This document shows positions 1 to 64,000 of a DNA stretch of 64,000 bases, in pieces (position 1 is the first letter of the stretch; the number at the start of each line of letters is the position of its first letter). The DNA is taken from the IMG/VR virus record IMGVR_UViG_3300030060_008569, positions 1 to 64,000 of that record. One strand, 5' to 3'. The notes below the pieces were generated by a model. The model made no database searches. It saw only the letters and a list, made by a program, of their open reading frames with translations, and was not told the DNA's origin. The translations under genes were made by a program, and so were the position numbers. This DNA comes from a virus.

Positions 1-534
1 CACACCACGCTTGAGCAAATCGCGCACGGTGGCATCGCTGGTGTTTTCGCTGCGCGAGAATGTCAGGTGGTAATTGCTTGGCAATTTGCCATTGGCAAAC
101 GCAACCGCCCTGTCGAGATGCTTTGTGTAGTCGTAGAACTGCAAATCCTGAAAAGATTCAAAGATGTTTTGCCCTTCGAGCTTGTAATCTTCCCACCTTA
201 AATCAGATGTCCCGTTGAGACGTTCGCACGGTATCAATTCCTTTTTGTTTGATAGTTTAATATGATTGCTTGTCTCTTTCCAGAGTTGGCGCAAAAACTT
301 TTCCTCCTCATTGACAAGGAATTTTGTTTTGTTGATTCGTGCCTCTCTGATTGGATTCATGCGACCACGGCCAGAAGTAAACAGGCAAGCAGCACGACAC
401 CCACGAGACGCGCTCGTGCAAGTGTTGGTCACGCCGCTCGCGTTACTTGGCGCAAGGTAAATGATGGCGGTGGAGTATTGTTTTTTACGGCCCTTGACCG
501 TCTTTGCGTTGTTGTCTATGCCTAGTATCTTCAT
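1..534 (-). CDS. GP88-like phage protein (3' end beyond window)
   Basis: Open frame running off the window edge; 178 residues are visible from an ATG at 534. The Cys-containing stretch at residues 39-58 (GCRAACLFTSGRGR), RLNGTSDLRWE near 105-115, FYDYTK near 133-138 and NYHLTFSRSE near 154-163 are typical of the GP88 family first named in mycobacteriophages. The biochemical role of that family is not known to me. It has its own strong promoter (551-579) and a leader of about 12 nt. The C-terminus is missing only because the window ends. Confidence 0.85.
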   Translation of the reverse strand, partial: MKILGIDNNAKTVKGRKKQYSTAIIYLAPSNASGVTNTCTSASRGCRAACLFTSGRGRMNPIREARINKTKFLVNEEEKFLRQLWKETSNHIKLSNKKELIPCERLNGTSDLRWEDYKLEGQNIFESFQDLQFYDYTKHLDRAVAFANGKLPSNYHLTFSRSENTSDATVRDLLKRGV

Positions 535-546
535 GACGTTTTGTTG

Positions 547-963
547 TTACAATATAGCACACTTTCCCGCGTTTGTCAAGTCATCACTTACAGAATAATC
601 TGATAACATTGCCCGCCGATTGTGTGGGTTCGGGCCTTGGGTTTGGTTCAAGAGATTCCATCTGCCAAAAGAAATTCTTTTTATTCTTTGGCTAACCTCT
701 GGGCCTGTTGTCGCATCGCCTTCCCAATCCTCGCCCAATTCGTTTAATACTATTGCTCGGGATGAGTTTTTAAAATAGCGTTTCAGCCTTTCGTCGGTAG
801 TCCAAAAATAGCCTTCTGTTGGGCTTGTCCAGTGTAAATCGTCTGCGCCTGTCGCGCCGTGATTCCAAAAGCTCCAATAGTTTTCTAGGGCTTCTTGTCG
901 TGTTTCTGCGTCAATCCATACGGCAATGACGCTTCCGTTTTTGTATAATGAGTTCTTAACCAT
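547..963 (-). CDS. hypothetical protein, 138 aa
   Basis: Not recognised. ATG 963 is chosen over the upstream TTG at 981 because AGGAG lies 8 nt before it. Acidic and Trp-rich, with a central segment (WSFWNHGATGADDLHW) suggesting a small globular protein. Its start lies 8 nt inside the end of the gene ending at 956, so the two are probably co-translated. Confidence 0.75.
   Translation of the reverse strand: MVKNSLYKNGSVIAVWIDAETRQEALENYWSFWNHGATGADDLHWTSPTEGYFWTTDERLKRYFKNSSRAIVLNELGEDWEGDATTGPEVSQRIKRISFGRWNLLNQTQGPNPHNRRAMLSDYSVSDDLTNAGKCAIL
551..579 (-). promoter_or_regulatory. sigma-70 promoter for GP88-like gene
   Basis: On the minus strand: TTGACA (574-579), 17-nt spacer ending in GTGTGC, TATATT (551-556). 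It overlaps the 3' end of the upstream gene. The TGTGC before the -10 box recurs in many promoters of this window. Confidence 0.85.
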
Positions 964-1162
964 TTTTTTTCGCTCCTGCAATTTCTACTAATCCTTCGTC
1001 AATTAAATAGCGGCCAAGCGCTTCTGCCCTGTCGCTGTATTCGTTTGGAACCATAATTTTCTGATTTTTGTATTCAATTCTAATTGGTACTCCGTTCACT
1101 TCTAGTTCTAGTGGGTCGGGCCATTCTTTTCCTCTTGGTTTTTTTATACTGCCTAAAGCCAT
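956..1162 (-). CDS. hypothetical protein, 68 aa
   Basis: Not recognised. The N-terminus is basic and Pro-rich (KKPRGKEWPDP); the rest looks like a short alpha/beta unit. Its ATG overlaps the stop of the 44-aa gene upstream (1153-1287), indicating translational coupling in a three-gene unit from the promoter at 1294-1322. Confidence 0.7.
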   Translation of the reverse strand: MALGSIKKPRGKEWPDPLELEVNGVPIRIEYKNQKIMVPNEYSDRAEALGRYLIDEGLVEIAGAKKNG

Positions 1163-1287
1163 GCTTTTGCCTTGTGTTTAGGGTTGCGACGAAAAGAGCC
1201 TTTGCCCTTTTTTACTTTATGCTCACGGGATGCGCTACCCATAAAGCCGTCAGGATTAACTCGTGCTTTTGTTTGTTTCATTTTCAT
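1153..1287 (-). CDS. small basic protein, 44 aa
   Basis: ATG-AAA-ATG start 6 nt after the -10 box of the promoter at 1294-1322, so the mRNA is probably leaderless. The product is very rich in Lys and Arg (KVKKGKGSFRRNPKHKAKAW), compatible with nucleic-acid binding. Stop overlaps the next ATG. No family recognised. Confidence 0.65.
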   Translation of the reverse strand: MKMKQTKARVNPDGFMGSASREHKVKKGKGSFRRNPKHKAKAWL

Positions 1288-1293
1288 GTTGTA

Positions 1294-1322
1294 AATATAG
1301 CACACTTGGCCGCGATTGTCAA
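1294..1322 (-). promoter_or_regulatory. sigma-70 promoter, leaderless type
   Basis: TTGACA (1317-1322), 17-nt spacer ending AGTGTGC, TATATT (1294-1299); 6 nt separate the -10 box from ATG 1287. Confidence 0.85.
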
Positions 1323-1331
1323 GGATTTTTT

Positions 1332-1421
1332 TTAGTCCTCGCGGCTTTGGTCAATGGCCCAGCACAAACCCACGCCAATCACGATGCAAGGTGCGGCTAC
1401 TATTAATATCGCGTTAATCAT
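1332..1421 (-). CDS. single-pass membrane microprotein, 29 aa
   Basis: One hydrophobic segment (residues 4-22) followed by a short charged tail (DQSRED). A TATAGT box preceded by ATGC ends a few nt upstream of the ATG, but the -35 is poor. Function unknown; coding status rests on the promoter and the membrane-protein composition. Confidence 0.45.
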   Translation of the reverse strand: MINAILIVAAPCIVIGVGLCWAIDQSRED

Positions 1422-1479
1422 GGGTCTACTATAGCATAGAGGGTAGGACATCCGCAGTCCCACCAACTAAAAACTTTTT

Positions 1480-1528
1480 GCTTGACTTTTCCAAGGGGGG
1501 GGCTGCCCCCCGCGAAATTTTGTCAAGG
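1480..1528. repeat. 49-nt palindromic element, left copy
   Basis: GC-rich hairpin (GGGGGG-CT-CCCCCC type core) bounded by TTGAC and GTCAA. An almost identical copy lies in inverted orientation at 2805-2853, so the pair brackets the DUF932 gene and the small gene upstream of it. Confidence 0.8.
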
Positions 1529-1547
1529 AAAAAGTTTCAACAAATGC

Positions 1548-1586
1548 AAAAAAAACCCCCGCCCCGATGAACAAACAGGGCGAGGG
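1548..1586 (-). terminator. intrinsic terminator of DUF932 gene
   Basis: On the minus strand a 9-bp GC stem (CCCTCGCCC against GGGGCGGGG, loop 12-13 nt) is followed by a run of 8 T. It begins 16 nt after the DUF932 stop codon. Confidence 0.85.
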
Positions 1587-1601
1587 ATTGGGCTGGGTAG
1601 C

Positions 1602-2498
1602 CTATGCAGTAACCACAACTGCGTCCGACTCCGCAGGAGTCCAGAGCGTGTTGAGAGTTGCCTCATCCTTGGCGGCAGCGAGCAGCCGCTTGGTGATGTT
1701 GCTGTTCATAGTCTCACTCATGGTGAAGTTGGTTTCAGCAACTTCGTGAGTCGTGAACTCAGTCACAGCGTTCAAAAGGTTGTACAGGTTGCGCCCGTTG
1801 TCCTCTTGGTAAGTTGGCTTGTTCCAAACGCGAGCGATACCCTCGCGGCGAACCTCAGAGATGGTTCCCTTGCTGGTGAGGTTTTGCAGGATGTTCAGCC
1901 CTTGCTCTTGGGTAACTTCGCGGGAAGCCATCAGAGTGAAAGGGTTGTCAGCCTTGCCCAAATCCTCAAAGGCTTGGAGCGCATCCTCAACAGCGCGAAC
2001 AATATTCTTCACGTTGAACTTGTTAGAGTGCTTGCAGGAAATGCCATGCTCCTTGTCGAGCGTAGTCATTCCGTTGGTGCAAACCAAGCGCAACGCGCCG
2101 CCCATTGCAATAATGCGCTTTGTGGCGTTGAACGAGTTGTCCAAATCCATACGGAAGCCCAGAGTGTCGCCCACTTTGGGAATCTCCACCTGAGTGTCCT
2201 TGAACTCGAAACGAGCCTTGAAACGCGCCCCGTTGTTCATAACGTAGTGGCTGGTTTTGGTAGGCTCAAGGCCGAGGTCAGACAAGACGTTCAGCACGGG
2301 TTCCATCAGGTCGCGATTCTGAACCACGTTGTAGTCCTTGGAAACGCCGTCCTTCAAGTAGCCTTTGTTTATCCCTTGGCGGTCAACGCGGCGGGTGGAG
2401 TATCCTCCCGTCCAGTCGCCTTCGGGGCCGTAGGTTTTGACCTTTTCTACTTCGTAGTTCCAGTCAGAGGAGATAGGGGTTTTTGCTGTTCTAGACAT
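1602..2498 (-). CDS. DUF932 phage/plasmid-type protein, 298 aa
   Basis: The central motif LRLVCTNGM (about residues 136-144), the preceding GDTLGFRMDLDNSF region and the length match the DUF932 family found on phages and plasmids. Its molecular function is not established. It is a monocistronic unit with a strong promoter (2540-2568), a long A-rich leader without a clear Shine-Dalgarno sequence, and a strong terminator. An inverted pair of 49-nt elements lies just outside. High expression early in infection is an inference from the promoter. Confidence 0.85.
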   Translation of the reverse strand: MSRTAKTPISSDWNYEVEKVKTYGPEGDWTGGYSTRRVDRQGINKGYLKDGVSKDYNVVQNRDLMEPVLNVLSDLGLEPTKTSHYVMNNGARFKARFEFKDTQVEIPKVGDTLGFRMDLDNSFNATKRIIAMGGALRLVCTNGMTTLDKEHGISCKHSNKFNVKNIVRAVEDALQAFEDLGKADNPFTLMASREVTQEQGLNILQNLTSKGTISEVRREGIARVWNKPTYQEDNGRNLYNLLNAVTEFTTHEVAETNFTMSETMNSNITKRLLAAAKDEATLNTLWTPAESDAVVVTA

Positions 2499-2539
2499 AA
2501 TGTTTTTTTTCTTTTCTTTTCGTTGTTAAGTTATACCTT

Positions 2540-2568
2540 AATATAGCACAGTTTTGGTGGTTTGTCAA
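2540..2568 (-). promoter_or_regulatory. sigma-70 promoter of DUF932 gene
   Basis: TTGACA (2563-2568), 17-nt spacer ending CTGTGC, TATATT (2540-2545). Gives a leader of about 35 nt that is A-rich. Confidence 0.85.
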
Positions 2569-2582
2569 TAGCGTAAGACGAT

Positions 2583-2747
2583 TTAATTGCAATTTTTTTC
2601 GCGGTACTCATCCCAATGCTTTTGCATTTCCCACGCTCCAAAATTTTTCTTGCTTTGATTCATCTGTTCGCGGCGTTCGTCGCGTTCCTTCTTGCGCTTA
2701 CCCCACTCGCGCCACTGCTCTTTAGTCCAATTCTTTTTCCCACTCAC
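2583..2747 (-). CDS. charged small protein, 54 aa, leaderless GTG start
   Basis: GTG start lies 6 nt after the -10 box, so transcription should begin at or next to the start codon. The product is highly charged (KKNWTKEQWREWGKRKKERD) and predicted helical. No family recognised. Too short for ordinary gene callers. Confidence 0.6.
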   Translation of the reverse strand: MSGKKNWTKEQWREWGKRKKERDERREQMNQSKKNFGAWEMQKHWDEYREKNCN

Positions 2748-2753
2748 AACCCA

Positions 2754-2782
2754 ATACTAGCACACTTTTTGCTTGAAGTCAA
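2754..2782 (-). promoter_or_regulatory. sigma-70 promoter, leaderless type
   Basis: TTGACT (2777-2782), 17-nt spacer ending AGTGTGC, TAGTAT (2754-2759). Confidence 0.75.
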
Positions 2783-2804
2783 GAATAAAAAAACCTAAAT
2801 ATAT

Positions 2805-2853
2805 CCTTGACAAATTTTTCGGGGGGCAGCCCCCCCCTTGCGCGAAAGTCAAG
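2805..2853. repeat. 49-nt palindromic element, right copy (inverted)
   Basis: Inverted copy of 1480-1528: outer TTGAC/GTCAA arms and inner GGGGGGCAGCCCCCC core are conserved; differences are confined to a few positions between arm and core. Confidence 0.8.
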
Positions 2854-2962
2854 TTAAAAAAGTCAATATATATACTTATTTGTAGTTATTTGGGGTATTA
2901 TTTGTTTGTTATTTGTATATTGTTTATTTGTCAATGGATAAAGTGTTATTTGGGTGTAAATA

Positions 2963-3117
2963 AAAAAGAAGGCCGCTGTGTTCAAAACAGGCAGTGTAAA
3001 GCCCGTGAGAGGTTCTCCCTCCCCTCTAATCAGCGACCCCCTTTAGGGATGTGGTGTTCAACGCCCGTACTAGACTTACGGTGTGCAAGGCTCTCCCTTG
3101 CCTCTATTCCACTAGAT
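2963..3117 (-). ncRNA. candidate structured small RNA, ~150 nt
   Basis: No convincing ORF. On the minus strand there are successive hairpins: CAAGG/CCTTG, CCGTA/TACGG, CCCTAAAGGG, GAGG/CCTC. A final GC hairpin is followed by CTTCTTTTTT, consistent with an intrinsic terminator. A TATAAT box (3124-3129) lies just upstream, without a good -35. Two hairpin loops share GGGAGA. No known RNA family recognised. Confidence 0.5.
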
Positions 3118-3149
3118 TTAATAATTATACAAAGAGCAAATTATTTATT

Positions 3150-4232
3150 CTAATTTTTTTTGGGTATGAAGCCGTCAGGCATTGGGGTAGGTTTTGATAA
3201 AGATTTTGGCAATTTTAATCTCATTACTTTTTTAATTGCTTTTGTCTTTGTCTCTTCTACCTTGGCTACCTCTTTTACTTTGTCAAGCTCATCAAGGTAA
3301 TCTTTACCCTTCTTGGTGATGGCGCGACCCGCAGTAGTAATCTGCATCAAGTCCATCTTCTGAAGGTACATCTCAAAGTCACGTTGCACACACGCCTTGG
3401 TAAGACCTGTCTTAGCAGCGAGGTGAGTGAGCGAGCAGTCCTTGACCTTGCCCAACTCACCGAGAATCTGAATCTCGATAGGTGAAAGGCCCAGAGGAGC
3501 AATCCCAAGCTCATGCTGAATCTTTGACCAATCAGCACGACTGAACGCCTTGCGACCCTCTGCCTTGAGGTAGACTGCCATGTTGTTTGCCATCTTCTGA
3601 GCAGCGCGAGCATTGCCGCGAAGCACCGTAGCAATCTCGTCGAGCAAACCATTGTCGAACTTGACACTAGGCAAGGTCAGGTTAACAATCTTACCCAACT
3701 CACTGAACGTGTACTCCTCAAGGTCAACACGCTCGCACCTATCCATCAACGCATGGAATACAGTCTGAGCCTCGGTAGTGGCAAACATAAATGTATGGCG
3801 AGTAAAATCAAAATCTAATACATAATCATCATAAGAAAATGTAGTTTTATTCTCAGGGTTGGGGTTGAGTATGGTCAATAGTGCCATAGTAATGTCACGC
3901 GGTAGCTCGCTACACTCATCAAATAAGATAGTAGCTTCTTTGTGCTGAACGTGCGGGATAAGCACTTGGTTAACGAGTTGCTTGACATTCTTGAGTGTCG
4001 AGCAGTTAATCTCTAGGAAAGGCTTGGGCTTGGACTCGTCCTCCTCAGAGGTGAGCAACTTGCCCATCGCTTTGGCAAGGGTGGTTTTGCCGCAGCCCTT
4101 GGGCGCAACAAACATTAGGTGAGGGCAGATGCCTGTGGCGTTGTAGCCCTTGAGGTAAAAGTTGAGTCGGCGTTTTGCTTTGTCTTGACCGATTAGACCG
4201 TCGAATGGAACACTTTTGTCGTTGTTTTGCAT
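3150..4232 (-). CDS. RuvB-like AAA+ ATPase, 360 aa
   Basis: Starts with FDGLIGQ, as RuvB does, then Walker A (PKGCGKTT, about 44-51), Walker B (ILFDEC, 102-107), sensor-1 ATTE (151-154), a likely arginine finger near R165 and a C-terminal winged-helix region ending in a Lys-rich tail. Closest in architecture to the RuvB Holliday-junction motor, but no RuvA or RuvC is seen here, so a role in recombination or replication is inferred. The mRNA is predicted leaderless: 6 nt from the -10 box to ATG. A clamp-loader-like role is the main alternative. Confidence 0.75.
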   Translation of the reverse strand: MQNNDKSVPFDGLIGQDKAKRRLNFYLKGYNATGICPHLMFVAPKGCGKTTLAKAMGKLLTSEEDESKPKPFLEINCSTLKNVKQLVNQVLIPHVQHKEATILFDECSELPRDITMALLTILNPNPENKTTFSYDDYVLDFDFTRHTFMFATTEAQTVFHALMDRCERVDLEEYTFSELGKIVNLTLPSVKFDNGLLDEIATVLRGNARAAQKMANNMAVYLKAEGRKAFSRADWSKIQHELGIAPLGLSPIEIQILGELGKVKDCSLTHLAAKTGLTKACVQRDFEMYLQKMDLMQITTAGRAITKKGKDYLDELDKVKEVAKVEETKTKAIKKVMRLKLPKSLSKPTPMPDGFIPKKN

Positions 4233-4238
4233 GATTCT

Positions 4239-4267
4239 AATATAGCACGTTTTTGCTGTCTTGTCAA
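4239..4267 (-). promoter_or_regulatory. sigma-70 promoter, leaderless, for RuvB-like gene
   Basis: TTGACA (4262-4267), 17-nt spacer ending ACGTGC, TATATT (4239-4244), then 6 nt to ATG 4232. Confidence 0.85.
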
Positions 4268-4284
4268 ATCTTTTCTTAAATAAC

Positions 4285-4605
4285 TTACCAGTCGATTACC
4301 TCCGGTTTGTCATCGTTTAAATCGTGTGACTTTATTCCTACGTCTCCTTCTGGCTCTTCTGCAAGGTTGCTTACTTGCACATCTACTTGGGCAGAGTCGG
4401 CCACTACGTTTTGGGTGGTGGCATACACGCGCTCACCCTCCATAGATACTGGCTCGAACTTGAACCCGACACCAACCTGTTCGGCCCACCGTTTGTTGAC
4501 CATTACAGTAGCATCTTTAGATAATAATGACATTAATTCTTGTAAAGATACACGGATACAACTTGTAGCACCTTTCTTACGTCCTGAATTTCCTTTGCGT
4601 GGCAT
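4285..4605 (-). CDS. hypothetical protein, 106 aa
   Basis: The longest frame extends to 4656 but would cover the promoter, so the ATG at 4605 (MPRKGNSGRKKG) is the likely start. Basic N-terminal tail (PRKGNSGRKKG), then a segment with VSLQELMSLL that could be a small fold, and an acidic C-terminus. DNA binding is possible but unproven. Confidence 0.7.
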   Translation of the reverse strand: MPRKGNSGRKKGATSCIRVSLQELMSLLSKDATVMVNKRWAEQVGVGFKFEPVSMEGERVYATTQNVVADSAQVDVQVSNLAEEPEGDVGIKSHDLNDDKPEVIDW

Positions 4606-4614
4606 AATATATAT

Positions 4615-4643
4615 AATATAGCATACTTTTGGTGGGTTGTCAA
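4615..4643 (-). promoter_or_regulatory. sigma-70 promoter, short leader
   Basis: TTGACA (4638-4643), 17-nt spacer ending GTATGC, TATATT (4615-4620), 9 nt to ATG 4605. Confidence 0.8.
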
Positions 4644-5371
4644 GTAGTTTAGGCAAATAAAAAAAATTAAATACCTTAATATATATTCTAATAAGATTAA
4701 ATAAACCTAATATTAATTAAATAAAGGCAAAAGAAATCAAATAAATAGCCCTAAATATATAAAAAATAATCTAATATTATTCGGCGCATTATTCTTATTG
4801 AATTGCCGGTGGCTCTCAGGCTTATTTGCGGCGAATATGACAAACTTCAAGTCTTTTATATTATATTTATTTGGCAAAATATATGGCAAACTTGATTGAG
4901 TATTATTCTTATATTATTTCGGCCCTATACCACAAACTTGGCGACCATTTGTTTTAAAGTCAAGTAATTATTTGCAAAAATATCTGGCAAACTTCGCCCC
5001 ATATTAAGAACTAAATATATATTATATTAAGACCATAATATTTCGCGGCCCTCCATTTATTTGGTTTTATTTCAATTAAACTTTGCATATATTTATTAAT
5101 ATTTATGTAGTTTTTTCTTGACCCACTCCCAAATATATATTAATATACCTAGAATCCAATATAGGGGTAATAGTAAACGGGACATAATACAAATATAAAT
5201 AGGTTTTTTTAATTATTTATTTGACTAAATATAAAAACTGGGTACACCCTTTGCCACACTTCGCTCCACCAAGCCCCACTAGATTATATATTAAAATTTA
5301 AATATAATTTCTATATATGTTCTTTATATTTGCCGTATAGTATTTGGGTATTGTGTATTAGTAAATAAAAG
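4644..5371. other. AT-rich non-coding region with short repeats; candidate origin
   Basis: About 730 nt without a plausible gene on either strand. It is strongly AT-rich and contains repeated short words: GGCAAACTT or ACAAACTT near 4840, 4888, 4935 and 4990; TATTATTCTTAT blocks near 4790 and 4905; TTTCG(CG)GCCCT near 4918 and 5041; and CTAAATATATA-type words throughout. This composition fits a replication origin or a large regulatory region. No DnaA-box array was identified. Confidence 0.45.
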
Positions 5372-5395
5372 AAAAAGCCCCCTAAAAGGGACTCT
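5372..5395 (-). terminator. intrinsic terminator
   Basis: Minus-strand hairpin AGTCCC/GGGGCT with a loop of about 6 nt, followed by TTTTTC. It lies directly after the small ORFs downstream of rIIB. Confidence 0.6.
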
Positions 5396-5401
5396 TTTTG
5401 T

Positions 5402-5485
5402 TTATTCTTCGGGTTCTTTAACTAGGAACAATGTCATTCTGATTGCACCGTAGAGTATTATCAACCCTAGTATTAGTTCTCCCAT
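5402..5485 (-). CDS. possible membrane microprotein, 27 aa
   Basis: AAGG lies 7 nt before the ATG. The product is hydrophobic in its first half (LILGLIILYGA) with a charged tail (KEPEE). It overlaps an alternative frame (5418-5531) that also has a ribosome-binding site, so only one of the two may be real. Confidence 0.4.
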   Translation of the reverse strand: MGELILGLIILYGAIRMTLFLVKEPEE

Positions 5486-5531
5486 ATTTACCTTTCTTCT
5501 GGTTAAAATACATGGGGTTTTTGTATATCAT
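5418..5531 (-). CDS. possible small basic protein, 37 aa
   Basis: GAAAGGAAC lies just upstream of the ATG. The product is polar and basic with no recognised motif. Overlaps 5402-5485 in another frame; coding status uncertain. Confidence 0.3.
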   Translation of the reverse strand: MIYKNPMYFNQKKGKYGRTNTRVDNTLRCNQNDIVPS

Positions 5532-5589
5532 CAGTTCCTTTCTTTTATATATTAGCAGGTTCGGTTTTATATATAAATAGAGTTAAATA

Positions 5590-5634
5590 AGTGAGAGGCG
5601 CGGCAGAACCTATAAACAACCAACGCCTCCCACT
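5590..5634 (-). terminator. long hairpin downstream of rIIB
   Basis: AGTGGGAGGCG pairs with CGCCTCTCACT (11 bp, one G-T), loop of about 23 nt, 16 nt after the rIIB stop. It lacks a clean T-run, so it may be an mRNA-stabilising 3' hairpin rather than a full terminator. Confidence 0.5.
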
Positions 5635-5650
5635 TTGGGCCTCCACCCTT

Positions 5651-6520
5651 TTAATCGTCATCGCCGTAGCCGAGGTCTTTCTTGGCTTGTTCGTAGCCTT
5701 CGTTGTACGCCTCGGATTCTTCGTCGTCAGAGTACGGGTCGTTGAACTCGTTATATTCTTCCTCCTCATCATACTCGCCGTAGATGCCTTCGTCGAGAGG
5801 AGTCTCGATAGTCTCATGGAGTGCCACTACCTTGTATTTGGCAGTACGCAACTTCTGGCAGTCGCAATCCTTGGGTACGCTCACCACATCGGATGGGTCG
5901 ATTTCAACCCGTAGCAGATGTCCACCGCCGTGGCTATATCCCTTGGCATACTCGTAGCTGCCAGCGTGGAAACCATAGCTGCAACCAACGTCAGCATCGT
6001 CGCACACTTGGTTACGCCTCATGCTCAAGGTTTGCCCAACCGAGTTGTCAAACTTACCAGAGTAATGGTCTTTGAAGTCGTGCTTCACACCCTTGTAGGC
6101 AATGAAGTTGCCATCTGGAGTGATGGGCATACTTTTATGCTCTAGGAACGTGTATAGCTCGTCGATAGCGCGTCTGGAGGGGTTGTTAGCCAATTTGCCA
6201 ACAAAACGCACCAGAGGCTTATATGGGAGCTTATTCCGCATGAAATGGAGTATCTTGTCAACCACTACCCCGTGCAGGGCTTCACGTTGACCGTCAGTAG
6301 TATAAAATACCGCGCCATCTTCGACAGATACGCCCGATTCATGGTCAAAATAGTCCTCGACAGCCTTGGATTCGTCGAAAAGGTTAGGCAATGCGTCCCA
6401 ATCTTCATTGTTGAGGGCATCTAGCGTAGCTTGCCAGTTAGCATTGTCGTTACGCATGGTGAGAGCTTTACCGTCGATTACGATAGTGAGGGAGTCGTCC
6501 GTTAGTATGTATGGGTTCAT
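5651..6520 (-). CDS. rIIB: rIIB-like protein, 289 aa
   Basis: Matches the T4 rIIB pattern. The middle contains NPSRRAIDELYTFLEHKSMP then ITPDGNFIAYKGV; later come CSYGFHAGSYEYAKG and IDPSDVVSVPKDCDCQKLRTAKY. The C-terminus is strongly acidic. In T4, rIIA and rIIB act together at the membrane in lysis inhibition and exclusion responses; the exact chemistry is unknown. The rIIA homologue lies 0.85 kb upstream under a separate promoter. Its leader contains AGAAAGAACT close to the ATG, as the rIIA leader does, suggesting coordinated translation. Confidence 0.85.
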   Translation of the reverse strand: MNPYILTDDSLTIVIDGKALTMRNDNANWQATLDALNNEDWDALPNLFDESKAVEDYFDHESGVSVEDGAVFYTTDGQREALHGVVVDKILHFMRNKLPYKPLVRFVGKLANNPSRRAIDELYTFLEHKSMPITPDGNFIAYKGVKHDFKDHYSGKFDNSVGQTLSMRRNQVCDDADVGCSYGFHAGSYEYAKGYSHGGGHLLRVEIDPSDVVSVPKDCDCQKLRTAKYKVVALHETIETPLDEGIYGEYDEEEEYNEFNDPYSDDEESEAYNEGYEQAKKDLGYGDDD

Positions 6521-6559
6521 AATTTAGTTCTTTCTTCAGAGTTTGCTTTCTATATTACT

Positions 6560-6588
6560 AATATAGCACATTTTTGGCTCTCTGTCAA
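6560..6588 (-). promoter_or_regulatory. sigma-70 promoter of rIIB
   Basis: TTGACA (6583-6588), 17-nt spacer ending TGTGC, TATATT (6560-6565); leader of about 33 nt. Confidence 0.85.
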
Positions 6589-6605
6589 GGACTTAATTAA
6601 GTTTT

Positions 6606-7106
6606 TTATACTTCGGGCGCATCATAACCTTCATTCAATTTGGTTACATGAGTATATTTATTGCGTTTTTTGGAAGCTACTCCTGCCATGTTATTAATAT
6701 TGTCGGGGTTGTTTATATCTACCATGAACATTTGAAAGGCGTGGTCATCTACTTGTTCGACGATTCCAAACGCTTCTTTTGCGAATTGTTTTATCCATTC
6801 ACGCGCTTGAAGCTGCGTTACATCTGAAGCTCTAATAAGTTTAAGTCTTTTTGCTAACTCTTTCTTGAAAGCGTTGTCTAATTCCAATGGACAATTATCT
6901 AATAAACTCAGTTTATTGGGGTCTTTTGCAATTTCACTTAAAACCCACATTGCCTCTTGGTTTCCTAATACAATTTTGTTTAATTTTGTACTAAAACTAA
7001 AGCGAGGTTTTTCTGGAATTTTTGAATATGGATTACCAAATGAATCTTCATTTTTGGTTTTCATTTGGTCGATAATTTTATCGTGATTATCTAAATTGTC
7101 TTTCAT
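6606..7106 (-). CDS. hypothetical protein, 166 aa
   Basis: Not recognised. Charged and mostly helical by composition; a segment near residues 43-110 (IVLGNQEAMWVLSEIAKDP onward) looks like a compact helical domain. It sits between rIIA and rIIB with a Lys-rich tail near the C-terminus. No cysteine motif or membrane segment. Confidence 0.7.
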   Translation of the reverse strand: MKDNLDNHDKIIDQMKTKNEDSFGNPYSKIPEKPRFSFSTKLNKIVLGNQEAMWVLSEIAKDPNKLSLLDNCPLELDNAFKKELAKRLKLIRASDVTQLQAREWIKQFAKEAFGIVEQVDDHAFQMFMVDINNPDNINNMAGVASKKRNKYTHVTKLNEGYDAPEV

Positions 7107-7112
7107 AATAAT

Positions 7113-7157
7113 TTAAAAAACTACTTTCCGCAGGAAAGAAGTAATAAACTTATTCAT
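7113..7157 (-). CDS. possible 14-aa peptide
   Basis: GGAGG is 5 nt before an ATG that opens a 14-codon frame (MNKFITSFLRKVVF). It overlaps the end of the 39-aa gene. It may be a leader or coupling peptide, or just a ribosome relay to the 166-aa gene; weakly supported. Confidence 0.25.
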   Translation of the reverse strand: MNKFITSFLRKVVF

Positions 7158-7269
7158 TTATACCTCCGCGATGCCATGCGTTAATAGTTTCATAAGATTT
7201 TACAGGCTTCTTAACAGTTTTTACACCTTTTTTCGGATACGAACGCTTCTTGGATTTGGACTTTTTCAT
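7150..7269 (-). CDS. small basic protein, 39 aa
   Basis: N-terminal half is almost entirely Lys, Ser and Arg (KKSKSKKRSYPKKGVK). The ATG directly follows the sequence TATATTTAGACCTAAAA, which also precedes the starts at 11776 and 57100, so it may be expressed from a -10-only promoter. Function unknown. Confidence 0.5.
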   Translation of the reverse strand: MKKSKSKKRSYPKKGVKTVKKPVKSYETINAWHRGGINE

Positions 7270-7298
7270 TTTTAGGTCTAAATATATTTTGCAAAGTT

Positions 7299-7340
7299 AA
7301 AAGGTTGACCCCTCCTGAACTGAAAAAGGAGGAGCCAACC
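7299..7340 (-). terminator. intrinsic terminator after rIIA
   Basis: 13-bp uninterrupted stem (GGTTGGCTCCTCC with GGAGGGGTCAACC, two G-T pairs) followed by TTTT, 28 nt after the rIIA stop. Confidence 0.85.
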
Positions 7341-7368
7341 GTGGCAGACGCGCTTTCTCGATAACCCC

Positions 7369-9588
7369 TTAACGAGATGCGTCACAAACATCTACTACAT
7401 TTATGTAATTAATCAACACCTTGTGATTCTTTTCTCGGTCACTGTCACGGTAGCAGTAAGCATCGTACCAATTAATAATGTTAAGCATCGAGTATTTTTC
7501 AAGAACCTTCGTGAACCAATCGCTCAAATCGTAGGACGGTTCAGCATTGAACTTGATTTCGATTTGCAGTCGGTCATCAATTAGTTCTTTCATGGCGAGC
7601 AATTCCTCGCGTTGCTTTTCTGTACCGTACATACGCTTGAAGTTTTTCATGCCCTCCAGTACGAGACTATCCTTTGAAGCAAAGTCAGAGTCTTTGATAC
7701 TTTCACGAACTCGCTCATGCAGTAGGTTGCTGTTATGATTGCAAGCATGGCTGAAGTCTACGAACTTCTGTTCGATGTTGTTGGCGGCGAGATGGTTCTT
7801 AACCTCCTGTTCCATCCAAACATTTAGCTCGACCCAGCCCTTTGCAGCTTCAGGCTTTTCACGCTTGGCAACCTTCCAAGCATAAACATTCTTTGGGAAC
7901 TTCAGTCCGAGCTTTTCAAACTGAGCCTTCAAGTTACCGATGCGACGAGGTTCGTTGTAACCGTAACGACTGGACGTAAACATTGGCTTGAACTTGTCGA
8001 GGATGACATAAACTCCTTCACCGCTCTCCAAGTCTACGCTGGCAGCTTTCCAGTAGTCGGATGCCTTGTGATTCCATGATGAACCCTTGCACTCCCAATC
8101 ATACTCGAAAGCAGGACTCGCTAGTTTTTTAGCGTGTTTACGTTCTTCGGCAGTAGCATTGCCTTTGGTGGTCGTGCTGCTACCGTAGAAATCTGACAAT
8201 GGGCGTTTGTCCAACTCGGAGAGTTTTAACATTTCGCCATCGTACTTCTTCCGCCACTCTTTGCGAGCTTGAGGCTTTTCAAATTGCAGAAGGTAAACTT
8301 CCTTATTCTCCTCCATTGCCATGCCAAGCAGTCGGCCCAAGATGCCGCGACGATGGCCAAGGTCGTTCTCTACAATTACTACCTTACTATCGGCAGTAAT
8401 GTTGCTCCAACCTTCTTCGAGACGGTAACGAATAGCACCGTGCCGACTTGGCTTTTTGAGTACCCGCATATCGACATCACTTGGAATTGATACGCCAATA
8501 CCTTCAATCGGCTTGCCTTTCCATTTGACATTCTCTTCGATAACCTCACGCAACTCATACAAGCCACTAGCGAAATCACGAACATCACCGAGCAACTGCT
8601 TTGCCGCCCAGAGGGTTGGCTTTTCAGCAAACTGCTTTTCAGCTTGAGCTACGATTCCATCTTTTACTTCACGCAGTTTTGCGATGAGAGTTTTACGAGT
8701 CGCCTCAGTGAACTGCAATTTCTCACGGGATGCAGAGATGTCCAAGTCACCGATGTCACACTTCAAATGAAGATTACCCTTGACCATATCACTGAGTCCT
8801 TCGATGCGTTCTTCGTCAGTGAAGTTGAGGTCTTTGGCAGAGAACGGATAAGCAATGTTACCCATGACCGCTTTCGGTTCTTCGTAGCGACTGCTCCACC
8901 TATCCCCATCATTCTTGAACCAAGTCCAGTTATCACCCATGAACATTGCTTTCTTCTGAGTGTATTCAAACTGGTTAGTACCCTTAATGGTTGGGGTAAC
9001 TTTAAAATACCTAAATAAACCTTCGGCTTTACTAACGAACTCCTCGGTATCTTCTTCTCGTACCGGAATAACAATCTCAATACCGTTTTCTTCGTCGGTC
9101 TTTTGAGTGCCTATCTTGGAGATTTGACCAACCTGAGATGGGTCGATGAATGCGTTCCAAATGTGTTTCTCACCGTCGATGTAAGAATTAATCACAAAGT
9201 TATCACCGTATGCAAACGCTGACTTGGAACCAATGCCAAGCATACCTGTTTGCTCATTGGTGTTACGCTTGGTGGACTCACCATAAAATGCGTAGACATC
9301 GTGAATCTCTTCGTCGTTTAGTGCTGGCCCAAAGTCCCGCACCTTAAACTCTAGTTTTAATTTAGATGGAAGAGTAACTTCAATCGGACGGTCGCCAATT
9401 CCTGCTTCTACATGAGCGTCAACCGCATTACATGAATACTCACGCAGCACCGCAGTAATCTTGTCAGAGTAAAGCTGATTGCGTAGTACGTTAAAGATGT
9501 GAGCAAGTCCGGTACTCTTGATTCCAAACTTTACGGAATCTTGTACGCCTTTGCTTTCGAGAGAGGTTTGATTTACATTAGGTTTCAT
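7369..9588 (-). CDS. rIIA: rIIA-like GHKL ATPase, 739 aa
   Basis: A GHKL ATP-binding fold is clear at the N-terminus: N-box REYSCNAVDA (49-58), G1 DFGPAL (85-90) and G2 TGMLGIGSKSAF (114-125). This and the length of about 740 aa match T4 rIIA. In T4 the protein works with rIIB in membrane-associated exclusion and lysis-inhibition responses. It is transcribed alone from a strong promoter to a strong terminator. Its leader carries AGAAAGAACT before the ATG, shared with rIIB. Confidence 0.88.
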   Translation of the reverse strand: MKPNVNQTSLESKGVQDSVKFGIKSTGLAHIFNVLRNQLYSDKITAVLREYSCNAVDAHVEAGIGDRPIEVTLPSKLKLEFKVRDFGPALNDEEIHDVYAFYGESTKRNTNEQTGMLGIGSKSAFAYGDNFVINSYIDGEKHIWNAFIDPSQVGQISKIGTQKTDEENGIEIVIPVREEDTEEFVSKAEGLFRYFKVTPTIKGTNQFEYTQKKAMFMGDNWTWFKNDGDRWSSRYEEPKAVMGNIAYPFSAKDLNFTDEERIEGLSDMVKGNLHLKCDIGDLDISASREKLQFTEATRKTLIAKLREVKDGIVAQAEKQFAEKPTLWAAKQLLGDVRDFASGLYELREVIEENVKWKGKPIEGIGVSIPSDVDMRVLKKPSRHGAIRYRLEEGWSNITADSKVVIVENDLGHRRGILGRLLGMAMEENKEVYLLQFEKPQARKEWRKKYDGEMLKLSELDKRPLSDFYGSSTTTKGNATAEERKHAKKLASPAFEYDWECKGSSWNHKASDYWKAASVDLESGEGVYVILDKFKPMFTSSRYGYNEPRRIGNLKAQFEKLGLKFPKNVYAWKVAKREKPEAAKGWVELNVWMEQEVKNHLAANNIEQKFVDFSHACNHNSNLLHERVRESIKDSDFASKDSLVLEGMKNFKRMYGTEKQREELLAMKELIDDRLQIEIKFNAEPSYDLSDWFTKVLEKYSMLNIINWYDAYCYRDSDREKNHKVLINYINVVDVCDASR

Positions 9589-9630
9589 GTTCAGTTCTTT
9601 CTATTAGGGGTTTGTCTTAACTATGTTTCT

Positions 9631-9659
9631 AATATAGCATAATTTTGCCTCCTTGTCAA
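9631..9659 (-). promoter_or_regulatory. sigma-70 promoter of rIIA
   Basis: TTGACA (9654-9659), 17-nt spacer ending TTATGC, TATATT (9631-9636); leader of about 36 nt. Confidence 0.85.
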
Positions 9660-9688
9660 ATACTTTCTTAAAAAAGTTTTAAAATCTT

Positions 9689-10591
9689 TTACCATTTTGG
9701 TAAAAAGAAGTTTTCTCCATACAATTTACCCATAACAGTTCTTAATTTTCTCATGGCTTTATATTGAATCTGTCTTATTCTTTCTCTTGAAACTCCGTAG
9801 CTTTTGGCAATATCTTCTAAAGTTTCTGGAGCTTTCCCGCCAAGGCCAAACCTTCTTCTAATAATTTGCTTTTCTCTACCTTTTAATTTGTTTATAAATA
9901 AAGTTAAATGTTTAACATTATCATGGAATCCAGTAGTCTTATCTGGAGTTGTCATTTGATTATCTTCTAACACATCTCCAAAAGTATCAGAATCAGAATC
10001 ATCACCAAGGGGGGCGTCAACTGATTTTAAATTTAAAACGCCCCCATTAACTAAATCATTTATAGTTTTTTTTGAAACACTTTTTTTTAATTCTTTATAT
10101 ATCTCATCCACTGAAGGCTCATTCCCAAACTCGCTTTTGTATTCACCAATGAATGTTTTAATTTTTCCAATTTTACCTTGAGCTAAATGGTCTGGTATCC
10201 TAATAGTCCTAGATTTATTAGAAAGACATCTTCTTATTTTTTGTTTAATCCAAAGGGAAGCGTAAGTAGAAAATCTAGCACCGTTATTAACATCATATCT
10301 ATCTACGGCATCAAGTAGTCCCATCGCACCTTCATTAATTAAATCTTCTGGCTCCATTCCAGCAAACTTATATTGATGCGCTATTTTAACAACCAATTTT
10401 AAATTATGTAATACTATTAGGTCGTAAGCCTCTTTACCTTCACGGCGTTGCTTTGAGCTACAATTTCTCTTGTTCTTATTCCACTTGTTATATTTAATAA
10501 AAAGCTCATTTAATTCTTTAGTCTTAAAAACTTTTAATTCTCCAATCCTTCCGTGAAGCTGGTCGATTGCGTTTGTATATGTAGTGTGCAT
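9689..10591 (-). CDS. RNA polymerase sigma-70 family factor (primary-type), 300 aa
   Basis: Start taken at ATG 10591, 8 nt after the upstream stop; the longer frame would overlap that gene. Region 2 spans about 54-130, including DLINEGAMGLLDAVDRYD and FSTYASLWIKQKIRR; a region-3-like segment follows; region 4 near 230-290 ends with LEDIAKSYGVSRERIRQIQ. This is a primary or RpoS-like arrangement without region 1.1. It probably redirects host RNA polymerase to phage promoters. Two other sigma-like genes (43282-43989 and 57100-57702) suggest a cascade. Confidence 0.92.
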   Translation of the reverse strand: MHTTYTNAIDQLHGRIGELKVFKTKELNELFIKYNKWNKNKRNCSSKQRREGKEAYDLIVLHNLKLVVKIAHQYKFAGMEPEDLINEGAMGLLDAVDRYDVNNGARFSTYASLWIKQKIRRCLSNKSRTIRIPDHLAQGKIGKIKTFIGEYKSEFGNEPSVDEIYKELKKSVSKKTINDLVNGGVLNLKSVDAPLGDDSDSDTFGDVLEDNQMTTPDKTTGFHDNVKHLTLFINKLKGREKQIIRRRFGLGGKAPETLEDIAKSYGVSRERIRQIQYKAMRKLRTVMGKLYGENFFLPKW

Positions 10592-10599
10592 AATAAATT

Positions 10600-10896
10600 T
10601 TATTTTAAATCGTCTATTCCTTCTACTTGGTATCCGTCCCAATACCAAGTGCCGTCATATTCTTCCGATACTTTTCCTTTCTTGTCCATTCGGATATAAG
10701 AAAAATCTCCCGATACACCTTGGAAGCAGCCAAAATCCTGCAATGGTAAAGTTGCGATTTTAGGACTACCGTTATCGTAAGTGGCGTTAATGCAAGTTAA
10801 ACGCGCATGAGTAGCGTGTTTTGGAGGGCGGGGTATGTCTACCGCCCAATCTGCTCTGCCCACTGTTACAACGGGCTTCTTTTGAAATCTTGACAT
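10600..10896 (-). CDS. hypothetical protein, 98 aa
   Basis: Not recognised. Beta-rich composition with many aromatic residues towards the end (YDGTWYWDGYQVEG). Its ATG overlaps the stop of the 48-aa membrane gene (TAATG), so it belongs to the coupled microprotein operon running from about 12.4 kb down to the sigma factor. Confidence 0.7.
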   Translation of the reverse strand: MSRFQKKPVVTVGRADWAVDIPRPPKHATHARLTCINATYDNGSPKIATLPLQDFGCFQGVSGDFSYIRMDKKGKVSEEYDGTWYWDGYQVEGIDDLK

Positions 10897-11042
10897 TAGT
10901 TAAATAACTCCTGTTCCTTTTTAGACCTTTTTATATTTGACTCGCTTAACAACATTACAATCTCATATACTAAATACGCAAATGCTAACGGTACAACAGC
11001 GAACACCATTAAATATAATGGCAATATTAATAAGTAACTCAT
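10896..11042 (-). CDS. single-pass membrane protein, 48 aa
   Basis: A hydrophobic stretch from residue 3 to about 31 is followed by a charged cytoplasmic-type tail (KRSKKEQELFN). ATGA overlap with the gene upstream and TAATG overlap with the gene downstream give strong support for translation. Function unknown. Confidence 0.65.
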   Translation of the reverse strand: MSYLLILPLYLMVFAVVPLAFAYLVYEIVMLLSESNIKRSKKEQELFN

Positions 11043-11257
11043 CCAATAAAAACTTTCCCCGTCATCTGTTGGTAAATGGTTTTGTAATCGTCTAATACTA
11101 ATAGAGTTCCCGCTCCTTTTGACAACTGTATTCTAGTGTGATTTTTTCCATCGGGCGAAAATTTAATAATATGATTTTTATTTACGGTAAGTGGAGACGA
11201 GCTTTTATGTTCACCAAATATTTTTACCTCATTTAATGTTATGAATTCATTTTCCAT
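11039..11257 (-). CDS. hypothetical protein, 72 aa
   Basis: Not recognised; predicted beta-rich. Overlaps its neighbours by 1 and 4 nt, so part of a tightly coupled series. Confidence 0.65.
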   Translation of the reverse strand: MENEFITLNEVKIFGEHKSSSPLTVNKNHIIKFSPDGKNHTRIQLSKGAGTLLVLDDYKTIYQQMTGKVFIG

Positions 11258-11481
11258 TATTTTAATTCCTTTACTGTTCCATCTTCGCCAATTTCTAATC
11301 CACGATGCCGTTCCATTTCTTGTACGTCTAAATGATGAAAAGAATGATTGTATTTGTCATCTTGTTTCATCCATTCTTGCTCGATAAAAGACTTGAGAGC
11401 GCGACCTGTGGTATTATTATTAGCCTCTAGCATATTACAAAGGCGGTTGTAAACCTCATCTAATATTTCTCGGTCAGTCAT
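11257..11481 (-). CDS. hypothetical protein, 74 aa
   Basis: Helical, with an acidic start (MTDREILDEVYNRLCNML) and a His-containing middle (HSFHHLDVQEMERHRG). Four-nt overlap with the gene upstream. No family recognised. Confidence 0.65.
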   Translation of the reverse strand: MTDREILDEVYNRLCNMLEANNNTTGRALKSFIEQEWMKQDDKYNHSFHHLDVQEMERHRGLEIGEDGTVKELK

Positions 11482-11723
11482 TTCTTTTTCTCTTTCTTTA
11501 ATTTACTCTTATCCTCTTCGCCGTATTTTTTACAAATTTTTTCCCAATCGCTGTCTTTTTTCTCATACTTATAGGGATTGCTCATGGAAACCTGCTCTAC
11601 TGGCCGAATAGTACCACGATAGCTGCCATGAGTATTGGTTTTGTGGAGCTTGCTCATATTTTTGATTAAAACATATTTTTGATTTCGAGTCAAGGACTTT
11701 CTTCGTTTTCGTCTAGCAGCCAT
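11478..11723 (-). CDS. small basic protein, 81 aa
   Basis: Arg/Lys-rich at both ends (AARRKRRKSLTRNQK and KSKLKKEKKK), compatible with RNA or DNA binding. It overlaps the 28-aa membrane ORF upstream by 34 nt in another frame. Function unknown. Confidence 0.6.
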   Translation of the reverse strand: MAARRKRRKSLTRNQKYVLIKNMSKLHKTNTHGSYRGTIRPVEQVSMSNPYKYEKKDSDWEKICKKYGEEDKSKLKKEKKK

Positions 11724-11776
11724 GCAACTGCAACCATAGCGGCGAAAATTACTGCAAGATAAATTAAAGTCTCCAT
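11690..11776 (-). CDS. membrane microprotein, 28 aa
   Basis: A single hydrophobic helix (residues 3-21) followed by an acidic tail (DENEESP). The ATG follows the TAGACCTAAA element. It overlaps the 81-aa gene, so it is only moderately supported. Confidence 0.45.
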   Translation of the reverse strand: METLIYLAVIFAAMVAVAWLLDENEESP

Positions 11777-11788
11777 TTTTATTTAGGT

Positions 11789-11965
11789 CTATTTATATCT
11801 TTGTTTACCATTAGCTTCAAACTCTTGAGCTATTGCTGGACGTTCTCGTTCAATCATTTCCCGAATGTCTTGGCATCGGTCAAAGCATTGGTCAAGCGTA
11901 ACTTGATTGGTTGTGAAGTCGGGGCATCTATCGTAGATTGCTTTAATTAATTCGTAGTTTCTCAT
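11789..11965 (-). CDS. hypothetical protein, 58 aa
   Basis: Helical and charged; contains three Cys (CPDF, CFDRC) without a clear metal-site pattern. Starts 1 nt after the stop of the 77-aa gene. Not recognised. Confidence 0.6.
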   Translation of the reverse strand: MRNYELIKAIYDRCPDFTTNQVTLDQCFDRCQDIREMIERERPAIAQEFEANGKQRYK

Positions 11966-11966
11966 A

Positions 11967-12200
11967 TTATCCTAAATAATCATTTTCTTCGGCATCGCCT
12001 TCGTTTGTGTCGCCATCTAAATCCCAATCGTCCATTGCAACTTGGACTGCCATTTCCATTGGGTCGTTTGGGTAGGTTCTAATGTGTGTTGCCAAGCTCC
12101 ACGCAAACTCCGCTTGTAACCCCCAAGGCTTCGCTTTCTCAAGTCCTTGAGCAATGAGTTGAATGTCGTGTGGTCGTGCGCTATTTGAATTAGTTTTCAT
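11967..12200 (-). CDS. hypothetical acidic protein, 77 aa
   Basis: N-terminal helical part with Trp-Ala-rich segments, then a very acidic tail (DDWDLDGDTNEGDAEEND). ATGA overlap with the gene upstream. Function unknown. Confidence 0.65.
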   Translation of the reverse strand: MKTNSNSARPHDIQLIAQGLEKAKPWGLQAEFAWSLATHIRTYPNDPMEMAVQVAMDDWDLDGDTNEGDAEENDYLG

Positions 12201-12373
12201 CGTTCTATTCTTTCAAAATGTTTGTCTACGATTGCATTGATTGAATCTACTAGCTCTTGAGCTTCGGCTTGATTCATTTGCTGTTGATTATCTTCATCAC
12301 AATATTCGCCAATAATCCAATCACTTACATTATCTTTAATAGCTTCTTTAACATCTAGTATCTTGTATCCCAT
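12197..12373 (-). CDS. hypothetical acidic protein, 58 aa
   Basis: Predicted helical and acidic; ends with ATGA overlap onto the 77-aa gene. Not recognised. Confidence 0.6.
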   Translation of the reverse strand: MGYKILDVKEAIKDNVSDWIIGEYCDEDNQQQMNQAEAQELVDSINAIVDKHFERIER

Positions 12374-12376
12374 AAT

Positions 12377-12547
12377 TTAATTGTCCTTTCCTTTGCTTCT
12401 ATCTAACCTTTTGGATTTATAATGTTCCACGCCATCAAATGAGTCTGTAAAGGTATTAACTCTTGTACGCTTTTGCCTTTTATGCTTATCTTGTAATATC
12501 TTTGCTTTTTTAAAACGGCTTTTAGTTTTTTTAAAAGGTGTTCTCAT
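12377..12547 (-). CDS. small very basic protein, 56 aa
   Basis: The frame is open further upstream, but GGAGG 6 nt before ATG 12547 fixes the start. About 40 percent Lys/Arg (KKTKSRFKKAKILQDKHKRQ), suggesting nucleic-acid binding. Follows the 31-aa membrane gene. Confidence 0.6.
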   Translation of the reverse strand: MRTPFKKTKSRFKKAKILQDKHKRQKRTRVNTFTDSFDGVEHYKSKRLDRSKGKDN

Positions 12548-12549
12548 TT

Positions 12550-12645
12550 TTATCCTCCGTATATTAATACTCTCATTTCTTTTGCTACGTTCACTATGAT
12601 GAACCAATCAACACTAATTAATAACATTTCTACTGCTGTTTTCAC
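12550..12645 (-). CDS. membrane microprotein, 31 aa, GTG start
   Basis: GGGGAGGTGG lies just upstream of the GTG. Hydrophobic core (MLLISVDWFIIVNVA). The last codons also supply the Shine-Dalgarno sequence of the next gene. Confidence 0.45.
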   Translation of the reverse strand: MKTAVEMLLISVDWFIIVNVAKEMRVLIYGG

Positions 12646-12810
12646 TTAATCCACCTCCCCGTAGATTTCGTTGTATCGTTCTTCAATGTCTGCGTCAGTC
12701 ATCTGGTTGAACCCCAAGACTCCATCCATCAGCATCTCACGAATGTCTCTGTCTCCAATCTGCTCAAATACAGATTCCATTAATTGTTCTCGCTTCTCGT
12801 TTGTTGTCAT
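12646..12810 (-). CDS. hypothetical acidic protein, 54 aa
   Basis: GAAGGA precedes the ATG. Helical, acidic (DADIEERYNEIYGEVD). Its start overlaps the stop of the 225-aa gene by 1 nt. Not recognised. Confidence 0.6.
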   Translation of the reverse strand: MTTNEKREQLMESVFEQIGDRDIREMLMDGVLGFNQMTDADIEERYNEIYGEVD

Positions 12811-13487
12811 TATATTCCTTCCCCGTAGGGTACTGCTTGTATTCTACGGATTTCATTTTGTAGGTTATCAATGTGGTATTCTTTTACCGCTTCATTCTTC
12901 TGCTCTACGGAGTCAAACTCTTTGTAGAGATAGATTGTCTCCAGATGCAAGTCATCTTGAGTAAGGTCTTGAGCCTTGATAATATCTAGCGGGGTTGTAC
13001 GCCCACTCCATTTATCGGCTAAATTGTTGTATGGATTTGTGAGTTGCTTCCACACGCTTTCCTCCATCATTGCCTTGGCAGTCCACCATATATCAGAACG
13101 CTGCTCCCATGCGTTAGCTTCCCAAAGCATATACTTATCAGCACGTTGCCAGTAGGATTTAGAGTTGGGGTGAAAAGGGTAGTCGCCGTAGCTGTCGTCA
13201 AAGTAAAGACCATACCCGTCAAAGTCATAACGTGGACTCCACCAATCGTTACAATTAAAATCACACTGTTCAGTAAGGCCGAGGTTGGCTCCAGAAAATT
13301 GTCGCTTCTTTCGTGCTGGGCCGAGAGTTCTCTCGTTGTCCCAATCGTATGTGTACCCCTCGAAAGATACAGCCCATGTGCCGAGCCTCATGTAAAGTAA
13401 TTCGGACTCATCTATGCGGAAGGCTGGGATACCTGTCTCGACTACCTTTAGTGGGTCGCGTTCTCTTGTCGTTTCTTGCGCTATCAT
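12810..13487 (-). CDS. hypothetical aromatic-rich protein, 225 aa
   Basis: Remarkably rich in Trp, Tyr and Asp (WWSPRYDFDGYGLYFDDSYG), with a helical C-terminal half. No family recognised. The -10 box ends 6 nt before ATG, so the mRNA is predicted leaderless. It heads the microprotein operon that follows. Confidence 0.75.
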   Translation of the reverse strand: MIAQETTRERDPLKVVETGIPAFRIDESELLYMRLGTWAVSFEGYTYDWDNERTLGPARKKRQFSGANLGLTEQCDFNCNDWWSPRYDFDGYGLYFDDSYGDYPFHPNSKSYWQRADKYMLWEANAWEQRSDIWWTAKAMMEESVWKQLTNPYNNLADKWSGRTTPLDIIKAQDLTQDDLHLETIYLYKEFDSVEQKNEAVKEYHIDNLQNEIRRIQAVPYGEGI

Positions 13488-13493
13488 GTTTTT

Positions 13494-13522
13494 AATATAG
13501 CACGTTTTTTAAGAAATGTCAA
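13494..13522 (-). promoter_or_regulatory. sigma-70 promoter, leaderless, TTTCTTAAAAAA spacer
   Basis: TTGACA (13517-13522), spacer TTTCTTAAAAAACGTGC, TATATT (13494-13499), 6 nt to ATG 13487. The spacer sequence recurs at 16358, 17279, 44434, 53772 and 55513. Confidence 0.85.
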
Positions 13523-13532
13523 GAGTTAATTT

Positions 13533-14087
13533 TTACTTATAGTAATCGTCCTCATCTTCATCCTCATCTTCGTCGATAAAGATGTCTTTTCCTTCTGGGT
13601 CGAAAGAGATGTTAGGTTCGTATCCCTTATCAATTTTACCCATTAAGTTCTTAATATATTCGTGACTATCTATACCGCGCAAGTTTCCTTCTTCATCTAA
13701 TAAAGCTGATTTTAATGCGGGGTGACTGTAATGAAATATAGTCATATTATACATTTCATAATCAACAGGTTTATTTTGAGTGCCTTCTTCTTTATTTATG
13801 ATGTGCCAAGTTTCTAGCCACTCTTTCTCCCACTCTTGTCCTTTAATATCAGTAAAATAAGATTCGTATTCTATTTCTGCAACTTTAAAACGCATTTTTT
13901 CTGATACGACATAGTATAGTTCTAATGTGCTTTGATTGAGTTCGTATTTGCTTTGGTCTTCGCCATAGCTACGGCAAACTAATTCATCTGCCCAATTAGA
14001 ATCGTACTGCAAAACCTTCCTATCGTCTTTCCAACAAGGGAGAGGAAAGGTTTCTTCGTGTTTGAAGCTACCAGTTATTGTTCGCAT
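13533..14087 (-). CDS. hypothetical acidic protein, 184 aa
   Basis: Ends in a long acidic repeat (DEDEDEDEDD) typical of DNA-mimic or hub proteins, but no fold is recognised. Follows the 83-aa gene by 5 nt, so is co-transcribed from 14351-14379. Confidence 0.7.
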   Translation of the reverse strand: MRTITGSFKHEETFPLPCWKDDRKVLQYDSNWADELVCRSYGEDQSKYELNQSTLELYYVVSEKMRFKVAEIEYESYFTDIKGQEWEKEWLETWHIINKEEGTQNKPVDYEMYNMTIFHYSHPALKSALLDEEGNLRGIDSHEYIKNLMGKIDKGYEPNISFDPEGKDIFIDEDEDEDEDDYYK

Positions 14088-14092
14088 TGACT

Positions 14093-14344
14093 TTAGTATT
14101 TGCCTGTGAACATCGTGTAGATAATTGCGTCTGCATCTTTAGACGCTTGGTGAGCGGCCCAGTCGGCAATTTCAGCATCTTTTCTATTTGCATAAACGTG
14201 CCTACCATTCTCATCCACTTCAAAGTTTTCAGTAATAACTTTCTGCTTCCAAGGGGCCATTTTACTTACAACTTCATTCCAGCACTTTTCATAGACTAAT
14301 GCTATTTTCTTTTTTGTGTTTCTGGGTGTCTTGCTCATAGTCAT
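14093..14344 (-). CDS. hypothetical protein, 83 aa
   Basis: The first ATG (14344) lies 6 nt after the -10 box, but AGGAG is well placed for the second ATG (14338), so either leaderless or short-leader initiation is possible. Basic N-terminus, then a helical Ala-rich part. Not recognised. Confidence 0.7.
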   Translation of the reverse strand: MTMSKTPRNTKKKIALVYEKCWNEVVSKMAPWKQKVITENFEVDENGRHVYANRKDAEIADWAAHQASKDADAIIYTMFTGKY

Positions 14345-14350
14345 GCTCCT

Positions 14351-14379
14351 AATATATCATACTTTTTGTATGAAGTCAA
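14351..14379 (-). promoter_or_regulatory. sigma-70 promoter
   Basis: TTGACT (14374-14379), 17-nt spacer ending GTATGA, TATATT (14351-14356). Confidence 0.8.
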
Positions 14380-14419
14380 GTCTAAAATAGATTACACTAA
14401 TTTTAATGAGCTTTTTTAA

Positions 14420-14617
14420 TCACTTTTTCATTTTAACGAGCTTTAAATCACCGTGAGATTTCTTATAGAATTTTATATACTCAAGAGCATCCGATTTGTC
14501 ATTTCCCGTGTATAGGTGCATGGTTCCATCTCCATCTGGCCCACCTAAATGGACTTGGTATTCGTAATCGGGTGTTGAACATCCCGCCAATATTAATAGA
14601 GCTAAATATTTTTTCAT
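14420..14617 (-). CDS. small lipoprotein, 65 aa
   Basis: MKK start, short hydrophobic segment and lipobox LAGC (Cys at about residue 13) define a bacterial lipoprotein signal. The mature part is hydrophilic with a Lys-rich end. 1-nt overlap with the gene upstream. Role in the envelope unknown. Confidence 0.7.
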   Translation of the reverse strand: MKKYLALLILAGCSTPDYEYQVHLGGPDGDGTMHLYTGNDKSDALEYIKFYKKSHGDLKLVKMKK

Positions 14618-14829
14618 TATTTATTCTTTCGGTTTAATCTTTTTGCTTCTCTCGCTACTTCTCTTTTTCTTAATCGGCGCATAAATCTGGACTCATTCAT
14701 CATCGGCTGCAAAAAGCCCCTGCTTGCGCCTTGGTGTCCAAGCCGATGTTTGCCATCACCGTTATCGCTTCTTAAAAAAGTTTCTTCTTTTGTTCCTTGA
14801 CGAACTCCTCGTATTCCCTTGCTTGGCAT
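14617..14829 (-). CDS. small basic protein, 70 aa
   Basis: Strong GGAGG before the ATG (the element lies inside the end of the 50-aa lipoprotein gene). Arg-rich C-terminus (RFMRRLRKREVAREAKRLNR). Not recognised. Confidence 0.65.
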   Translation of the reverse strand: MPSKGIRGVRQGTKEETFLRSDNGDGKHRLGHQGASRGFLQPMMNESRFMRRLRKREVAREAKRLNRKNK

Positions 14830-14830
14830 C

Positions 14831-14983
14831 TTAACATTCCTCCTTTATTGTATAGTCTTTTATTGTCGTGCTTTTGTAGGCGTAATTGTCATCTACAAAA
14901 AGTAAATCAATAGTTTCTTGGTCGCTTTTATTTGTCGAGCATCCAACAAATAGTCCAATAATAATTAATATAATATATTTCAT
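14831..14983 (-). CDS. small lipoprotein, 50 aa
   Basis: Hydrophobic signal (IILIIIGLFVGC) with lipobox VGC at residue 15 and a hydrophilic mature part. Its 3' end carries the ribosome-binding site for the next gene. Second lipoprotein in this operon. Confidence 0.6.
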   Translation of the reverse strand: MKYIILIIIGLFVGCSTNKSDQETIDLLFVDDNYAYKSTTIKDYTIKEEC

Positions 14984-15184
14984 TTAATGTATCCAATCTA
15001 ATACTTGCTCATGTACCCATTCAGAGTCAAGATTATCTAATTCATCCTTCGTTAAATCTCTGTATTTGCCATCTTCGTATTCGTATTTGGCAGCGACAAC
15101 GTAAGCGTCTGTGAAACGCCATGCGTCATTGTAATTGACACCTTCAATTTCAAGGTCTGTTATTTTACTATAATCTAATTTCAT
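14984..15184 (-). CDS. hypothetical protein, 66 aa
   Basis: Acidic, Tyr-rich; ends WVHEQVLDWIH. ATGA overlap with the gene upstream; abuts the lipoprotein start. Not recognised. Confidence 0.65.
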   Translation of the reverse strand: MKLDYSKITDLEIEGVNYNDAWRFTDAYVVAAKYEYEDGKYRDLTKDELDNLDSEWVHEQVLDWIH

Positions 15185-15348
15185 TTCAACTCCAATCCCA
15201 TTTTAGATAATGCTTCTGTCCAGATTTTTTTCTGGGCTTCCATAATATCATCTGCAATTTGTTCTCTTGCAAAGTCAGAGGTTAGGTTTGCTTGTTTCAA
15301 CCCATAGGATTGTAACACTTTCATTATGGCTTCTTTTTCTTTGGTCAT
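15181..15348 (-). CDS. hypothetical helical protein, 55 aa
   Basis: Charged helical composition; starts 15 nt after the previous stop, with GGAG upstream. No family recognised. Confidence 0.6.
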   Translation of the reverse strand: MTKEKEAIMKVLQSYGLKQANLTSDFAREQIADDIMEAQKKIWTEALSKMGLELK

Positions 15349-15363
15349 TTTAATTCTCCAATT

Positions 15364-15537
15364 TTAACTCAATTCGTGTTGAAAGCATTCTACTTCACCA
15401 CTTCCGTCTTTCATCTTTAGAATGTAAATTTTATGCTTACCATTTCTCCCGTGCTTATCAACTATCGTGCCGTAACCAGAGCAAACACCTTCGTCTGGGT
15501 CATTCCAATATGCTTCATCTCCAATTTTATACTTCAT
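15364..15537 (-). CDS. hypothetical protein, 57 aa
   Basis: Looks like a small beta-barrel (KIGDEAYWNDPDEG, GTIVDKHGRNGKHKIYIL), possibly SH3-like. The start is part of a GGAGGACTAAATG junction. Function unknown. Confidence 0.6.
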   Translation of the reverse strand: MKYKIGDEAYWNDPDEGVCSGYGTIVDKHGRNGKHKIYILKMKDGSGEVECFQHELS

Positions 15538-15666
15538 TTAGTCCTCCAATCCCTTTTCAAGTTCAATAACCGCTTCTACAAGTTGGTCATGTCTCAATAG
15601 TAATTTAGTTATTTCTTTTCGCATTAATTCTACTGCAACCCTTTTTGCTTCTGTCTCGTCCATCAT
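15538..15666 (-). CDS. small coiled-coil protein, 42 aa
   Basis: Heptad-like helix through most of its length (VAVELMRKEITKLLLRHDQL). Starts and ends with the same GGAGGACTAAATG cassette, where the last codons GAG GAC TAA also form the Shine-Dalgarno of the next gene. Confidence 0.6.
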   Translation of the reverse strand: MMDETEAKRVAVELMRKEITKLLLRHDQLVEAVIELEKGLED

Positions 15667-15813
15667 TTAGTCCTCCATTACATCGTTGCAATAATCTTGC
15701 ATTTGCCAAACTGCTGCTAGGATTTTCTCTTTCCTATCGTTTTGGGGTGCAAGAATATCCGAACTGTGTTCTGCCGCCTCTAATACTATTTCCATTGCTT
15801 CTTTGTTAGTCAT
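15667..15813 (-). CDS. hypothetical protein, 48 aa
   Basis: Helical, acidic; ends with GGAGGACTAA directly before the next ATG. Its start lies inside the end of the 121-aa gene. Not recognised. Confidence 0.6.
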   Translation of the reverse strand: MTNKEAMEIVLEAAEHSSDILAPQNDRKEKILAAVWQMQDYCNDVMED

Positions 15814-16171
15814 TCGCTGCCTCCAGTGTTTTCTTTACTTTAGTATATGCTTTGTGAACATCTTCAAAGGTTAGTTCTTCGCTTAATTCACCGCTCAAGC
15901 TGGCTCCAGCTTTATAATCCAAGCCGAACGACGCTCGCATCGTAGTCGCCGCGAGGATGTCATTCCCGCTCCAATCTTTTACGGTTTTACCCTTTCCTCG
16001 GATATGTACCGTGACCCAAGGACTAGGGTGGGCAACTTGTTGTAATCTTACCGTAGCAAATCCCGCTGGGAATTTGTCTGTGGTTGTGCGCTTAATAACA
16101 TCATTAGAATCAATGATACCATCTGCGGCCATTTGTTTTACTCTACTATTTGATTCCCATTTAACTTTCAT
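15806..16171 (-). CDS. hypothetical protein, 121 aa
   Basis: Mixed alpha/beta composition (FATVRLQQVAHPSPWVTVHI). Follows the 58-aa gene by 3 nt and overlaps the 48-aa gene by 8 nt. Not recognised. Confidence 0.7.
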   Translation of the reverse strand: MKVKWESNSRVKQMAADGIIDSNDVIKRTTTDKFPAGFATVRLQQVAHPSPWVTVHIRGKGKTVKDWSGNDILAATTMRASFGLDYKAGASLSGELSEELTFEDVHKAYTKVKKTLEAAND

Positions 16172-16174
16172 AAT

Positions 16175-16351
16175 TTATCCTATTGCTAAACTTAATTCGC
16201 ATTTGTCTTTGAGAAGGTCGGAGCCGTGAAGCTCGCAATCTTCTATTCTCGTTGGAAAGAGTTTCTTGAGTTCTTCAGAGGTCGCAAAGCATTCGTGACC
16301 ATAAGAATCTTCAAACCAAACTCCATTGTCTGTTTCTTCGATTAACTTCAT
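16175..16351 (-). CDS. hypothetical protein, 58 aa, leaderless
   Basis: ATG lies 6 nt after the TATAGT -10 box. Acidic; first gene of the operon down to 15.4 kb. Not recognised. Confidence 0.65.
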   Translation of the reverse strand: MKLIEETDNGVWFEDSYGHECFATSEELKKLFPTRIEDCELHGSDLLKDKCELSLAIG

Positions 16352-16357
16352 GTTCTT

Positions 16358-16386
16358 ACTATACCACCTTTTTTAAGAAATGTCAA
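16358..16386 (-). promoter_or_regulatory. sigma-70 promoter, leaderless, TTTCTTAAAAAA spacer
   Basis: TTGACA (16381-16386), spacer TTTCTTAAAAAAGGTGG, TATAGT (16358-16363). Overlaps the end of the UV endonuclease gene. Confidence 0.85.
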
Positions 16387-17272
16387 GTGCTAAAATTGCA
16401 TCGTCTTTGGACTTGAGTTCGATGTCGTAGTCAACGGGGAAGGACATACCGTAGTCATCTGGCTTGGACACTGGCATATCTGCATGGCTACGGGGATTGG
16501 ACTTGTCTGGATGCGACTCTGAATAATGGAACAGAGGCTTGAAATAACCCGTGCGATGCCAAGTCCGATAACACAACTTGAATGCTGATTCAGCAGTAAG
16601 GCCGTCAGGTAAACATTTGTGATGCAAATTGTCGTAAGTAATTGGAATATTGAAATGCTTTGCAAGTAACTTGGGAGTCCAAATACCCTTGTCCTCGTTC
16701 TCTACAACAAGGCGAGACTGAACTGATTCGTCACACTTGGCAAGGTTAGACATGAAACGTGCAGCAATGTCAGCAGGGTCGCCCTTGGTGTTGTTGACAT
16801 GGATATTGATGGGCGCACGATAGTCGCGGGCCGCACCAAGCATATCCATGAGCCAACCGTGATGATTGAGTTCTTTGATGGTTTTGGCGACATTGTGTTT
16901 GCCCTCGCTTGCAAGAACATTGAACTGGTCAGGATGACAAGAAACGCGAACGCCCTTGCTCTTGATGATGTAAGCGCAATCTGCAAGCGTAGCCATGATG
17001 TCAGCATAGTCGGGGTAATCCTCTAGCTTGAGTTCTGCTACATCGTATGTAAGCAATGGAAACAAATTGGAGCTAACACGATAACCCCAGCCACTAAAAT
17101 AACATTGCTCGATAATCTTACGGGTAACACGCAGGTTATTGAGGGTGCGCTCTGAAACGGTGGCAATAGCCTCTTCGCGAGGTAGCTTGGAAAACCGCGC
17201 CCAAGTCATTGTCTGAAACTTACTACCCTCGGCGGCAAGGGTATTTGAAATACAGCAGAGATTGTACGACAT
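16373..17272 (-). CDS. uvsE: UV damage endonuclease (UvdE/UvsE family), 299 aa
   Basis: A TIM-barrel AP-endonuclease-like enzyme that nicks DNA 5' of UV photoproducts. Family motifs are visible: GYRVSSNLFP near 63-72, SCHPDQFNVLAS near 109-120, INIHVNNTKGD, VVENEDKG, then TYDNLHHK and a His/Glu-containing LFHYSESH, which carry the metal ligands. Normal length for bacterial UvsE. It is expressed alone with a predicted leaderless mRNA. Likely protects phage DNA or the infected cell in sunlit water; the setting is an inference. Confidence 0.93.
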   Translation of the reverse strand: MSYNLCCISNTLAAEGSKFQTMTWARFSKLPREEAIATVSERTLNNLRVTRKIIEQCYFSGWGYRVSSNLFPLLTYDVAELKLEDYPDYADIMATLADCAYIIKSKGVRVSCHPDQFNVLASEGKHNVAKTIKELNHHGWLMDMLGAARDYRAPINIHVNNTKGDPADIAARFMSNLAKCDESVQSRLVVENEDKGIWTPKLLAKHFNIPITYDNLHHKCLPDGLTAESAFKLCYRTWHRTGYFKPLFHYSESHPDKSNPRSHADMPVSKPDDYGMSFPVDYDIELKSKDDAILALDIS

Positions 17273-17278
17273 GAAATA

Positions 17279-17307
17279 ACACTAGCACGTTTTTTAAGAA
17301 ATGTCAA
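17279..17307 (-). promoter_or_regulatory. sigma-70 promoter of uvsE, leaderless
   Basis: TTGACA (17302-17307), spacer TTTCTTAAAAAACGTGC (same as at 13494), TAGTGT (17279-17284), 6 nt to ATG 17272. Confidence 0.8.
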
Positions 17308-17322
17308 GTGCTAATTTAATTC

Positions 17323-17351
17323 TTGACTTATTTTAAAAAATGTAGTAGTAT
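17323..17351 (+). promoter_or_regulatory. sigma-70 promoter of tRNA-Arg
   Basis: TTGACT (17323-17328), 17-nt spacer, TAGTAT (17346-17351), 9 nt before the tRNA. The only plus-strand promoter in the first 39 kb that I could support. Confidence 0.75.
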
Positions 17352-17360
17352 TAATTCTTT

Positions 17361-17437
17361 GGGCGAGTAGCTCAGTTGGATAGAGCAACGGTCTTCTAAA
17401 CCGTGGGTCGCGGGTTCAAGTCCCGCCTTGCCTACCA
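17361..17437 (+). tRNA. tRNA-Arg (anticodon UCU)
   Basis: Complete cloverleaf: acceptor GGGCGAG/CTTGCCT, D-arm with GCTCAGTTGGATAGAGC, anticodon stem ACGGT/ACCGT with loop CTTCTAA (anticodon TCT), T-arm GCGGGTTCAAGTCCCGC, discriminator A and an encoded CCA. It reads AGA, a common codon in AT-rich phages. It is transcribed against its neighbours from its own promoter. Confidence 0.95.
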
Positions 17438-17446
17438 TGACATTTA

Positions 17447-17827
17447 TTAAGCCTCTAATATTTCTTTTATGAAATCTTCCATATTTACTTCTTCATTCTG
17501 GCCATGCTCGTCCTCAGAGAAAAATTCAGAAGGTTGAAAGTCTAACTGTAATTCAGTCTCTTCTGTCAAAATATAAAAAACTAGCCCCTCATCTTGAATT
17601 TCGCTTTCTTTAACTACTTTATTTAAGTTGTCAAAAAAACACTCATGGCAGAGGACAGAGTAAGAGTATTCTACTTCGGTTGAATAAGTATTAAAGTAAA
17701 TAAGTTTATGATTGTCAATTAATTTTTTGTAAGAGCCGTGGGAGTAGGAGAGGTCACAACAATCACATTTAATTTTTGAACGTGGTTTTTTAACATCTGG
17801 ATAGCTAACTTCACCGACAATCATCAA
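17447..17827 (-). CDS. zinc-ribbon-like hypothetical protein, 126 aa
   Basis: A CDCC motif near residues 21-24 and CHEC near 60-63 could form a four-Cys metal site; the C-terminal half is acidic. Start uncertain between two adjacent ATGs. It converges on the tRNA. Function unknown. Confidence 0.65.
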   Translation of the reverse strand: MMIVGEVSYPDVKKPRSKIKCDCCDLSYSHGSYKKLIDNHKLIYFNTYSTEVEYSYSVLCHECFFDNLNKVVKESEIQDEGLVFYILTEETELQLDFQPSEFFSEDEHGQNEEVNMEDFIKEILEA

Positions 17828-17859
17828 AAATACTTACACTCTTATTTGGCCTTTTGGCA

Positions 17860-18033
17860 TTAGTAAATCTTACTATCAAAACTCCAACGTGTATCGTCTT
17901 TATTTGCCTCTTTTTTATCCACTATTTCGTATTTAAGTATAGAATCTTTGCACATTGATTTAAATGTATTATCATCCATATAATAGACATTCTCATCGCC
18001 TCGGCTACCTGTGACTATAACTTTATATAGCAT
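17860..18033 (-). CDS. hypothetical protein, 57 aa
   Basis: Opens with LYKVIVTGSRGDE, suggesting a short beta-alpha unit. AGGA lies just before the ATG; overlaps the previous gene by 11 nt. Not recognised. Confidence 0.55.
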   Translation of the reverse strand: MLYKVIVTGSRGDENVYYMDDNTFKSMCKDSILKYEIVDKKEANKDDTRWSFDSKIY

Positions 18034-18250
18034 CCTGTTTTAATGCTTTATAATTCCTACGCAAAGAACCAAGCACATCTTCTGCTGCTGCTAGGTTTTC
18101 CATTTGTTTTGACATTTCCTCTACCACTTGAGGATGTTCGCCAATACCAACAGAGTCGCTTAAATAAACTTCTAATGTAGCTAATGCTTCAGCACGTTGG
18201 CCTTCGTATTTTTTTTCGAGGGCATCTAATAATAATAATCTTTTACTCAT
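18023..18250 (-). CDS. hypothetical helical protein, 75 aa
   Basis: Mostly amphipathic helix (RLLLLDALEKKYEGQRAEAL). The upstream sequence AGTTTTTTAAGAAAT is shared with the start region of 32578-32931. Not recognised. Confidence 0.65.
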   Translation of the reverse strand: MSKRLLLLDALEKKYEGQRAEALATLEVYLSDSVGIGEHPQVVEEMSKQMENLAAAEDVLGSLRRNYKALKQDAI

Positions 18251-18264
18251 TTCTTAAAAAACTT

Positions 18265-18639
18265 TCAATTATTTTTTGGTTTCGGGGGGGGTTGTTTTTT
18301 TGTATGTTTTAAATCAAAAAGTTCATCGTTAACTTTAATAATCTCATTTTTATAGTAGTTGCTAATTACTTGTATTTGCTGTTCTAGTTGATAGTTAGAT
18401 GTCTGGCTCCCTTCGTACATCGCTTTCCAATGGTCAACAGCCTGTTCTAATAGCGTAATCTTTTGTGCTAGTAACGCATTTAATTCGACGTATCTTACGG
18501 TTCTTTTATTGTGCATTTCAAGAACGCTGTCGATTTCTTTGTCATGCTGATAAAGAAAATAGAATTGGTAACAGTACGCACACATCATAGTGATAGCTGC
18601 GAACAAGAAGAATCTCTCTTGCATTGTATATTTAGTCAT
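18265..18639 (-). CDS. membrane-anchored coiled-coil protein (possible inner spanin)
   Basis: N-terminal membrane segment (about 10-29), then a long coiled coil (38-110) and a Pro/Lys tail (KKQPPPKPKNN). This layout is like phage inner-membrane spanins, but no overlapping outer-spanin lipoprotein gene is seen, so the assignment is tentative. Confidence 0.5.
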   Translation of the reverse strand: MTKYTMQERFFLFAAITMMCAYCYQFYFLYQHDKEIDSVLEMHNKRTVRYVELNALLAQKITLLEQAVDHWKAMYEGSQTSNYQLEQQIQVISNYYKNEIIKVNDELFDLKHTKKQPPPKPKNN

Positions 18640-18913
18640 TTTTATTTTTGAGTTCTTTTTTAAGTTTAATTATTTCTCTTCGCAAATTCTTTTCACACAT
18701 CAATGCCCTGTAATATCGCTTTGCAATATCTTCACTGTAAGGCAAGAAATCTTCTTCAAAGCTCACCATACCGTCGCTCTCAAGAGATTTAATAAACATC
18801 ATACTTTGGTTGTAGTTACCTGTAAAGGCTACCTCGCCATCCACCTCGACACAATAATGTGAGGGTGGGCCGTCATGCTTCCAATACTTCTTCGTGACGC
18901 ATTTATTTGGCAT
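18632..18913 (-). CDS. hypothetical protein, 93 aa
   Basis: N-terminal part resembles a small beta fold (HYCVEVDGEVAFTGNYNQS), then a basic coiled-coil tail (RREIIKLKKELKNK). Overlaps the membrane coiled-coil gene by 8 nt. Not recognised. Confidence 0.65.
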   Translation of the reverse strand: MPNKCVTKKYWKHDGPPSHYCVEVDGEVAFTGNYNQSMMFIKSLESDGMVSFEEDFLPYSEDIAKRYYRALMCEKNLRREIIKLKKELKNKND

Positions 18914-18915
18914 TT

Positions 18916-20028
18916 TTACATTCCTAATCCGTTGAGAAACCTATCGTCAATTCCCATTCCCCACAACTTGCGTTTGTCTACTTTTGATACAGATAACACT
19001 AAAAAGGTATCGTCACTTCGGTGCGCCCATTGCATCTTTTCTAAATCTAAATCATCCATATTTGCTAAACCAGTATTACTTATCTCACTTTTTATTCTAT
19101 TTATTATTGAGCTTCTAAATTGTTTAGCAGTTTGTGCTTTACCCACTGGTACTATCACGCGGGGTACTTTAAGTTGCTCTACATCTTCGTCTGTAAGAAA
19201 AGACTTAAATAAAACTACATATTTGTAAAAATTACCTCCATTTTTTAGAACAAATTCTCCTGAAATTAATTTTCCATCTATTTTATTGTTCTCTGTATTC
19301 CACCTCAGTAAGAGCGTCCTAGATAGATTTACATGGTCTTTTTCCCATTCCCACCAAAAATAATGTTCATTATGAACGGAGTCTTCTGACAAATCCTCGC
19401 AAACAAGACTGTTGTATTCACATATAAGCTGCTGCGCCTCATACTCTAATTCGTCGTGTCGTTCGGGGTCTTCATGTAGAATTTGCGTGGAACACCATTC
19501 ATCCTCCCCTTTTAAATCTATATTAGAGTATCGTGATTCAACATAGCCCTCAATGATGTCATACCATTCAGGAGAGCCTTCTCCCCCACCTACAAAGCAA
19601 GTTGCATTAATGCCCATGTTTTCTAGCTCTTCGATTCTTTTGTGCTGGGCGTTTATATAATCTGAAGATTTAGGGTTAAAATAAGCTGGTATTGCTTTAC
19701 CGTCATTGCGTTTAAACTCGTATGTAGCTGTTTGGCATTTTTCACATACCGGATTCACAACGTCTTCGCATACTGCATTACAGTAAACGCAATGAAGTTT
19801 ATGCTCAAGTACCATTTTAAACTTCATTTTTACTTCCCTCGGCTTTAACCCGCCATGCGTGGGCTGACCGTTAGTCATATTGTGTGAATAAAAGGGGGCG
19901 CGAATCTGCTTATTTTCAGCAGTTTTAAGCGCATGGCTAGTAAAAATCAATGTTAGCTGCTTATTTTCAGCGCGAAAATTGGGCTTGCCGTCATTGATAT
20001 TAAATCTGAGTTTATTTTCTTTCGACAT
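18916..20028 (-). CDS. hypothetical protein with zinc ribbon, 370 aa
   Basis: A CVYC...CEKC motif (residues about 80-97) suggests a zinc ribbon; the rest is acidic with conserved-looking Trp-rich segments. Two copies of AENKQ occur in the first 45 residues, so a later start (MKFKMVLEHKL, about residue 68) is possible. 17-nt overlap with the Myb-like gene upstream. Function unknown. Confidence 0.65.
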   Translation of the reverse strand: MSKENKLRFNINDGKPNFRAENKQLTLIFTSHALKTAENKQIRAPFYSHNMTNGQPTHGGLKPREVKMKFKMVLEHKLHCVYCNAVCEDVVNPVCEKCQTATYEFKRNDGKAIPAYFNPKSSDYINAQHKRIEELENMGINATCFVGGGEGSPEWYDIIEGYVESRYSNIDLKGEDEWCSTQILHEDPERHDELEYEAQQLICEYNSLVCEDLSEDSVHNEHYFWWEWEKDHVNLSRTLLLRWNTENNKIDGKLISGEFVLKNGGNFYKYVVLFKSFLTDEDVEQLKVPRVIVPVGKAQTAKQFRSSIINRIKSEISNTGLANMDDLDLEKMQWAHRSDDTFLVLSVSKVDKRKLWGMGIDDRFLNGLGM

Positions 20029-20527
20029 TGGATTTTTCTTTCAGGTATTTTTTTCTACTAATACCCAAACCTTTAAGAACTTTAGCTCTAATCTGGTCGG
20101 ACGTTTTATTTGGCACAAATCGTTTCGCAATTTCTTTTGGACTTAACTTGCCACCATACTCTACCAACAGGTCTAATTCTTCATCAGTCCACATAGACTT
20201 GGTAATTCGCATTCTTCTGAGCTTGTCTTTTATCTGTGGTACAGACCTATTTGGTAAAAAGTCACTTGCAATTTGCTTTGCAGTATGATTTTTATATTTA
20301 GAAGTTAAAATTTTTGTTTCTTCTGGAGTCCAAAACCTCGGATGGGTTAAGGCTTTTTTAATTTTGAGACTGAGGCGGCGATGTTGAACTGCGTATTCTG
20401 TCCTGCCTAATGCTTTAGCTATTTGTTTGTCTGTATTGGTTTTGTAATATTTCTTAATGACATCATCTTCCGATTTTTTCCAATCGTCATTTCTGCCAAA
20501 CTTATTTCTCCATGATTTAGTAGCCAT
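20012..20527 (-). CDS. Myb/SANT-like DNA-binding protein with three repeats
   Basis: Three tandem units of about 50 aa begin with WKKSEDDVI, WTPEETKIL and WTDEELDLL and each ends in a recognition-helix-like segment (IAKALGRTEYAVQHRR, IASDFLPNRSVPQIKDK, IAKRFVPNKTSDQIRAK). These are SANT/Myb-type helix-turn-helix repeats, which occur in many large phages. A regulator of transcription is likely. The -10 box is 8 nt from the ATG. Confidence 0.8.
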   Translation of the reverse strand: MATKSWRNKFGRNDDWKKSEDDVIKKYYKTNTDKQIAKALGRTEYAVQHRRLSLKIKKALTHPRFWTPEETKILTSKYKNHTAKQIASDFLPNRSVPQIKDKLRRMRITKSMWTDEELDLLVEYGGKLSPKEIAKRFVPNKTSDQIRAKVLKGLGISRKKYLKEKSNVERK

Positions 20528-20535
20528 CTACGAAT

Positions 20536-20564
20536 ATATTAGCACATTTTTTATTTAAAGTCAA
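20536..20564 (-). promoter_or_regulatory. sigma-70 promoter, short leader
   Basis: TTGACT (20559-20564), 17-nt spacer ending TGTGC, TAATAT (20536-20541), 8 nt to ATG 20527. Confidence 0.8.
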
Positions 20565-20565
20565 G

Positions 20566-21015
20566 CTATTTCCCCACTTGCATTTTTTGGTAGCGGCGAA
20601 TGATTCTCCGCACGGAATTTCTGCACCATTTCTTGCCCGTCTTGCTGGGAATATTTTTACTGTTTAGCATTTGCTTTATTGCTTCGTAAGTCCAACCTTG
20701 TTCCCGATAGTGAAGTAAACGGGATATTACCTCCTGTTCTTTCTTAACTTTGACTAGCTTTCCTGTGGCTTTGATAAGGCGAAAACCATAAGGTACTGTA
20801 CCTCCGGTCTTAAAGCCATTAGCCTTTTTGAGAGCAAGGGCTTCACGAGTTAACTTACTAATAGTTGTCTCTTTTCTATCGTGAACTTTTGAATGGCAAG
20901 ATGAACATAAAGGGATTGTTCTGGTTCCGCCTAGAACCTGTGGTACAACATGGTGATGTTCTATATTTTTAGTGGAATCACATTCAAAGCATTTTATTTG
21001 CTTTTTATTTTTCAT
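20566..21015 (-). CDS. HNH endonuclease fused to recombinase-type domain, 149 aa
   Basis: Residues 9-46 form an HNH zinc finger (CFECD, EHHHVVPQ, PLCSSCHSKVH). Residues about 72-140 resemble the Recombinase domain of large serine resolvases (VPYGFRLIKATGKL, YEAIKQMLNSKNIPS, KWCRNSVRRIIRR). The catalytic resolvase domain is absent. It is probably a homing-type or DNA-nicking enzyme that borrowed a DNA-binding module. Confidence 0.75.
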   Translation of the reverse strand: MKNKKQIKCFECDSTKNIEHHHVVPQVLGGTRTIPLCSSCHSKVHDRKETTISKLTREALALKKANGFKTGGTVPYGFRLIKATGKLVKVKKEQEVISRLLHYREQGWTYEAIKQMLNSKNIPSKTGKKWCRNSVRRIIRRYQKMQVGK

Positions 21016-21427
21016 TCGTCAACCAACTGCTACTTTGTATCTTGTCTCCAAGACCGTAGACAGACTTAATTCCTATTTTTTTACAAATCTTGTGTTCAGG
21101 CGTGTCGTCGCCGTTCGTTCTGTCTCCTCCATTACAGAAGAATAACTCATAATCATCTGATGAAGCCTTTTTAAGTTTTTGTAAAGTCTTACAAACCGTT
21201 TGGTCTTTATCAATACAGGTAACAACTACATCAACTACGCGCAAACTTTTAACTATCTTTTTTCTTTCATCGAAAGGCATAAAGGGCTTACCCTTTTTAT
21301 TTGTTAAAAATTCATCAGTATTTAAAATTACCCAAAGCTCATCTGAAATTTCTCTGGCTCTTTCAAAAAGTTCTATGTGACCAACGTGTATGGGGTCAAA
21401 GCCGCCGCTTACAATGCTTATTTTCAT
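21005..21427 (-). CDS. cytidylyltransferase-like (RfaE/TagD type), 140 aa
   Basis: Start at ATG 21427. HxGH motif (FDPIHVGHIELFERA, near 10-24), then a nucleotidyltransferase Rossmann-type fold. Such enzymes transfer a nucleotide to a sugar phosphate or polyol phosphate. The neighbouring glycosyltransferases suggest a role in sugar activation. The ISSTK-type motif is not obvious; SSSWL near the end may replace it. Confidence 0.75.
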   Translation of the reverse strand: MKISIVSGGFDPIHVGHIELFERAREISDELWVILNTDEFLTNKKGKPFMPFDERKKIVKSLRVVDVVVTCIDKDQTVCKTLQKLKKASSDDYELFFCNGGDRTNGDDTPEHKICKKIGIKSVYGLGDKIQSSSWLTNEK

Positions 21428-21684
21428 GTAGACCAACTAATATATCCGTATATATTTAATAAAGCAATCCCAAATGATAACATCGCGGGTGGATAAGTTT
21501 TCTTCAAACAGCAATAAGTTCCCATTAAAATATTACCAAAAAACCAAACCGGAAAACAACTAATCATTTGGTTTGCATTGAGATAATAGCCGATGACAAT
21601 GAAAACCATACTGCCCCAGCCAATAAACTCAGAGTAATCTTTGGCTTTCTGGGCTATCTGGGAAACATTTTTTTTCAACTTCAT
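21424..21684 (-). CDS. small integral membrane protein, 86 aa
   Basis: About three membrane segments (residues 22-37, 43-60, 66-84) in an arrangement recalling SemiSWEET/PnuC-like small transporters, but no diagnostic motif. It overlaps the upstream gene by 56 nt, so an internal start is possible. Confidence 0.55.
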   Translation of the reverse strand: MKLKKNVSQIAQKAKDYSEFIGWGSMVFIVIGYYLNANQMISCFPVWFFGNILMGTYCCLKKTYPPAMLSFGIALLNIYGYISWST

Positions 21685-22213
21685 AGCAATATTTTAAGAG
21701 CTTTTTATCTATGTCTAAAAGTTTTCTAACGTAATCTATTTTAAAATTTTTGAGTTTAAAGCAATCTGCTTTTGACAGGTCTGCCGAGCATTGACTACCA
21801 GCCATTACTCCCATATTAAAAACAAATCTTTCTTGTTCCCCAAAGCTATAACCTTCGGGAAATAAATATTTAGCACAAAACATATAAAGATTACGCCGCC
21901 AACGCCACATCTTTTTTGTGCTTCCCATCGTGAAGCCTATGACAAACGCCTCATCTTTTACTCTGAGTCCTCTACCAAGAAGCAAATGAATGCTGTCATG
22001 GTTATAAAGAGAAACATTACCAGCAAATAAACCAATATCATATTTAGGGTTCTCTACAAGTTTTATAATAAGCGGAACATCCTCCGCTTCTAACTTGAAT
22101 CCCCCCATCGAATCCAAACCGTCTTTTAGTGTTAAGCCTGTTGTGCTTAACGGTATGTGCCATTCGTTTATTTGGCGTTCAGTGTTAAGTTTATGGTCAT
22201 AAGGCGTTGCCAT
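21629..22213 (-). CDS. Coq4-like protein, 194 aa
   Basis: A HDSIH motif (H72, D73, H76) followed by E88 (LLGRGLRVKDEAFVIGF) resembles the HDxxHx11E zinc signature of Coq4, which in ubiquinone synthesis acts as a scaffold and decarboxylase. Length is close to bacterial Coq4-like proteins. A link to quinones is only suggestive; it sits among glycosyltransferases. Confidence 0.55.
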   Translation of the reverse strand: MATPYDHKLNTERQINEWHIPLSTTGLTLKDGLDSMGGFKLEAEDVPLIIKLVENPKYDIGLFAGNVSLYNHDSIHLLLGRGLRVKDEAFVIGFTMGSTKKMWRWRRNLYMFCAKYLFPEGYSFGEQERFVFNMGVMAGSQCSADLSKADCFKLKNFKIDYVRKLLDIDKKLLKYCYEVEKKCFPDSPESQRLL

Positions 22214-22919
22214 TTTTAAGTTCCTCTTCTAAAGCCCCTGCATACATCTGCCACCAAATAGATTCTGCGCGTGGATGTGGGTGAGGTGGATAAGAAAATT
22301 CTTTAGGGTATGGTTTCCAAGGTTGCCAATCCATTTGTGTGTAGTGCAGTAAACAAGTTTTTTCTCTATCGTAAGGTTCACAAACAAATTTATTTTTTTG
22401 GTCGCTTGCTATACCTCCATCATTGCAGCACCATTTGTGAGGTAATGGATGCCAATATTTTGAAAGCCTACCTGAGAAATGGCCTATATGCTCTCCATTC
22501 TCATTCTTTTTCATCTCTTCCAAAGAGGGCCAATGGGGTAAACTTTTAAACCTTTCGCATTCGTAAACAATAACATCTGTTCTTTTAGTGTCCAAAGAAG
22601 TCCAAACTTTTCCCTCTGGAATTTCTATATTAAATAAATCCTTCGGGTCTTTAAGAAATATTTGGTCTACGTCTAAATATATGGCGCGACCTTTAAACCC
22701 GTGAACTTCTGGTATTGCAAACCTAAAGTGAGAAAACTTTGTGTACCAATCTTTTTTATTCCAGCCTTGCCAATTCTCAGCACCTCTGGCTGTATCCATC
22801 CACTCTATAACATAAGGAACTGAGCAGTATTTTTTAATGCTATACTCTAATGCTTTTTCCGCTTTGCTATTGGCCCCGCCATCAGTACCAACGTAAATGT
22901 AAACAGTTTCTTCGCTCAT
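22197..22919 (-). CDS. GT8-like glycosyltransferase, 240 aa
   Basis: GT-A fold with DxD (YLDVDQIFLKD, near 79-89), an N-terminal VGTDGG nucleotide-binding strand and late HYTQMDWQPW (typical HxxGxxKPW-like position). Expected to transfer a sugar from a nucleotide-sugar donor. Overlaps the next glycosyltransferase by 4 nt. Confidence 0.8.
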   Translation of the reverse strand: MSEETVYIYVGTDGGANSKAEKALEYSIKKYCSVPYVIEWMDTARGAENWQGWNKKDWYTKFSHFRFAIPEVHGFKGRAIYLDVDQIFLKDPKDLFNIEIPEGKVWTSLDTKRTDVIVYECERFKSLPHWPSLEEMKKNENGEHIGHFSGRLSKYWHPLPHKWCCNDGGIASDQKNKFVCEPYDREKTCLLHYTQMDWQPWKPYPKEFSYPPHPHPRAESIWWQMYAGALEEELKNGNAL

Positions 22920-23683
22920 AGAATATTATTTCTAATATGTATTCCTTTGTCGTGTTCTATATATTCCGAAAGTTCAGAAAAAGGTATTATCTGATTATTT
23001 GTCGCATGACCATTTGAATTTGTATGTTTATTTGCACTTTTACCCTCGGCAAAATCATGAAACCATTCTTCTGGGCAAGCCTCCGCCAACTTAGTCATCA
23101 AATAACCATCATCCCATCTAGTGTGAGTTTTAAAATTGCCAGACAAAAATAAATCCATAAAATAGCCATAGAATTTTTGGGGTTTGAGGCTATTGGTATC
23201 TATCACGATAAAACCAGAATCAATCGCTGGCCTATCACCTCTCATAAATCCTATTGGTTTGCCACCCATAAGGCTACGCAACGTATCATCTCCAAAGGGT
23301 TTTTTTATTCTTATGTCGCTATCTACAAATATTAAATAGCCCCCAAACTGTTCGCCATACTCTTTTATGCAAATCGCATGGTGCGCCATTGCTACTTTTT
23401 TAAACCATCCAAACCAGCGTTTGTTCCAAAATTCCTCTCCTGATACTTTGTCTGCGTCACCTCCGAAAGATTTATGAATTACATCTTTATTGGCTTCAAA
23501 AACTTTTTTTACATTCATCAATGTGGCGGTGTTTATTGAAGAAACCCACTTGTCGCAGTCTTTACTAACAAAGTCAACGTAAGTTACAACGCCAGCAAAA
23601 GGTAGGTTTTTTCTAATGCTTTTTATTAAACCTCTACCTGAAAATTGGTACTGTTTATCATTGAATGTGCTAAATATTGTCAT
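22916..23683 (-). CDS. GT-A glycosyltransferase-like, 255 aa
   Basis: Start at ATG 23683 (ATGA overlap with the gene upstream). DxD motif in LIFVDSDIRIKKPF near 119-132, and a later DDGYLMTKLAEACPEEWF. A likely nucleotide-sugar transferase, operonic with two other transferases. Acceptor unknown. Confidence 0.75.
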   Translation of the reverse strand: MTIFSTFNDKQYQFSGRGLIKSIRKNLPFAGVVTYVDFVSKDCDKWVSSINTATLMNVKKVFEANKDVIHKSFGGDADKVSGEEFWNKRWFGWFKKVAMAHHAICIKEYGEQFGGYLIFVDSDIRIKKPFGDDTLRSLMGGKPIGFMRGDRPAIDSGFIVIDTNSLKPQKFYGYFMDLFLSGNFKTHTRWDDGYLMTKLAEACPEEWFHDFAEGKSANKHTNSNGHATNNQIIPFSELSEYIEHDKGIHIRNNIL

Positions 23684-24510
23684 TTTAAGTGTTCCCAAGT
23701 TTTACCTGAGCGCATCTCCTTTAAAGTCCACTGACTATAAGCTAAATCATAAGCCCACTGTTGTCTATCATATAATTCTGGGTGTTCTAAATCAACAATT
23801 TTATTTGAAACAAACCAAGCCATTGACCCATTATTCCAAGCAAAGATAGGAATACCCTCAATAATTGCCTCAACCAAGGAGTTAGAGTTATAACCCACTG
23901 CCGCCCAGCAATTTTCCAAATCTTCTTTCAGAGTTTTTTTATTTGAAATAGTCACCCCAGTTAACGATTCATAAAAGTTGTCTCCAGCAAGAGGGTGTGG
24001 TCTAAAAATGATAGGTCTTTCGCTGTACCTTTTAATTTCATTTACAATAAACTGACACCACGTTTTGTAATCTATATGCTGAACTGATGTATCCCAAGGC
24101 ACTTGCCCGCAAATTAATATGTGGTTGCCTTTAGTTCTATAATCTTTTAACTCTACCCCCAGTGCCTCCCACCTGTCTTTAGGCATACCCACATTCTTAA
24201 AGTCAGCCCAGCCATTTTGAGAACCATACCCAACTGAAAAATATTTATCTCTTTTTATATAACCCTTTTCAATTACTATAGTTTTTTTATTTTTTAATTT
24301 TTGTTCAACGGCTAGTATGTCTCTTATTTTAGTCCATTTAAATTTCTTTTTATATATCCCCCAAGAAACCGCTATGTCACATTCTTTAAGTTTACAATCG
24401 TATTCAATAAAAGAATTTTCATATTTTGAAACACCCCTATACATAGCTTTTAAAGCTAGTCTATGTTCATCCTGTTGATTAGGAGTATAAAAGAATCCGA
24501 CTGTTTTCAT
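23680..24510 (-). CDS. capsule-synthesis-like glycosyltransferase, 276 aa
   Basis: Start at ATG 24510 (TAATG overlap). The C-terminal half has IIFRPHPLAGDN and GYNSNSLVEAIIEGIPIFAW, the pattern of GT-B enzymes related to capsule polysaccharide proteins. A similar domain occurs in 48911-49954. It may modify host or phage glycans. Confidence 0.7.
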   Translation of the reverse strand: MKTVGFFYTPNQQDEHRLALKAMYRGVSKYENSFIEYDCKLKECDIAVSWGIYKKKFKWTKIRDILAVEQKLKNKKTIVIEKGYIKRDKYFSVGYGSQNGWADFKNVGMPKDRWEALGVELKDYRTKGNHILICGQVPWDTSVQHIDYKTWCQFIVNEIKRYSERPIIFRPHPLAGDNFYESLTGVTISNKKTLKEDLENCWAAVGYNSNSLVEAIIEGIPIFAWNNGSMAWFVSNKIVDLEHPELYDRQQWAYDLAYSQWTLKEMRSGKTWEHLK

Positions 24511-25088
24511 TAGTCGGTGGGCTTGCCTTGGAAGTCTGATGGGTTTAGCTCGTGAAATTGCCAATCTGTTTTTTGAGACTCGCTACCATCTCCATCTTTT
24601 TGGGAGTTTCCTTCTTCACCTTTCGGGCCGTTTTTCGGCTCCCCTCTTTTAAGTTTACCCAATGTGGGCTGACCTTTCTTGAGTTTTGGTATTAAACTTT
24701 TTTCAAGTTTTTCGTGCAATTCCCTATTATAATCTAGTGAAAATAATCTAGGTTCTATACCTTCGTTTGCATAGCCAAAAAACCTACCAATAGTATTAGC
24801 TTTATGTTCCTCGGCAGTTTCTAAAAGAACGTAAATCTTTCCGTCAAATTCTTTTAACTTATTTGGCTCTTTTATAATTACCCAATGAATCAACACCTTT
24901 TCAGGCATATCATCTTGAAGCGCGGGCCAACCTAAAAAGGTATGAATTGTAGTCCAGAATATAACTGTAAAAGCGCAGAAAGTTGCGATACAGGCTGTCT
25001 TTATATACCACTTAACATTTGATTCGGTAAGTATCCAGAAGCTCAAGCCTCCAAATATTAATAATAAAATTGGTAATGCTATATTCAT
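24510..25088 (-). CDS. membrane protein with charged C-terminal domain, 192 aa
   Basis: GGAG upstream fixes ATG 25088. Two membrane helices (about 3-20 and 28-48), then a hydrophilic region ending with a Gly/Lys/Glu-rich low-complexity stretch (GKLKRGEPKNGPKGEEGNS). Not recognised. Confidence 0.65.
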   Translation of the reverse strand: MNIALPILLLIFGGLSFWILTESNVKWYIKTACIATFCAFTVIFWTTIHTFLGWPALQDDMPEKVLIHWVIIKEPNKLKEFDGKIYVLLETAEEHKANTIGRFFGYANEGIEPRLFSLDYNRELHEKLEKSLIPKLKKGQPTLGKLKRGEPKNGPKGEEGNSQKDGDGSESQKTDWQFHELNPSDFQGKPTD

Positions 25089-25306
25089 TTCTTGTTCTCC
25101 ATTATCCAATGATACAAGGTGCTACTTCCATGTCCGTAACCATAAGGTAGCGGGCGATAATCCTTTGTCTGCATCTCTGGCGGCTTTCCCCACTTGGCAG
25201 GGAAAGGTTTGCCACTTGGACTATAATATGTAGTTGGCTCGCAGTCTAAACAGCAGCACCCAACTAAATAAAAACTCATTATTAATATGGTATTTTTAAG
25301 CATCAT
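25085..25306 (-). CDS. Cys-rich small lipoprotein, 73 aa
   Basis: Start at one of two consecutive ATGs near 25306. Signal LIMSFYLVGCCCLDC carries a lipobox VGC and a CCCxxC cluster. The mature part is Pro/Tyr/Gly-rich (YYSPSGKPFPAKWGKPP). ATGA overlap with the next gene. Function unknown. Confidence 0.6.
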   Translation of the reverse strand: MMLKNTILIMSFYLVGCCCLDCEPTTYYSPSGKPFPAKWGKPPEMQTKDYRPLPYGYGHGSSTLYHWIMENKK

Positions 25307-25331
25307 CAGATTCAAATAATTTTTGCAATCT

Positions 25332-25799
25332 TCATCTTGCATGGTTGACCTTCATTCCCAACCTAGAGACACTAATAAATGCCAGCAAACGCTCCCAACT
25401 TTTCTCTACATTATCATCCGTGTTCATATTTACGTCAGGATTCCCTATTTCAAAATTTTCAACGTGATACTCTTTTCTTAACACCCTGTTAGACTGCAAC
25501 AAAATTTCAATTACCTGACCCATGTTGTGTTGTTTTAGTTCCGCCCTTAAATGCTGATAAGGGTTTACTAAACTCATAATTACATGTCCATCGGGGTTAG
25601 TTTTTTTATTTAAATAGGTTGCAACGGCATTTGCATTTCTAATATTTAGCTCACGACCATCCTTGCCGTAATTCAAATTTGAAAACATTGCCCTAAACTC
25701 GTCGCCGTCTATAACAAAAGGGGTTTCAAAATGTTCTGCAAGCAAATTTCCTAAAGTAGTTTTGCCAGAAGCGGGCTGACCATATAAAACATAAATCAT
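25332..25799 (-). CDS. adenylylsulfate-kinase-like P-loop kinase, 155 aa
   Basis: Walker A GQPASGKTT (7-15), then IDGDEFRAMF and LNYGKDGRELNIRNANAVA, the substrate signatures of APS kinase (CysC). Length is slightly short for CysC. It would phosphorylate APS or a related nucleotide or sugar; sulfated glycans are a possible use given the nearby transferases, but this is inference. Confidence 0.8.
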   Translation of the reverse strand: MIYVLYGQPASGKTTLGNLLAEHFETPFVIDGDEFRAMFSNLNYGKDGRELNIRNANAVATYLNKKTNPDGHVIMSLVNPYQHLRAELKQHNMGQVIEILLQSNRVLRKEYHVENFEIGNPDVNMNTDDNVEKSWERLLAFISVSRLGMKVNHAR

Positions 25800-25802
25800 T
25801 TC

Positions 25803-26393
25803 TTATCTTAAGGAGTTTACTAATTTTGCGGGCAACTCATTAGTTTCTAAAACATTTCCAAGGTCATCTGTTTTAAATCTAAAAGCAGTCTTTTCCTGTC
25901 CGGTAGATTCAAACATTATTTCTTTTTTAACAATCTCTTTGTAGGGTTTTACTTTTATTAAAGTAATAGTAGCCTTAACAGGTGCGTCATCCATTTTTGA
26001 ATAAACGTGGACAGTAACTATGTTTTCTCCTTGTATGACACCTCTAAAAGAAACAACCTCTTCATTGTAATTTACAACAGTTCCCGCCACGCCTTGTCCT
26101 AAACTGTTATTTCTACTTTTACCTAAAGCATCATGGTCTAAGCTAATTAAACTTCCATCTCCACCTTCCCTATTATTAAAGCTGACTATATGACCTGATG
26201 CAGCTTTAACATAAATATCTAAATCATCATTACTTTCCCCATCCCAAGTTAAGACAACCTCATAAATAACATTGGGTGGCCTAGCCTTAGTCTTTTCCTC
26301 CTCGGTTTTTAAAAGAAATAAAATTGCCACCAACATCAGAAGGCAACAAAACAATACATCAATAAACGGCCTAAATGAAAAGAACCTCCTCAT
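25803..26393 (-). CDS. ExbD-like membrane protein with periplasmic beta domain, 196 aa
   Basis: N-terminal RPFIDVLFCCLLMLVAILFL matches the single ExbD/TolR helix, with an Asp at residue 12 in the position of the essential proton-path Asp. After a short linker comes VLTWDGESNDDLDIYV and GGDGSLISLDHDALG, resembling DUF2135-type extracytoplasmic domains. An ExbB-like partner lies two genes upstream. Together they may form a proton-driven motor. ATGA overlap with the ferredoxin gene. Confidence 0.7.
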   Translation of the reverse strand: MRRFFSFRPFIDVLFCCLLMLVAILFLLKTEEEKTKARPPNVIYEVVLTWDGESNDDLDIYVKAASGHIVSFNNREGGDGSLISLDHDALGKSRNNSLGQGVAGTVVNYNEEVVSFRGVIQGENIVTVHVYSKMDDAPVKATITLIKVKPYKEIVKKEIMFESTGQEKTAFRFKTDDLGNVLETNELPAKLVNSLR

Positions 26394-26617
26394 CCGTCAT
26401 CACCTATCGCCTCTACTGGACAGTTTTCCAAAGCCTCTGCACAAAGGTCTGCTTCACCCTGCTCTTCAGGCTGCTTGTAAACGTAAGAATAGCCATCCTC
26501 ATGGTTGGTGAAGTTGTCTGGTGCTAGTTCACGGCATAAATTACAATCAATACACTCAGTATCGACATAGAACTTACCAGCTACATTATCTTCGTATTTA
26601 TCTTCTTTAGCTGCCAT
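26390..26617 (-). CDS. ferredoxin, 75 aa
   Basis: CxxCxxC (C22, C25, C28) and a CP motif (C66-P67) near the end define a single-cluster ferredoxin; an extra Cys at 59 lies close to C66. Acidic throughout. It lies between ExbD- and ExbB-like genes and near proline dehydrogenase. Electron partner unknown. Confidence 0.88.
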   Translation of the reverse strand: MAAKEDKYEDNVAGKFYVDTECIDCNLCRELAPDNFTNHEDGYSYVYKQPEEQGEADLCAEALENCPVEAIGDDG

Positions 26618-27092
26618 TTGAATTTTCCTCTAACTTAAACTTTAATATCATAAGTTGAACTTGCAAGGGTAAACTAAAAATAATGCCACAAATTGTTGTG
26701 TAAAAGGCGGTATTTAACCCCTCTTTCAGCCCCGCAACGATTTCAGAAGTAGGCATGGAACTGTCCAAGCTACCTTTTGTTGCTATCACCAAACCAATAA
26801 TTGTACCTAAAAGTCCCAAAGAAAAGAAATGCTCCGCCGTAAACCAGCCCATGTCTGCCCTTTTTGTTAAATAAGTTACAGCCTCTTTCTTCTTTCTTTT
26901 ATTTATCTTATCTGATAAGAAACATAACCTTCCAACATATAAAGACATAATTACATATAAAGACATAATTAGAATTGAAAGATGAGAAAGGTCGTTTGTT
27001 ATTATTTCGCTGATTATTTTATTTTGCTCTGCAAAGAATATAGCAGTAGCTACAATAGCATTTAAAAGGAACCATTTGGTAAAAGTGTTCAT
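26607..27092 (-). CDS. ExbB/TolQ/MotA-like proton channel protein, 161 aa
   Basis: Three hydrophobic helices. The second includes FFSLGLLGTIIGLVIA and the third LNTAFYTTICGIIFSLPLQV, the family signature. The length is short compared with ExbB (about 240 aa), with a reduced cytoplasmic domain. Partner of the ExbD-like gene. Confidence 0.75.
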   Translation of the reverse strand: MNTFTKWFLLNAIVATAIFFAEQNKIISEIITNDLSHLSILIMSLYVIMSLYVGRLCFLSDKINKRKKKEAVTYLTKRADMGWFTAEHFFSLGLLGTIIGLVIATKGSLDSSMPTSEIVAGLKEGLNTAFYTTICGIIFSLPLQVQLMILKFKLEENSNGS

Positions 27093-27104
27093 GGTATTTC
27101 TTTA

Positions 27105-27944
27105 TTATTTACACCATTCTTTTACAATATTTTTAATTACAAAGGCTAAATTCTTCCATTCTTTAAGTCTCCGTAGAGTATAGGGGAGCCAATTTTCGCC
27201 AAAAGGCACATATATTCTAACTTTATGACCTTTATTTTTGTAATTTTCCTGCAAATCTCTTCTTATTCCGTATAAAAATTCGTAGTCAAAAAACTTGGGA
27301 TTCGGGATTAGCTCCTCTATATCTTCTAACAACTCTTCGTCATGGGTAGCTATGGCTGGTTTATTTGCCTTATTTGCGTACAAACTTGCAGCATAGTTAT
27401 AAAAACAGCCACTAATATCAAAATAGTGTTGGTAAGCTATTTTTTCACTCTCCTTGTACGCCCCTTTAACCAAGCGAACCGATATGTTACTTTTTATAAG
27501 TTTTTGCAGGTCAACTGCGGTTCTTAAAAGGTTGGCTTGAATGGCAACGCCAACATTTCCGAACCTTTTATTTAAAAGGATGGCTAAGTCTATGGTTATA
27601 TCGGTCACACGCGAATCTTCCATATCTAAACGAATTGTATGGCCTTTTTTATTTGCAAGTTTTGCTATGAAGGCCATGAGGCCAATAGCCATTTTCGGAT
27701 TTATATGTACGCCTAATTGTGAAGGCTTTATAGATATATCAATTTTTTCATTTGAAAAAGAATTTATAATTCTTATGTATTGATGTTTCGCTTTGTAACA
27801 GTCTAACGAGTTTTTACTTTCTTCCCCCACATAATCAACAGACACTTCGTAACCATCTTCAATCAGTTTATTTATTACTGGCTTGGCCGATTCAAGGGTG
27901 TGACCAGCAATAAACCTCTTTGCCAGTGGATACAAAAATCTCAT
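27105..27944 (-). CDS. proline dehydrogenase (PRODH), 279 aa
   Basis: FAD-dependent oxidation of proline to P5C. Visible motifs: IRLDMED, VRLVKGAYKES, FEFLYGIRR-type (YEFLYGIRRDLQ) and RIYVPFGENWLPYTLRRL, which bind the substrate. Length equals a stand-alone bacterial PRODH, and no P5C-dehydrogenase domain is fused. ATGA overlap with ornithine cyclodeaminase, which makes proline, so the pair would run ornithine to P5C. Confidence 0.9.
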   Translation of the reverse strand: MRFLYPLAKRFIAGHTLESAKPVINKLIEDGYEVSVDYVGEESKNSLDCYKAKHQYIRIINSFSNEKIDISIKPSQLGVHINPKMAIGLMAFIAKLANKKGHTIRLDMEDSRVTDITIDLAILLNKRFGNVGVAIQANLLRTAVDLQKLIKSNISVRLVKGAYKESEKIAYQHYFDISGCFYNYAASLYANKANKPAIATHDEELLEDIEELIPNPKFFDYEFLYGIRRDLQENYKNKGHKVRIYVPFGENWLPYTLRRLKEWKNLAFVIKNIVKEWCK

Positions 27945-28876
27945 TTTAATTGATTCCTCAAGTAAAGATTGTAAACTAAAATTCCAATAGCAATATCTTC
28001 TAGTGATACTCCAGTAGAATCAAAGACAGATACTCCCGCCTCTAAACTAATTTGCTTGTTGTTTTTAATAACGTGTCGCAAAGACCAAGTGTTCAAGTCT
28101 TGCCCAAATCTATATTGCAATTCTCCAGAATGAAACGCTTGAGCAGGGTCATCACATATTATATTTGAAGCTCCAGCAATTACATTTTTCATAAGTTCCC
28201 TTTTTCCTACTGCATCTGCACCTACTGCATTAACATGACAGTTATCTTTTAGGTAATTAAAATCTAAATATGGCTCTGTAGATGGAGTAAGTGTTGTTAC
28301 CAAGTCTGCTTGCCTGACAGCTTCTTTTACGTTTGATGGGTATTTAATTACATTTAAACTTTTTGGAATCTTATCAGCAAGTTTTTGAATTGCTTCTTCG
28401 TTTTTATCGTAAAGAGAAACTGTTTTAATATCTGGGAAAACGCTCCTGTAAGCTAAAAAATGATAGTAAGCCTGAAGGCCGCAGCCGACAAATGCAATTT
28501 CTCTTATATTATTTGGCAAACAATACTTAGCAGCTATGGCCGAGGTGGCCGCAGTTCTATAAGCAGTAAGGGTGGTGCAATCCATAGCCATTAATGGCTG
28601 ACCCGTCTCTCTATCGTTAAGAAGAAGTGTTCCTAGTGTTGTTGGTAAAGAGTTAACTAAATGATTGTTTGGATAAACCCCAATCCATTTTAAGCAAGCA
28701 TAATCTCCTAAAGCCGCTGGCATTGCACGAAAATCTCCTTGTGTGTGAGTATCTAGGTAAATCTTGGGAACCATCTTTGCAGACTCATCTAGGAAAGCGC
28801 TTTCGATAGAAGGTATTATTTTACCCCACTCTTTGTCGAGTAAGTGTGCAACTCCCAAGTCGTTTAATTGCTTCAC
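27941..28876 (-). CDS. ornithine cyclodeaminase / mu-crystallin family, 311 aa
   Basis: NAD-binding Rossmann fold (VGCGLQAYYHF, near 130-140), MDCTTLTAYRTAATSAIAAKY and DSTGVSLEDIA are family hallmarks. OCD converts ornithine to proline and ammonia; related family members are alanine dehydrogenase or tauropine-type enzymes. The coupling to PRODH argues for the ornithine activity. Confidence 0.88.
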   Translation of the reverse strand: MKQLNDLGVAHLLDKEWGKIIPSIESAFLDESAKMVPKIYLDTHTQGDFRAMPAALGDYACLKWIGVYPNNHLVNSLPTTLGTLLLNDRETGQPLMAMDCTTLTAYRTAATSAIAAKYCLPNNIREIAFVGCGLQAYYHFLAYRSVFPDIKTVSLYDKNEEAIQKLADKIPKSLNVIKYPSNVKEAVRQADLVTTLTPSTEPYLDFNYLKDNCHVNAVGADAVGKRELMKNVIAGASNIICDDPAQAFHSGELQYRFGQDLNTWSLRHVIKNNKQISLEAGVSVFDSTGVSLEDIAIGILVYNLYLRNQLK

Positions 28877-29061
28877 GATTTGTACCTCTTATAGCCCCAC
28901 CAACTATTTCTTAATTTAAATTCTAAATTGGTGGCTTCGGCCCACTTTCCCTCTGTTTTAAGTAATCTAACTTTATTTTCTGTAGCTCTAATTTTGCGCG
29001 TAAAATATTTTCGCAGCCAGTATGCGGGAACCCAAGGGGGTAAATAATTTTCTTCACTCAT
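28873..29061 (-). CDS. hypothetical basic protein, 62 aa
   Basis: Trp and Arg/Lys-rich with a helical middle (RKYFTRKIRATENKVRLLK). Four-nt overlap with the OCD gene. Not recognised. Confidence 0.6.
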   Translation of the reverse strand: MSEENYLPPWVPAYWLRKYFTRKIRATENKVRLLKTEGKWAEATNLEFKLRNSWWGYKRYKS

Positions 29062-29470
29062 TTTGCCAGTGCCTATTAATATTATTTACACTTGCATTTC
29101 CTAAATGCCACACCTGACAATTGAATTTCCCTAATTCGGGCCAATCCATTACATTTTGTATTAAAAATACGTTATTTAACTTTTCATTATCGTATACATG
29201 AGTATAGATGCACTCCATTTTGCATTCGGAGTCTTCTAATACTTTAACAATAATTGAAGGCTCTATATTTAAAAAGCCACCGAAAACTCTTGCAACAAAT
29301 TTATCAGAATATTTTGGGCCTTTAACGAATTTTATTTGCTGCAAATCAGAACCTTTAGCAGCGGTTCCATTACACACTAAGATAGGGGAAAATTTATTAT
29401 GAAATGAATCAAACTTTTCAAAAAACAAATCAGTTACGTCACCGTTGAATATGTAAGTTTGTTTGTTCAC
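29054..29470 (-). CDS. hypothetical protein, 138 aa
   Basis: GTG 29470 is preferred because AGAAGG lies 5 nt before it; a longer GTG start at 29491 exists. Beta-rich composition. Overlaps the small coiled-coil gene upstream. Not recognised. Confidence 0.6.
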   Translation of the reverse strand: MNKQTYIFNGDVTDLFFEKFDSFHNKFSPILVCNGTAAKGSDLQQIKFVKGPKYSDKFVARVFGGFLNIEPSIIVKVLEDSECKMECIYTHVYDNEKLNNVFLIQNVMDWPELGKFNCQVWHLGNASVNNINRHWQNE

Positions 29471-29564
29471 GAATCCTTCTGGCTCTTTCACAAGCGAGAC
29501 TTTTTTTGAGTCTTTTATTTTCAGACTCTAAAGAATTTATTTTAGACTTAATCTTTCTGTCCAT
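29439..29564 (-). CDS. small coiled-coil protein, 41 aa
   Basis: Predicted continuous helix, Lys/Arg/Glu-rich (KINSLESENKRLKKSLACER). Start ambiguous; ATGs at 29588 and 29585 would give longer versions. Overlaps both neighbours. Confidence 0.45.
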   Translation of the reverse strand: MDRKIKSKINSLESENKRLKKSLACERARRIREQTNLHIQR

Positions 29565-29865
29565 TGTGGTACGCTTGCGCTTCATCATAGTCTGTATAGT
29601 CTCTTCTGGTTGTGTATGTTTTACCCCTGAGAGGCTTGCCTTTGTAATAAAGCTCTCTTTGCCTTGCACTACTTAACCATTCAAAAGTTTCTGTTCTTGG
29701 TCGTATGCAAGCATCCTTTTCTTTTTGCCTCTCTTGGCACTTGGTATAATTCTCCTCGGCTTCAATATGTTCTAGATAAATTTCAAATATTTTATCTACG
29801 CGATTTTTATTTGGAGCCAACCACCAAGTAAGTTTAAATAAAATTTTAAATAAAAAGACTCTCAT
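29548..29865 (-). CDS. hypothetical protein with N-terminal helix, 105 aa
   Basis: Start at ATG 29865, overlapping the previous stop (ATGA). Hydrophobic first 17 residues (FLFKILFKLTWWLA) suggest a membrane anchor; the rest is charged. Not recognised. Confidence 0.6.
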   Translation of the reverse strand: MRVFLFKILFKLTWWLAPNKNRVDKIFEIYLEHIEAEENYTKCQERQKEKDACIRPRTETFEWLSSARQRELYYKGKPLRGKTYTTRRDYTDYDEAQAYHNGQKD

Positions 29866-30083
29866 ACCCCACCACTTTCCCACTCTGATGAAACATCTTC
29901 TTCGTCGCTCCCCTCTCCATAAGCGTAATCTAAAAATTGCCTAGTAATTATTTCAACTGGATACAACCCGCCCTCTATTTCTGTTCTAAATTCGGCGGCG
30001 CACCTTTCGGCAGCATCCCTTTCTTTAAAGAATCCTGCGCTACGTCCTCTATGGGTAATCTCATAAAATACTTCTTTTTTCAC
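29862..30083 (-). CDS. hypothetical acidic protein, 73 aa
   Basis: KEVFYEITHRGRSAGFF then RDAAERCAAEF, a small alpha/beta unit, with an acidic tail. Starts 1 nt after the previous stop. Not recognised. Confidence 0.65.
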   Translation of the reverse strand: MKKEVFYEITHRGRSAGFFKERDAAERCAAEFRTEIEGGLYPVEIITRQFLDYAYGEGSDEEDVSSEWESGGV

Positions 30084-30084
30084 A

Positions 30085-30654
30085 TTATGCGCTTTCTATT
30101 TTATTAAAATCAGAATATGGCGGCTTGGCTTGCCATTGAACCTGCCTACCATTTTCATTATACCAATGGTGGGCAATGTGTATCTCCACTTCTTTTGTAG
30201 GCTTGAACCGATACGCTCCAGCGACAAGCTGGGGGCTGTCGTTTGTATCGTTTTCAGACCTAATTACATGATAGACATCATAAATAGAATCTATCACATC
30301 GGTGTCATCTCTATCTCTGATATGGGAATCAATAAAGTTTTCCGCCGCTTCCAAAGACGGAAAGTGCAATTTTCCGCCATCCATGAAGCCATGATAAACA
30401 GTCTCTTGCTCCTGTTCAAAAGTCATGTACTCTCTTTCGGGTGCGAAAGAATCAGAAGTGTTTTTACTAAAGACCCACTGGCCCTGCCCACGCTCGTAAC
30501 AATAAACCCTGTAATTCCAATTAAAGCCAACCTCTCCGGTTTCCCCCTCGTGCCCCTTCGGGTCTTGCTCCCCCTCTTCGTATTGACAAGTCACCGTCCA
30601 AGTGGTTAAAGCTCCCATAACAGAGGCCCCTTTAATAAAATCCCTTCTATTCAT
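30085..30654 (-). CDS. Tat-signal protein, possibly lipoprotein, 189 aa
   Basis: N-terminus MNRRDFIKGASVMGAL fits a twin-arginine signal (RRxFxK), followed by TWTVTC, which could be a lipobox-like Cys. The mature part is acidic and Tyr/Trp-rich. Export of a folded protein by the host Tat system is implied. The -10 box is 7 nt from ATG. Confidence 0.65.
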   Translation of the reverse strand: MNRRDFIKGASVMGALTTWTVTCQYEEGEQDPKGHEGETGEVGFNWNYRVYCYERGQGQWVFSKNTSDSFAPEREYMTFEQEQETVYHGFMDGGKLHFPSLEAAENFIDSHIRDRDDTDVIDSIYDVYHVIRSENDTNDSPQLVAGAYRFKPTKEVEIHIAHHWYNENGRQVQWQAKPPYSDFNKIESA

Positions 30655-30661
30655 TACTAAT

Positions 30662-30690
30662 ATTATATTTGGGTTTTTTTAGAAAGTCAA
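30662..30690 (-). promoter_or_regulatory. sigma-70 promoter, leaderless, for Tat protein
   Basis: TTGACT (30685-30690), 17-nt spacer, TATAAT (30662-30667), 7 nt to ATG 30654. The -35 abuts the T-run of the structured RNA upstream. Confidence 0.8.
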
Positions 30691-30757
30691 AATAAAAAAG
30701 CATCGTTAGTATCTGGAGGGAAGAAAACAATGAAAACCTCCTGAGAAATCTAACGAT
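30689..30757 (-). terminator. intrinsic terminator of the structured RNA
   Basis: Hairpin ATCGTTAG (30750-30757) with CTAACGAT (30702-30709), plus an inner CAGGAGG/CCTCCAG stem, then GCTTTTTTATTTT on the minus strand. Confidence 0.75.
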
Positions 30758-31060
30758 AACTTTTAGGTTTACTGAGTGTTCAATGCGGGTGGAAGACCTA
30801 ATTACCCAGAGTATTGAAGCAATTAGGAAAAGTACCCTGTCCGTAGCTCTCTTACGGCTCTATTCTCAGAAATTAATGGGAAGGAGGGTTCTCATTTACC
30901 TCCATCGTTTTGGGGTCACAGCTTGAGTTTCAAGTCAAAACCCTACTTTGAGCCAACCCTCATCAGCCCCCAGACTTGGTATGTCCTGCTAATGAGCATT
31001 GCACGTTAACTGCCGCGACAGCAGTTTATTCCGTCATTCCCTTTGCCGCTCCGTCGAGCA
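30690..31060 (-). ncRNA. candidate large structured RNA, ~370 nt
   Basis: No credible ORF. Minus-strand helices include GCTGCTC/GAGCGGC, AACTGC/GCAGTT, CTTGA/TCAAG, GGAGG/CCTCC, CCGTA/TACGG and CCTAATT/AATTAGG. A long terminal hairpin (ATCGTTAG/CTAACGAT with an inner CAGGAGG/CCTCCAG part) is followed by CTTTTTTATTTT. The strand follows from the T-run. It lies just downstream of the 114-aa gene and may be processed from its transcript. No known family recognised. Confidence 0.6.
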
Positions 31061-31071
31061 GCAAAATTATT

Positions 31072-31416
31072 TTAAAGAACAAAAATCTTAGAGTCTTCTA
31101 AGAAAAGTTTTAAATGATATTGCTTGGGGAGTGCTTTCTTAGTTCTTGAATCAAAGAACCTAAAGCCATTTTCCTTGCAATTATCTACATACACTTGCTG
31201 TTTCCATTTTGGTCTTGGAGTCTTCTTTTGCTCCAAGGCGTTGACCTCATCTAAGTCTACAGCCCCTTTTAGCCATCCGCCTTTTTCAAAGGAGCTGAAG
31301 GTCATACTAAAAGCGTGACTCTTCTTTAGTCTATGCTTGTTTCCGCGATAGCTTTCCTTAAAGCCCTTAATTTGTATGGACTTTTTCTTCGGGATGTATT
31401 TTGCTATTACGTTCAC
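31072..31416 (-). CDS. hypothetical basic protein, 114 aa, GTG start
   Basis: GTG start 9 nt after the -10 box. Lys-rich (KYIPKKKSIQIKGFKESYRG), predicted beta-rich. Not recognised. The structured RNA follows its stop codon. Confidence 0.65.
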   Translation of the reverse strand: MNVIAKYIPKKKSIQIKGFKESYRGNKHRLKKSHAFSMTFSSFEKGGWLKGAVDLDEVNALEQKKTPRPKWKQQVYVDNCKENGFRFFDSRTKKALPKQYHLKLFLEDSKIFVL

Positions 31417-31425
31417 TGTACAATT

Positions 31426-31454
31426 ACTATATCACATTTTTGATTCGGAGTCAA
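31426..31454 (-). promoter_or_regulatory. sigma-70 promoter, GAATCAAAA spacer
   Basis: TTGACT (31449-31454), spacer CCGAATCAAAAATGTGA, TATAGT (31426-31431). The spacer is shared with the two promoters upstream. Confidence 0.8.
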
Positions 31455-31457
31455 GCT

Positions 31458-31625
31458 TTAATTGCTTCTGGTGTTCATTTTGTGAATGTTCCAGAAACCA
31501 AGAATACTTGGAACCCACAGGCCAACATAAATGCCCGCCTCTTTTGAACCGTTAAACCAGAGTAAAACACTGGCGGTTAAACTTGCAATACTTGCTACGA
31601 GATAAACTACATCTAATTTGTTCAT
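31458..31625 (-). CDS. two-helix membrane protein, 55 aa
   Basis: Two hydrophobic segments (about 5-23 and 31-47) with a short polar tail. The ATG is 9 nt after the -10 box. Not recognised. Confidence 0.6.
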   Translation of the reverse strand: MNKLDVVYLVASIASLTASVLLWFNGSKEAGIYVGLWVPSILGFWNIHKMNTRSN

Positions 31626-31634
31626 GGTGATATT

Positions 31635-31663
31635 ACTATATCAGAGTTTTGATTCGGTGTCAA
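31635..31663 (-). promoter_or_regulatory. sigma-70 promoter, GAATCAAAA spacer
   Basis: TTGACA (31658-31663), spacer CCGAATCAAAACTCTGA, TATAGT (31635-31640). Confidence 0.8.
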
Positions 31664-31681
31664 GAACTTTTTAGTTATTAT

Positions 31682-31972
31682 TTATACTTTTGAAGTTTTG
31701 AAAGAGATATTATAATTATAGCGAGGGACATCTGGAAATCGGCCAGCCGAAGGGTCATCAGACTTGAAGCCAGCAATTTCCGCAGCTTTTATAAAAGAAT
31801 GTTCATGTATATAACTACCCATGCGACCATCGCGGCGGCTCCACCATTCTACTTGATGTTTTAAACCATAAGAGGTTATTTTACGATTGAATCCTTTTGT
31901 TTTTTTTGTCATTGATTCCATCCACTTCAAGCAGACTTCTACTTCTTTTTCTTTGTAATTTAATTTATTCAT
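31682..31972 (-). CDS. hypothetical protein, 96 aa
   Basis: Start set at ATG 31972, 10 nt after the -10 box; the frame remains open upstream through the promoter. Contains KITSYGLKHQVEWWSRRDGR, which looks like a small DNA-associated fold seen in phage microproteins. Not assigned. Confidence 0.65.
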   Translation of the reverse strand: MNKLNYKEKEVEVCLKWMESMTKKTKGFNRKITSYGLKHQVEWWSRRDGRMGSYIHEHSFIKAAEIAGFKSDDPSAGRFPDVPRYNYNISFKTSKV

Positions 31973-31982
31973 TCTAAGATTT

Positions 31983-32011
31983 AGAATAACAGGATTTTGA
32001 TTCGGGGTCAA
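31983..32011 (-). promoter_or_regulatory. sigma-70 promoter, GAATCAAAA spacer
   Basis: TTGACC (32006-32011), spacer CCGAATCAAAATCCTGT, TATTCT (31983-31988). Confidence 0.65.
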
Positions 32012-32021
32012 GAACTTTTTT

Positions 32022-32195
32022 TTACCAAAATGGGCCATACTCACCCCAAAAAGAATCCCCCGTTAGAACGCACCATATCATCCGCCCCCCTAAATAAACA
32101 ATAGCACCTATAACGGGTAAGGCTGGTATTAAGATGCTAATACCAATGACAACGAGAGTAATAATAAGAATTGCTGATAGAATATCTTTAAGCAT
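32022..32195 (-). CDS. small membrane protein, 57 aa
   Basis: ATG 32195 overlaps the last codons of speD. Two hydrophobic segments with a Gly-rich turn (ILSAILIITLVVIGISILIP, then IGAIVYLGGRMIWCVL). Role unknown. Confidence 0.6.
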   Translation of the reverse strand: MLKDILSAILIITLVVIGISILIPALPVIGAIVYLGGRMIWCVLTGDSFWGEYGPFW

Positions 32196-32574
32196 GAAGT
32201 TTAACAACCTCGTCAATATTTTTAGCTCTATTTAAAACTATAAACTTATAGTCATCAAAATCAAATTTTGAATTTAACATTTCAACGGCTTTATCAATAT
32301 CTAATTCTCCGCAAGTGTAAAAATCAAACTGTATTAGCGCGGGGTCTTGCTCGTCCCATATATGAAATGCCATGTGGCTTGTTTTAAGTAAGCAACAGGC
32401 AGTCACGCCTTTATTTCCCTCGTCCTCTACATAAGAAACTACAGGCTTGGATGCAAGCTGCATGCCATTGCCCATAATAAAATCTTCTATCCAAAGACTG
32501 GTTTCAACAAGGTCATCAGCGGTGGGAACTTTTTTAATCGTTCCTTTTAGTATTAGGTGATTATGTTGTAGCAT
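32188..32574 (-). CDS. speD: S-adenosylmethionine decarboxylase (SpeD-like), 128 aa
   Basis: TSHMAFHIWDE (65-75) and FDFYTCGELD (84-93) match the prokaryotic SpeD pattern. Ser66 would be the self-cleavage site giving the pyruvoyl group, with His71 and Cys88 catalytic. Makes decarboxylated SAM for spermidine synthesis. No spermidine synthase is seen here, so the phage would use the host enzyme. Cyanophages also carry speD. Confidence 0.82.
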   Translation of the reverse strand: MLQHNHLILKGTIKKVPTADDLVETSLWIEDFIMGNGMQLASKPVVSYVEDEGNKGVTACCLLKTSHMAFHIWDEQDPALIQFDFYTCGELDIDKAVEMLNSKFDFDDYKFIVLNRAKNIDEVVKLHA

Positions 32575-32577
32575 ATT

Positions 32578-32931
32578 TCACCTGTCGTCAGGAGACTTCC
32601 ATAAAACCTCCAGCTTCGCAAGCTGGGCCTTTGCCACCTCTGGGTGTTGACACATGAGCCAAGCAGCGGTCCAACGCCTTTCAAACTCTTTTACCTTTTC
32701 CTCTGTGGGAAAAACCTCTGAGTTGCGTTTATCAAACTGCGTCCTATCGTCCACTACTGGCTCAAAGTCAGGGTGAACAATATGCTGCGCTCTTGAAGGA
32801 GAGCATCTAATGCACCTACGCTTGGCGAAAAGCCCAACGTATGGCTCGTCCCATGCAATCGCGTGCATGGTTACCGAACAGTTTTCAGTGGTGACTTCGC
32901 AGTCACATTTATCGCAAATTTCTTTGGTCAT
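32578..32931 (-). CDS. zinc-binding hypothetical protein, 117 aa
   Basis: CDKCDC near residues 6-11 and CIRC near 40-43 probably form a zinc site; the C-terminal half is helical and acidic-basic mixed. Upstream sequence repeats that of 18023-18250. Not recognised. Confidence 0.65.
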   Translation of the reverse strand: MTKEICDKCDCEVTTENCSVTMHAIAWDEPYVGLFAKRRCIRCSPSRAQHIVHPDFEPVVDDRTQFDKRNSEVFPTEEKVKEFERRWTAAWLMCQHPEVAKAQLAKLEVLWKSPDDR

Positions 32932-32955
32932 ACTTATTTCTTAAAAAACTCTAAT

Positions 32956-34551
32956 TTATTTTTCAGTTTCGGGGAAAGTTTTGTTTTTTTCAAGTTCAGA
33001 AATGAAATCTTCTACCATTTCTGATTTAGGGTTTACGTTGTAAATTATCTTTTGGTGTTGTTGCGCGCCGCCATTAACTTTTATTCCGTCTTCGCTACCT
33101 ACCATTACAGTTTTACCTTGTAGCCCGCTTGCTGCGTATTTTTCATGCCTGTATGTCCTTGAGTATTGGTTCCTATCGTGACCTTTCGGAGATGCATGTG
33201 TACCTCCTTTGCCTGTTGTTCTCATAGAATTAAAATACTCTTTTCTAGGTATATCTATGATTTTTTCACTAGTCAATTCTTTATAGGATGCTTTTTCTTT
33301 TTTAAGCGGAAGCCCCTTGGCTGCTTTCCTTTGGTTTATCGTAAGTGATTTATTATTTGTCACAAACTCTCTTTTGTGAGAAAAATTCAAAAGAGACAAG
33401 CACATAAGTAATTTATTTAAAATCGACCCCTCAATTCTTGAGTCCTCTCTTTTACCGCGATTTATCAAAACTTCAAAGTCTTCGTAACTATTAAAATAAA
33501 GCCAGCCTATCATTCCGCCTCGCTCTTTATATTTGCTATCAGGAATCTTTTCTTCATATAAAAAATGCAAACTTGAAGAAAACTTTGACCTTAATTGTTG
33601 CATAGCAAATCTATTAAAACCCTCTCGTTTTTCTTTTGGTATTTTACTGTACGCCACAGCCCCCTCTGACTGAGGGTTCGAATCAGCCGCCTTTGAATAT
33701 AAATCAATGGCATCCAAAACCAACTTCCTTAAAAATTTATAATTAATATTGAAGTAATCTGACTCTTTGGGAGAGGAAAAGGTTAGCAAGAAAGAATATT
33801 TGTTTCCAAATTCAATTGTATATGCATCTGATAAATGAAAAAACTGCTTCTTCCAATCTTGTTTAGCTATTTTAGGGTCTATTGACACCTCATCCATTCT
33901 TCTTGCATGACTCTCATCTATTCGCACTGTTACATTTCTTTCTTCTGCTTTCAAGGCCGCCCAGTATTTAAGTAACTCTAGGCTTTCGTGGGTTGTTACT
34001 CTAGCATGGCCATCTGTCTCGTTGTTAAGTCCAGTCTGCCTCATCCAGTCTTCGTGCGCTTCAAAATCAGGAACACTACAGTAAGCTTTAACTAGAGAGT
34101 CAACGTATGGGATTATGTAATTTTGATTTAATATGGACAAAGAGTATTTGTTGGCGACATTCGTTCCAGAGATGCCTAATTTTTCAAAATTTCTTGGGAA
34201 TGTTTTAAATTTATCTAACTCAATTAAAGCATCATCGAAAATAAATTGACTATGACATGTCCTTTTCTCTTGTCCGCTGGCAAGGGCAGATGCTGGGGAT
34301 TTAGTGTTAAACTTACCTTCGGTAGCTTCATGAGCTTTTATCTCGTTTTCTTTGAACCACTGTTCAGTGGCAACCGAGCCGACTAGTTCAACAGCCGCAG
34401 CACGCTGCTGGTCTTTCGTTAAATTCTCGTTACCAATCGCGTGCATTATTACATTTGTCACATCCCCTTTACCGGACAAAGCTTTTTGAACATTTCGTAG
34501 TTTTGAAACTACCTCTCTAACCCTTTCGTCATGTTGGCTTTTATCTTTCAT
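32956..34551 (-). CDS. hypothetical phage protein, 531 aa
   Basis: Large soluble protein, mostly helical, with a basic C-terminal segment containing RNQYSRTYRHEKYAASGLQG, of a kind seen in other phage proteins of unknown role. No nuclease, polymerase or ATPase motif is visible. Overlaps the zinc-ribbon gene upstream by 11 nt, so it is translationally coupled. Confidence 0.7.
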   Translation of the reverse strand: MKDKSQHDERVREVVSKLRNVQKALSGKGDVTNVIMHAIGNENLTKDQQRAAAVELVGSVATEQWFKENEIKAHEATEGKFNTKSPASALASGQEKRTCHSQFIFDDALIELDKFKTFPRNFEKLGISGTNVANKYSLSILNQNYIIPYVDSLVKAYCSVPDFEAHEDWMRQTGLNNETDGHARVTTHESLELLKYWAALKAEERNVTVRIDESHARRMDEVSIDPKIAKQDWKKQFFHLSDAYTIEFGNKYSFLLTFSSPKESDYFNINYKFLRKLVLDAIDLYSKAADSNPQSEGAVAYSKIPKEKREGFNRFAMQQLRSKFSSSLHFLYEEKIPDSKYKERGGMIGWLYFNSYEDFEVLINRGKREDSRIEGSILNKLLMCLSLLNFSHKREFVTNNKSLTINQRKAAKGLPLKKEKASYKELTSEKIIDIPRKEYFNSMRTTGKGGTHASPKGHDRNQYSRTYRHEKYAASGLQGKTVMVGSEDGIKVNGGAQQHQKIIYNVNPKSEMVEDFISELEKNKTFPETEK

Positions 34552-34735
34552 ATTCTTTTCTCTTTCCCATTAAGTAGTGATGATGTAATACTTTATAAGG
34601 TGGGCAATCAGGACATTTTCCGTCAATCAATTTGTATCCACAAACAATGCATTCTTCATCTTCGGTTTTTGGTTTGGCTCCTAGAACTTGCTGTTCTAAT
34701 TCTAGAATAACTTTTTGGCGTTCTTCTTCAGTCAT
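34541..34735 (-). CDS. zinc-ribbon protein, 64 aa
   Basis: CxxC at 29-32 (CIVC) and CPDC at 41-44 form a zinc ribbon in a protein that is otherwise helical. Function unknown; possibly an adaptor for the 531-aa protein with which it is coupled. Confidence 0.65.
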   Translation of the reverse strand: MTEEERQKVILELEQQVLGAKPKTEDEECIVCGYKLIDGKCPDCPPYKVLHHHYLMGKRKEYER

Positions 34736-34754
34736 ACTTGCCTTGCCCCCAAAG

Positions 34755-35294
34755 TTATCTTAATTCCTTTCTTAGTAATCTCCACCTGTCACTATCAATA
34801 GCCTTTTTGCCATCATTTATTTGGTGAATCATTTCTAATACTTCTTCTATATTGTTATAAATGTAATGGTGTGGGAGCATTCCCATAATCCATAAAGGGG
34901 TTTGACTCTTACCCCCTTCCATAGACACAAATACGGGTTTCTTCGCTCGAACTGCGGTAACAAGTTCCTCTGCGCTACCCCAGCTTGCTATATCTGGCAA
35001 AATGTGAGCAATAATGAAGTCAGACCTATCAACAAGATTAAGGTCATAGTTGCGAACAGTTCTCATCCTTTCGGCTACGTCATTGTAGTAACCGCTGGCC
35101 ATATCTTCGGCCATCTTTTGGCGAGCACCCTCGTCCTCTTCTACGTCTTTTACGAAAGGCTTACGATAAGGGTTGAAAGTGATAATGTTGAGCTTTTCTA
35201 GCTCATCTTCAACATATTTTCTCCAATCACGGCCACTTGCATATTGCATATGGCCCACTAGATATGTCCTTGTCTTCTCTAATACGTTTGACAT
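34755..35294 (-). CDS. nucleoside 2-deoxyribosyltransferase-like protein, 179 aa
   Basis: YLVGHMQYASGRDWRKYVE at the start, then VRNYDLNLVDRSDFIIAHI and ASWGSAEELVTAVRAKKPVFV resemble the NDT fold; the WGSAEEL Glu is in the usual nucleophile position. Could salvage or modify nucleosides, or make or hydrolyse nucleotide signals as related phage-defence proteins do. Leaderless promoter 6 nt upstream. Confidence 0.75.
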   Translation of the reverse strand: MSNVLEKTRTYLVGHMQYASGRDWRKYVEDELEKLNIITFNPYRKPFVKDVEEDEGARQKMAEDMASGYYNDVAERMRTVRNYDLNLVDRSDFIIAHILPDIASWGSAEELVTAVRAKKPVFVSMEGGKSQTPLWIMGMLPHHYIYNNIEEVLEMIHQINDGKKAIDSDRWRLLRKELR

Positions 35295-35300
35295 GCTATG

Positions 35301-35329
35301 AATATAGCACGTTTTTGATGGGTTGTCAA
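35301..35329 (-). promoter_or_regulatory. sigma-70 promoter, leaderless
   Basis: TTGACA (35324-35329), 17-nt spacer ending ACGTGC, TATATT (35301-35306), 6 nt to ATG 35294. The -35 overlaps the stop codon of the bS21 gene. Confidence 0.85.
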
Positions 35330-35529
35330 CCCCAATATTCGCGTTCTTGCTTGGACTTTAGTTTTTGGATATATTTAGCTTTTCTTTCTTTCTTATATTT
35401 CTTTCGGGTGGGCTTTTCGTAGTATCTTTTTTCTCTAGCGTAATCTAGAGTTTTCTCTTTCAATAGTTTTCTCTTGAGCTTTTTGATGCCCTTCTCTACA
35501 TTTTCCCCTTTTTTTAGTTTTATTTCCAT
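35326..35529 (-). CDS. rpsU: ribosomal protein bS21 homologue, 67 aa
   Basis: Near-standard bS21: IKLKKGENVEKGIKKLKRKLLKE then LDYAREKRYYEKPTRKKYKKE. bS21 sits by the anti-Shine-Dalgarno of 16S rRNA and helps initiation. Phage copies are known from some marine and huge phages and may bias ribosomes to phage mRNAs. It starts 1 nt after the lysine-dehydrogenase-like gene, so is at the end of that operon. Confidence 0.92.
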   Translation of the reverse strand: MEIKLKKGENVEKGIKKLKRKLLKEKTLDYAREKRYYEKPTRKKYKKERKAKYIQKLKSKQEREYWG

Positions 35530-35530
35530 T

Positions 35531-36679
35531 TTAAAATTGAATCCCTAATTCTTTCATGTTCTCATTAAATTTATCAAAAGGTACATCCGAATAGTTTAAT
35601 ACTATTGGCAGCGAAATATCACCCCCTCGGTTCTGAACCTTCCTTTCGTCAAAGAATCCCTCTGCCATTAATTTAGCCACTGAAGATATGGAAAATGCGG
35701 TTGACTTTTGCATGGCGGTAAATTGCAAGTCGTAGCCTACAATGATTTCTTTTTTCCAAGTAACATTGCCACCACTCACCTCTACCTTTAACAGCACGAC
35801 ATCTCCAGTGTGATTTTCGCAGTTGTTAAAAATATCTTGTAAGCATTCTTTAGACAGTTTGGTATTTCTAATTAAAAGCCTAACCATATCTCTGTGGCCT
35901 TTATATCTTATAGTTTTATAAGAACAATTAGACACATCTCTTTTTGCCATGCTGGCGATTGAATGGGAAGCTCCTCCACTTGTGTAAAAGGCCTCTAGCT
36001 CTTCATCCCCCAGTAAATCAAAAGTCACTGGCTCTAGCCCATCCATGCCCTTTACCTTTTCTATGAGTCCGTTATTTAAAACCTCACAGTCGTCTTCATA
36101 TTCATTTATAAGCCCATCTACAGACCAAGTACAAGCATAATTTAAAGGTGGGTTTATTTTTATAGCAGGGATGCCACCGACCATCATCTTAACATTTTCA
36201 ACCTCGTGATGTAACTCTGAATAACCTTGCTCTGCTAAAATATTTACCCAACCGGGGGCCAATCCCAAGTCTGTAAAGATAGGTTTAGTTGCGTTCTCTT
36301 TAGCGTAGTCATTTATGTTTTGAGAAACGTCAACTCTACCCCCCAAGTCACAGTAGCGAATGCCGTTGTCTATACAATACTTTGCTACAGTTTCAGTTTG
36401 ATAATAAGGTAAACTACTGATAACAATATCTGGTTTTACTTGAGCCTCTAAACCTTTACAAATATCTTCTGAGTTACTAACAATAAAAAACTCATTGCGA
36501 GGTGCTCCCACGATGTTATTACCCTCTTCGTCTTGCGTCTGTTCGTAATTGACTTTTTTAGGAATGTTCTCTGCCGCATCTGGATTAGTGTCCATTCCAA
36601 CCACATGAAATCCGAATTTGTCCATTGCATAAGCAATGGCGGTTCCCATTCTTCCAACACCTAATACTATAGCTTTCAT
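35531..36679 (-). CDS. saccharopine/lysine-6-dehydrogenase-like enzyme, 382 aa
   Basis: NAD(P)-binding GxGxxG (VLGVGRMGTAIAY, 6-18), then SSLPYYQTETVAKYC, TDLGLAPGWVNILAEQG and CTWSVDGLINEYED, all typical of the saccharopine dehydrogenase family and closest in style to lysine 6-dehydrogenase. The expected reaction oxidises lysine to piperideine-6-carboxylate. It shares an operon with an aldehyde dehydrogenase able to take that product. Carboxynorspermidine or saccharopine activities cannot be excluded. Confidence 0.78.
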   Translation of the reverse strand: MKAIVLGVGRMGTAIAYAMDKFGFHVVGMDTNPDAAENIPKKVNYEQTQDEEGNNIVGAPRNEFFIVSNSEDICKGLEAQVKPDIVISSLPYYQTETVAKYCIDNGIRYCDLGGRVDVSQNINDYAKENATKPIFTDLGLAPGWVNILAEQGYSELHHEVENVKMMVGGIPAIKINPPLNYACTWSVDGLINEYEDDCEVLNNGLIEKVKGMDGLEPVTFDLLGDEELEAFYTSGGASHSIASMAKRDVSNCSYKTIRYKGHRDMVRLLIRNTKLSKECLQDIFNNCENHTGDVVLLKVEVSGGNVTWKKEIIVGYDLQFTAMQKSTAFSISSVAKLMAEGFFDERKVQNRGGDISLPIVLNYSDVPFDKFNENMKELGIQF

Positions 36680-37044
36680 ATTTCTTCTATCCTTTTTGAC
36701 TTATCATCAATCACCAAATCGCAAGCTGGTTTAATATACTTACCTTTGGAGCCGGTAGACAAGTCATTAAACTTGCACCCCCAACCTTCTAGCTGGTTCC
36801 AAGTAAAATCATAGTAACATCTGCCAGCCGCTTTAGATTTTTCAGAGCCTCCGCGAGCTGTCCAATAAATAATGTACCAACCTTCGTCGTACATTTTGTT
36901 TATTTTAGCTATGTTTTCTTGATGAGGTTTCGCTAAATCATAACGCCTCTTACCTTCTTCGTAAAAACATACCGTTTCATCTATGTCTACCAACGCCACT
37001 TGTTGGTCATCCGCAGCAAACTGCTTCGAATCGTGAAATTCCAT
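36676..37044 (-). CDS. HAD-family phosphatase-like, 122 aa
   Basis: Start at ATG 37044 just after the previous stop. DIDETVC (near 20-26) is the HAD nucleophile motif DxDxT; IIYWTARGG and DLVIDDK supply motifs II and III-like parts. Comparable to phage polynucleotide-kinase 3'-phosphatase-like small HADs. Substrate unknown. Confidence 0.75.
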   Translation of the reverse strand: MEFHDSKQFAADDQQVALVDIDETVCFYEEGKRRYDLAKPHQENIAKINKMYDEGWYIIYWTARGGSEKSKAAGRCYYDFTWNQLEGWGCKFNDLSTGSKGKYIKPACDLVIDDKSKRIEEI

Positions 37045-37048
37045 TTTA

Positions 37049-37252
37049 TTATTTGTAAACTTTACGAGTTCTTGGTCCGGATTCATCATCAGCTTCAGCA
37101 GACTCTTGTGAATCTCTGTATTGGTGAATTTCAGAAACCCTAGCCATTAAAAACTCCCTATCCTCTTGGGATAATTCTTTGGTATCTGACCAAGGCATAC
37201 CTAAAGTAGTCATAATATGCCAATTTTCTTCTTGTGTACTCATTTTACTCAT
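37049..37252 (-). CDS. hypothetical acidic protein, 67 aa
   Basis: TAATG overlap with the aldehyde dehydrogenase stop selects ATG 37252. Helical and acidic. Not recognised. Confidence 0.6.
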   Translation of the reverse strand: MSKMSTQEENWHIMTTLGMPWSDTKELSQEDREFLMARVSEIHQYRDSQESAEADDESGPRTRKVYK

Positions 37253-38787
37253 TATTTCATTCCTTGTGGAAAAGTTAATTTGTCTGCGTGGTTAACAGTC
37301 CAGCTAATTTCATGGGTAACAGCCCTGAATGTTCTTGCTGCACTAGGAAATCCATTGCCAGATTTTTTAACACCGCCGAAAGCTAAGTGCGATTCAGCAG
37401 CGATTGAACCTCCGTTCCAGTATATCATGCCAGCATCGCATTCGTCTCTCATTACTCTTGCTTTTCTAAAGTCATTTGTCAACACTCCAACAGCTAAACC
37501 ATATTCAGTATCATTGTAAATTCTAATAGCATCCTCGACTGTATCAAAGGGAATTATTGCTACATGAGGCCCGAACACTTCATTCCTTAGAAAACCTGCA
37601 TCGCAGTTAGTCCATTCTCTTTTATAAACCATTGGAGTGCTGTAGTATGCTCCGTTTTCACCAGTGTAAACAGGGTCAAGTAACACTTCAGCTTTTGGGT
37701 CTGAGTGTACCAGTTTATTCATGAATCTTATCTTACTAAACCCTTGCTCATTAATAATTGGGCCATAGTATATATCTTCGTTTGGTACTAGCTCTTCCCA
37801 AACCATTCCATCTGGACAACCAGATGAGCCAAGCATAGATTTGAATGGGTTCCCTGTTTTTATTTGTTTAGCTTTTGCAGCAAATTTCTCGGAAAACTCA
37901 TGGTATATACTTCGCTGTACAATCATTCTACCAGATGATACGCAACGCTGACCAGACAGCTTAAATGCACTAGCAATAGAAGCCTCAATGGCTAAATCAA
38001 TTTCAACGTCATCAAAAACAATGCAAGCGGATTTACTACCTAATTCGCATGAGGTAGTTTTGTGCCATGATTCAGCAGCAACTTTACGAATGTGTTGTCC
38101 GACATCAGCACTACCAGTAAAACAGATGTGGTCGCAATTACCCCTAACCAAAAAATCGCCAGTAGCACCATCGCCATGCACCAAGTTAATGACCCCACGA
38201 GGGATGCCAGCCTCCTCATAAATTTGAACAGCGGCTTGAGTTGACATTGGTGCGTCTTCACTTGGTTTAATTACAATAGTATTCCCCTCTACTAAAGCTG
38301 GGGCAGCGTTCCAAAACATGCCTATTGCCAGCGGAAAGTTAAATGGAGTTACAATAGCTATTACACCTTTAGGCTTTCGTAGCATATACGCATCTTTTTC
38401 AGCAATTTCTGAAGAAACAGCTTCGCCATGACTATAACGGCCAGAACCAAAAGCAAACTGTGCCATGTGCAAGGCTTCATTAACCTCTGCGATACTTTCG
38501 TTGTAGTTTTTCCCTGTTTCAAGTGAAATAATCGTAGCTAATTTATTTTTATCCCTTTCAATTATTTGAGCAACCTTATTTAAATAATCTGAACGGGTAA
38601 ATCTACTAACCTTTTTCCAAGTTTTAAAAGCCTCTCTAGCAGAAAGTAGCGCCTTGCCAACCTCATCCTTGCAACTTAAGGGGAACGCACCTTGCGCCTT
38701 TCCGGTTGCAGGGTTAATTTTAGTATACATGTCGGCGGTAGCTCGCCACACGCCATTGATATAGTTCCTACCTTCGAAATCCCTCAT
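37252..38787 (-). CDS. NAD(P)-dependent aldehyde dehydrogenase, 511 aa
   Basis: Start at ATG 38787 (ATGA overlap with the VOC gene). Classic ALDH: VTPFNFPLAIGMFWNAAPAL, FTGSADVGQHI, catalytic Glu in CELGSKS, catalytic Cys in SGQRCVSSGRM, EVFGPHVAI and a late FGGVKKSGNG. Its context suggests aminoadipate-semialdehyde or glutamate-semialdehyde oxidation, but substrate cannot be read from sequence alone. Complete length. Confidence 0.93.
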   Translation of the reverse strand: MRDFEGRNYINGVWRATADMYTKINPATGKAQGAFPLSCKDEVGKALLSAREAFKTWKKVSRFTRSDYLNKVAQIIERDKNKLATIISLETGKNYNESIAEVNEALHMAQFAFGSGRYSHGEAVSSEIAEKDAYMLRKPKGVIAIVTPFNFPLAIGMFWNAAPALVEGNTIVIKPSEDAPMSTQAAVQIYEEAGIPRGVINLVHGDGATGDFLVRGNCDHICFTGSADVGQHIRKVAAESWHKTTSCELGSKSACIVFDDVEIDLAIEASIASAFKLSGQRCVSSGRMIVQRSIYHEFSEKFAAKAKQIKTGNPFKSMLGSSGCPDGMVWEELVPNEDIYYGPIINEQGFSKIRFMNKLVHSDPKAEVLLDPVYTGENGAYYSTPMVYKREWTNCDAGFLRNEVFGPHVAIIPFDTVEDAIRIYNDTEYGLAVGVLTNDFRKARVMRDECDAGMIYWNGGSIAAESHLAFGGVKKSGNGFPSAARTFRAVTHEISWTVNHADKLTFPQGMK

Positions 38788-39341
38788 TTTCTTGTACTTT
38801 CCATTAATCCTTTTACGTTGTCCTTGCAAAACCCATCTCCAGTTCTATTTATAAGCTCATAAATGACTCCCGTCAACTCAGAAGGCTTTGTAAATACCTG
38901 AACTAAACCTTCGCACCTCAAGGGTGCGCTCGAATAAAATTCAGCATAACCAGCATTAAGCCACATTTTCATTGTAGCATCAACATCTTCTACTTGATAA
39001 GCTATATGATGAACTCCGGGTCCATTTTCCTCAACCCAGTCACCCACAATAGAGCCTTTGGGTCCGTCACTAACGAATATTTCAGGGGGAGAGTGGTAGG
39101 GGTGGAATTGAGCCTCAACTTTTTGACCTTTAGAGTCTGGAGCGTCAGCTAAAAGCACCTCCCATTCTGAGATTTCAGGATGCCTCTCTTCTGGTGGGAG
39201 TAAAGCTAGGCACTCCGCCTTAGTCCCATCACTGAAATCTATTTCAAATTCTGTGCCAAGCGTATACCCCAAGCACCTTTTAAGAAATTTGGCTGTTTTT
39301 TTCCTGTTTTTTACTCTGTAGGCTATATGGTCTAACCTCAT
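38784..39341 (-). CDS. VOC-superfamily (glyoxalase/HPPD-like) protein, 185 aa
   Basis: Start at ATG 39341, 7 nt after the -10 box. Two beta-alpha-beta-beta-beta repeats: LDHIAYRVKNRKKTAKFL near the start and VHHIAYQVEDVDATMKMW later, each with a metal-ligand His, then GVIYELINR with a Glu. Metal-dependent lyase, isomerase or dioxygenase-type chemistry; the exact substrate is unknown. First gene of the ALDH operon. Confidence 0.75.
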   Translation of the reverse strand: MRLDHIAYRVKNRKKTAKFLKRCLGYTLGTEFEIDFSDGTKAECLALLPPEERHPEISEWEVLLADAPDSKGQKVEAQFHPYHSPPEIFVSDGPKGSIVGDWVEENGPGVHHIAYQVEDVDATMKMWLNAGYAEFYSSAPLRCEGLVQVFTKPSELTGVIYELINRTGDGFCKDNVKGLMESTRK

Positions 39342-39348
39342 TTTAAAT

Positions 39349-39377
39349 ATTATATCATATAAGAAATGTTTTTTCAA
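39349..39377 (-). promoter_or_regulatory. sigma-70 promoter of the VOC/ALDH operon, leaderless
   Basis: TTGAAA (39372-39377), 17-nt spacer, TATAAT (39349-39354), 7 nt to ATG 39341. It drives VOC, ALDH, 67-aa, HAD, dehydrogenase and bS21 genes, which have no larger gap. Confidence 0.8.
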
Positions 39378-39409
39378 TTTTCTTTAAAAAGGGTGTAATA
39401 TATATTGAG

Positions 39410-39760
39410 ATGAATTTGATTATTTCGTCTACTTTATCTTCCGACCCTCCCTCCGAGGGCTTGTATTTTAGATTTCTTACGATGGTGGCGGCAAAAGACT
39501 TAGATTATTGCGTAATTGTAGAATCTGAAAAAGAGAAAATAGACCCACTTTACAGGTTTTTAAAACAAAAAGGGTGGTACGACTTTGTGAGTGATATAGT
39601 TGTTCCAGAATGGAAAATAGAAGGGGTTAGAATTGATACTAGGAACCAATACCCGCTGACAATTAAGACCGATTATATTAGGTGTGAAAATACGCCAAAC
39701 CTACTAGGACAAATCAAAACAATGAGGTCAATAAATGCAACGCTTGACGAAATCAGATAA
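39410..39760 (+). CDS. hypothetical protein, 116 aa
   Basis: Alpha/beta composition with LYRFLKQKGWYDFVSDIVVPEW and a later RIDTRNQYP, suggesting a small Rossmann-like domain, possibly HAD-related. A GTGTAATATATATT box lies just upstream. Not assigned. Confidence 0.65.
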   Translation: MNLIISSTLSSDPPSEGLYFRFLTMVAAKDLDYCVIVESEKEKIDPLYRFLKQKGWYDFVSDIVVPEWKIEGVRIDTRNQYPLTIKTDYIRCENTPNLLGQIKTMRSINATLDEIR

Positions 39761-39932
39761 AGAGTGGTTTATAAATTATCTAAAAGGACAATTACAAATA
39801 GAAGAAACAAACGCATGGAGATACAAAACAAAAGATTGTTACGAAAGGGTTGCCCAGCTTAAAAGAATTTATAATATATTAACCTATGAAAACCCCGAAG
39901 CAACCGCTGGAAAAGATAGGTTTAAAATCTAA
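39735..39932 (+). CDS. hypothetical protein, 65 aa
   Basis: Helical, charged; starts inside the end of the previous gene (26-nt overlap) and converges with the minus-strand gene ending at 39922. Not recognised. Confidence 0.6.
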   Translation: MQRLTKSDKEWFINYLKGQLQIEETNAWRYKTKDCYERVAQLKRIYNILTYENPEATAGKDRFKI

Positions 39933-40491
39933 ATGTTCCGCCTGTTAACCATCTTTCAAGCTTCCAAGTAAGTTTAACAATAAGGCCCAAGACCCATCTT
40001 AGCACAAATAGCGGAAGTCTCACCAAGGAGCACCAAAACTTAAACGATTTCCACCACCATTTATTTTGTTTAATCTTAGTATTTTCGGCAGCTTCTTTAA
40101 ATTTTTCCTGAGTTTCTAGCCTCGCTTTACTATCTTTTTTATGAAAATCAAAAACTTCTATTTGTTTTAAATCACCTTTCCAAACCAATGCTTTAAACTC
40201 TATCCAGTAGTCATACTCTTCTGTAAAAAAATCAAAGTAAAAGTTTAATTGCCCTGTCCAATCAATTTTTTCTATCCCCAATTCTTTTTCTTGCATTTGC
40301 CCTTTTTCATCTATAAACCTGTCTTTTCTTTCTGCGTATATTTGACCGTCATCTTCTATGGTATAAGTTTCTAGGTAACAATCTAAAGACTTTGTTTGAA
40401 AGTTTATTTCTGCCCAGTTTTCATCTGGGAACTGCTCCTTTATCTCATCTGTCAGGGGCAGGGGGTATTCACATTTTAAATAATCAAACAT
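39922..40491 (-). CDS. membrane-associated hypothetical protein, 189 aa
   Basis: ATG 40491 from TAATG overlap. Acidic N-terminal domain, then a C-terminal hydrophobic region (FWCSLVRLPLFVLRWVLGLIVKL) probably embedded in the membrane. Not recognised. Confidence 0.65.
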   Translation of the reverse strand: MFDYLKCEYPLPLTDEIKEQFPDENWAEINFQTKSLDCYLETYTIEDDGQIYAERKDRFIDEKGQMQEKELGIEKIDWTGQLNFYFDFFTEEYDYWIEFKALVWKGDLKQIEVFDFHKKDSKARLETQEKFKEAAENTKIKQNKWWWKSFKFWCSLVRLPLFVLRWVLGLIVKLTWKLERWLTGGTFRF

Positions 40492-40685
40492 TACATTGAG
40501 TACCATTCATCGCCGTTTTCTATAAGACACCGTAAAGCCTTGAGGTGATGAACCATAAAACTTTCCCCGACAGCCTGTTCAGCTTTATTTCTAGCTATTG
40601 CGTTAGCTTTGTGAGCCTCGTCATCTTTTTTGGCTTGCTCAATGCAATCGTCTAACAATCTCAATGCAGCTTGCTTATTTGTCAT
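40491..40685 (-). CDS. hypothetical helical protein, 64 aa
   Basis: Ala-rich helical protein (AALRLLDDCIEQAKKDDEAHK). Overlaps both neighbours. Not recognised. Confidence 0.6.
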   Translation of the reverse strand: MTNKQAALRLLDDCIEQAKKDDEAHKANAIARNKAEQAVGESFMVHHLKALRCLIENGDEWYSM

Positions 40686-41031
40686 CTGTTCCCCCGCAAT
40701 TCTCTCTGATTATATCCTTTTCGTTTAATTCTACCCAATAAATCTCGTAAGCTATAGTATCTTCCAAGGCTTCAAACTTGTGGTACTCTTTGGGTGGGCA
40801 GGTAGTTATTTGACCTGTTTTGACGAAAGTTTCATCAACTAAATTATAATCATTTTTCCAAGCTGTAATTTTTAAACAGCCGGACTCAACAAAAAAGGCA
40901 TTATACTTGTACTCGTGCTTGTGTTTTGAGCAGAATCCGCCTTTATTTACTTCTATTCTGTGTATTTCTACGTTATTTTTGCAGAATAATGGCTGAGTTT
41001 CTCCCCAAACTTTACCCTGTACGTTATTCAT
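40675..41031 (-). CDS. cupin-domain protein, 118 aa
   Basis: Single cupin beta-barrel: HKHEYKYNAFFVESG (metal His pair) and GQITTCPPKEYHKFEALED (second motif with His). Many phage and sugar-metabolism proteins have this fold, including sugar isomerases. Substrate not predictable. Confidence 0.78.
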   Translation of the reverse strand: MNNVQGKVWGETQPLFCKNNVEIHRIEVNKGGFCSKHKHEYKYNAFFVESGCLKITAWKNDYNLVDETFVKTGQITTCPPKEYHKFEALEDTIAYEIYWVELNEKDIIRENCGGTDDK

Positions 41032-41359
41032 CACCACTAAGGTAGGTGGGAATGTATTTTAAGTCAACGCTAGAAAAAATTTCACTACCTAACTTCTCAA
41101 CCATTTGGCTTCTAGTAAAGCCTTCTGCTTCGGCCCACTTCCACTTTCTTACGTTTATTGTAAAGCTGGTCATTACGTCCGTGCCGTTTACATCTACGCA
41201 CCCTACAAGCACAGCTAATTCCTTTTCCAAATCTGCATTGGCTAGTATGCAAGAGTCGTTGTCTTCTGTTTGGCTTACTGCTATATTATATCCAAGTTTT
41301 TTGGCCTTTCTTTTAATAGCAGTGACCTCTTTATTTAGTTTAGTTTGGCGTGAACTCAC
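41024..41359 (-). CDS. hypothetical protein, 111 aa, GTG start
   Basis: GTG 41359 is preferred since a TGTAATTATA box lies just upstream; the alternative TTG at 41401 would add a hydrophobic segment but would cover that box. Contains LAVLVGCVDVNG and WKWAEAEGFTRSQM. Not recognised. Confidence 0.55.
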   Translation of the reverse strand: MSSRQTKLNKEVTAIKRKAKKLGYNIAVSQTEDNDSCILANADLEKELAVLVGCVDVNGTDVMTSFTINVRKWKWAEAEGFTRSQMVEKLGSEIFSSVDLKYIPTYLSGDE

Positions 41360-41366
41360 ACATATA

Positions 41367-41389
41367 ATTACACAAAAAAATAGTGTAAT
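41367..41389. promoter_or_regulatory. palindrome between divergent genes
   Basis: ATTACAC (41367-41373) and GTGTAAT (41383-41389) are perfect inverted repeats separated by 9 nt. Each arm overlaps a candidate -10 box, one for each divergent gene (TGTAATTATA minus, TGTAATATTA plus). Could be an operator. Confidence 0.5.
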
Positions 41390-41403
41390 ATTATTTAACA
41401 AAT

Positions 41404-42165
41404 ATGGAAATATACTACGAACATTATTTTGGGAGTATGACGCAACATGATATGATTGTATGTTGGGTTCTCGCTAAGAATGTTTTGCCTCAAGAGGAGA
41501 AGTTCGCCTTAGAAAACGGCTGGCGAGAAGTTTATGAGACAGAACAAGGCGTATGGGTTCAAGCAAGAAGCGTAAGATTGAAGACTTCTTCGTTTAGAAC
41601 TAATAAAAAAGTTAGAAAAATGCTCAATCCAGCTACTGGTATTGAAAGTAATTTTAAACCCGCTTCTCAGTGTAATTTAGAGGAGCTTAATGAGGTATAT
41701 CACAAATATGCAAAATACAAAAATTTTCCAATAGAAAAAAACTACATAGAAGATTGTCTTGTGGATATAGACTCAAAAATAATAGGAGAGTATAGAGAAG
41801 ATGGACTGCTTAGAGCTTACGTAATATGTAGAATGCATGATGAGTCAGCAAAGGCTATGACATCGCTACAGTTTTGTTGGGACTACGATAAACCCCAGAT
41901 GTTTTTGGGCAAATTCAGCATGGTCAAAGAGCTACAATTCGCAATAGAAAATAAGCTAGACTGGGTTTACATAGGGGATGGGTATCAAAAAATTTGCGAG
42001 TACAAATGTAGTTTTCCGGGGTTTCAATTTTGGACGGGACGAAAGTGGATAAGTGATATAAACTTATACAAAGAACTTATAAAAAATGACGACAAAGTAA
42101 AAACAGTTCAAGAATTAGACAAGTTATCAAAAGATTATATGGAAAACAAAACATTTGAAAAGTAA
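41404..42165 (+). CDS. aminoacyl-tRNA-protein transferase-like (Bpt/Ate1 style) GNAT protein, 253 aa
   Basis: The C-terminal half has LDWVYIGDGYQKICEYKCSFPGFQFWTGRKW, which resembles the leucyl/arginyl-tRNA-protein transferase pattern in which an N-degron residue is added to protein N-termini. The N-terminal Cys-rich region of true Ate1 is missing. A FemX-type peptidyltransferase is an alternative. It is near PAP2 and tmRNA genes. Confidence 0.55.
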   Translation: MEIYYEHYFGSMTQHDMIVCWVLAKNVLPQEEKFALENGWREVYETEQGVWVQARSVRLKTSSFRTNKKVRKMLNPATGIESNFKPASQCNLEELNEVYHKYAKYKNFPIEKNYIEDCLVDIDSKIIGEYREDGLLRAYVICRMHDESAKAMTSLQFCWDYDKPQMFLGKFSMVKELQFAIENKLDWVYIGDGYQKICEYKCSFPGFQFWTGRKWISDINLYKELIKNDDKVKTVQELDKLSKDYMENKTFEK

Positions 42166-42173
42166 AATATAAA

Positions 42174-42869
42174 ATGGACTCAGACATCAACATAGATTTC
42201 ACCGACAAAATAAAAGCCAACGAAGCGGATAAGTTAACTTATCGTGGGCCAGATGGATTTCCGGGAGAAGACAAAAGAGAATTTAAATATTTAGATTTAG
42301 ATATTAAAAAACTTTTAGACTTTCCGCCTCCCGCTAATTCAAGTAAACAAACTTTAGAAGAACTTGCTGAGGTTAAAGAAATAACAGAATTAGAGCACCC
42401 CGAAAGCTTTACGTCTAAATTAAAAGAAATGGACAAAGAGCCGTATGCATTTGTATATGACTATTACGAAAAAATATCCGGAAAAAAAATACCCAAGAAA
42501 GCTTTTGAAATTATAAATAGCGGAGACATTGAAACATTCGTTATGAAGTTGAAGCTTCATTACAATAGACCAAGGCCGCACGAATTGGCTTTACATTACA
42601 AAACATATTTAAGGTATAATAAAAAAATAGCGAGTAAAAGCGGAACTGCCGCTTCGCCATCTTACCCTAGTGGACATACAATGGCAGCATACTTTGCAGC
42701 GCATATTGCCGCGCATATTAGACCAGACCTTAAAGAGCAGCTAATCAAAAGAGCAGATTTTGTAGCTTACTCAAGATTATACGAAGGACTTCACTTTCGT
42801 AGCGACAACGACTTTTCTGTTTATTTGGTTGAGAATGTTTTAATGCCAGCCTTTTTAAAGGCTATTTAA
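42174..42869 (+). CDS. PAP2-family phosphatase, 231 aa
   Basis: The acid-phosphatase signature is complete: KLHYNRPRP (near 123-131), SPSYPSGHTMAAYF, and SRLYEGLHFRSD, where His and Arg residues form the catalytic site. The N-terminal 75 residues are a charged extension. No clear transmembrane set, so a soluble enzyme is likely. Substrate unknown. Converges with the tmRNA gene. Confidence 0.88.
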   Translation: MDSDINIDFTDKIKANEADKLTYRGPDGFPGEDKREFKYLDLDIKKLLDFPPPANSSKQTLEELAEVKEITELEHPESFTSKLKEMDKEPYAFVYDYYEKISGKKIPKKAFEIINSGDIETFVMKLKLHYNRPRPHELALHYKTYLRYNKKIASKSGTAASPSYPSGHTMAAYFAAHIAAHIRPDLKEQLIKRADFVAYSRLYEGLHFRSDNDFSVYLVENVLMPAFLKAI

Positions 42870-42871
42870 AT

Positions 42872-43274
42872 TGGTGGAGGCGAGGGGAGTCGAACCCCTG
42901 TCTTTGGAGCCTATCGGCTCAGACTTCTACAAGCTTAGTCGGTGTTAAATACTCGCTTGGCATGTCACCGACAAACGGCCTACACGAGTTTTGAGCAACC
43001 TTTTATCCTAGTGCTGCTCGGCCCTAGTTTTTTGCCCGCTATCGACGCCCTAGCTCCTTAACGAGCATCCAGAGTAGGACGGGTAACTTACGCAGTTACA
43101 GCAGCTTCTTCAGCCCAGCCGAACTTAGCGAGAATCGCATCAGCTTCAGCAAGTGAAGGAGCCATATCAACATTATTGGCAGTTGAATTACCTTGATAGA
43201 TGATTTAAGAGGCCGACTATCATCCTCTGCTTGCTATCTGGCGTAAGAACCCAAATCGAATCCAGTACGCCCCC
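42872..43274 (-). ncRNA. ssrA: tmRNA (one-piece), 30-aa proteolysis tag
   Basis: tRNA-like ends are complete: 5' GGGGGCG with TGGATTCGAT, and 3' GGGGTTCGACTCCCC then CGCCTCC plus ACCA, with acceptor pairing. The tag frame from GCC (43180) to TAA (43088) encodes 30 residues beginning ANNVDMAP and ending EEAAVTA. Rescues stalled ribosomes and tags nascent proteins for proteolysis. Only 7 nt separate it from the upstream ECF sigma stop; a candidate promoter AATCAAAATGTGTAACAAT (43278-43296) overlaps that gene. Confidence 0.93.
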
Positions 43275-43281
43275 AAAATTG

Positions 43282-43989
43282 TTACACATTTTGATTATAG
43301 TTTTTAATGTTTTTACAAAGTTTCTGCGCTTTCTTCCTAGCGTAAAATAATCTAGACATAACTGTTCCTAGCGCACATTTTTGCATCTTTGCTATCTCTT
43401 CGTAAGAAAGGCCTTCCGCTACAGCCACTAAGCACTCTTTATGTTCAGGGGAAAGACTGCTTAAAACTTGCTCCAACTCTTTAGAAAGCTCTTCGTTGTT
43501 GTCGATTATCTCTAAAAGCTTATCTGGCTGCTCTGTTTTTTCAACAACCATTTCAAAAAGAGTTTTACCCCAGTCGTTAGACTTTGGCGTTTTTCGTATG
43601 TCCAAGCTGTTTTTCGCCGAGGGTATTTTCGTGTCGTCTGCTTGATTTTGGGGGCCATTGTTACCGTAGTGGCCAATGTACGCTTCAAAAGAAACTTCAG
43701 CTTTCCTTTTTTTCCAAGAGTTATAATCGAATGCCGCGCTCCTCATTACCCTGTATATCCAAGTTTTAAAATGGCAATCAAGTCTAAATTTAGGGAAAGC
43801 TTTCCAAGCTTTTAAGCAGCCTTTCTGAAAGATGTCTTGAGCTTCATGGTAGGTGTCGGTATACCTATGAGATATTGCCATCATATATTCACCATGCCTT
43901 TCTACAAGAATATCAAATGCTTTTTTGTTGTGTTCCGAGGCTAGAACAGATAATTCTTTATCAGACTTTTCACCCAAAGACGCGCTCAT
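43282..43989 (-). CDS. ECF-type RNA polymerase sigma factor, 235 aa
   Basis: Region 2 (AFDILVERHGEYMMAISHR, DIFQKGCLKAWKAFPKF, FKTWIYRVMRSAAFD) and region 4 (LSSLSPEHKECLVAVAEGLSYEEIAKMQKCALGTVMSRLFYARKKA) are clear, separated by a long linker. No region 3, so ECF class. Would direct part of phage transcription. Operonic with small genes upstream. Confidence 0.9.
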   Translation of the reverse strand: MSASLGEKSDKELSVLASEHNKKAFDILVERHGEYMMAISHRYTDTYHEAQDIFQKGCLKAWKAFPKFRLDCHFKTWIYRVMRSAAFDYNSWKKRKAEVSFEAYIGHYGNNGPQNQADDTKIPSAKNSLDIRKTPKSNDWGKTLFEMVVEKTEQPDKLLEIIDNNEELSKELEQVLSSLSPEHKECLVAVAEGLSYEEIAKMQKCALGTVMSRLFYARKKAQKLCKNIKNYNQNV

Positions 43990-44141
43990 TTCTCTACTAC
44001 TAAGTATTCACCGCCTTGTTTTTTCAAGGCCCTTGCATACTTCTTGGCTTCTTTTTCACCTTCTGGTGAAAACTTAAATGCTCCATGCACATATTTTTTA
44101 TCTGCCGAAACAACCACATAACACTTTTCTTTTTTAGCCAT
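43986..44141 (-). CDS. hypothetical basic protein, 51 aa
   Basis: ATG 44141 overlaps the previous stop. Small beta-alpha unit (KEKCYVVVSADKKYVHGAF). ATGA overlap with the ECF sigma gene. Not recognised. Confidence 0.6.
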   Translation of the reverse strand: MAKKEKCYVVVSADKKYVHGAFKFSPEGEKEAKKYARALKKQGGEYLVVEK

Positions 44142-44424
44142 CGTTTTTCTTTCTGCGAGACTCTGAAAAGTCTCCGTTAAAAGCTGCGTTTGCACATGCT
44201 TCATTAATTTCAGATTCAATCTTAGCCATTTCCACCTTCTCCATCTCCGCTCTTCTTAGTAAAGTTTTGATTTCGAGTGTTAGCTCGTCCATCTTTTCTT
44301 TATCATCTTTTCCTGTAGCGGATTCATACTGGTCTAAGGTTTCGGTAAGTTTAGACTCCCACCAAACAACACTTTTTTCAACTGCTTTTGCGCGAGACTC
44401 TAACTCTTTTAATATGTCTTTCAT
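44134..44424 (-). CDS. coiled-coil protein, 96 aa
   Basis: Long amphipathic helices (KELESRAKAVEKSVVWWESK, then LTLEIKTLLRRAEMEKVEM). The -10 box is 9 nt from the ATG. It leads the operon with the ECF sigma factor, so an anti-sigma or partner role is possible but unproven. Confidence 0.65.
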   Translation of the reverse strand: MKDILKELESRAKAVEKSVVWWESKLTETLDQYESATGKDDKEKMDELTLEIKTLLRRAEMEKVEMAKIESEINEACANAAFNGDFSESRRKKNDG

Positions 44425-44430
44425 TGTAGT

Positions 44431-44676
44431 TTAATTATTGCATACTTTTGAAGAAATGTCAAGAGATTTCATGCTCTTGTTGGTTTTGAAATGACCTGAA
44501 AGTATGGTGCATGGTAGGGTAATTGGGATAAGTAAAACGTACCATTTACATATAAAGACCATAAAATAAACTAACCAAGGAATTACGGTCCAATAAACCC
44601 AAGGAGTTGAAAATATACCCCAGTCATATTGAAAATGACTCCACAGAAAAGCGAAATATTCTTCTAATGCTTTCAC
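44431..44676 (-). CDS. integral membrane protein, 81 aa
   Basis: Two Trp-rich hydrophobic segments (about 18-42 and 43-64), with a Lys-containing tail. It overlaps the promoter of the next operon at its 3' end. Not recognised. Confidence 0.6.
   Translation of the reverse strand: MKALEEYFAFLWSHFQYDWGIFSTPWVYWTVIPWLVYFMVFICKWYVLLIPITLPCTILSGHFKTNKSMKSLDISSKVCNN
44434..44462 (-). promoter_or_regulatory. sigma-70 promoter, TTTCTTNAAAA spacer
   Basis: TTGACA (44457-44462), spacer TTTCTTCAAAAGTATGC, AATAAT (44434-44439). It drives the ECF sigma operon. Confidence 0.75.
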
Positions 44677-44693
44677 ATTAAAAGTCTATCAAA

Positions 44694-44903
44694 TTAAACT
44701 CTTTTTACAAGCTCGACTTTAGGAGCAGGCTTAAATAAAAACCCCTCTTCGTACAGGTAATTCACTATCCTAATAAGCTGGTAATCAGAAATATCGTCGT
44801 ATCTGTCAACGATTAATAAACGCTCTAGACCAACACTATAAGTGATGACTTTAACTTCAAATCCATTGACAGTTACTTCGACTGATTCGTAACTGTCGTT
44901 CAC
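44694..44903 (-). CDS. small protein paralogous to 50736-50939, 69 aa
   Basis: GTG start just after TGTAATATATTAT. Ends with IVNYLYEEGFLFKPAPKVEL, which aligns with IIEYLYSEGFIEDRRTQKEL of the gene at 50736. Winged-helix-like length but unassigned. Confidence 0.65.
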   Translation of the reverse strand: MNDSYESVEVTVNGFEVKVITYSVGLERLLIVDRYDDISDYQLIRIVNYLYEEGFLFKPAPKVELVKRV

Positions 44904-44975
44904 ATAATATATTACAGTTCAGCATGTGAAAAATACATAAAAAGATTGCCTTAAAAATTTAATTATGAAATTGAC

Positions 44976-46064
44976 TTAATTAGGTGTATTACAACAATCG
45001 CTGTCCGTCTGGAGATGTTTGTTGAACTCTGAATTGTATTTTTCCACAGCCTCTGGGCTTAATGGCCCTCTTGATTTAGACATAGGAGCACCACACATGG
45101 GGCATGGCATCTTTTGGTAAAGGTCGCAATCCATTTTTTTAAATTGTTTTACTTTCCTTTTTTTTGATGAATCTTTCATATAAGATTCATATACAAAGTC
45201 CCAACTATGCCCTAGAAAGTGGGGCCTACACATGTAGTAACAATCGTCTGTTTTGGGTTCTAACTGATACCCCATGCACAAAAATGCGCTATCAAGAACA
45301 AGTATTTTTTTTGCATTGAGCATTAACTTCTTGTAGCTCAGAACATTAGGTACATTTATAAATTGACTCGCTACATTGTGCCATTTATGACTTGGTTCGT
45401 AATGATTAAAATTGGGGTCAATAAATAAAACTTTATTTTTATCTTCTTGTATAAAGTCATTTATAAAAGACTCTTCCATGCAGTTGTTCCCGCCATAAAT
45501 GCCATAAGAGTTATGTAAAAAAACATAATCTTCTGACACATCTACTGCTTTTTTAAATAGATTTTCAGAAACTTCGGTGTCACGCACAAGAGCGTAATCC
45601 CAAAACGCAGACCTTGGTACTCCTACCGCATCATAATTTGATAAAGGTATTTCCATCTGGCTAACCGAGCCAAAAATAAGTCGGCTACTGTCGTGCAGCT
45701 TTCCAAAATTGGGAGATATAGGAAACTCATAAAGAACGTGGGACGCAGTTAAATGCCAATCACAATTTATAATATTTTTAGCAACCTCATGGTTCTTGAC
45801 ATCCCAAGCCCCCGCACCTCCCCATGCAGCAAGTTTTTGTTCCCCTCGCGGGCAAAGCAATACCTCTATATTTTTCTCCCCCTCAAACCAAGACGCGGCG
45901 TGAGGGTTGTGAGATTCCCAAGCAAAGAAATAAACCTTTTCATATTTAGTAGCAAGATACCTAACCATTCCTATGTGGTTAAAACTATCACCTACGCCAA
46001 AATTAGGTAAAACAGCCGCTATCTTGTTGTCAGGGTCTGGCGGTCTGGGTAAGGGATTTCGCAT
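44976..46064 (-). CDS. glycosyltransferase-like protein (GT-B style), 362 aa
   Basis: Starts LPNFGVGDSFNHIGMVRYLA, like GT9/heptosyltransferase proteins, with a central FLHNSYGIYGGNNCMEESF and later VLDSAFLCMGYQLEPKTDDCYYM. A CPMCGAPM motif near the C-terminus may bind zinc. Likely glycan modification. Neighbour of PMM and a secreted protease. Confidence 0.6.
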   Translation of the reverse strand: MRNPLPRPPDPDNKIAAVLPNFGVGDSFNHIGMVRYLATKYEKVYFFAWESHNPHAASWFEGEKNIEVLLCPRGEQKLAAWGGAGAWDVKNHEVAKNIINCDWHLTASHVLYEFPISPNFGKLHDSSRLIFGSVSQMEIPLSNYDAVGVPRSAFWDYALVRDTEVSENLFKKAVDVSEDYVFLHNSYGIYGGNNCMEESFINDFIQEDKNKVLFIDPNFNHYEPSHKWHNVASQFINVPNVLSYKKLMLNAKKILVLDSAFLCMGYQLEPKTDDCYYMCRPHFLGHSWDFVYESYMKDSSKKRKVKQFKKMDCDLYQKMPCPMCGAPMSKSRGPLSPEAVEKYNSEFNKHLQTDSDCCNTPN

Positions 46065-47030
46065 TTATTTTTTGGGCATTGTCTCTATCTGAAGAGATGG
46101 CTCGACAATTTTCTTCGGATAAATTCTAATCATGAAAGGGAAGTTTTTAGCAGAGTCCTCTTCATCAGCAGCCTCTTCAATATCACTCTTTTCCGTCTTA
46201 GATTCTTTAGGCTCGTTTTCTATGGGCATTTTTTTAAGCTCTGCTTCGGTGGGCATCTTTTCAGCAGGGTCCATCGCCCACATAATTTTATGCTCTTCAC
46301 AGTAATCCCTCATTCTTCTAACAGGAACAATTAGATTAAAACCTTCGCCAGCGCCACGAACAAGCATACCAATATATTTTGCGTCCGATTTTAAATATAC
46401 ACCTCCTCCCGAACTGCCGGGGAACGCCGTGCATGTTGTTTGGTCGAAAATAAACTTATTAATACTCTTCAGTATTCTGCCGTGTTGAGAATAAATTCCA
46501 TCAGTCATACTGTTCGCACCTGCTTGACCCAGTAAAGAGCCTACATGGAGCAGGTCTGTGCCTAGTTTTGGGATTTCATCCCCCAAGTAAAAAGTTGTAG
46601 TATCGCTTACGAAGTTAAATTTTCGAACCCTTAGTAAGGCCAAGTCGTGCCCGTCGTCAGCATCGCTATATTTTAAAACTTCCGCATCCATTTGGAGCCT
46701 ACCTACAGTGCGGCCACCTTGTCGAATTTCTTTTACAACCATTGGGTCTTTAAATTCAACTAGCGTTTTAGGAACTCCACCCTTAATTACTTTTCTTTCT
46801 TTTCTCAAGTTATCTATAACGTGAGCGGCGGTCCAAACAAAGTTCACTAAATTACCATCAGCGTCTTTTCTACTAAAAATAACGCCAGAACCCTCCCCGT
46901 TAGAGAATTGCCCTTCGGCTCTGATTGTAACAGAAACATCTTGAAGATGGTCTGCTGTAGTTTTTTTCTCTGCTTTCGCGGGCAAAACCGAGAAAACCAG
47001 CGCCGTAAGTATTAGTGCAGCATTTTTCAT
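46065..47030 (-). CDS. secreted trypsin-like serine protease, 321 aa
   Basis: Sec signal peptide (MKNAALILTALVFSVLPAKA). Catalytic triad is visible: His in WTAAHVIDN, Asp in GHDLALLRV, Ser in FPGSSGGGVY. After about residue 235 comes a Glu/Lys-rich tail and no PDZ domain. Acts in the periplasm or outside the cell. Related S1 peptidases are rare in phages. Only a -10 box (TATAAT, 47047-47052) is seen upstream. Confidence 0.85.
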   Translation of the reverse strand: MKNAALILTALVFSVLPAKAEKKTTADHLQDVSVTIRAEGQFSNGEGSGVIFSRKDADGNLVNFVWTAAHVIDNLRKERKVIKGGVPKTLVEFKDPMVVKEIRQGGRTVGRLQMDAEVLKYSDADDGHDLALLRVRKFNFVSDTTTFYLGDEIPKLGTDLLHVGSLLGQAGANSMTDGIYSQHGRILKSINKFIFDQTTCTAFPGSSGGGVYLKSDAKYIGMLVRGAGEGFNLIVPVRRMRDYCEEHKIMWAMDPAEKMPTEAELKKMPIENEPKESKTEKSDIEEAADEEDSAKNFPFMIRIYPKKIVEPSLQIETMPKK

Positions 47031-47046
47031 AATTAGAACTTAATAT

Positions 47047-47052
47047 ATTATA
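47047..47052 (-). promoter_or_regulatory. -10 box of protease gene
   Basis: TATAAT preceded by GTGT, 16 nt from ATG 47030; no clear -35. Confidence 0.5.
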
Positions 47053-47081
47053 ACACATTAATTTAAATAATTAAAATCTTT

Positions 47082-47807
47082 TTAATAGTTATTTAATAAT
47101 ACTCTTATAGTTTCTTGGGGCTCAGTTACCGGCCAGTAAAGGCCATCTCCATTTTTTCGTATGTCCTCACATATCTCGTAATCATTCCCGCCAGCATAAC
47201 ACTTGTCTCCAAAGAAAATAATTTCTGAGTCTTTGTTGTTTTCCCTTATCCACTGAGAAGCTTGAGATTTGTCGCTCCCCCTTGGGTTTATGTCTATACT
47301 TATTTGGCCTCCTATAGAAACATCTATATCGGGGAATTGAGACCTTACAAATGAACTTATGGCGGCCCTTTCTTTATTAGCCTTGTCCCAATCAAAATAC
47401 CTTTGTCTTTCTGGTTTATCTGCATTTCTGCCTACAATAGAAAAGTTAAGCATTCCAGAGCGATGCTCTATGTGGTTCCCTGTTTTAGTGTCGTAATTGG
47501 TTTCTAATAAAAAATCATTTAATATATTCAATAGTTTAGCTGGAACGTCCCATTTGTTTTTGTAAACGTAAGAATCTCTACTGCAATCGTAAAATTCGTT
47601 AGCCATAGAAGGAAATATACCGGCGCACCTAGACAAAATGCTATTGGGTAGTTGCTCTTTTATTTTTTTCATATCACTACCAGAAACTAAATAAACCTTT
47701 TTACCTGACATCCAAGTAACAAACTGCATTGTGAACGAAGTGCCTGCTTTACCTCTGGGTGGGGTTAAAGTTCCATCCACATCAAATAAAAAAAATCTAG
47801 AATTCAT
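47082..47807 (-). CDS. phosphomannomutase (eukaryotic PMM type, HAD fold), 241 aa
   Basis: DVDGTLTPP at the start, then SGSDMKKIKEQL, GNHIEHRSGMLNFSIVGR, GGQISIDINPRGSDKSQ and FFGDKCYAGGNDYEI are the PMM signature. It converts mannose-6-P to mannose-1-P for GDP-sugar synthesis. This family is mainly eukaryotic; bacterial and phage copies are less common. It lies with sugar transferases in this block. Confidence 0.88.
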   Translation of the reverse strand: MNSRFFLFDVDGTLTPPRGKAGTSFTMQFVTWMSGKKVYLVSGSDMKKIKEQLPNSILSRCAGIFPSMANEFYDCSRDSYVYKNKWDVPAKLLNILNDFLLETNYDTKTGNHIEHRSGMLNFSIVGRNADKPERQRYFDWDKANKERAAISSFVRSQFPDIDVSIGGQISIDINPRGSDKSQASQWIRENNKDSEIIFFGDKCYAGGNDYEICEDIRKNGDGLYWPVTEPQETIRVLLNNY

Positions 47808-48562
47808 TTGCTTGCCTTTTCATCAAAATTTAAAGTATGTTGCAGCTCGCCGCCCGTGGGGATACCTCTTTCAGAATTTGCGATAGCATTTTCAATGTCA
47901 ATATATTCCATAAAATTATTTATTTGAGAGTCTTTAGAGCAAGATTTTATTTGTATCCCGTATTTACTTGCAGTTTTGGTAAGCCACTTTATCCATCCGT
48001 ACAGTTCTTTGTATAGGCTTCTGTTCCATTCTTTTTCTTTCTCAGAAAGGCTTTGCTCGTGATGATAGTCGCTTTGAGTATTATCTAAATCGCAGCCTAA
48101 AAAGTATATATTCTTCGCACCCATCCAAATTAAAATGTGAAGGGCTGTTGCCATTACATTATTCTTCCATATGAAGTGAGTGTTGTCATTGTTATTTGTA
48201 AAGATGTGCTCATGGTTTTCATATTTTTTAACATCCGCATAAAATAAATTAAAATTATTTTTTATCTCCCTGTCAGAGCAAGCTCTGTTTTCGTAGCCAC
48301 CCCTCATTACTTTTATAAAAGGCTCCCAAAAAACCTGTCTAGAGTAGCAGTTGGGGTCGTCCATCCCAAACCAAATGTCGGGCTTTACAAAGGGGTAAGA
48401 GTTATTGACCGCTGCGACCAGCCTGCCAACGCCATTTAATTTTTGAGGTTCTATTTGTTTTAAGGAAGGGCCGGGACAGCAAAAGTAAACGTCTAGATTA
48501 CTGTTTAATTGATTAAAAGATACAGCCTTAAATCCTGAATTTGTGTTGTACCATAAGGGCAT
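47804..48562 (-). CDS. DUF115/MptE-like glycosyltransferase-type protein, 252 aa
   Basis: Start at ATG 48562. GPSLKQIEPQKLNGVGRLVAAV followed by PDIWFGMDDPN and MGAKNIYFLGCDLDNTQ match the DUF115/MptE-like sugar-transferase or sialyltransferase-type Rossmann fold. Substrate unknown. ATGA overlap with the PMM gene. Confidence 0.65.
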   Translation of the reverse strand: MPLWYNTNSGFKAVSFNQLNSNLDVYFCCPGPSLKQIEPQKLNGVGRLVAAVNNSYPFVKPDIWFGMDDPNCYSRQVFWEPFIKVMRGGYENRACSDREIKNNFNLFYADVKKYENHEHIFTNNNDNTHFIWKNNVMATALHILIWMGAKNIYFLGCDLDNTQSDYHHEQSLSEKEKEWNRSLYKELYGWIKWLTKTASKYGIQIKSCSKDSQINNFMEYIDIENAIANSERGIPTGGELQHTLNFDEKASK

Positions 48563-48566
48563 GCTT

Positions 48567-48842
48567 TTATTCAAATGGAAAGGTTCGGGTGTGGTCTTTC
48601 ATCCATAAGGCCATACTTACACCAATGTTTTTAGGGTCTACATATTTCATTTGAAGCATCTGATTTCCCCACATAACTAATTTTAAGAGATTACGTTTAC
48701 CCACTCTGCTTTTGTTATTTAAATCTTTTTTCTGAATCTCCAGTAGAATATCAGTAAAATTATTAAAACAACGATGGAAGTCTGCTTCTGGATTGCAGAT
48801 GTTTTCTTCAAAAACGCAAATTAACTCCTCCACTGGGTCCAT
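48567..48842 (-). CDS. hypothetical protein, 91 aa
   Basis: Helical, mixed charge; ends with TRTFPFE. Divergent from the plus-strand transferase. Not recognised. Confidence 0.65.
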   Translation of the reverse strand: MDPVEELICVFEENICNPEADFHRCFNNFTDILLEIQKKDLNNKSRVGKRNLLKLVMWGNQMLQMKYVDPKNIGVSMALWMKDHTRTFPFE

Positions 48843-48854
48843 CGCCTTATTTAA

Positions 48855-48883
48855 ATAATAATGTTTTTTTTGTAAAAAGTCAA
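48855..48883 (-). promoter_or_regulatory. sigma-70 promoter
   Basis: TTGACT (48878-48883), 17-nt spacer, TATTAT (48855-48860). Overlaps, back to back, a TGTAATAA-type promoter for the plus-strand gene at 48911. Confidence 0.65.
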
Positions 48884-48910
48884 AAATTTAATGTAATAAT
48901 TATTAGTCAG

Positions 48911-49954
48911 ATGAAAAAAGTCCTCTTATTGCAAAATGGCGAAGCACGCAAAAGCCAACAAGAAATAATTAAAAAGAGAGTAGAAGAGTCTGGCTATTCT
49001 TTTAGGGTTTTGGATATCAAAAAGGAAAAGGACTCCCCCACGCTTTTACAACAGATTGAAGCGTGGATTGCGGAAAATCAAAAGCCCATTGCGACTATAA
49101 GGTGGGATGAGCATTCAAATGTTTTTGGCAAAAGCCCGAGAATACGAGAGGTGTCTACTTGGGGCTGGAATAATGATGTTGCTCCTATAGCTATTGATTT
49201 TAGTTATTTCAATCATTACAGCGGATTCATTTTTGATTTACTCGACTCTCAGGGGCAGTCTTCTATAAAGAGAGAGTGGGATGAGGTTGAAAACGATTTG
49301 ATTCCTTTGGTTGATTTTGGTGGACCTCTTGGGGATTACATAAGGCTAATCAAAAGAATATATCAAAAGCATGATTACTTTAAGTCTTTAAGGCACACTA
49401 CCGCCAATTATGATGTACTTGCTTGGACTCAGTGTTTAGTGAATAACTGTAGAATACTTAAGACGAACAAGCCAGATGTTTGGATTGAGAAGCTACATGA
49501 AATTTTTGGAGCTAGTATTTTATTTAAAATTCAACCCTCACCTTTTAACGATAAAGAAATAAAATTAGATAAATATAGAACTTTATATTCTAACGCAGGT
49601 TCAAGAAAAATAATGAATCATAGTGTAGAATTAAACGCCTCTTTGGCTTGTAACGCTAGAGTTAACATAACCAACACCTCGGGAATAACTAGCGAACTTT
49701 TGATTGCTCAAAAACCTGTGATAACCACAGGGGAATCTTGGTTTACAGATTTAGGAGTTTTCTATGAAGCTAAAAGCTGGGGTCATCTCAAAGACTTATC
49801 TGATAACCATATTGAAGAAGAGATACCTGAGAGTCAAACTTTCAATAGACTAAAGTTAGCAAACTGGTGGAGAAAGCATCAAGTTTTACATAACGAAAAA
49901 AGCCGAATCATATCAGACTGCATCAAAGAATTTAAAGATAAAAAAATAACTTAA
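48911..49954 (+). CDS. capsule-synthesis-like glycosyltransferase, 347 aa
   Basis: C-terminal half ARVNITNTSGITSELLIAQKPVITTG matches the GT-B capsule-type pattern, as in 23680-24510. The first half (VLLLQNGEARKSQQEII) may be a donor-binding domain. Probable polysaccharide transferase. Confidence 0.65.
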   Translation: MKKVLLLQNGEARKSQQEIIKKRVEESGYSFRVLDIKKEKDSPTLLQQIEAWIAENQKPIATIRWDEHSNVFGKSPRIREVSTWGWNNDVAPIAIDFSYFNHYSGFIFDLLDSQGQSSIKREWDEVENDLIPLVDFGGPLGDYIRLIKRIYQKHDYFKSLRHTTANYDVLAWTQCLVNNCRILKTNKPDVWIEKLHEIFGASILFKIQPSPFNDKEIKLDKYRTLYSNAGSRKIMNHSVELNASLACNARVNITNTSGITSELLIAQKPVITTGESWFTDLGVFYEAKSWGHLKDLSDNHIEEEIPESQTFNRLKLANWWRKHQVLHNEKSRIISDCIKEFKDKKIT

Positions 49955-50163
49955 TCTTTTTTATTTTCTACTTGAATCAAAAAATTTTCAGCCTCTTCCG
50001 GCCCAATTCCAATAATTTCTATTAGTTTTATGTATGCCTTTTTATAGTTAAATAAATCGTCTACGTAAGAAGATTGAGTTTTCAGGTTATTTAATAGGCT
50101 TATATTTAGAAATAAACTTATTACAAATAAAATAACGAAAATTAATTTTAATAGTTTATGCAT
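49951..50163 (-). CDS. single-pass membrane protein, 70 aa
   Basis: ATG 50163 is chosen (MHKLL). Hydrophobic helix (LKLIFVILFVISLFLNISLL) then a polar domain. TGTAAATAC lies upstream. Not recognised. Confidence 0.55.
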   Translation of the reverse strand: MHKLLKLIFVILFVISLFLNISLLNNLKTQSSYVDDLFNYKKAYIKLIEIIGIGPEEAENFLIQVENKKD

Positions 50164-50188
50164 GTGCGTACTAGTATTTACACGCATT

Positions 50189-50680
50189 TTACAAGAAAAA
50201 TAATAAAGTTCTCCTTTCCCCTTCCCTTTTCTTATCGGAAGATTCAATCCCCCACCTTAGTCTATGCTCAACATCGCTACTATGCATGGTTAAGCCTAGG
50301 TAGTGCTTTTCTTTTGTAATTATGGTTCCGTCTCTATATTCTAATTCTGCACCTTTAAATGTTGTTGGCTCGCTAAGTAAAATTGAAATGCCATACTTGC
50401 ACCAACTCATATGATTTTTACTCCCAGTGTCTACGTGCCAAGGGTGGGTGCGTACACTCCCTTCGGTAGAGCTTTCGAGTCTAAAGTAGCTTTTATCGCT
50501 CCTATTCGGAACATCAACAATATTTAAAATTTTAATTATAATATTTGTAATATCATTTGTATTAGAAAGGTTAATATCTTTAAGTAGATGACTTCTATTC
50601 CATTTTATACTATTTTGGGTAGAATTTAATAAAAAAAGACTTTCTTCTCTTGATATTACGTTTGGAATAAATTTTTTCAT
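50189..50680 (-). CDS. 2OG-Fe(II) oxygenase, 163 aa
   Basis: HVD (in HPWHVDTG), a distal His (MHSSDVEHR) and RRTLLFFL give the HxD...H...R iron and 2-oxoglutarate ligands. Small prolyl-hydroxylase-type enzyme. Substrate unknown. A second, larger one is at 59133. Confidence 0.82.
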   Translation of the reverse strand: MKKFIPNVISREESLFLLNSTQNSIKWNRSHLLKDINLSNTNDITNIIIKILNIVDVPNRSDKSYFRLESSTEGSVRTHPWHVDTGSKNHMSWCKYGISILLSEPTTFKGAELEYRDGTIITKEKHYLGLTMHSSDVEHRLRWGIESSDKKREGERRTLLFFL

Positions 50681-50735
50681 TCGCTTTTAGTGTTTACACA
50701 TAAAAGGAAAATATCTCAGTGTAACTACAAGCGTG

Positions 50736-50939
50736 ATGACTACGCGCATAGAACTAAACAAAAGAATAGTGGAGGTTTATACTAGCCCGGAATCTTGGAC
50801 AAAAGACAAAGTTTATATATATGACCCGCAACTTAAAGTGTCAGAAAAAGAGGCGACTCAGATAATCGAATACTTATACTCTGAGGGGTTTATCGAAGAC
50901 CGACGAACCCAAAAAGAATTAGTACGAATCGAGTATTAG
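50736..50939 (+). CDS. small protein paralogous to 44694-44903, 67 aa
   Basis: YLYSEGFIEDRRTQKELVR aligns with the C-terminus of the 44694 gene. Start ATG 50736 follows GTG; TGTAACTAC lies upstream. Ends overlap the stop of the Cys-rich lipoprotein gene on the other strand. Confidence 0.65.
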   Translation: MTTRIELNKRIVEVYTSPESWTKDKVYIYDPQLKVSEKEATQIIEYLYSEGFIEDRRTQKELVRIEY

Positions 50940-51085
50940 TCGTTGCACTTGCAATCGCAATCGGCTACTAGGCATTTGTCGGACGAACAGCAATCTGCGC
51001 CACAGGCACAGTCGCAACATCCGGAATTTCCCCAGTTACAGCCGATTACGAGCATCGATGCTAAAGCTAGTAAATATTTTTTCAT
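50936..51085 (-). CDS. Cys-rich lipoprotein, metallothionein-like, 49 aa
   Basis: Lipobox LVIGC with Cys16, then ten more Cys in 33 residues (CCDCAC, CC, C, CDCKC). Spacing resembles metallothioneins, so an outer-surface metal- or redox-binding function is possible. No homologue recognised. Preceded by a 47-aa membrane gene in the same operon. Confidence 0.65.
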   Translation of the reverse strand: MKKYLLALASMLVIGCNWGNSGCCDCACGADCCSSDKCLVADCDCKCND

Positions 51086-51229
51086 TTATTTTTTCCTTTT
51101 ACATTTTTTAAGCAAGGCTTTTGATATTAAATAAGCACCCGCTATTGCTGGTAGAATCCAAACGAAAGCATTTACTGTATGCTCTGGATGTTCACATAAT
51201 CCGTTTACGCATTGTATTGTTTCGTTCAT
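51086..51229 (-). CDS. single-pass membrane protein, 47 aa
   Basis: Short N-terminal part with two Cys (CVNGLC), a hydrophobic helix (VWILPAIAGAYLISKALL) and a basic tail (KKCKRKK). Stop is directly before the Cys-rich gene's ATG (TAAATG). Confidence 0.6.
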   Translation of the reverse strand: MNETIQCVNGLCEHPEHTVNAFVWILPAIAGAYLISKALLKKCKRKK

Positions 51230-51231
51230 TT

Positions 51232-52428
51232 TTAAATATCACCATCTGCGGCTCTGTAGCTTTTCTTGACTTTTCCGCCGCGTTTCATTTTTAAAAACAT
51301 ATTAACTCTTGCCATTGCCCAGCCACCACGAGACATTCCCGGCCTGTGGCTTTGAGAAAACGCTCCGGCTCCTCGTCGGTAGACTTTCTTTAGTTGGGAC
51401 AGGGTAACTTTCTTTTTGTGTTTTGCATTGTGTTCTTTAATCTTGTTTTTCAAAGAACTCAAAACCTTGGCTGAAAAGGTTATCTTGCCTCCGCCCTTTC
51501 CGGCAGACCCTTTTTTATTTTTATCAGAGCCCTTTTTTCTTTCACTTGGTTTGGCTGGTGTCTGAGCGCCTGACTTACGTCCGGGCCTTTTCTTTGCAGC
51601 TTCAGCCTCTTCTTTGTAAAGGTTGATATCTTCAAGACTCATAACTTCATCGTATTCTTCTTGAGTCATTTCGTATGAAGCGTCGGCAGTTTTCTTTTGC
51701 CTTATGTATGGAAGAATTACAGGCTCTTCATCTTCGGCTTTTGATTTATTTTTGGCTTTTTTCAGTTGCTCTGGGGTAGGTGCACCTTTGTCACCCTTCT
51801 TCCTCATTTTTTCTCCAGAACCTTTTTTAATTCTCTCTCTTTTCTTGTGGATGTTTTCCCAAAGACTAGCCTCTGAATCCTCTTCTTTTTCTTCTTTGCC
51901 CTTATCTTTTTCTTCAGACTCACCTTCTTTTTTCTTGCCCTTCTTTTTCAAAATTTGTTTTTGAAGGGCAGGGGGGAGTTCTTTTTGCTTTTTTGTTAAA
52001 GCGGCCTCACTAGGCTCGCACTGACAATCATCATCTTCTGTAACTTCTTCTTCTACGAATGCTAAAGAGGGGTTTTGCTCCAAAAGCTTGTCATGGTCAA
52101 AGAAGGTTTCGCCGTCCCACTCGTAGTCAAGAACTTCGGAGCCTTCCACTTTTTTACCGGCCCTCCATTGGCGACACGACCAGTAGCGAGCTTTAGTTTT
52201 TGGGCCGGGATTGTCGCAGTTATGTCTGGCTCTGAAATTTTTTCTACGAGCTGGGTCATCCCTTTTGATTTCCATGTTAGGGTCGCCAAAGTTCACCTTA
52301 ACCACGTTGCCCTTCTCGTTCTTAACGTAAACAGAGAATTTTTTGGGGCCGCCGGGAGTTCTAAAGGGCTTGTTTAAAGTCTTCTTTTCCTTGGCCTCAA
52401 TAATTTTTTGAGTAAAATCAATTTCCAT
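51232..52428 (-). CDS. conserved phage protein with DUF5872-type C-terminus, 398 aa
   Basis: N-terminal domain KKFSVYVKNEKGNVVKVNFG and IKRDDPARRKNFRARHNC is widely seen in large and marine phages. A long, highly charged Lys/Glu linker follows, and the C-terminus has RRGAGAFSQSHRPGMSRGGW (DUF5872 style). May be a DNA- or capsid-associated protein, but function is unknown. GAAGGA precedes the ATG. Confidence 0.75.
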   Translation of the reverse strand: MEIDFTQKIIEAKEKKTLNKPFRTPGGPKKFSVYVKNEKGNVVKVNFGDPNMEIKRDDPARRKNFRARHNCDNPGPKTKARYWSCRQWRAGKKVEGSEVLDYEWDGETFFDHDKLLEQNPSLAFVEEEVTEDDDCQCEPSEAALTKKQKELPPALQKQILKKKGKKKEGESEEKDKGKEEKEEDSEASLWENIHKKRERIKKGSGEKMRKKGDKGAPTPEQLKKAKNKSKAEDEEPVILPYIRQKKTADASYEMTQEEYDEVMSLEDINLYKEEAEAAKKRPGRKSGAQTPAKPSERKKGSDKNKKGSAGKGGGKITFSAKVLSSLKNKIKEHNAKHKKKVTLSQLKKVYRRGAGAFSQSHRPGMSRGGWAMARVNMFLKMKRGGKVKKSYRAADGDI

Positions 52429-52429
52429 G

Positions 52430-52561
52430 CTATTTCCTTCTATTTGTAAATATACTAGCTTCCCAATAATCTCTAAAGAATTTTTTAATATTTTTTAGCC
52501 TTCTTCTACGCCACTGGCGACTAAATAAGTGTCTAAATAAATTTTTAATTCTTCGCCACAT
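52430..52561 (-). CDS. small Arg-rich protein, 43 aa
   Basis: GGAG upstream; very basic with Trp and Phe (MWRRIKNLFRHLFSRQWRRR). Ends 1 nt before the next ATG. Compatible with membrane or nucleic-acid interaction. Not recognised. Confidence 0.5.
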   Translation of the reverse strand: MWRRIKNLFRHLFSRQWRRRRLKNIKKFFRDYWEASIFTNRRK

Positions 52562-52596
52562 GCTTTTATCTCCACACCCGCATACAGCTAATTACA

Positions 52597-52628
52597 CAAA
52601 AAAGGCCCACAGGTGAAAGCCTGTGAGC
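52597..52628 (-). terminator. intrinsic terminator
   Basis: GCTCACAGG/CCTGTGGGC hairpin with TTTTTT tail, 30 nt after the 53-aa gene's stop. A common form. Confidence 0.85.
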
Positions 52629-52657
52629 TTGATAGTATTAAAATAATGTTTTTTAAA

Positions 52658-52819
52658 TTATTCTGTGACTTCGGTGCTCTCCGAGGTTTCCTCTGTAGGA
52701 GTCGTTGAGTCGATGTTGACTAGCCTAGTGATGGCATAGCCTGTGAATACGAAGTTTAGAGCGAGAAGAATAATAGCAATTCTCGCGTATGTAGTGCTGA
52801 TAGTTGTCATTTTTTCCAT
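52658..52819 (-). CDS. single-pass membrane protein, 53 aa
   Basis: Helix IAIILLALNFVFTGYAI near 14-30, then a Thr/Glu-rich exposed tail (STTPTEETSESTEVTE). Monocistronic with a terminator. Not recognised. Confidence 0.6.
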   Translation of the reverse strand: MEKMTTISTTYARIAIILLALNFVFTGYAITRLVNIDSTTPTEETSESTEVTE

Positions 52820-52873
52820 AATAGTATTATTTAATTAATACCCCAGCTAAAACTAGGGAATAGTAGGACTGTA

Positions 52874-53227
52874 CTAAGTGATTTCTAATTCAATTGATTT
52901 ATGCCTTTCTTGTTTTTTAAGTGTTAAATATAACATGCCGTTTTTATATTCAACGGACGCATTGCTCGGGTTTGATTTTTTTGGAATGTAAGCTGTGCTG
53001 CTATATTTGTGACCGTCCTGCTCGGCTGTGACCTTTAACAGCCCACCGTCTATTGACACGTTTATATTCTCCTTTTCAATTCCAGCCATATTAATCTGGC
53101 AAGAGTAAGAAGATTCATCTTCGCTCCAGTAGCTGTCTGGCTTTTTGTACCTGCCGTTAGTAACAAGTAGGTCGTTCCATGAGTCCATTACGTCCCACAT
53201 TCCATTGTCTAATAGTGATAATTTCAT
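52874..53227 (-). CDS. HSP20/alpha-crystallin family chaperone, 117 aa
   Basis: Alpha-crystallin domain: YSCQINMAGIEKENINVSID and GGLLKVTAEQDG, then VEYKNGMLYLTLKKQ. Short N-terminus. ATP-independent holdase, and cyanophages often carry one. Likely protects assembling virion or host proteins. Confidence 0.9.
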   Translation of the reverse strand: MKLSLLDNGMWDVMDSWNDLLVTNGRYKKPDSYWSEDESSYSCQINMAGIEKENINVSIDGGLLKVTAEQDGHKYSSTAYIPKKSNPSNASVEYKNGMLYLTLKKQERHKSIELEIT

Positions 53228-53258
53228 ATTGCCTTATAAAAGCACCTGTCATGCCAAC

Positions 53259-53281
53259 AAAAAACCCCCAAAAAATGGGGG
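53259..53281 (-). terminator. intrinsic terminator
   Basis: CCCCC/GGGGG stem with 7-nt ATTTTTT loop and TTTTTT tail, 44 nt after the 146-aa gene. Confidence 0.8.
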
Positions 53282-53324
53282 TATTACCTCAATGGTGAGA
53301 CCAGTTGACCCTTATCTAGATGAG

Positions 53325-53765
53325 TCAAAACTTCTCTTTGTTTACTTTTTCTTGCTCCTTGTGCCAGTCTACACCTTTAGGAAGCAGCTCGTAAAACGCA
53401 TCCCAGCATCTCCAAGGCCCTTTAGAGCCAATGGGCTTGCTAAAGTCGGCCTGAAAGTGCCAAACCATTCTGCCATCTAAAATCCACCTTTTGTCTACAA
53501 TGACCCATGTATATTTAGCTAAATACTCTTTTCCATTTGCGCTTGTTCTGAAAGTCCACAGCGGTAGTCCCGCTTCGTTTTTTTCATGGAAGTTTACTTT
53601 TTTCTTAAATTTCCTTAGAATAAAATCTGGAGTTTTATTTTCAAAGGCTTCTACAACTAAATGCTTATTGAAATTTCCATCACCTTTAAATCGAGGCTTT
53701 GCTAGCTCCGCCGAGCTGGCTAGAAATGTTAAAGTTAGTGTTGTTAGGATTATCTTCTTTATCAT
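53325..53765 (-). CDS. exported hypothetical protein, 146 aa
   Basis: Sec signal peptide (MIKKIILTTLTLTFLASSA). Mature part is Lys- and aromatic-rich. Predicted leaderless (6 nt from -10 to ATG) from a TTTCTTAAAAAA-type promoter. Not recognised. Confidence 0.7.
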   Translation of the reverse strand: MIKKIILTTLTLTFLASSAELAKPRFKGDGNFNKHLVVEAFENKTPDFILRKFKKKVNFHEKNEAGLPLWTFRTSANGKEYLAKYTWVIVDKRWILDGRMVWHFQADFSKPIGSKGPWRCWDAFYELLPKGVDWHKEQEKVNKEKF

Positions 53766-53771
53766 GCATAC

Positions 53772-53800
53772 ACTATAGCATGTTTTTTAAGAAATGTCAA
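53772..53800 (-). promoter_or_regulatory. sigma-70 promoter, leaderless, TTTCTTAAAAAA spacer
   Basis: TTGACA (53795-53800), spacer TTTCTTAAAAAACATGC, TATAGT (53772-53777). Confidence 0.85.
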
Positions 53801-53937
53801 GAACCTTTTTTCTTTTTACCCCAATCAATACTATCGTAATTATCTTTAAAATCTTTAGAGTAGCAGTTTCTTGGAGAATCCCCTTTACCGTTCAAAGGCT
53901 TCTTTTGTTTTGGCTTTTTAGGTTTTCTTTTTTTCAT
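53797..53937 (-). CDS. small very basic protein, 46 aa
   Basis: KKRKPKKPKQKKP start and KKKKGS end; stop lies inside the next promoter. Overlaps the 67-aa gene. Nucleic-acid binding is possible. Confidence 0.5.
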   Translation of the reverse strand: MKKRKPKKPKQKKPLNGKGDSPRNCYSKDFKDNYDSIDWGKKKKGS

Positions 53938-54121
53938 CACTTCCAGAGGACCGCACATCGTATATGCTTACCTTAAACGTGTCTCCAGTTTTGGGATTCG
54001 AAACTAAAAAAGTATCTTCATCTAACACAGAAACTACTTTGCCCTTCCATTGGCTTTCTTTTCCGCTCTCCACTAAAACGCTCTTACCAACCATTTTTTT
54101 ATTGTAGTCGATTTTGTTCAT
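53918..54121 (-). CDS. small SH3-like protein, 67 aa
   Basis: VGKSVLVESGKESQWKGKVVSVLD and DTFLVSNPKTGDTFKVSIYD suggest a small beta barrel. Basic tail. Not recognised. Confidence 0.6.
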   Translation of the reverse strand: MNKIDYNKKMVGKSVLVESGKESQWKGKVVSVLDEDTFLVSNPKTGDTFKVSIYDVRSSGSDEKKKT

Positions 54122-54123
54122 TG

Positions 54124-54426
54124 TTAAATCTCCAATAAATTTTCTTCGTCCTCTTCTGCGTATTTGAATATCAATTTGGCGGAGTCAAATTCTTTTTTTA
54201 GTATGCCCGCTGTATTGGGATTCTTCGCCACGATATTCTGAACAGCGTCTAAGTAAACCGCTCTTACATTAGCTAGTTTTTGCTTGTGCTTGCATTTACA
54301 ACCTTTACCAACGGCCTCTTGGTGAGACAAGATGTTCATAACCCAAGGCAAGCTATACTGAATTGTTGGATTTGCTTTGAACCAGTCGGTTAAACTTTTG
54401 ATAGTTATTACCTTCTCTTCACTCAT
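54124..54426 (-). CDS. hypothetical protein, 100 aa
   Basis: Helical; contains GCKCKHKQK, a possible metal-binding patch. Overlaps the previous gene by 8 nt. Not recognised. Confidence 0.65.
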   Translation of the reverse strand: MSEEKVITIKSLTDWFKANPTIQYSLPWVMNILSHQEAVGKGCKCKHKQKLANVRAVYLDAVQNIVAKNPNTAGILKKEFDSAKLIFKYAEEDEENLLEI

Positions 54427-54784
54427 ACGATTCCCTCATAAATTTTTTAAATTTAAAATAAAAGGATAGCGATAAATAAAATATTAAGAAAAATACTAAT
54501 AAATTTTCTAGATAAAAAGCAGCACCCGCAGATAGCCAAGTTGTTAGACATATAGGGCAAGAGATTAATTTAACTAAAAAGTTGTCGGCATATTTAACCT
54601 CTAAAAAATCAGAGTAATTTATGCCTACACTTTCTTGAATTTTGTAATCTTCAAATTTTGCACCCAAAAATGTGCGAGCATACTCAACAAAAGCGTTGGT
54701 GTCGTTCCATATAATGAGAATAAAACAAATTATAAGGGAGGCGATAGATGAGTCTAGTATCAAAATTGTTAAGTCAGTTGTCAT
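54419..54784 (-). CDS. DUF1360-like membrane protein, 121 aa
   Basis: Two or three membrane segments and CPICLTTWLS in the second, which is the DUF1360 signature. Function unknown. ATGA overlap with dCMP deaminase. Confidence 0.65.
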   Translation of the reverse strand: MTTDLTILILDSSIASLIICFILIIWNDTNAFVEYARTFLGAKFEDYKIQESVGINYSDFLEVKYADNFLVKLISCPICLTTWLSAGAAFYLENLLVFFLIFYLSLSFYFKFKKFMRESYE

Positions 54785-55200
54785 ACTTTTATTAGTTCAA
54801 TGTCATAAAATTTAAAAATATCGTGAGCGAGCGAATCTTTGTCGTACTCTTCCGCGTAAATAACTGTTGGGATTTTATAAGCCGCTATTAAGGTGGCGCA
54901 ATAAGAGCAGGGAAGAAGGGTTGATGCTAATATATTGCACTCATCTATTTTCACCATAGATAGACAATTTGCTTCAGCATGAATCATAAATGGCCTCCTT
55001 TTGTCCCTGTCGCCCCAGAAAGACGCCTTGTTCCAAGGATTTATTGTTTTTCCTGACGCTAGCCCATTGTACCCTAAAGCTAAAACTCTCCCATTTTTAT
55101 CTAAAGCGCAAGCGCCAACTTTTTTGTAGGGGTCTTCGCTTCTTAAGCTAGCTGTTTTGGCAAGCTCAAGAGCATACTCCTTCCAAGTTACTCGGCTCAT
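54781..55200 (-). CDS. dCMP deaminase, 139 aa
   Basis: Zinc cytidine-deaminase fold: HAEAN near 73-77 supplies the catalytic His and Glu, and PCSYC near 96-100 the two Cys ligands. YNGLASGK and DPYKKVGA are dCMP-deaminase features. It feeds dUMP to thymidylate synthesis, balancing with NrdAB and dNMP kinase. Confidence 0.9.
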   Translation of the reverse strand: MSRVTWKEYALELAKTASLRSEDPYKKVGACALDKNGRVLALGYNGLASGKTINPWNKASFWGDRDKRRPFMIHAEANCLSMVKIDECNILASTLLPCSYCATLIAAYKIPTVIYAEEYDKDSLAHDIFKFYDIELIKV

Positions 55201-55209
55201 TTGACTTGT

Positions 55210-55503
55210 TTAAGAATCGCAGGAATCTGAACCGCAGCAAGTTTCATTTTGGCACGGTAAGTCAGCTCTCCTGTAAACTGTTTTAGGTCGTCCAGTGCGA
55301 GGCTTAATTTTACCAACCGAAACTAAATCCCCATTTTTTACAGCCTTATTTATCTTGGCGTGGATAGAAACTCTAGACAGCTTCTTCTCTAAGCTATTGT
55401 ATATCTCTTCTGCGGTAAATTCATTTGTTGGCCACTCAACCAAGAATGACGGCCTTCCCCTCTTACTTTGAGTTTTTTCTGTACTATTGCTATTTTCGTT
55501 CAT
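55210..55503 (-). CDS. winged-helix-like protein with C-terminal Cys cluster, 97 aa
   Basis: Helix-turn-helix-like ATIGYNSLEKKLSRVS-type segment (FTAEEIYNSLEKKLSRVSIH), a GRPKTVYRR wing and a CQNETCCGSDSC tail. It is the first gene of the dCMP deaminase operon and may regulate it. Leader 9 nt. Confidence 0.6.
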   Translation of the reverse strand: MNENSNSTEKTQSKRGRPSFLVEWPTNEFTAEEIYNSLEKKLSRVSIHAKINKAVKNGDLVSVGKIKPRTGRPKTVYRRADLPCQNETCCGSDSCDS

Positions 55504-55512
55504 AACAAATAT

Positions 55513-55541
55513 ATCATAACCTATTTTTTAAGAATTGTCAA
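55513..55541 (-). promoter_or_regulatory. sigma-70 promoter, ATTCTTAAAAAA spacer
   Basis: TTGACA (55536-55541), spacer ATTCTTAAAAAATAGGT, TATGAT (55513-55518), 9 nt to ATG 55503. Confidence 0.75.
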
Positions 55542-55586
55542 AAACTTTTTTTAGAAAATAACAGTAAATTCAATTTACAATACATA

Positions 55587-56009
55587 ATGACAGTAACAGA
55601 CTGTACAAATAGTCTATTCGTATGGTTCCAGAACAACGATTCATTTGAAATAAATGAGGACTTCAATAAAGTAATACTTTTATCGGAGGATAAAGGTAGA
55701 GATTCCGCAGCCTTAGAGCTGGCCCTAGAGCGCCTAGAAACCGCTGAACTAATCAAGTCGAAAGAAATGGGTGAAAAAAAATATTGGATACTCAATAAAT
55801 CTTTTAACAATTTTGAGTCTACCGTTTCGATAGACGCAACTCTTTCATCTGAAATAGCAGAAGATATAAACCAATTTTGCGAAATTATTGGTGACGATAC
55901 CGACAAATGCGACTCGTCAAATATCACCTCTAAAGATATACAGAATTTACTTTTTATGTATAGGCAAGCTAAAAATATAGTTGGCAAGCAAGCTGCGGAT
56001 GAAAATTAA
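55587..56009 (+). CDS. hypothetical protein, 140 aa
   Basis: Acidic, Ser/Asp-rich, with AALELALERLETAELIKSK and YWILNKSF, resembling a winged-helix segment in the first half. Followed at once by the promoter of the structured RNA. The opposite-strand frame over it is a shadow. Confidence 0.65.
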   Translation: MTVTDCTNSLFVWFQNNDSFEINEDFNKVILLSEDKGRDSAALELALERLETAELIKSKEMGEKKYWILNKSFNNFESTVSIDATLSSEIAEDINQFCEIIGDDTDKCDSSNITSKDIQNLLFMYRQAKNIVGKQAADEN

Positions 56010-56011
56010 TT

Positions 56012-56040
56012 TTGACTTTGAATCAAAAATAGTATAAGGT
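56012..56040 (+). promoter_or_regulatory. promoter of structured RNA, GAATCAAAAAT spacer
   Basis: TTGACT (56012-56017), spacer starting TTGAATCAAAAATAG, then TATAAG (15-nt spacing) or TAAGGT (17-nt). Spacer matches the 31-32 kb promoters. Confidence 0.65.
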
Positions 56041-56405
56041 CATAAAAAATTTTTAAGCTCGCTGGGAACCATCAGTGGAGTTTACCTAAGATAGCTGAAG
56101 TAAAGTAAGCGTGGCAGTTGGCCTACTGCCGAATCAAGGGATGGCTGGTTACAGACTGCATGTAGCCAAAAGACACTCGGTTAGTTACCGAGGTTTACCC
56201 CATCGTTAGCGAAAGCTAGGTGGCCTAACGTAAGAGGAGTTTTCTGTGGTACGGTCTCTCCCGCCATTACGGTAGTTAGGTTCAGTTTTAAACTGATTTG
56301 CAGCGTGTGTGGAATATCCCATCCATTTAAAAAACATTGGGCTTCAAAGAAAAAGCAGCACACGTTACACAGCATCTCCCCCTTCATGGGGGGTGTTGTG
56401 TCTTT
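56041..56405 (+). ncRNA. candidate large structured RNA, ~365 nt
   Basis: No credible ORF on either strand. Successive helices: GGCAGT/ACTGCC, CTCGGT/ACCGAG, TTAGC-GAAA-GCTA, TCAGTT/AACTGA and CGTGTG/CACACG; the last hairpin is terminator-like (ACACAGCA...CCCCC with GGGGG...TGTTGTGT, 56367-56401) but with only a weak T-rich tail. It has its own promoter. No match to RNase P, 6S or group I intron core motifs was found by eye. Confidence 0.6.
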
Positions 56406-56440
56406 GCTTAAAGAAAAATTAACACACGCATATTAAAACA

Positions 56441-56469
56441 TTGAAATACTACCAAAAAAGTGATACTAT
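56441..56469 (+). promoter_or_regulatory. sigma-70 promoter of dNMP kinase, leaderless
   Basis: TTGAAA (56441-56446), 17-nt spacer, TACTAT (56464-56469), 6 nt to ATG 56476. Confidence 0.75.
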
Positions 56470-56475
56470 CAAAAA

Positions 56476-57045
56476 ATGGTTATTGGTTTAGCTGGAGTTG
56501 CCGGTAGTGGAAAGGATACCTTCTATTCTGTCCTATCTTCTAAGATTAAAGCTAATAGGTTCTCGCTGGCCGATAAGCTCAAGGAAGAAGTTAGACCTTG
56601 GTGTTGGAAGCATTACGGTATAGACCCTCTTAATTGTCACCGCCATGAGAAAGAACTCATTCGTGATTTTTTAGTATTTCATGCTAAACACATGAGAGAG
56701 AAAACCAATGGTCGATATTGGGTAGACAAGATAGATGATGAGGTTAGAAGTAGTACGGAAAAATATAAGATTATTACAGACATTCGTTATGATGATTACG
56801 ATAATGATGAGGTTAGCTGGCTGAAGAATGAGTTAGGGGGTGTCCTTGTGCATATATCAATGGTAAAGGGCGACGGCTCTCTTGTGCAACCTGCGAATTC
56901 GGAAGAGGCTAGGAACAACCCGAAGTTAATAGAAAAGGCAGATTATAAGATTAAATGGCCTTATAAGAGTGGTTATGATGATATTAATGTAGAGCTTTCC
57001 CCGTATGTTGAAGAATTCATGTTTCAGTCTCAGGTAGGGTATTAA
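56476..57045 (+). CDS. deoxynucleoside monophosphate kinase, 189 aa
   Basis: Walker A GVAGSGKDT (7-15) with RFSLADKLKEEVRPW and ITDIRYDDYDNDEV, as in T4 gp1-type dNMP kinases. Phosphorylates dNMPs to dNDPs, including modified ones in T4. Slightly short (T4 gp1 about 240 aa). Upstream of NrdAB in the same direction. Confidence 0.8.
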   Translation: MVIGLAGVAGSGKDTFYSVLSSKIKANRFSLADKLKEEVRPWCWKHYGIDPLNCHRHEKELIRDFLVFHAKHMREKTNGRYWVDKIDDEVRSSTEKYKIITDIRYDDYDNDEVSWLKNELGGVLVHISMVKGDGSLVQPANSEEARNNPKLIEKADYKIKWPYKSGYDDINVELSPYVEEFMFQSQVGY

Positions 57046-57099
57046 TAAAATAATTTAAATATAATATTTAATTAACCGTCTTTATATTTAGACCTAAAT

Positions 57100-57702
57100 A
57101 TGAACGACGAAGAACTAGTCCTCAAGGTAAAAGAGCACAAATGTAACGAAAGTTTAAAGAAATTAATAATAAAGCATTCCCCGCTTTGTTTTAATATTTA
57201 CAAAAGGTATTCGTCTACATTATCTAAATTCTCGGGCGGACTAAGCTCTTCTGAGATGAGAAACGAAAAAGACTTCATAATCTATAAATCTTGCATTTCA
57301 TACAATCCTGAAAAAAAGGTTAAATTCTCAACGTGGCTAGGTAATTTTGCTAGATACTATTGTCTCAACCAGATAAATAAAAATAAGAATTTAATCAGCA
57401 TGGAGGACTCTGATTTACAGTTCTACGTGGACAAGAAGAATGGGGAAGAGTCGATTAATTTACTTCAAGAAACACCCGAGGTATTCCGCGAGTATGTGTT
57501 GAATATTTTACTACAGATAAAAGACAAGAGGATTGTGGAGGTATTTAAACTTAGATATTTCAGCGGAGACTCTAAGAAAACTTGGAACTCAGTTAGCAGA
57601 AAGCTTGACATCAGCATACAAACAGCTATAAATTTGCACCAGAAAGGAATAGGAATCTTAAGAAATAAAATTAAATCAAAAGATTTATTAGATTCTATTT
57701 GA
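57100..57702 (+). CDS. divergent RNA polymerase sigma-like factor, 200 aa
   Basis: Region-2-like KVKFSTWLGNFARYYCLNQINK (near 73-94) and a region-4-like end (WNSVSRKLDISIQTAINLHQKGIGILRNK). Low similarity to ordinary sigma factors but typical of phage late sigma proteins such as gp55-like. It starts directly after TATATTTAGACCTAAAT, seen before two other genes. Confidence 0.75.
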   Translation: MNDEELVLKVKEHKCNESLKKLIIKHSPLCFNIYKRYSSTLSKFSGGLSSSEMRNEKDFIIYKSCISYNPEKKVKFSTWLGNFARYYCLNQINKNKNLISMEDSDLQFYVDKKNGEESINLLQETPEVFREYVLNILLQIKDKRIVEVFKLRYFSGDSKKTWNSVSRKLDISIQTAINLHQKGIGILRNKIKSKDLLDSI

Positions 57703-57727
57703 CTTTAAACCAAAAACTAAGTAATAT
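57699..57727 (+). promoter_or_regulatory. sigma-70 promoter, short leader
   Basis: TTGACT (57699-57704), spacer TTAAACCAAAAACTAAG, TAATAT (57722-57727), 8 nt to ATG 57736. Confidence 0.75.
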
Positions 57728-57735
57728 AAACACCT

Positions 57736-58041
57736 ATGAATAACGACTCAAGTAATACATCACAAGAGAACTCCACAAAGCAACAGAACGAAGAGTTGGG
57801 CGCGCTCTGGAAGCGTACATCAAGGAACAACATGACATATCTGGCTGGGCATATCAAAGTCACACAGCCCGATGGTACAGAGAAGACTGAAAAAGTTGTC
57901 GTGTTTAGTAATCAGCACAAGAAGGCTGATAATCAACCAGACTATAGGGTGTACATCTCTAACTCTAACCCGCGTCAGGATAGCGGAGTATCTCAACCAA
58001 GTCAGCAGCAGACTCAAGTCTCTGATGAAGAGTTAATGTAG
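57736..58041 (+). CDS. DUF736-like protein, 101 aa
   Basis: LGALWKRTSRNNMTYLAGHIKV and VVFSNQHKKADNQPDYRVYIS resemble the DUF736 pattern. Gln/Ser-rich ends. Function unknown. It is followed without gap by the glycosyltransferase. Confidence 0.55.
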   Translation: MNNDSSNTSQENSTKQQNEELGALWKRTSRNNMTYLAGHIKVTQPDGTEKTEKVVVFSNQHKKADNQPDYRVYISNSNPRQDSGVSQPSQQQTQVSDEELM

Positions 58042-59133
58042 ATGAGTAAACTCTGCATAAACGCACAAGTAAATCCACTCTCTATGGGGCAAATCACAAT
58101 TGCCCTCATTAGAGAGGTTTTACGTCAAAAACTAGACATCTCTTTATTTTTAAGGGGAGAGCAAAACCCTGAAACGGAAGGGGATGCCGAAGCCATTAAG
58201 AGGGCTATAGGTGAGCTGGCCGTACATTCCGAGCTAAACCATTCTTACAAAGACTCCTTTGAGTTAGATATATGGCATCTTAACACAACCGCGCTCTCTC
58301 GACTTTCAGAGCGAAAGTCTTTACTTTCTTTCTACGAGCTTGACAGTCCAACGAAAATGGAGCTTAATGTAGCGAAGAATCAAGATATATTATATTTTTC
58401 CAGTCAATACTCTTGCGATGTTTTTGAAAACGCTGGAGCAGATAACGTAAAGTACCTCCCTTTATTTTTTGACAGCGTTAACTTTAAAACGCTCAATAAG
58501 AAATACTTTTCAGACGATAGGGTATCTTTCAACCTAGCCGGTAAATTTGAAAACAGAAAGCATCACAAAAAAATTATACAAGCTTGGGCTAAGAAGTACG
58601 GAAACAATAAGAAATATTACCTGAATTGCGCTCTGTATAACACTTTCCTGAGTAATGATGATAATAGAAAATCTATAGTAGAAGCTCTAAACGGAGAGTC
58701 TTATTTTAATATTAACTTTCTCTCCAGAATGCCAACAAACGCCATCTACAACGACTATTTAAACTCATCTAATATTATGATTGGAATGTCAGGTGGCGAG
58801 GGGTGGGGTCTTCCGGAGTTTCAGTCAGTAGCATTAGGCAAACACTCGGTCATACTAAACGCTCATGGCTATAAGGGTTGGGCTACTAACGAGAACTCAG
58901 TCCTAGTAGAGCCTTGGGGTAAAACATCATCGGAAGATGGGGTGTTCTTTGCGCCCAATCGACCTACGAACCAAGGCCAACTTTTCGATTGGAAAGAAGA
59001 TGATTTCATAGATGGGTGCGAGGAGGCAATTAAAAGGGTGGAAAGCGACCCAGTAAACCATGAAGGACTTAAATTACAACAAGAGTTTACTACGGAAAAA
59101 ACGCTCTCAATCATAATGAAAGACATGTCATAA
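58042..59133 (+). CDS. GT4-like glycosyltransferase, 363 aa
   Basis: GT-B fold; C-terminal SGGEGWGLPEFQSVALG holds the EX7E-type donor-binding motif, and NLAGKFENRKHHKKIIQAW precedes it. Transfers a sugar from a nucleotide-sugar. Overlaps the oxygenase by 1 nt. Confidence 0.82.
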   Translation: MSKLCINAQVNPLSMGQITIALIREVLRQKLDISLFLRGEQNPETEGDAEAIKRAIGELAVHSELNHSYKDSFELDIWHLNTTALSRLSERKSLLSFYELDSPTKMELNVAKNQDILYFSSQYSCDVFENAGADNVKYLPLFFDSVNFKTLNKKYFSDDRVSFNLAGKFENRKHHKKIIQAWAKKYGNNKKYYLNCALYNTFLSNDDNRKSIVEALNGESYFNINFLSRMPTNAIYNDYLNSSNIMIGMSGGEGWGLPEFQSVALGKHSVILNAHGYKGWATNENSVLVEPWGKTSSEDGVFFAPNRPTNQGQLFDWKEDDFIDGCEEAIKRVESDPVNHEGLKLQQEFTTEKTLSIIMKDMS

Positions 59134-59852
59134 TGACTGAAGAAGAATCTAAAAACAATATAGAAATTCAGTCTCTCATCAAGGAATTGAATCCTGAGAC
59201 TTTGTTTTCACCGGAATGGAATAATAGGGTTTTTCAAAGCATCGTTCCAACAGGCGGAGAGAAGTATGATAGCGAGAAGATTAACATGTTTAAGATAGAA
59301 AACTTCTTAAGCAAGGCTGAATGCGAAGATATAATCTCTACATATAAAACTAAAACTGAAGTTGCTGAAACAACATCCGAGGACGAGGAGTACCGAACTA
59401 GTAAAACCTGCATGATTAACTCATTCACTGAGCATGAGCTACTCAAAAAGTCCATTTCACTTGACATCAAAATTAGCAACACATTGAACCTTCACCCATC
59501 AATGTCAGAAGGTATAGAGTTTGAATATTTCAAAAGCGGCGACTTCTTTAAACCTCACGTAGATTTTTTTGCCATAGAACCGCAAGGGCAAGCAGGGGCC
59601 GAAGAATTAATTTCTAGAGGCCAGCGCACTTGGACGGTTGCGATTTATCTTAACTCCCCAGCTAAAGGTGGAGATACTGTTTTCAGTAATTTAGATTTAA
59701 GAATCACCCCAAAGATGGGTACATTAGTATGCTGGAACAACCTAAATAATGATGGCGAGATAACATCCGATTACATACACGAAGAGGAGATGGTCGCTAA
59801 GGGTTATAAGGCTATACTAACTAAATATTACAGAGATAAAAGGTGTCAATAA
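59133..59852 (+). CDS. prolyl-4-hydroxylase-like 2OG-Fe(II) oxygenase, 239 aa
   Basis: ENFLSKAECEDII at the start; HVD (KPHVDFFA) and a later HEEE plus KGYKAILTKYYR carry the iron and 2-oxoglutarate ligands. P4H-type double-stranded beta helix. Could hydroxylate proline in phage or host protein; many marine phages have such genes with unknown substrate. Confidence 0.85.
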   Translation: MTEEESKNNIEIQSLIKELNPETLFSPEWNNRVFQSIVPTGGEKYDSEKINMFKIENFLSKAECEDIISTYKTKTEVAETTSEDEEYRTSKTCMINSFTEHELLKKSISLDIKISNTLNLHPSMSEGIEFEYFKSGDFFKPHVDFFAIEPQGQAGAEELISRGQRTWTVAIYLNSPAKGGDTVFSNLDLRITPKMGTLVCWNNLNNDGEITSDYIHEEEMVAKGYKAILTKYYRDKRCQ

Positions 59853-59853
59853 T

Positions 59854-60225
59854 ATGCCTATATACCTTTTCAAATCCCCAAAAACACAAGAGGTTATAGA
59901 GGTTGTTCAGAAAATGTCTGAGCCTCATGTGTATGTAGACGATGACGGCTTAGAGTGGCAAAGGATATTTCTAAACCCAAATATGTCTGTGGATTCAGAG
60001 AACGACGGCACTGAAGAGGGGTTCTTAAGGTATACAAGTAACAGAAAAGGAACGCTAGGGGATATCTGGGACGCTTCTCGCGAAGCAAGCGAAAAGAGGA
60101 AGCAAGCCACTGGCCACGACGCTGTTCAAGAAAAATACCACGAAGATTTTTCTAAAAAACGAAAAGGTAAACTGGCTCCAGAAGACAAAAAAAATCAAGC
60201 CGGTGGTCTCGACATTACACTGTAA
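59854..60225 (+). CDS. FmdB-derived hypothetical protein, 123 aa
   Basis: MPIYLFKSPKTQEVIEVVQKM and DDGLEWQRIF resemble a FmdB zinc-ribbon N-terminus, but the Cys ligands are absent. Charged C-terminal extension. Also found in other large phages. Function unknown. Confidence 0.55.
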   Translation: MPIYLFKSPKTQEVIEVVQKMSEPHVYVDDDGLEWQRIFLNPNMSVDSENDGTEEGFLRYTSNRKGTLGDIWDASREASEKRKQATGHDAVQEKYHEDFSKKRKGKLAPEDKKNQAGGLDITL

Positions 60226-60275
60226 TTAGGTGTTTCGATTTTAATTTCTTCTCTGAGTATTTTTTTCTTCCATCC

Positions 60276-60296
60276 AAATCAAAAATGATGTAATAT
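60276..60296 (+). promoter_or_regulatory. candidate NrdAB promoter, AATCAAAAATG type
   Basis: AAATCAAAAATGATG followed by TAATAT (60291-60296); no -35 consensus. Leader about 22 nt to ATG 60322. Confidence 0.5.
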
Positions 60297-60321
60297 AACT
60301 TTACATCGGGAATGGATTAGA

Positions 60322-62796
60322 ATGAGCTCCACACAAATAAATATCAAAAAACGCAACGGCAAACTTGAGAAGTTAAACATTAATAAAATAAATCTACGCG
60401 CAGAAATAGCGTGCGAGGGCTTAGAAGAGACATCCGCCAGTGAGATAGTGTTGGACGCACACGTTCAATTCTACGACAAAATCACTACTCAGGAAATAGA
60501 CAAGGCTCTCATTATGTCTGCCCGTCAGAAAATTGAAAAAGAGCCTAATTATGCGTATGCTGCTGGTAGACTTTTAGTTTCGAACATACATAAAGAAGTC
60601 TTCGGTGAAAGCCATGATAAAGATATTTTTCAAGCTCAATATAAAAACGCCTTTGTAAGAAATTTAAAGAAGTTAATTAAGTTCGGAACGCTCAGAAAAG
60701 AGCTTTTAGACTTCGACCTGAAAGCTCTGGCAGAAGCTATAGACCCAGACAGGGATTTAAAATTTAAATACCTTGGGGCACAAATAATCTACGACAGATA
60801 CCTTCTTCACATAGATGGAAAACGACTAGAGACACCTCAAGCATTTTGGATGAGAGTGGCAATGGGTCTGGCCATAAATGAAAAAGATAAAAATAATAAA
60901 GCTATCGAATTTTATAACGCGCTATCGCAGTTCCATCTTTGTTGCTCCACTCCTACCCTTTTTAATAGCGGGAGTGTTCGTAGTCAACTGTCTAGTTGTT
61001 ATCTCAATACTTTTGATGACTCTATTGACGGTATTTTCGAAGGGGCTTGGCAGGAAGCTAGGAAATCTAAATACGCGGGAGGGCTAGGGTTTGACGTTAC
61101 CAATTTTCGTTCGTCTGGCGCGTACATTAAGGGAACCAACGGAACATCAAGCGGTTTAGTTCCTTGGCTTAAAATTTACAACGACCTTTTAGTAGCAGTT
61201 AATCAAGGCGGAAAAAGGCCGGGAGCGGGTTGCGCTTATATTGAGCCTTGGCACTTGGATATTGAAGAGTTCCTTGACCTCAAGAAAAACACAGGAGACG
61301 AACGCAGAAGGTGTCACGATTTAAACACGGCTAACTGGCTACCAGACCTTTTCTTGAAAAAAATCAACAATGACGAGGATTGGTATCTATTCTCTCCCTC
61401 GGATGTCAGGGACTTGCACGAATCTTTTGGCTCTGACTTCGATAAGAAGTACAAGAAGTACTGCAAGCAAGCTGATGACGGGACCATAAAGAACTTCAAG
61501 GTAATTAAAGCCAAAGACCTATGGAAAAGAATGCTAAGAGTACTCTTTGAAACAGGTCACCCTTGGATGACCTTTAAAGACAATGCTAACATGCGTTACT
61601 CAAACTCTCATGAAGGGGTTGTCCACAGTTCCAATTTATGTACGGAAATCTTCCTACACACAAAGCCCTCTCAATTCGACAAGGGGGTGAAGACGGAGGT
61701 TGGAGAAACAGCGGTTTGCAATTTAAGCTCTGTGAACCTAAAAGAACACCTAAAAGATAATGGAGAATTAGACTTCAAGCTCCTATCAAAGACTATAGCA
61801 ACGCAGATGCGCATGCTGGACAATGTTATTGATTTAAACTTTTACCCAACCAAGGAAGCAGAAAACTCAAACCTAAAACACCGCCCAGTAGGAGCTGGTT
61901 CGATGGGGTGGGCCGATGTGTTTAACTCTTACGAGGTAAACTTTTCTAGCGATGAAGCTGTAAAGTTCTCAGACGAATTGTATGAGTTTATTTCTTATCA
62001 TTGCATCCTTAATTCTACTAAAATAGCAAAAGAAAAGGGAACCTACTCCACCTATGAAGGCTCCCTATGGAGTCAGGACACTCTGCCTATTGACACATAC
62101 AAAAATTTGATAGATTATTTAGGTGAGAAGCAAATGATTCACAGGGGTAAAAAATATTGCCCTGAATTAGATTGGAAAAAAGTAAGGAGTCATATAAAAG
62201 AACATGGAATGCGTAATAGTAATACTATGGCAATTGCTCCAACCGCAACCATATCTTATATCCAAGGTTGCTCTCCTTGCATTGAACCAGACTTTTCTGT
62301 ATTTTTCGTTTACGAGAATAAAAGCGGGAATCTGACCATTATTAATGAGTGGTTCGTGAAGAAGTGCAAAGAGCTAAACATTTGGACTCCCAGCTTGATA
62401 GAAGCAATTAAAGCTGTTGATGGAGACCTGTCTAGTATCAGCGACGAGGTTATTCCTAAAGACGTTAAAGAGCAGTTTAAGACCGCCTTTGACCACGACC
62501 AGTTTAAGCTAATTGAAGGTGCAGCCGCTAGACAGAAATGGATTGATATGGGGCAGTCCCTTAACCTATTCAACGACAATACGAGCTTGAAGTACCTCAA
62601 TGACTTGTATATGTTCGCTAGAGCAAAGGGCTTAAAATCTACATACTATTTAAGGAATAAAAGTGCGAGCAAAATTGAGAAATCGACTGCGAATAGCGGT
62701 AACATTAATAATAGTGAGTCAAGTGGTGTTGATGGTGATAACATTACTGCTGAGGCTTGCTCAATCTTAGACCCAGAATGTGAAAGTTGTCAATAA
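60322..62796 (+). CDS. nrdA: ribonucleotide reductase class I alpha subunit, 824 aa
   Basis: N-terminal ATP-cone (1-95) for overall activity control; QLSSCYL and ETAVCNLSSVNL hold the two redox Cys, NLCTEIF the active-site Cys; TYYLR near the end matches the Tyr pair of the radical path; C-terminal CESCQ is the reducible tail. Complete length for NrdA. Makes dNDPs for phage DNA. TAATG overlap with nrdB. Confidence 0.95.
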   Translation: MSSTQINIKKRNGKLEKLNINKINLRAEIACEGLEETSASEIVLDAHVQFYDKITTQEIDKALIMSARQKIEKEPNYAYAAGRLLVSNIHKEVFGESHDKDIFQAQYKNAFVRNLKKLIKFGTLRKELLDFDLKALAEAIDPDRDLKFKYLGAQIIYDRYLLHIDGKRLETPQAFWMRVAMGLAINEKDKNNKAIEFYNALSQFHLCCSTPTLFNSGSVRSQLSSCYLNTFDDSIDGIFEGAWQEARKSKYAGGLGFDVTNFRSSGAYIKGTNGTSSGLVPWLKIYNDLLVAVNQGGKRPGAGCAYIEPWHLDIEEFLDLKKNTGDERRRCHDLNTANWLPDLFLKKINNDEDWYLFSPSDVRDLHESFGSDFDKKYKKYCKQADDGTIKNFKVIKAKDLWKRMLRVLFETGHPWMTFKDNANMRYSNSHEGVVHSSNLCTEIFLHTKPSQFDKGVKTEVGETAVCNLSSVNLKEHLKDNGELDFKLLSKTIATQMRMLDNVIDLNFYPTKEAENSNLKHRPVGAGSMGWADVFNSYEVNFSSDEAVKFSDELYEFISYHCILNSTKIAKEKGTYSTYEGSLWSQDTLPIDTYKNLIDYLGEKQMIHRGKKYCPELDWKKVRSHIKEHGMRNSNTMAIAPTATISYIQGCSPCIEPDFSVFFVYENKSGNLTIINEWFVKKCKELNIWTPSLIEAIKAVDGDLSSISDEVIPKDVKEQFKTAFDHDQFKLIEGAAARQKWIDMGQSLNLFNDNTSLKYLNDLYMFARAKGLKSTYYLRNKSASKIEKSTANSGNINNSESSGVDGDNITAEACSILDPECESCQ

Positions 62797-63803
62797 TGAA
62801 GGATGGATTACTACTCGGAGAAGAAATAGCAGGGGTAAATCAAATATTACCCCACAAACATGAATTTGCTTGGGACCTGTTCCTTAAAGGCGTAGCCAAC
62901 AACTGGTCTCCCTCTGAAATTAATATGGGAGATGATGTTAATCAATGGAAAGGTGGCGAATTATCTAATGATGAAAAATTACTCGTTAAAAGATGTCTTG
63001 GCTTTTTTGCTGGAAGTGAGTCCTTGGTTGGCAATAATCTATTACTTACTGTCGCGAGGTGGGTAACAGACCCAGAGTGCCGCCAATACATTCTTAGGCA
63101 AGCCTACGAAGAGTCTCTACACAACTGGACCGTGGTTACATGTTGCGACTCTTACTCCCTTAAAGTTGCTGATGTGTACGAGGCTTACGTTAATATCTCA
63201 TCAATCAAAGCTAAAGATGATTTTTTGATGGAAATTACAACAGATGTAAACAGGCCCGACTTCTCCACCAGAACAATAGAAGGTAAAAGAGAATTCTTAA
63301 GGAACTTAATTAGCTACTACATTGTTTGTGAAGGTACATTTTTCTTCAGCGGATTTGCCATGCTACTTGCGCTTGGTAGACAAAATAAGCTGCCCGGACT
63401 TTCTGACCAAATTAGGTATACCCTCAGAGATGAGAGCTTACACATTCAATTTGGAACGTATCTAATAAATACTATCAAAGAACAGTATCCATCGGTGTGG
63501 ACGAAGAAGTTTGAGCAGGAAACTACTGAGCACATCAAAAAAGCTGTAGAGCTTGAGATACAATATGCTCATGACGTTCTCCCAAGAGGAATCTTGGGTC
63601 TTAATGCTGATATGTTTGTAGATTATATGCAATACATAGGCAACAGGAGGCTTGAAGGCATTGGCATCGACTTCCGTTTCGACAGCGACCAGAATCCATT
63701 CCCGTGGCTTGCTGAAGTTGTTGATACGGGAGCGATGACCAATTTCTTTGAAAGGAAGGTTAAAGATTACCAGAACTCTGGAGTGCTGGAGGATGATTTT
63801 TAA
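62796..63803 (+). CDS. nrdB: ribonucleotide reductase class I beta subunit lacking radical Tyr, 335 aa
   Basis: Metal ligands are all present (E75, E106, H109, E179, E213, H216), with the E75-E106 spacing of 31 as in E. coli. The residue that carries the radical Tyr in E. coli (Y122) is V113 here (ESLHNWTVV). The first ligand is Glu rather than Asp, as in class Ic (Mn/Fe) enzymes, where the Tyr is Phe. Ends with a C-terminal tail containing KDYQNSG. Start is ATG 62796 by TAATG coupling. Confidence 0.92.
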   Translation: MKDGLLLGEEIAGVNQILPHKHEFAWDLFLKGVANNWSPSEINMGDDVNQWKGGELSNDEKLLVKRCLGFFAGSESLVGNNLLLTVARWVTDPECRQYILRQAYEESLHNWTVVTCCDSYSLKVADVYEAYVNISSIKAKDDFLMEITTDVNRPDFSTRTIEGKREFLRNLISYYIVCEGTFFFSGFAMLLALGRQNKLPGLSDQIRYTLRDESLHIQFGTYLINTIKEQYPSVWTKKFEQETTEHIKKAVELEIQYAHDVLPRGILGLNADMFVDYMQYIGNRRLEGIGIDFRFDSDQNPFPWLAEVVDTGAMTNFFERKVKDYQNSGVLEDDF

Positions 63804-64000
63804 TCATTCTTTCATTTTTCCTATGATTGAATCCTCGTGAACAACACCGCACCAAGTCTCATCACGGTTGTCTCCGATTACCCAATACTCTTTTTCCTCT
63901 AACGTCCAAGGGTACATGGATACCCCTTCGGTGACATTTATGTGACTAAATTCATCAAGATACAAGTCTCCATTTACAAATATCCAACCCTCTATAATTT
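63804..64000 (-). CDS. signal peptidase I C-terminal part (5' end beyond window)
   Basis: The last 65 residues include WIFVNGDLYLDEF, then EKEYWVIGDNRDETWCGVV and IIGKM, which is box D/E of S26 signal peptidases (GDNRD). The catalytic Ser and Lys lie further upstream, beyond the window. Would cleave signal peptides at the membrane. It converges on nrdB. Confidence 0.75.
   Translation of the reverse strand, partial: IIEGWIFVNGDLYLDEFSHINVTEGVSMYPWTLEEKEYWVIGDNRDETWCGVVHEDSIIGKMKE

What the first reader, a model, noticed from the sequence alone, without database searches (positions are those of the whole stretch)
35531..39341. Lysine-6-dehydrogenase-like plus aldehyde dehydrogenase operon
VOC, ALDH, HAD, dehydrogenase and bS21 genes run as one unit from a leaderless promoter. 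Lysine to piperideine-6-carboxylate and then aminoadipate is the expected logic. The same ALDH could oxidise glutamate semialdehyde made from P5C by the PRODH pair, linking both modules into amino-acid catabolism yielding glutamate/2-oxoglutarate, which two 2OG oxygenases (50189, 59133) could use.
Basis: inference. Interest (0 to 1): 0.75.

Follow-up and report, generated by a model that had tools for sequence, protein, structure and literature searches.

The report
Phage cassette for amino-acid semialdehyde oxidation
This marine virus and dozens of relatives carry a small set of overlapping genes that probably breaks lysine- or proline-family amino acids down into acidic amino acids during infection; the enzyme types are familiar, but this recurring combination in phages, including giant ones, appears undescribed and includes one enzyme of unknown task.

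Summary
The operon is real: VOC, ALDH, a 67-aa ORF, HAD, saccharopine-dehydrogenase-fold enzyme (SDH) and bS21 overlap or abut behind an 11/12 promoter 7 nt before the VOC ATG. The core recurs widely. Of 73 distinct viral VOC loci, 40 have the ALDH directly downstream; 28 of those carry SDH and 8 a lysine-6-transaminase-like gene nearby. VOC and a same-family ALDH also co-occur, unlinked, in megaphages. SDH best matches L-lysine 6-dehydrogenase in fold and motif, and lacks the carboxyspermidine-dehydrogenase triad. The ALDH keeps its catalytic residues but fails every curated equivalog cut-off, including piperideine-6-carboxylate and glutamate-semialdehyde dehydrogenase. Its nearest cellular clade lies beside proline dehydrogenase, which argues as much for glutamate semialdehyde as for aminoadipate semialdehyde. 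The window also has a PRODH-OCD pair, and several relatives have both modules. Best reading: a viral catabolic module whose ALDH oxidises amino-acid semialdehydes supplied by interchangeable enzymes. The lysine arm is plausible but unproven. The VOC (invariant H5/E87/H112/E162, methylmalonyl-CoA-epimerase/HPPD fold) is the most widespread part, and its reaction is unknown. Substrates, host and physiological benefit are untested.

The parts
39349..39377 (-). promoter-like site TTGAAA-N17-TATAAT with extended TG, 7 nt before the VOC start codon (leaderless arrangement)
   Evidence: 11 of 12 matches; relatives
38784..39341 (-). VOC-fold protein, 185 aa; invariant putative metal ligands H5, E87, H112, E162
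37252..38787 (-). aldehyde dehydrogenase, 511 aa; catalytic N150, K174, E248, C282 conserved, GQRC motif
37049..37252 (-). 67-aa ORF of unknown function between ALDH and HAD; weak 36-44% matches near some relatives
36676..37044 (-). small HAD-type phosphatase (DIDET motif); start at MEFH by comparison (mechanical ORF begins 37089)
35531..36679 (-). saccharopine-dehydrogenase-fold NAD-type dehydrogenase, lysine-6-dehydrogenase-like, 382 aa
35326..35529 (-). ribosomal protein bS21, last gene of the unit
35301..35329 (-). second promoter-like site TTGACA-N17-TATATT, 6 nt before the next gene (34755-35294), suggesting the unit ends with bS21
27105..27944 (-). proline dehydrogenase (PRODH), probable partner module
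27941..28876 (-). ornithine cyclodeaminase/mu-crystallin family protein, overlapping PRODH by 4 nt

Best explanation
It is a virus-encoded amino-acid-catabolism cassette. The hub is an NAD(P)-dependent aldehyde dehydrogenase that oxidises the semialdehyde of an alpha-amino acid (aminoadipate semialdehyde/P6C and/or glutamate semialdehyde/P5C) to the dicarboxylic amino acid. In this phage the semialdehyde would be made by the lysine-6-dehydrogenase-like enzyme (removing the terminal amino group of lysine, perhaps ornithine, with NAD+) and by the PRODH module (proline to P5C, proline possibly from ornithine by the OCD-family enzyme). In other phage lineages a lysine-6-transaminase-like enzyme with an arginine-dihydrolase-like enzyme takes that place. 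The output would be glutamate or aminoadipate, ammonia and reduced cofactor for virus replication. The VOC enzyme acts in the same context but its reaction is unknown; the HAD may be accessory. Shown: gene order, conservation, family and fold, intact catalytic residues. Inferred: substrates, direction, physiological benefit.
For: 40 of 73 distinct VOC loci have the ALDH directly downstream; 28 of these have SDH and 8 have LAT within ten genes. VOC and same-family ALDH co-occur unlinked in further records up to 595 kb (13 of 31 records with an ALDH match). Nearest solved fold to SDH is L-lysine dehydrogenase 3abi, TM 0.83-0.84 by target, E 6e-24, ahead of carboxyspermidine and saccharopine dehydrogenases. 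The Y-x-T-x-R..GH motif is conserved in nearly all SDH-cluster rows (some duplicate contigs), matching by position the substrate residues modelled for LysEDH (PMC6697735; correspondence inferred by motif). LAT-like gene: 484 and 475 bits vs cut-off 520.8 for L-lysine 6-transaminase, far above other transaminase models; arginine-dihydrolase-like neighbour. ALDH clade is sister (100/99) to haloarchaeal ALDHs adjacent to PRODH. PRODH in 9 and OCD in 9 of 37 related records, both in 5. SDH and PRODH adjacent in G026.
Against: No protein reaches an equivalog cut-off that fixes a substrate. SDH and ALDH relatives point to different amino acids (lysine vs proline). Most VOC records without an adjacent ALDH lack SDH (found in 4 of 34 records), and in megaphages ALDH lies near an alpha-keto-acid-decarboxylase-like gene. 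VOC has no obvious step in known lysine or proline catabolism. Most records are fragments and no host or expression is known.
Confidence: 0.5

Rival explanations
1. The ALDH is in effect a P5C (glutamate semialdehyde) dehydrogenase serving only the proline/ornithine/arginine branch; SDH is an ornithine- or other-amine-specific relative of lysine 6-dehydrogenase, and lysine is not involved.
For: Closest cellular ALDHs are beside proline dehydrogenase; PRODH and OCD in the window and relatives; SDH next to PRODH in G026; arginine-dihydrolase-like gene beside LAT.
Against: The SDH fold and motif are lysine-dehydrogenase-like; the aminotransferase is best matched by the lysine model, not the ornithine one (484 vs 167 bits); the ALDH scores no better with P5C-dehydrogenase models.
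Confidence: 0.25
2. General detoxification: ALDH and VOC (glyoxalase-like) remove reactive aldehydes produced in the dying cell, with SDH reducing or oxidising unrelated imines.
For: VOC and ALDH folds are common in detoxification; VOC and ALDH are the most conserved pair; VOC has a four-ligand H/E/H/E pattern like glyoxalase I (pattern from memory).
Against: VOC is closest in fold and sequence to methylmalonyl-CoA epimerase and HPPD/HMS, not glyoxalase I; the recurrent companions make amino-acid-derived semialdehydes.
Confidence: 0.1
3. Biosynthesis rather than catabolism: the cassette makes a modified building block (for example an aminoadipate-, pipecolate- or aryl-acid-type group) for glycan, nucleotide or protein modification.
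For: In several relatives the cassette sits among nucleotide-sugar and glycosyltransferase genes (GDP-mannose dehydratase-like, UDP-galactopyranose mutase, GT2); nucleotide-sugar-dehydrogenase-like genes flank ALDH in other lineages.
Against: Sugar genes are not constant; many relatives have replication genes (DnaB, RecA, Toprim) as neighbours instead.
Confidence: 0.11
4. SDH is a carboxy(nor)spermidine dehydrogenase and the operon makes polyamines.
For: Same fold superfamily; phages are known to carry polyamine genes (PMC9992855).
Against: The CASDH His-Glu-Glu triad (PMC10413350) is absent: an HEE string occurs in only one locus (L020/L069, the same contig), near its C-terminal end and not in the active-site region; lysine dehydrogenase is the better fold match; no decarboxylase partner was seen.
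Confidence: 0.04

Closest known systems
L-lysine 6-dehydrogenase (PH1688, PDB 3abi; Geobacillus LysEDH) with piperideine-6-carboxylate dehydrogenase (NF050084)
   Same: SDH has the closest fold and a shared YxTxR..GH motif; pairing with an ALDH; an SDH homologue on plasmid pRiA4 lies near a true P6C dehydrogenase
   Different: SDH is about 22% identical in structure alignment to 3abi; the phage ALDH is outside the P6C-dehydrogenase family (258 of 730 bits) and forms its own clade; VOC and HAD are added
Proline dehydrogenase + ALDH (P5C-dehydrogenase-type) loci of haloarchaeal plasmids
   Same: ALDH sister clade (about 40% identity, 100/99 support); PRODH also present in the phage
   Different: In the phage, ALDH and PRODH are about 9 kb apart in separate units and ALDH is tied to VOC and SDH
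L-lysine 6-transaminase family (TIGR03251)
   Same: Phage groups L103-L113 carry a close relative next to VOC-ALDH
   Different: Below the equivalog cut-off (484/475 vs 520.8); not seen in this window
Methylmalonyl-CoA epimerase / HPPD-hydroxymandelate synthase VOC families
   Same: Closest folds and sequence; conserved H/H/E metal-site pattern
   Different: Single-chain 185 aa with a fourth acidic ligand candidate (E87); far below both family cut-offs
Phage auxiliary metabolic genes (e.g. pelagiphage polyamine enzymes, PMC9992855; lysine-degradation AMGs reported for large Bay of Bengal phages, PMC10732071)
   Same: Virus-carried central-metabolism enzymes
   Different: No description of this VOC-ALDH-centred cassette found in the papers searchable here

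Membership tests
L-lysine 6-dehydrogenase | Fold closest to 3abi within the saccharopine-dehydrogenase superfamily | tested here: met
   ranks 1-2, TMt 0.83-0.84, E 6e-24; next CASDH 4e-18
L-lysine 6-dehydrogenase | Tyr/Thr/Arg substrate residues (Y238/T240/R242 of LysEDH) | tested here: inconclusive
   Motif YKT(L/I)RY.GH conserved; numbering correspondence inferred, LysEDH sequence not available; T and R also occur in saccharopine dehydrogenase
L-lysine 6-dehydrogenase | NAD-dependent oxidation of lysine to P6C | not testable with these tools
   needs assay; conserved Asp at position 30 is compatible with NAD
carboxy(nor)spermidine dehydrogenase | His228-Glu229-Glu230 triad | tested here: not met
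   criterion from PMC10413350
piperideine-6-carboxylate dehydrogenase (NF050084) | Score above curated cut-off of 730 bits | tested here: not met
   258 bits; true members on pRiA4/pSymB score 810-824
P5C / glutamate-semialdehyde dehydrogenase (TIGR01237, PRK03137) | Score above curated cut-off (about 650-660 bits) | tested here: not met
   256 and 286 bits; but sister clade is PRODH-linked
catalytic aldehyde dehydrogenase superfamily | Catalytic Cys, Glu and oxyanion Asn | tested here: met
   C282, E248, N150 invariant in A6; PF00171 405 bits
methylmalonyl-CoA epimerase | Score above TIGR03081 cut-off of 115 bits | tested here: not met
   42.6 bits; fold nearest
4-hydroxyphenylpyruvate dioxygenase | Score above TIGR01263 cut-off; two-domain protein | tested here: not met
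   32 of 277 bits, tail match only
bS21 ribosomal protein | TIGR00030 above cut-off | tested here: met
   44.6 vs 28.95 bits

The most novel reading that the evidence does not exclude
VOC-ALDH is an ancient, essentially virus-borne two-enzyme hub shared by T4-sized marine phages and 200-600 kb megaphages. The VOC catalyses a not-yet-described step on amino-acid-derived semialdehydes, cyclic imines or keto acids, and each phage lineage plugs its own aldehyde-producing enzyme (lysine-dehydrogenase-like, lysine-transaminase-like, proline dehydrogenase or keto-acid decarboxylase) into it.
Probability: 0.25. Interest if true: 0.75.

Novelty: new variant of a known kind. Interest (0 to 1): 0.55.

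Why it matters
Phage auxiliary metabolism is known mainly for photosynthesis, nucleotides, carbon and polyamines. A recurrent cassette for oxidising lysine/proline-family amino acids would show that marine phages and megaphages also redirect host amino-acid carbon and nitrogen. The interchangeable upstream enzymes with one constant ALDH and a constant VOC make a precise, testable prediction about the shared intermediate, and point to an uncharacterised enzyme family (the VOC) found in at least 100 viral contigs.

Tried and rejected
Single-sequence search for VOC relatives found nothing; the alignment query worked. Carboxynorspermidine dehydrogenase was rejected. Assigning the ALDH by curated families failed because all equivalogs score far below cut-off. 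The one genome-collection scan found only two cellular-labelled SDH relatives, one of them on a contig that looks viral (L036, same gene order as viral L032), so cellular operon context came from plasmid records instead. A phylum sample for VOC (301 genomes) gave only one full-length match, in the MAG that holds that phage-like contig; the rest were partial matches to the C-terminal half. Two calls with a wrong centre handle failed. Literature searches for this cassette found nothing specific; the library holds only openly licensed papers. I recognised IF-3-, GroES- and DnaJ-like neighbours in megaphages by eye only.
Full report
WHAT IS THERE. The window is 64,000 bases of a 65,861-bp virus record, a fragment. 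On the minus strand, VOC (38784-39341), ALDH (37252-38787), a 67-aa ORF (37049-37252), HAD (to 36676), SDH (35531-36679) and bS21 (35326-35529) follow one another with 1-4-nt overlaps or gaps of a few bases. The start codons given here for VOC, ALDH and HAD come from conservation. A TTGAAA-N17-TATAAT site ends 7 nt before the VOC ATG. A TTGACA-N17-TATATT site ends 6 nt before the next gene at 35294. These are the only two 11/12 sites in 6 kb, although promoter-like sites overall are not enriched.

CONSERVATION. Searches of IMG/VR with the ALDH gave 28 loci at 62-88% identity, and a VOC alignment gave 102 confirmed loci, of which 80 were kept. Among 73 distinct VOC loci, 40 have the ALDH immediately downstream; 28 of these carry SDH and 8 carry a lysine-6-transaminase-like gene within ten genes. 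HAD is often between ALDH and SDH. Five of the 40 have neither SDH nor LAT, most of them near a contig end. In 31 VOC records where ALDH was not adjacent, 13 have an ALDH elsewhere; twelve score 620-1005 bits with the phage model, against about 510 for the nearest cellular clade, while LR756504 has only a 234-bit match. SDH is found in only 4 of 34 such records. VOC is thus the widest part, ALDH next, SDH more restricted. Records are fragments, so absences mean little.

THE DEHYDROGENASE. Pfam places it in saccharopine dehydrogenase (PF16653, PF03435). The best sequence hit in the PDB is 3abi, described as L-lysine 6-dehydrogenase in PMC10413350 and titled L-lysine dehydrogenase. An AlphaFold2 model (pLDDT 89.9) matches 3abi best (TMt 0.83-0.84), then carboxyspermidine dehydrogenase and human saccharopine dehydrogenase. 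The Y.T.R..GH motif is nearly invariant. In a modelled lysine epsilon-dehydrogenase, Y238, T240 and R242 contact the substrate amino acid group (PMC6697735). I infer by motif spacing, not by direct alignment, that these are the same residues. The His-Glu-Glu triad that marks carboxyspermidine dehydrogenase (PMC10413350) is missing. A relative on Rhizobium plasmid pRiA4 lies about 4.4 kb from a genuine piperideine-6-carboxylate dehydrogenase (810 bits, cut-off 730). This supports a lysine-dehydrogenase-like function without proving the substrate.

THE ALDEHYDE DEHYDROGENASE. Catalytic residues are invariant. No equivalog is reached: 311 of 770 for ketoglutarate-semialdehyde, 258 of 730 for P6C, 256 of 660 and 286 of 648 for glutamate semialdehyde. 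The closest plasmid homologues are haloarchaeal (about 40% identity), and six of seven inspected sit beside proline dehydrogenase, some with a sodium/proline symporter. In a maximum-likelihood tree the phage proteins form one clade, sister to these (100/99); P6C dehydrogenases, PutA and other types fall outside, although some of those outer branches are long. So the ALDH evidence leans to P5C/glutamate semialdehyde, the SDH evidence to lysine. An ALDH accepting both homologous semialdehydes reconciles them, but this is inference.

PARTNERS. A distinct group (L103-L113) has VOC-ALDH followed by an arginine-dihydrolase/dimethylargininase-like protein, a protein best matched by L-lysine 6-transaminase (484 and 475 of 520.8 bits; ornithine model 167 and 163) and a nucleotide-sugar-dehydrogenase-like protein; two loci also have SDH, and three have an OCD-family gene upstream. 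The window itself has OCD-family and PRODH genes overlapping by 4 nt at 27105-28876. Among 37 related records PRODH occurs in 9 and OCD in 9, both in 5. In a 245-kb record SDH and PRODH are neighbours. In megaphages the ALDH lies near an indolepyruvate/phenylpyruvate-decarboxylase-like gene (334-351 bits, cut-off 554.5) and the nucleotide-sugar-dehydrogenase-like gene. All these companions make aldehydes or semialdehydes from amino acids, except the last. The OCD-family member cannot be assigned: its best model is archaeal alanine dehydrogenase, below cut-off.

THE VOC. H5, E87, H112 and E162 are invariant over 51 diverse proteins. The model (pLDDT 90) resembles methylmalonyl-CoA epimerase and hydroxymandelate synthase/HPPD. 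It is below both family cut-offs. Close relatives are nearly absent from plasmids (2 weak hits) and from 301 sampled genomes of one phylum (one full-length match, in a MAG carrying a phage-like contig). Its reaction is the main open question.

MECHANISM. Most likely: SDH (or a transaminase, or PRODH) produces P6C or P5C, which opens to the semialdehyde; the ALDH oxidises it to aminoadipate or glutamate; ammonia and NAD(P)H are released. bS21 in the same unit would tie expression to takeover of translation, but this is speculative. I give 0.5 to this reading and separate rivals as listed.

NOVELTY. Enzyme types are known and virus-borne metabolism is a known kind. The VOC-ALDH-centred, partner-swapping cassette was not found in the literature that could be searched, though large marine phages have been noted to carry lysine-degradation genes (PMC10732071). 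I therefore call it a new variant of a known kind.

Noticed in passing
window 42872-43274 (-): The virus carries a tmRNA gene (RF00023, 138.6 bits; ARAGORN tag AEADAILAKFGWAEEAAVTA).
   Followed up: no
window 9689-10648 (-) and 43282-43989 (-): Two sigma-70-family proteins, one with regions 2-4 and one with regions 2 and 4.
   Followed up: no
window 41404-42165 (+): Protein with the C-terminal domain of arginine-tRNA-protein transferase, followed by a PAP2-family protein at 42174-42869.
   Followed up: no
window 47082-47807 (-): HAD-IIB protein matching eukaryotic-type phosphomannomutase (E 3e-35), also present near the cassette in several relatives.
   Followed up: partly
L007, L014, L017, L018, L020, L021, L023, L024, L027: A Clp-protease-like gene (PF00574) lies directly or closely downstream of ALDH in nine related loci, hinting at a proteolysis-to-catabolism link.
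   Followed up: no
L187, L191, L194 (megaphage ALDH loci): Indolepyruvate/phenylpyruvate-decarboxylase-like TPP enzyme a few genes from the ALDH; similar-sized genes at the same place in L188-L190.
   Followed up: partly
L186:8049-10330: SDH-like and proline-dehydrogenase genes side by side (one 94-aa ORF between) in a 245-kb viral record.
   Followed up: partly
L018:7201-7701: SET-domain protein between HAD and SDH in three related phages.
   Followed up: no
window 16373-17272 (-): UV-endonuclease UvdE-like protein, and a RuvB-like AAA protein at 3150-4232.
   Followed up: no
   Followed up: yes
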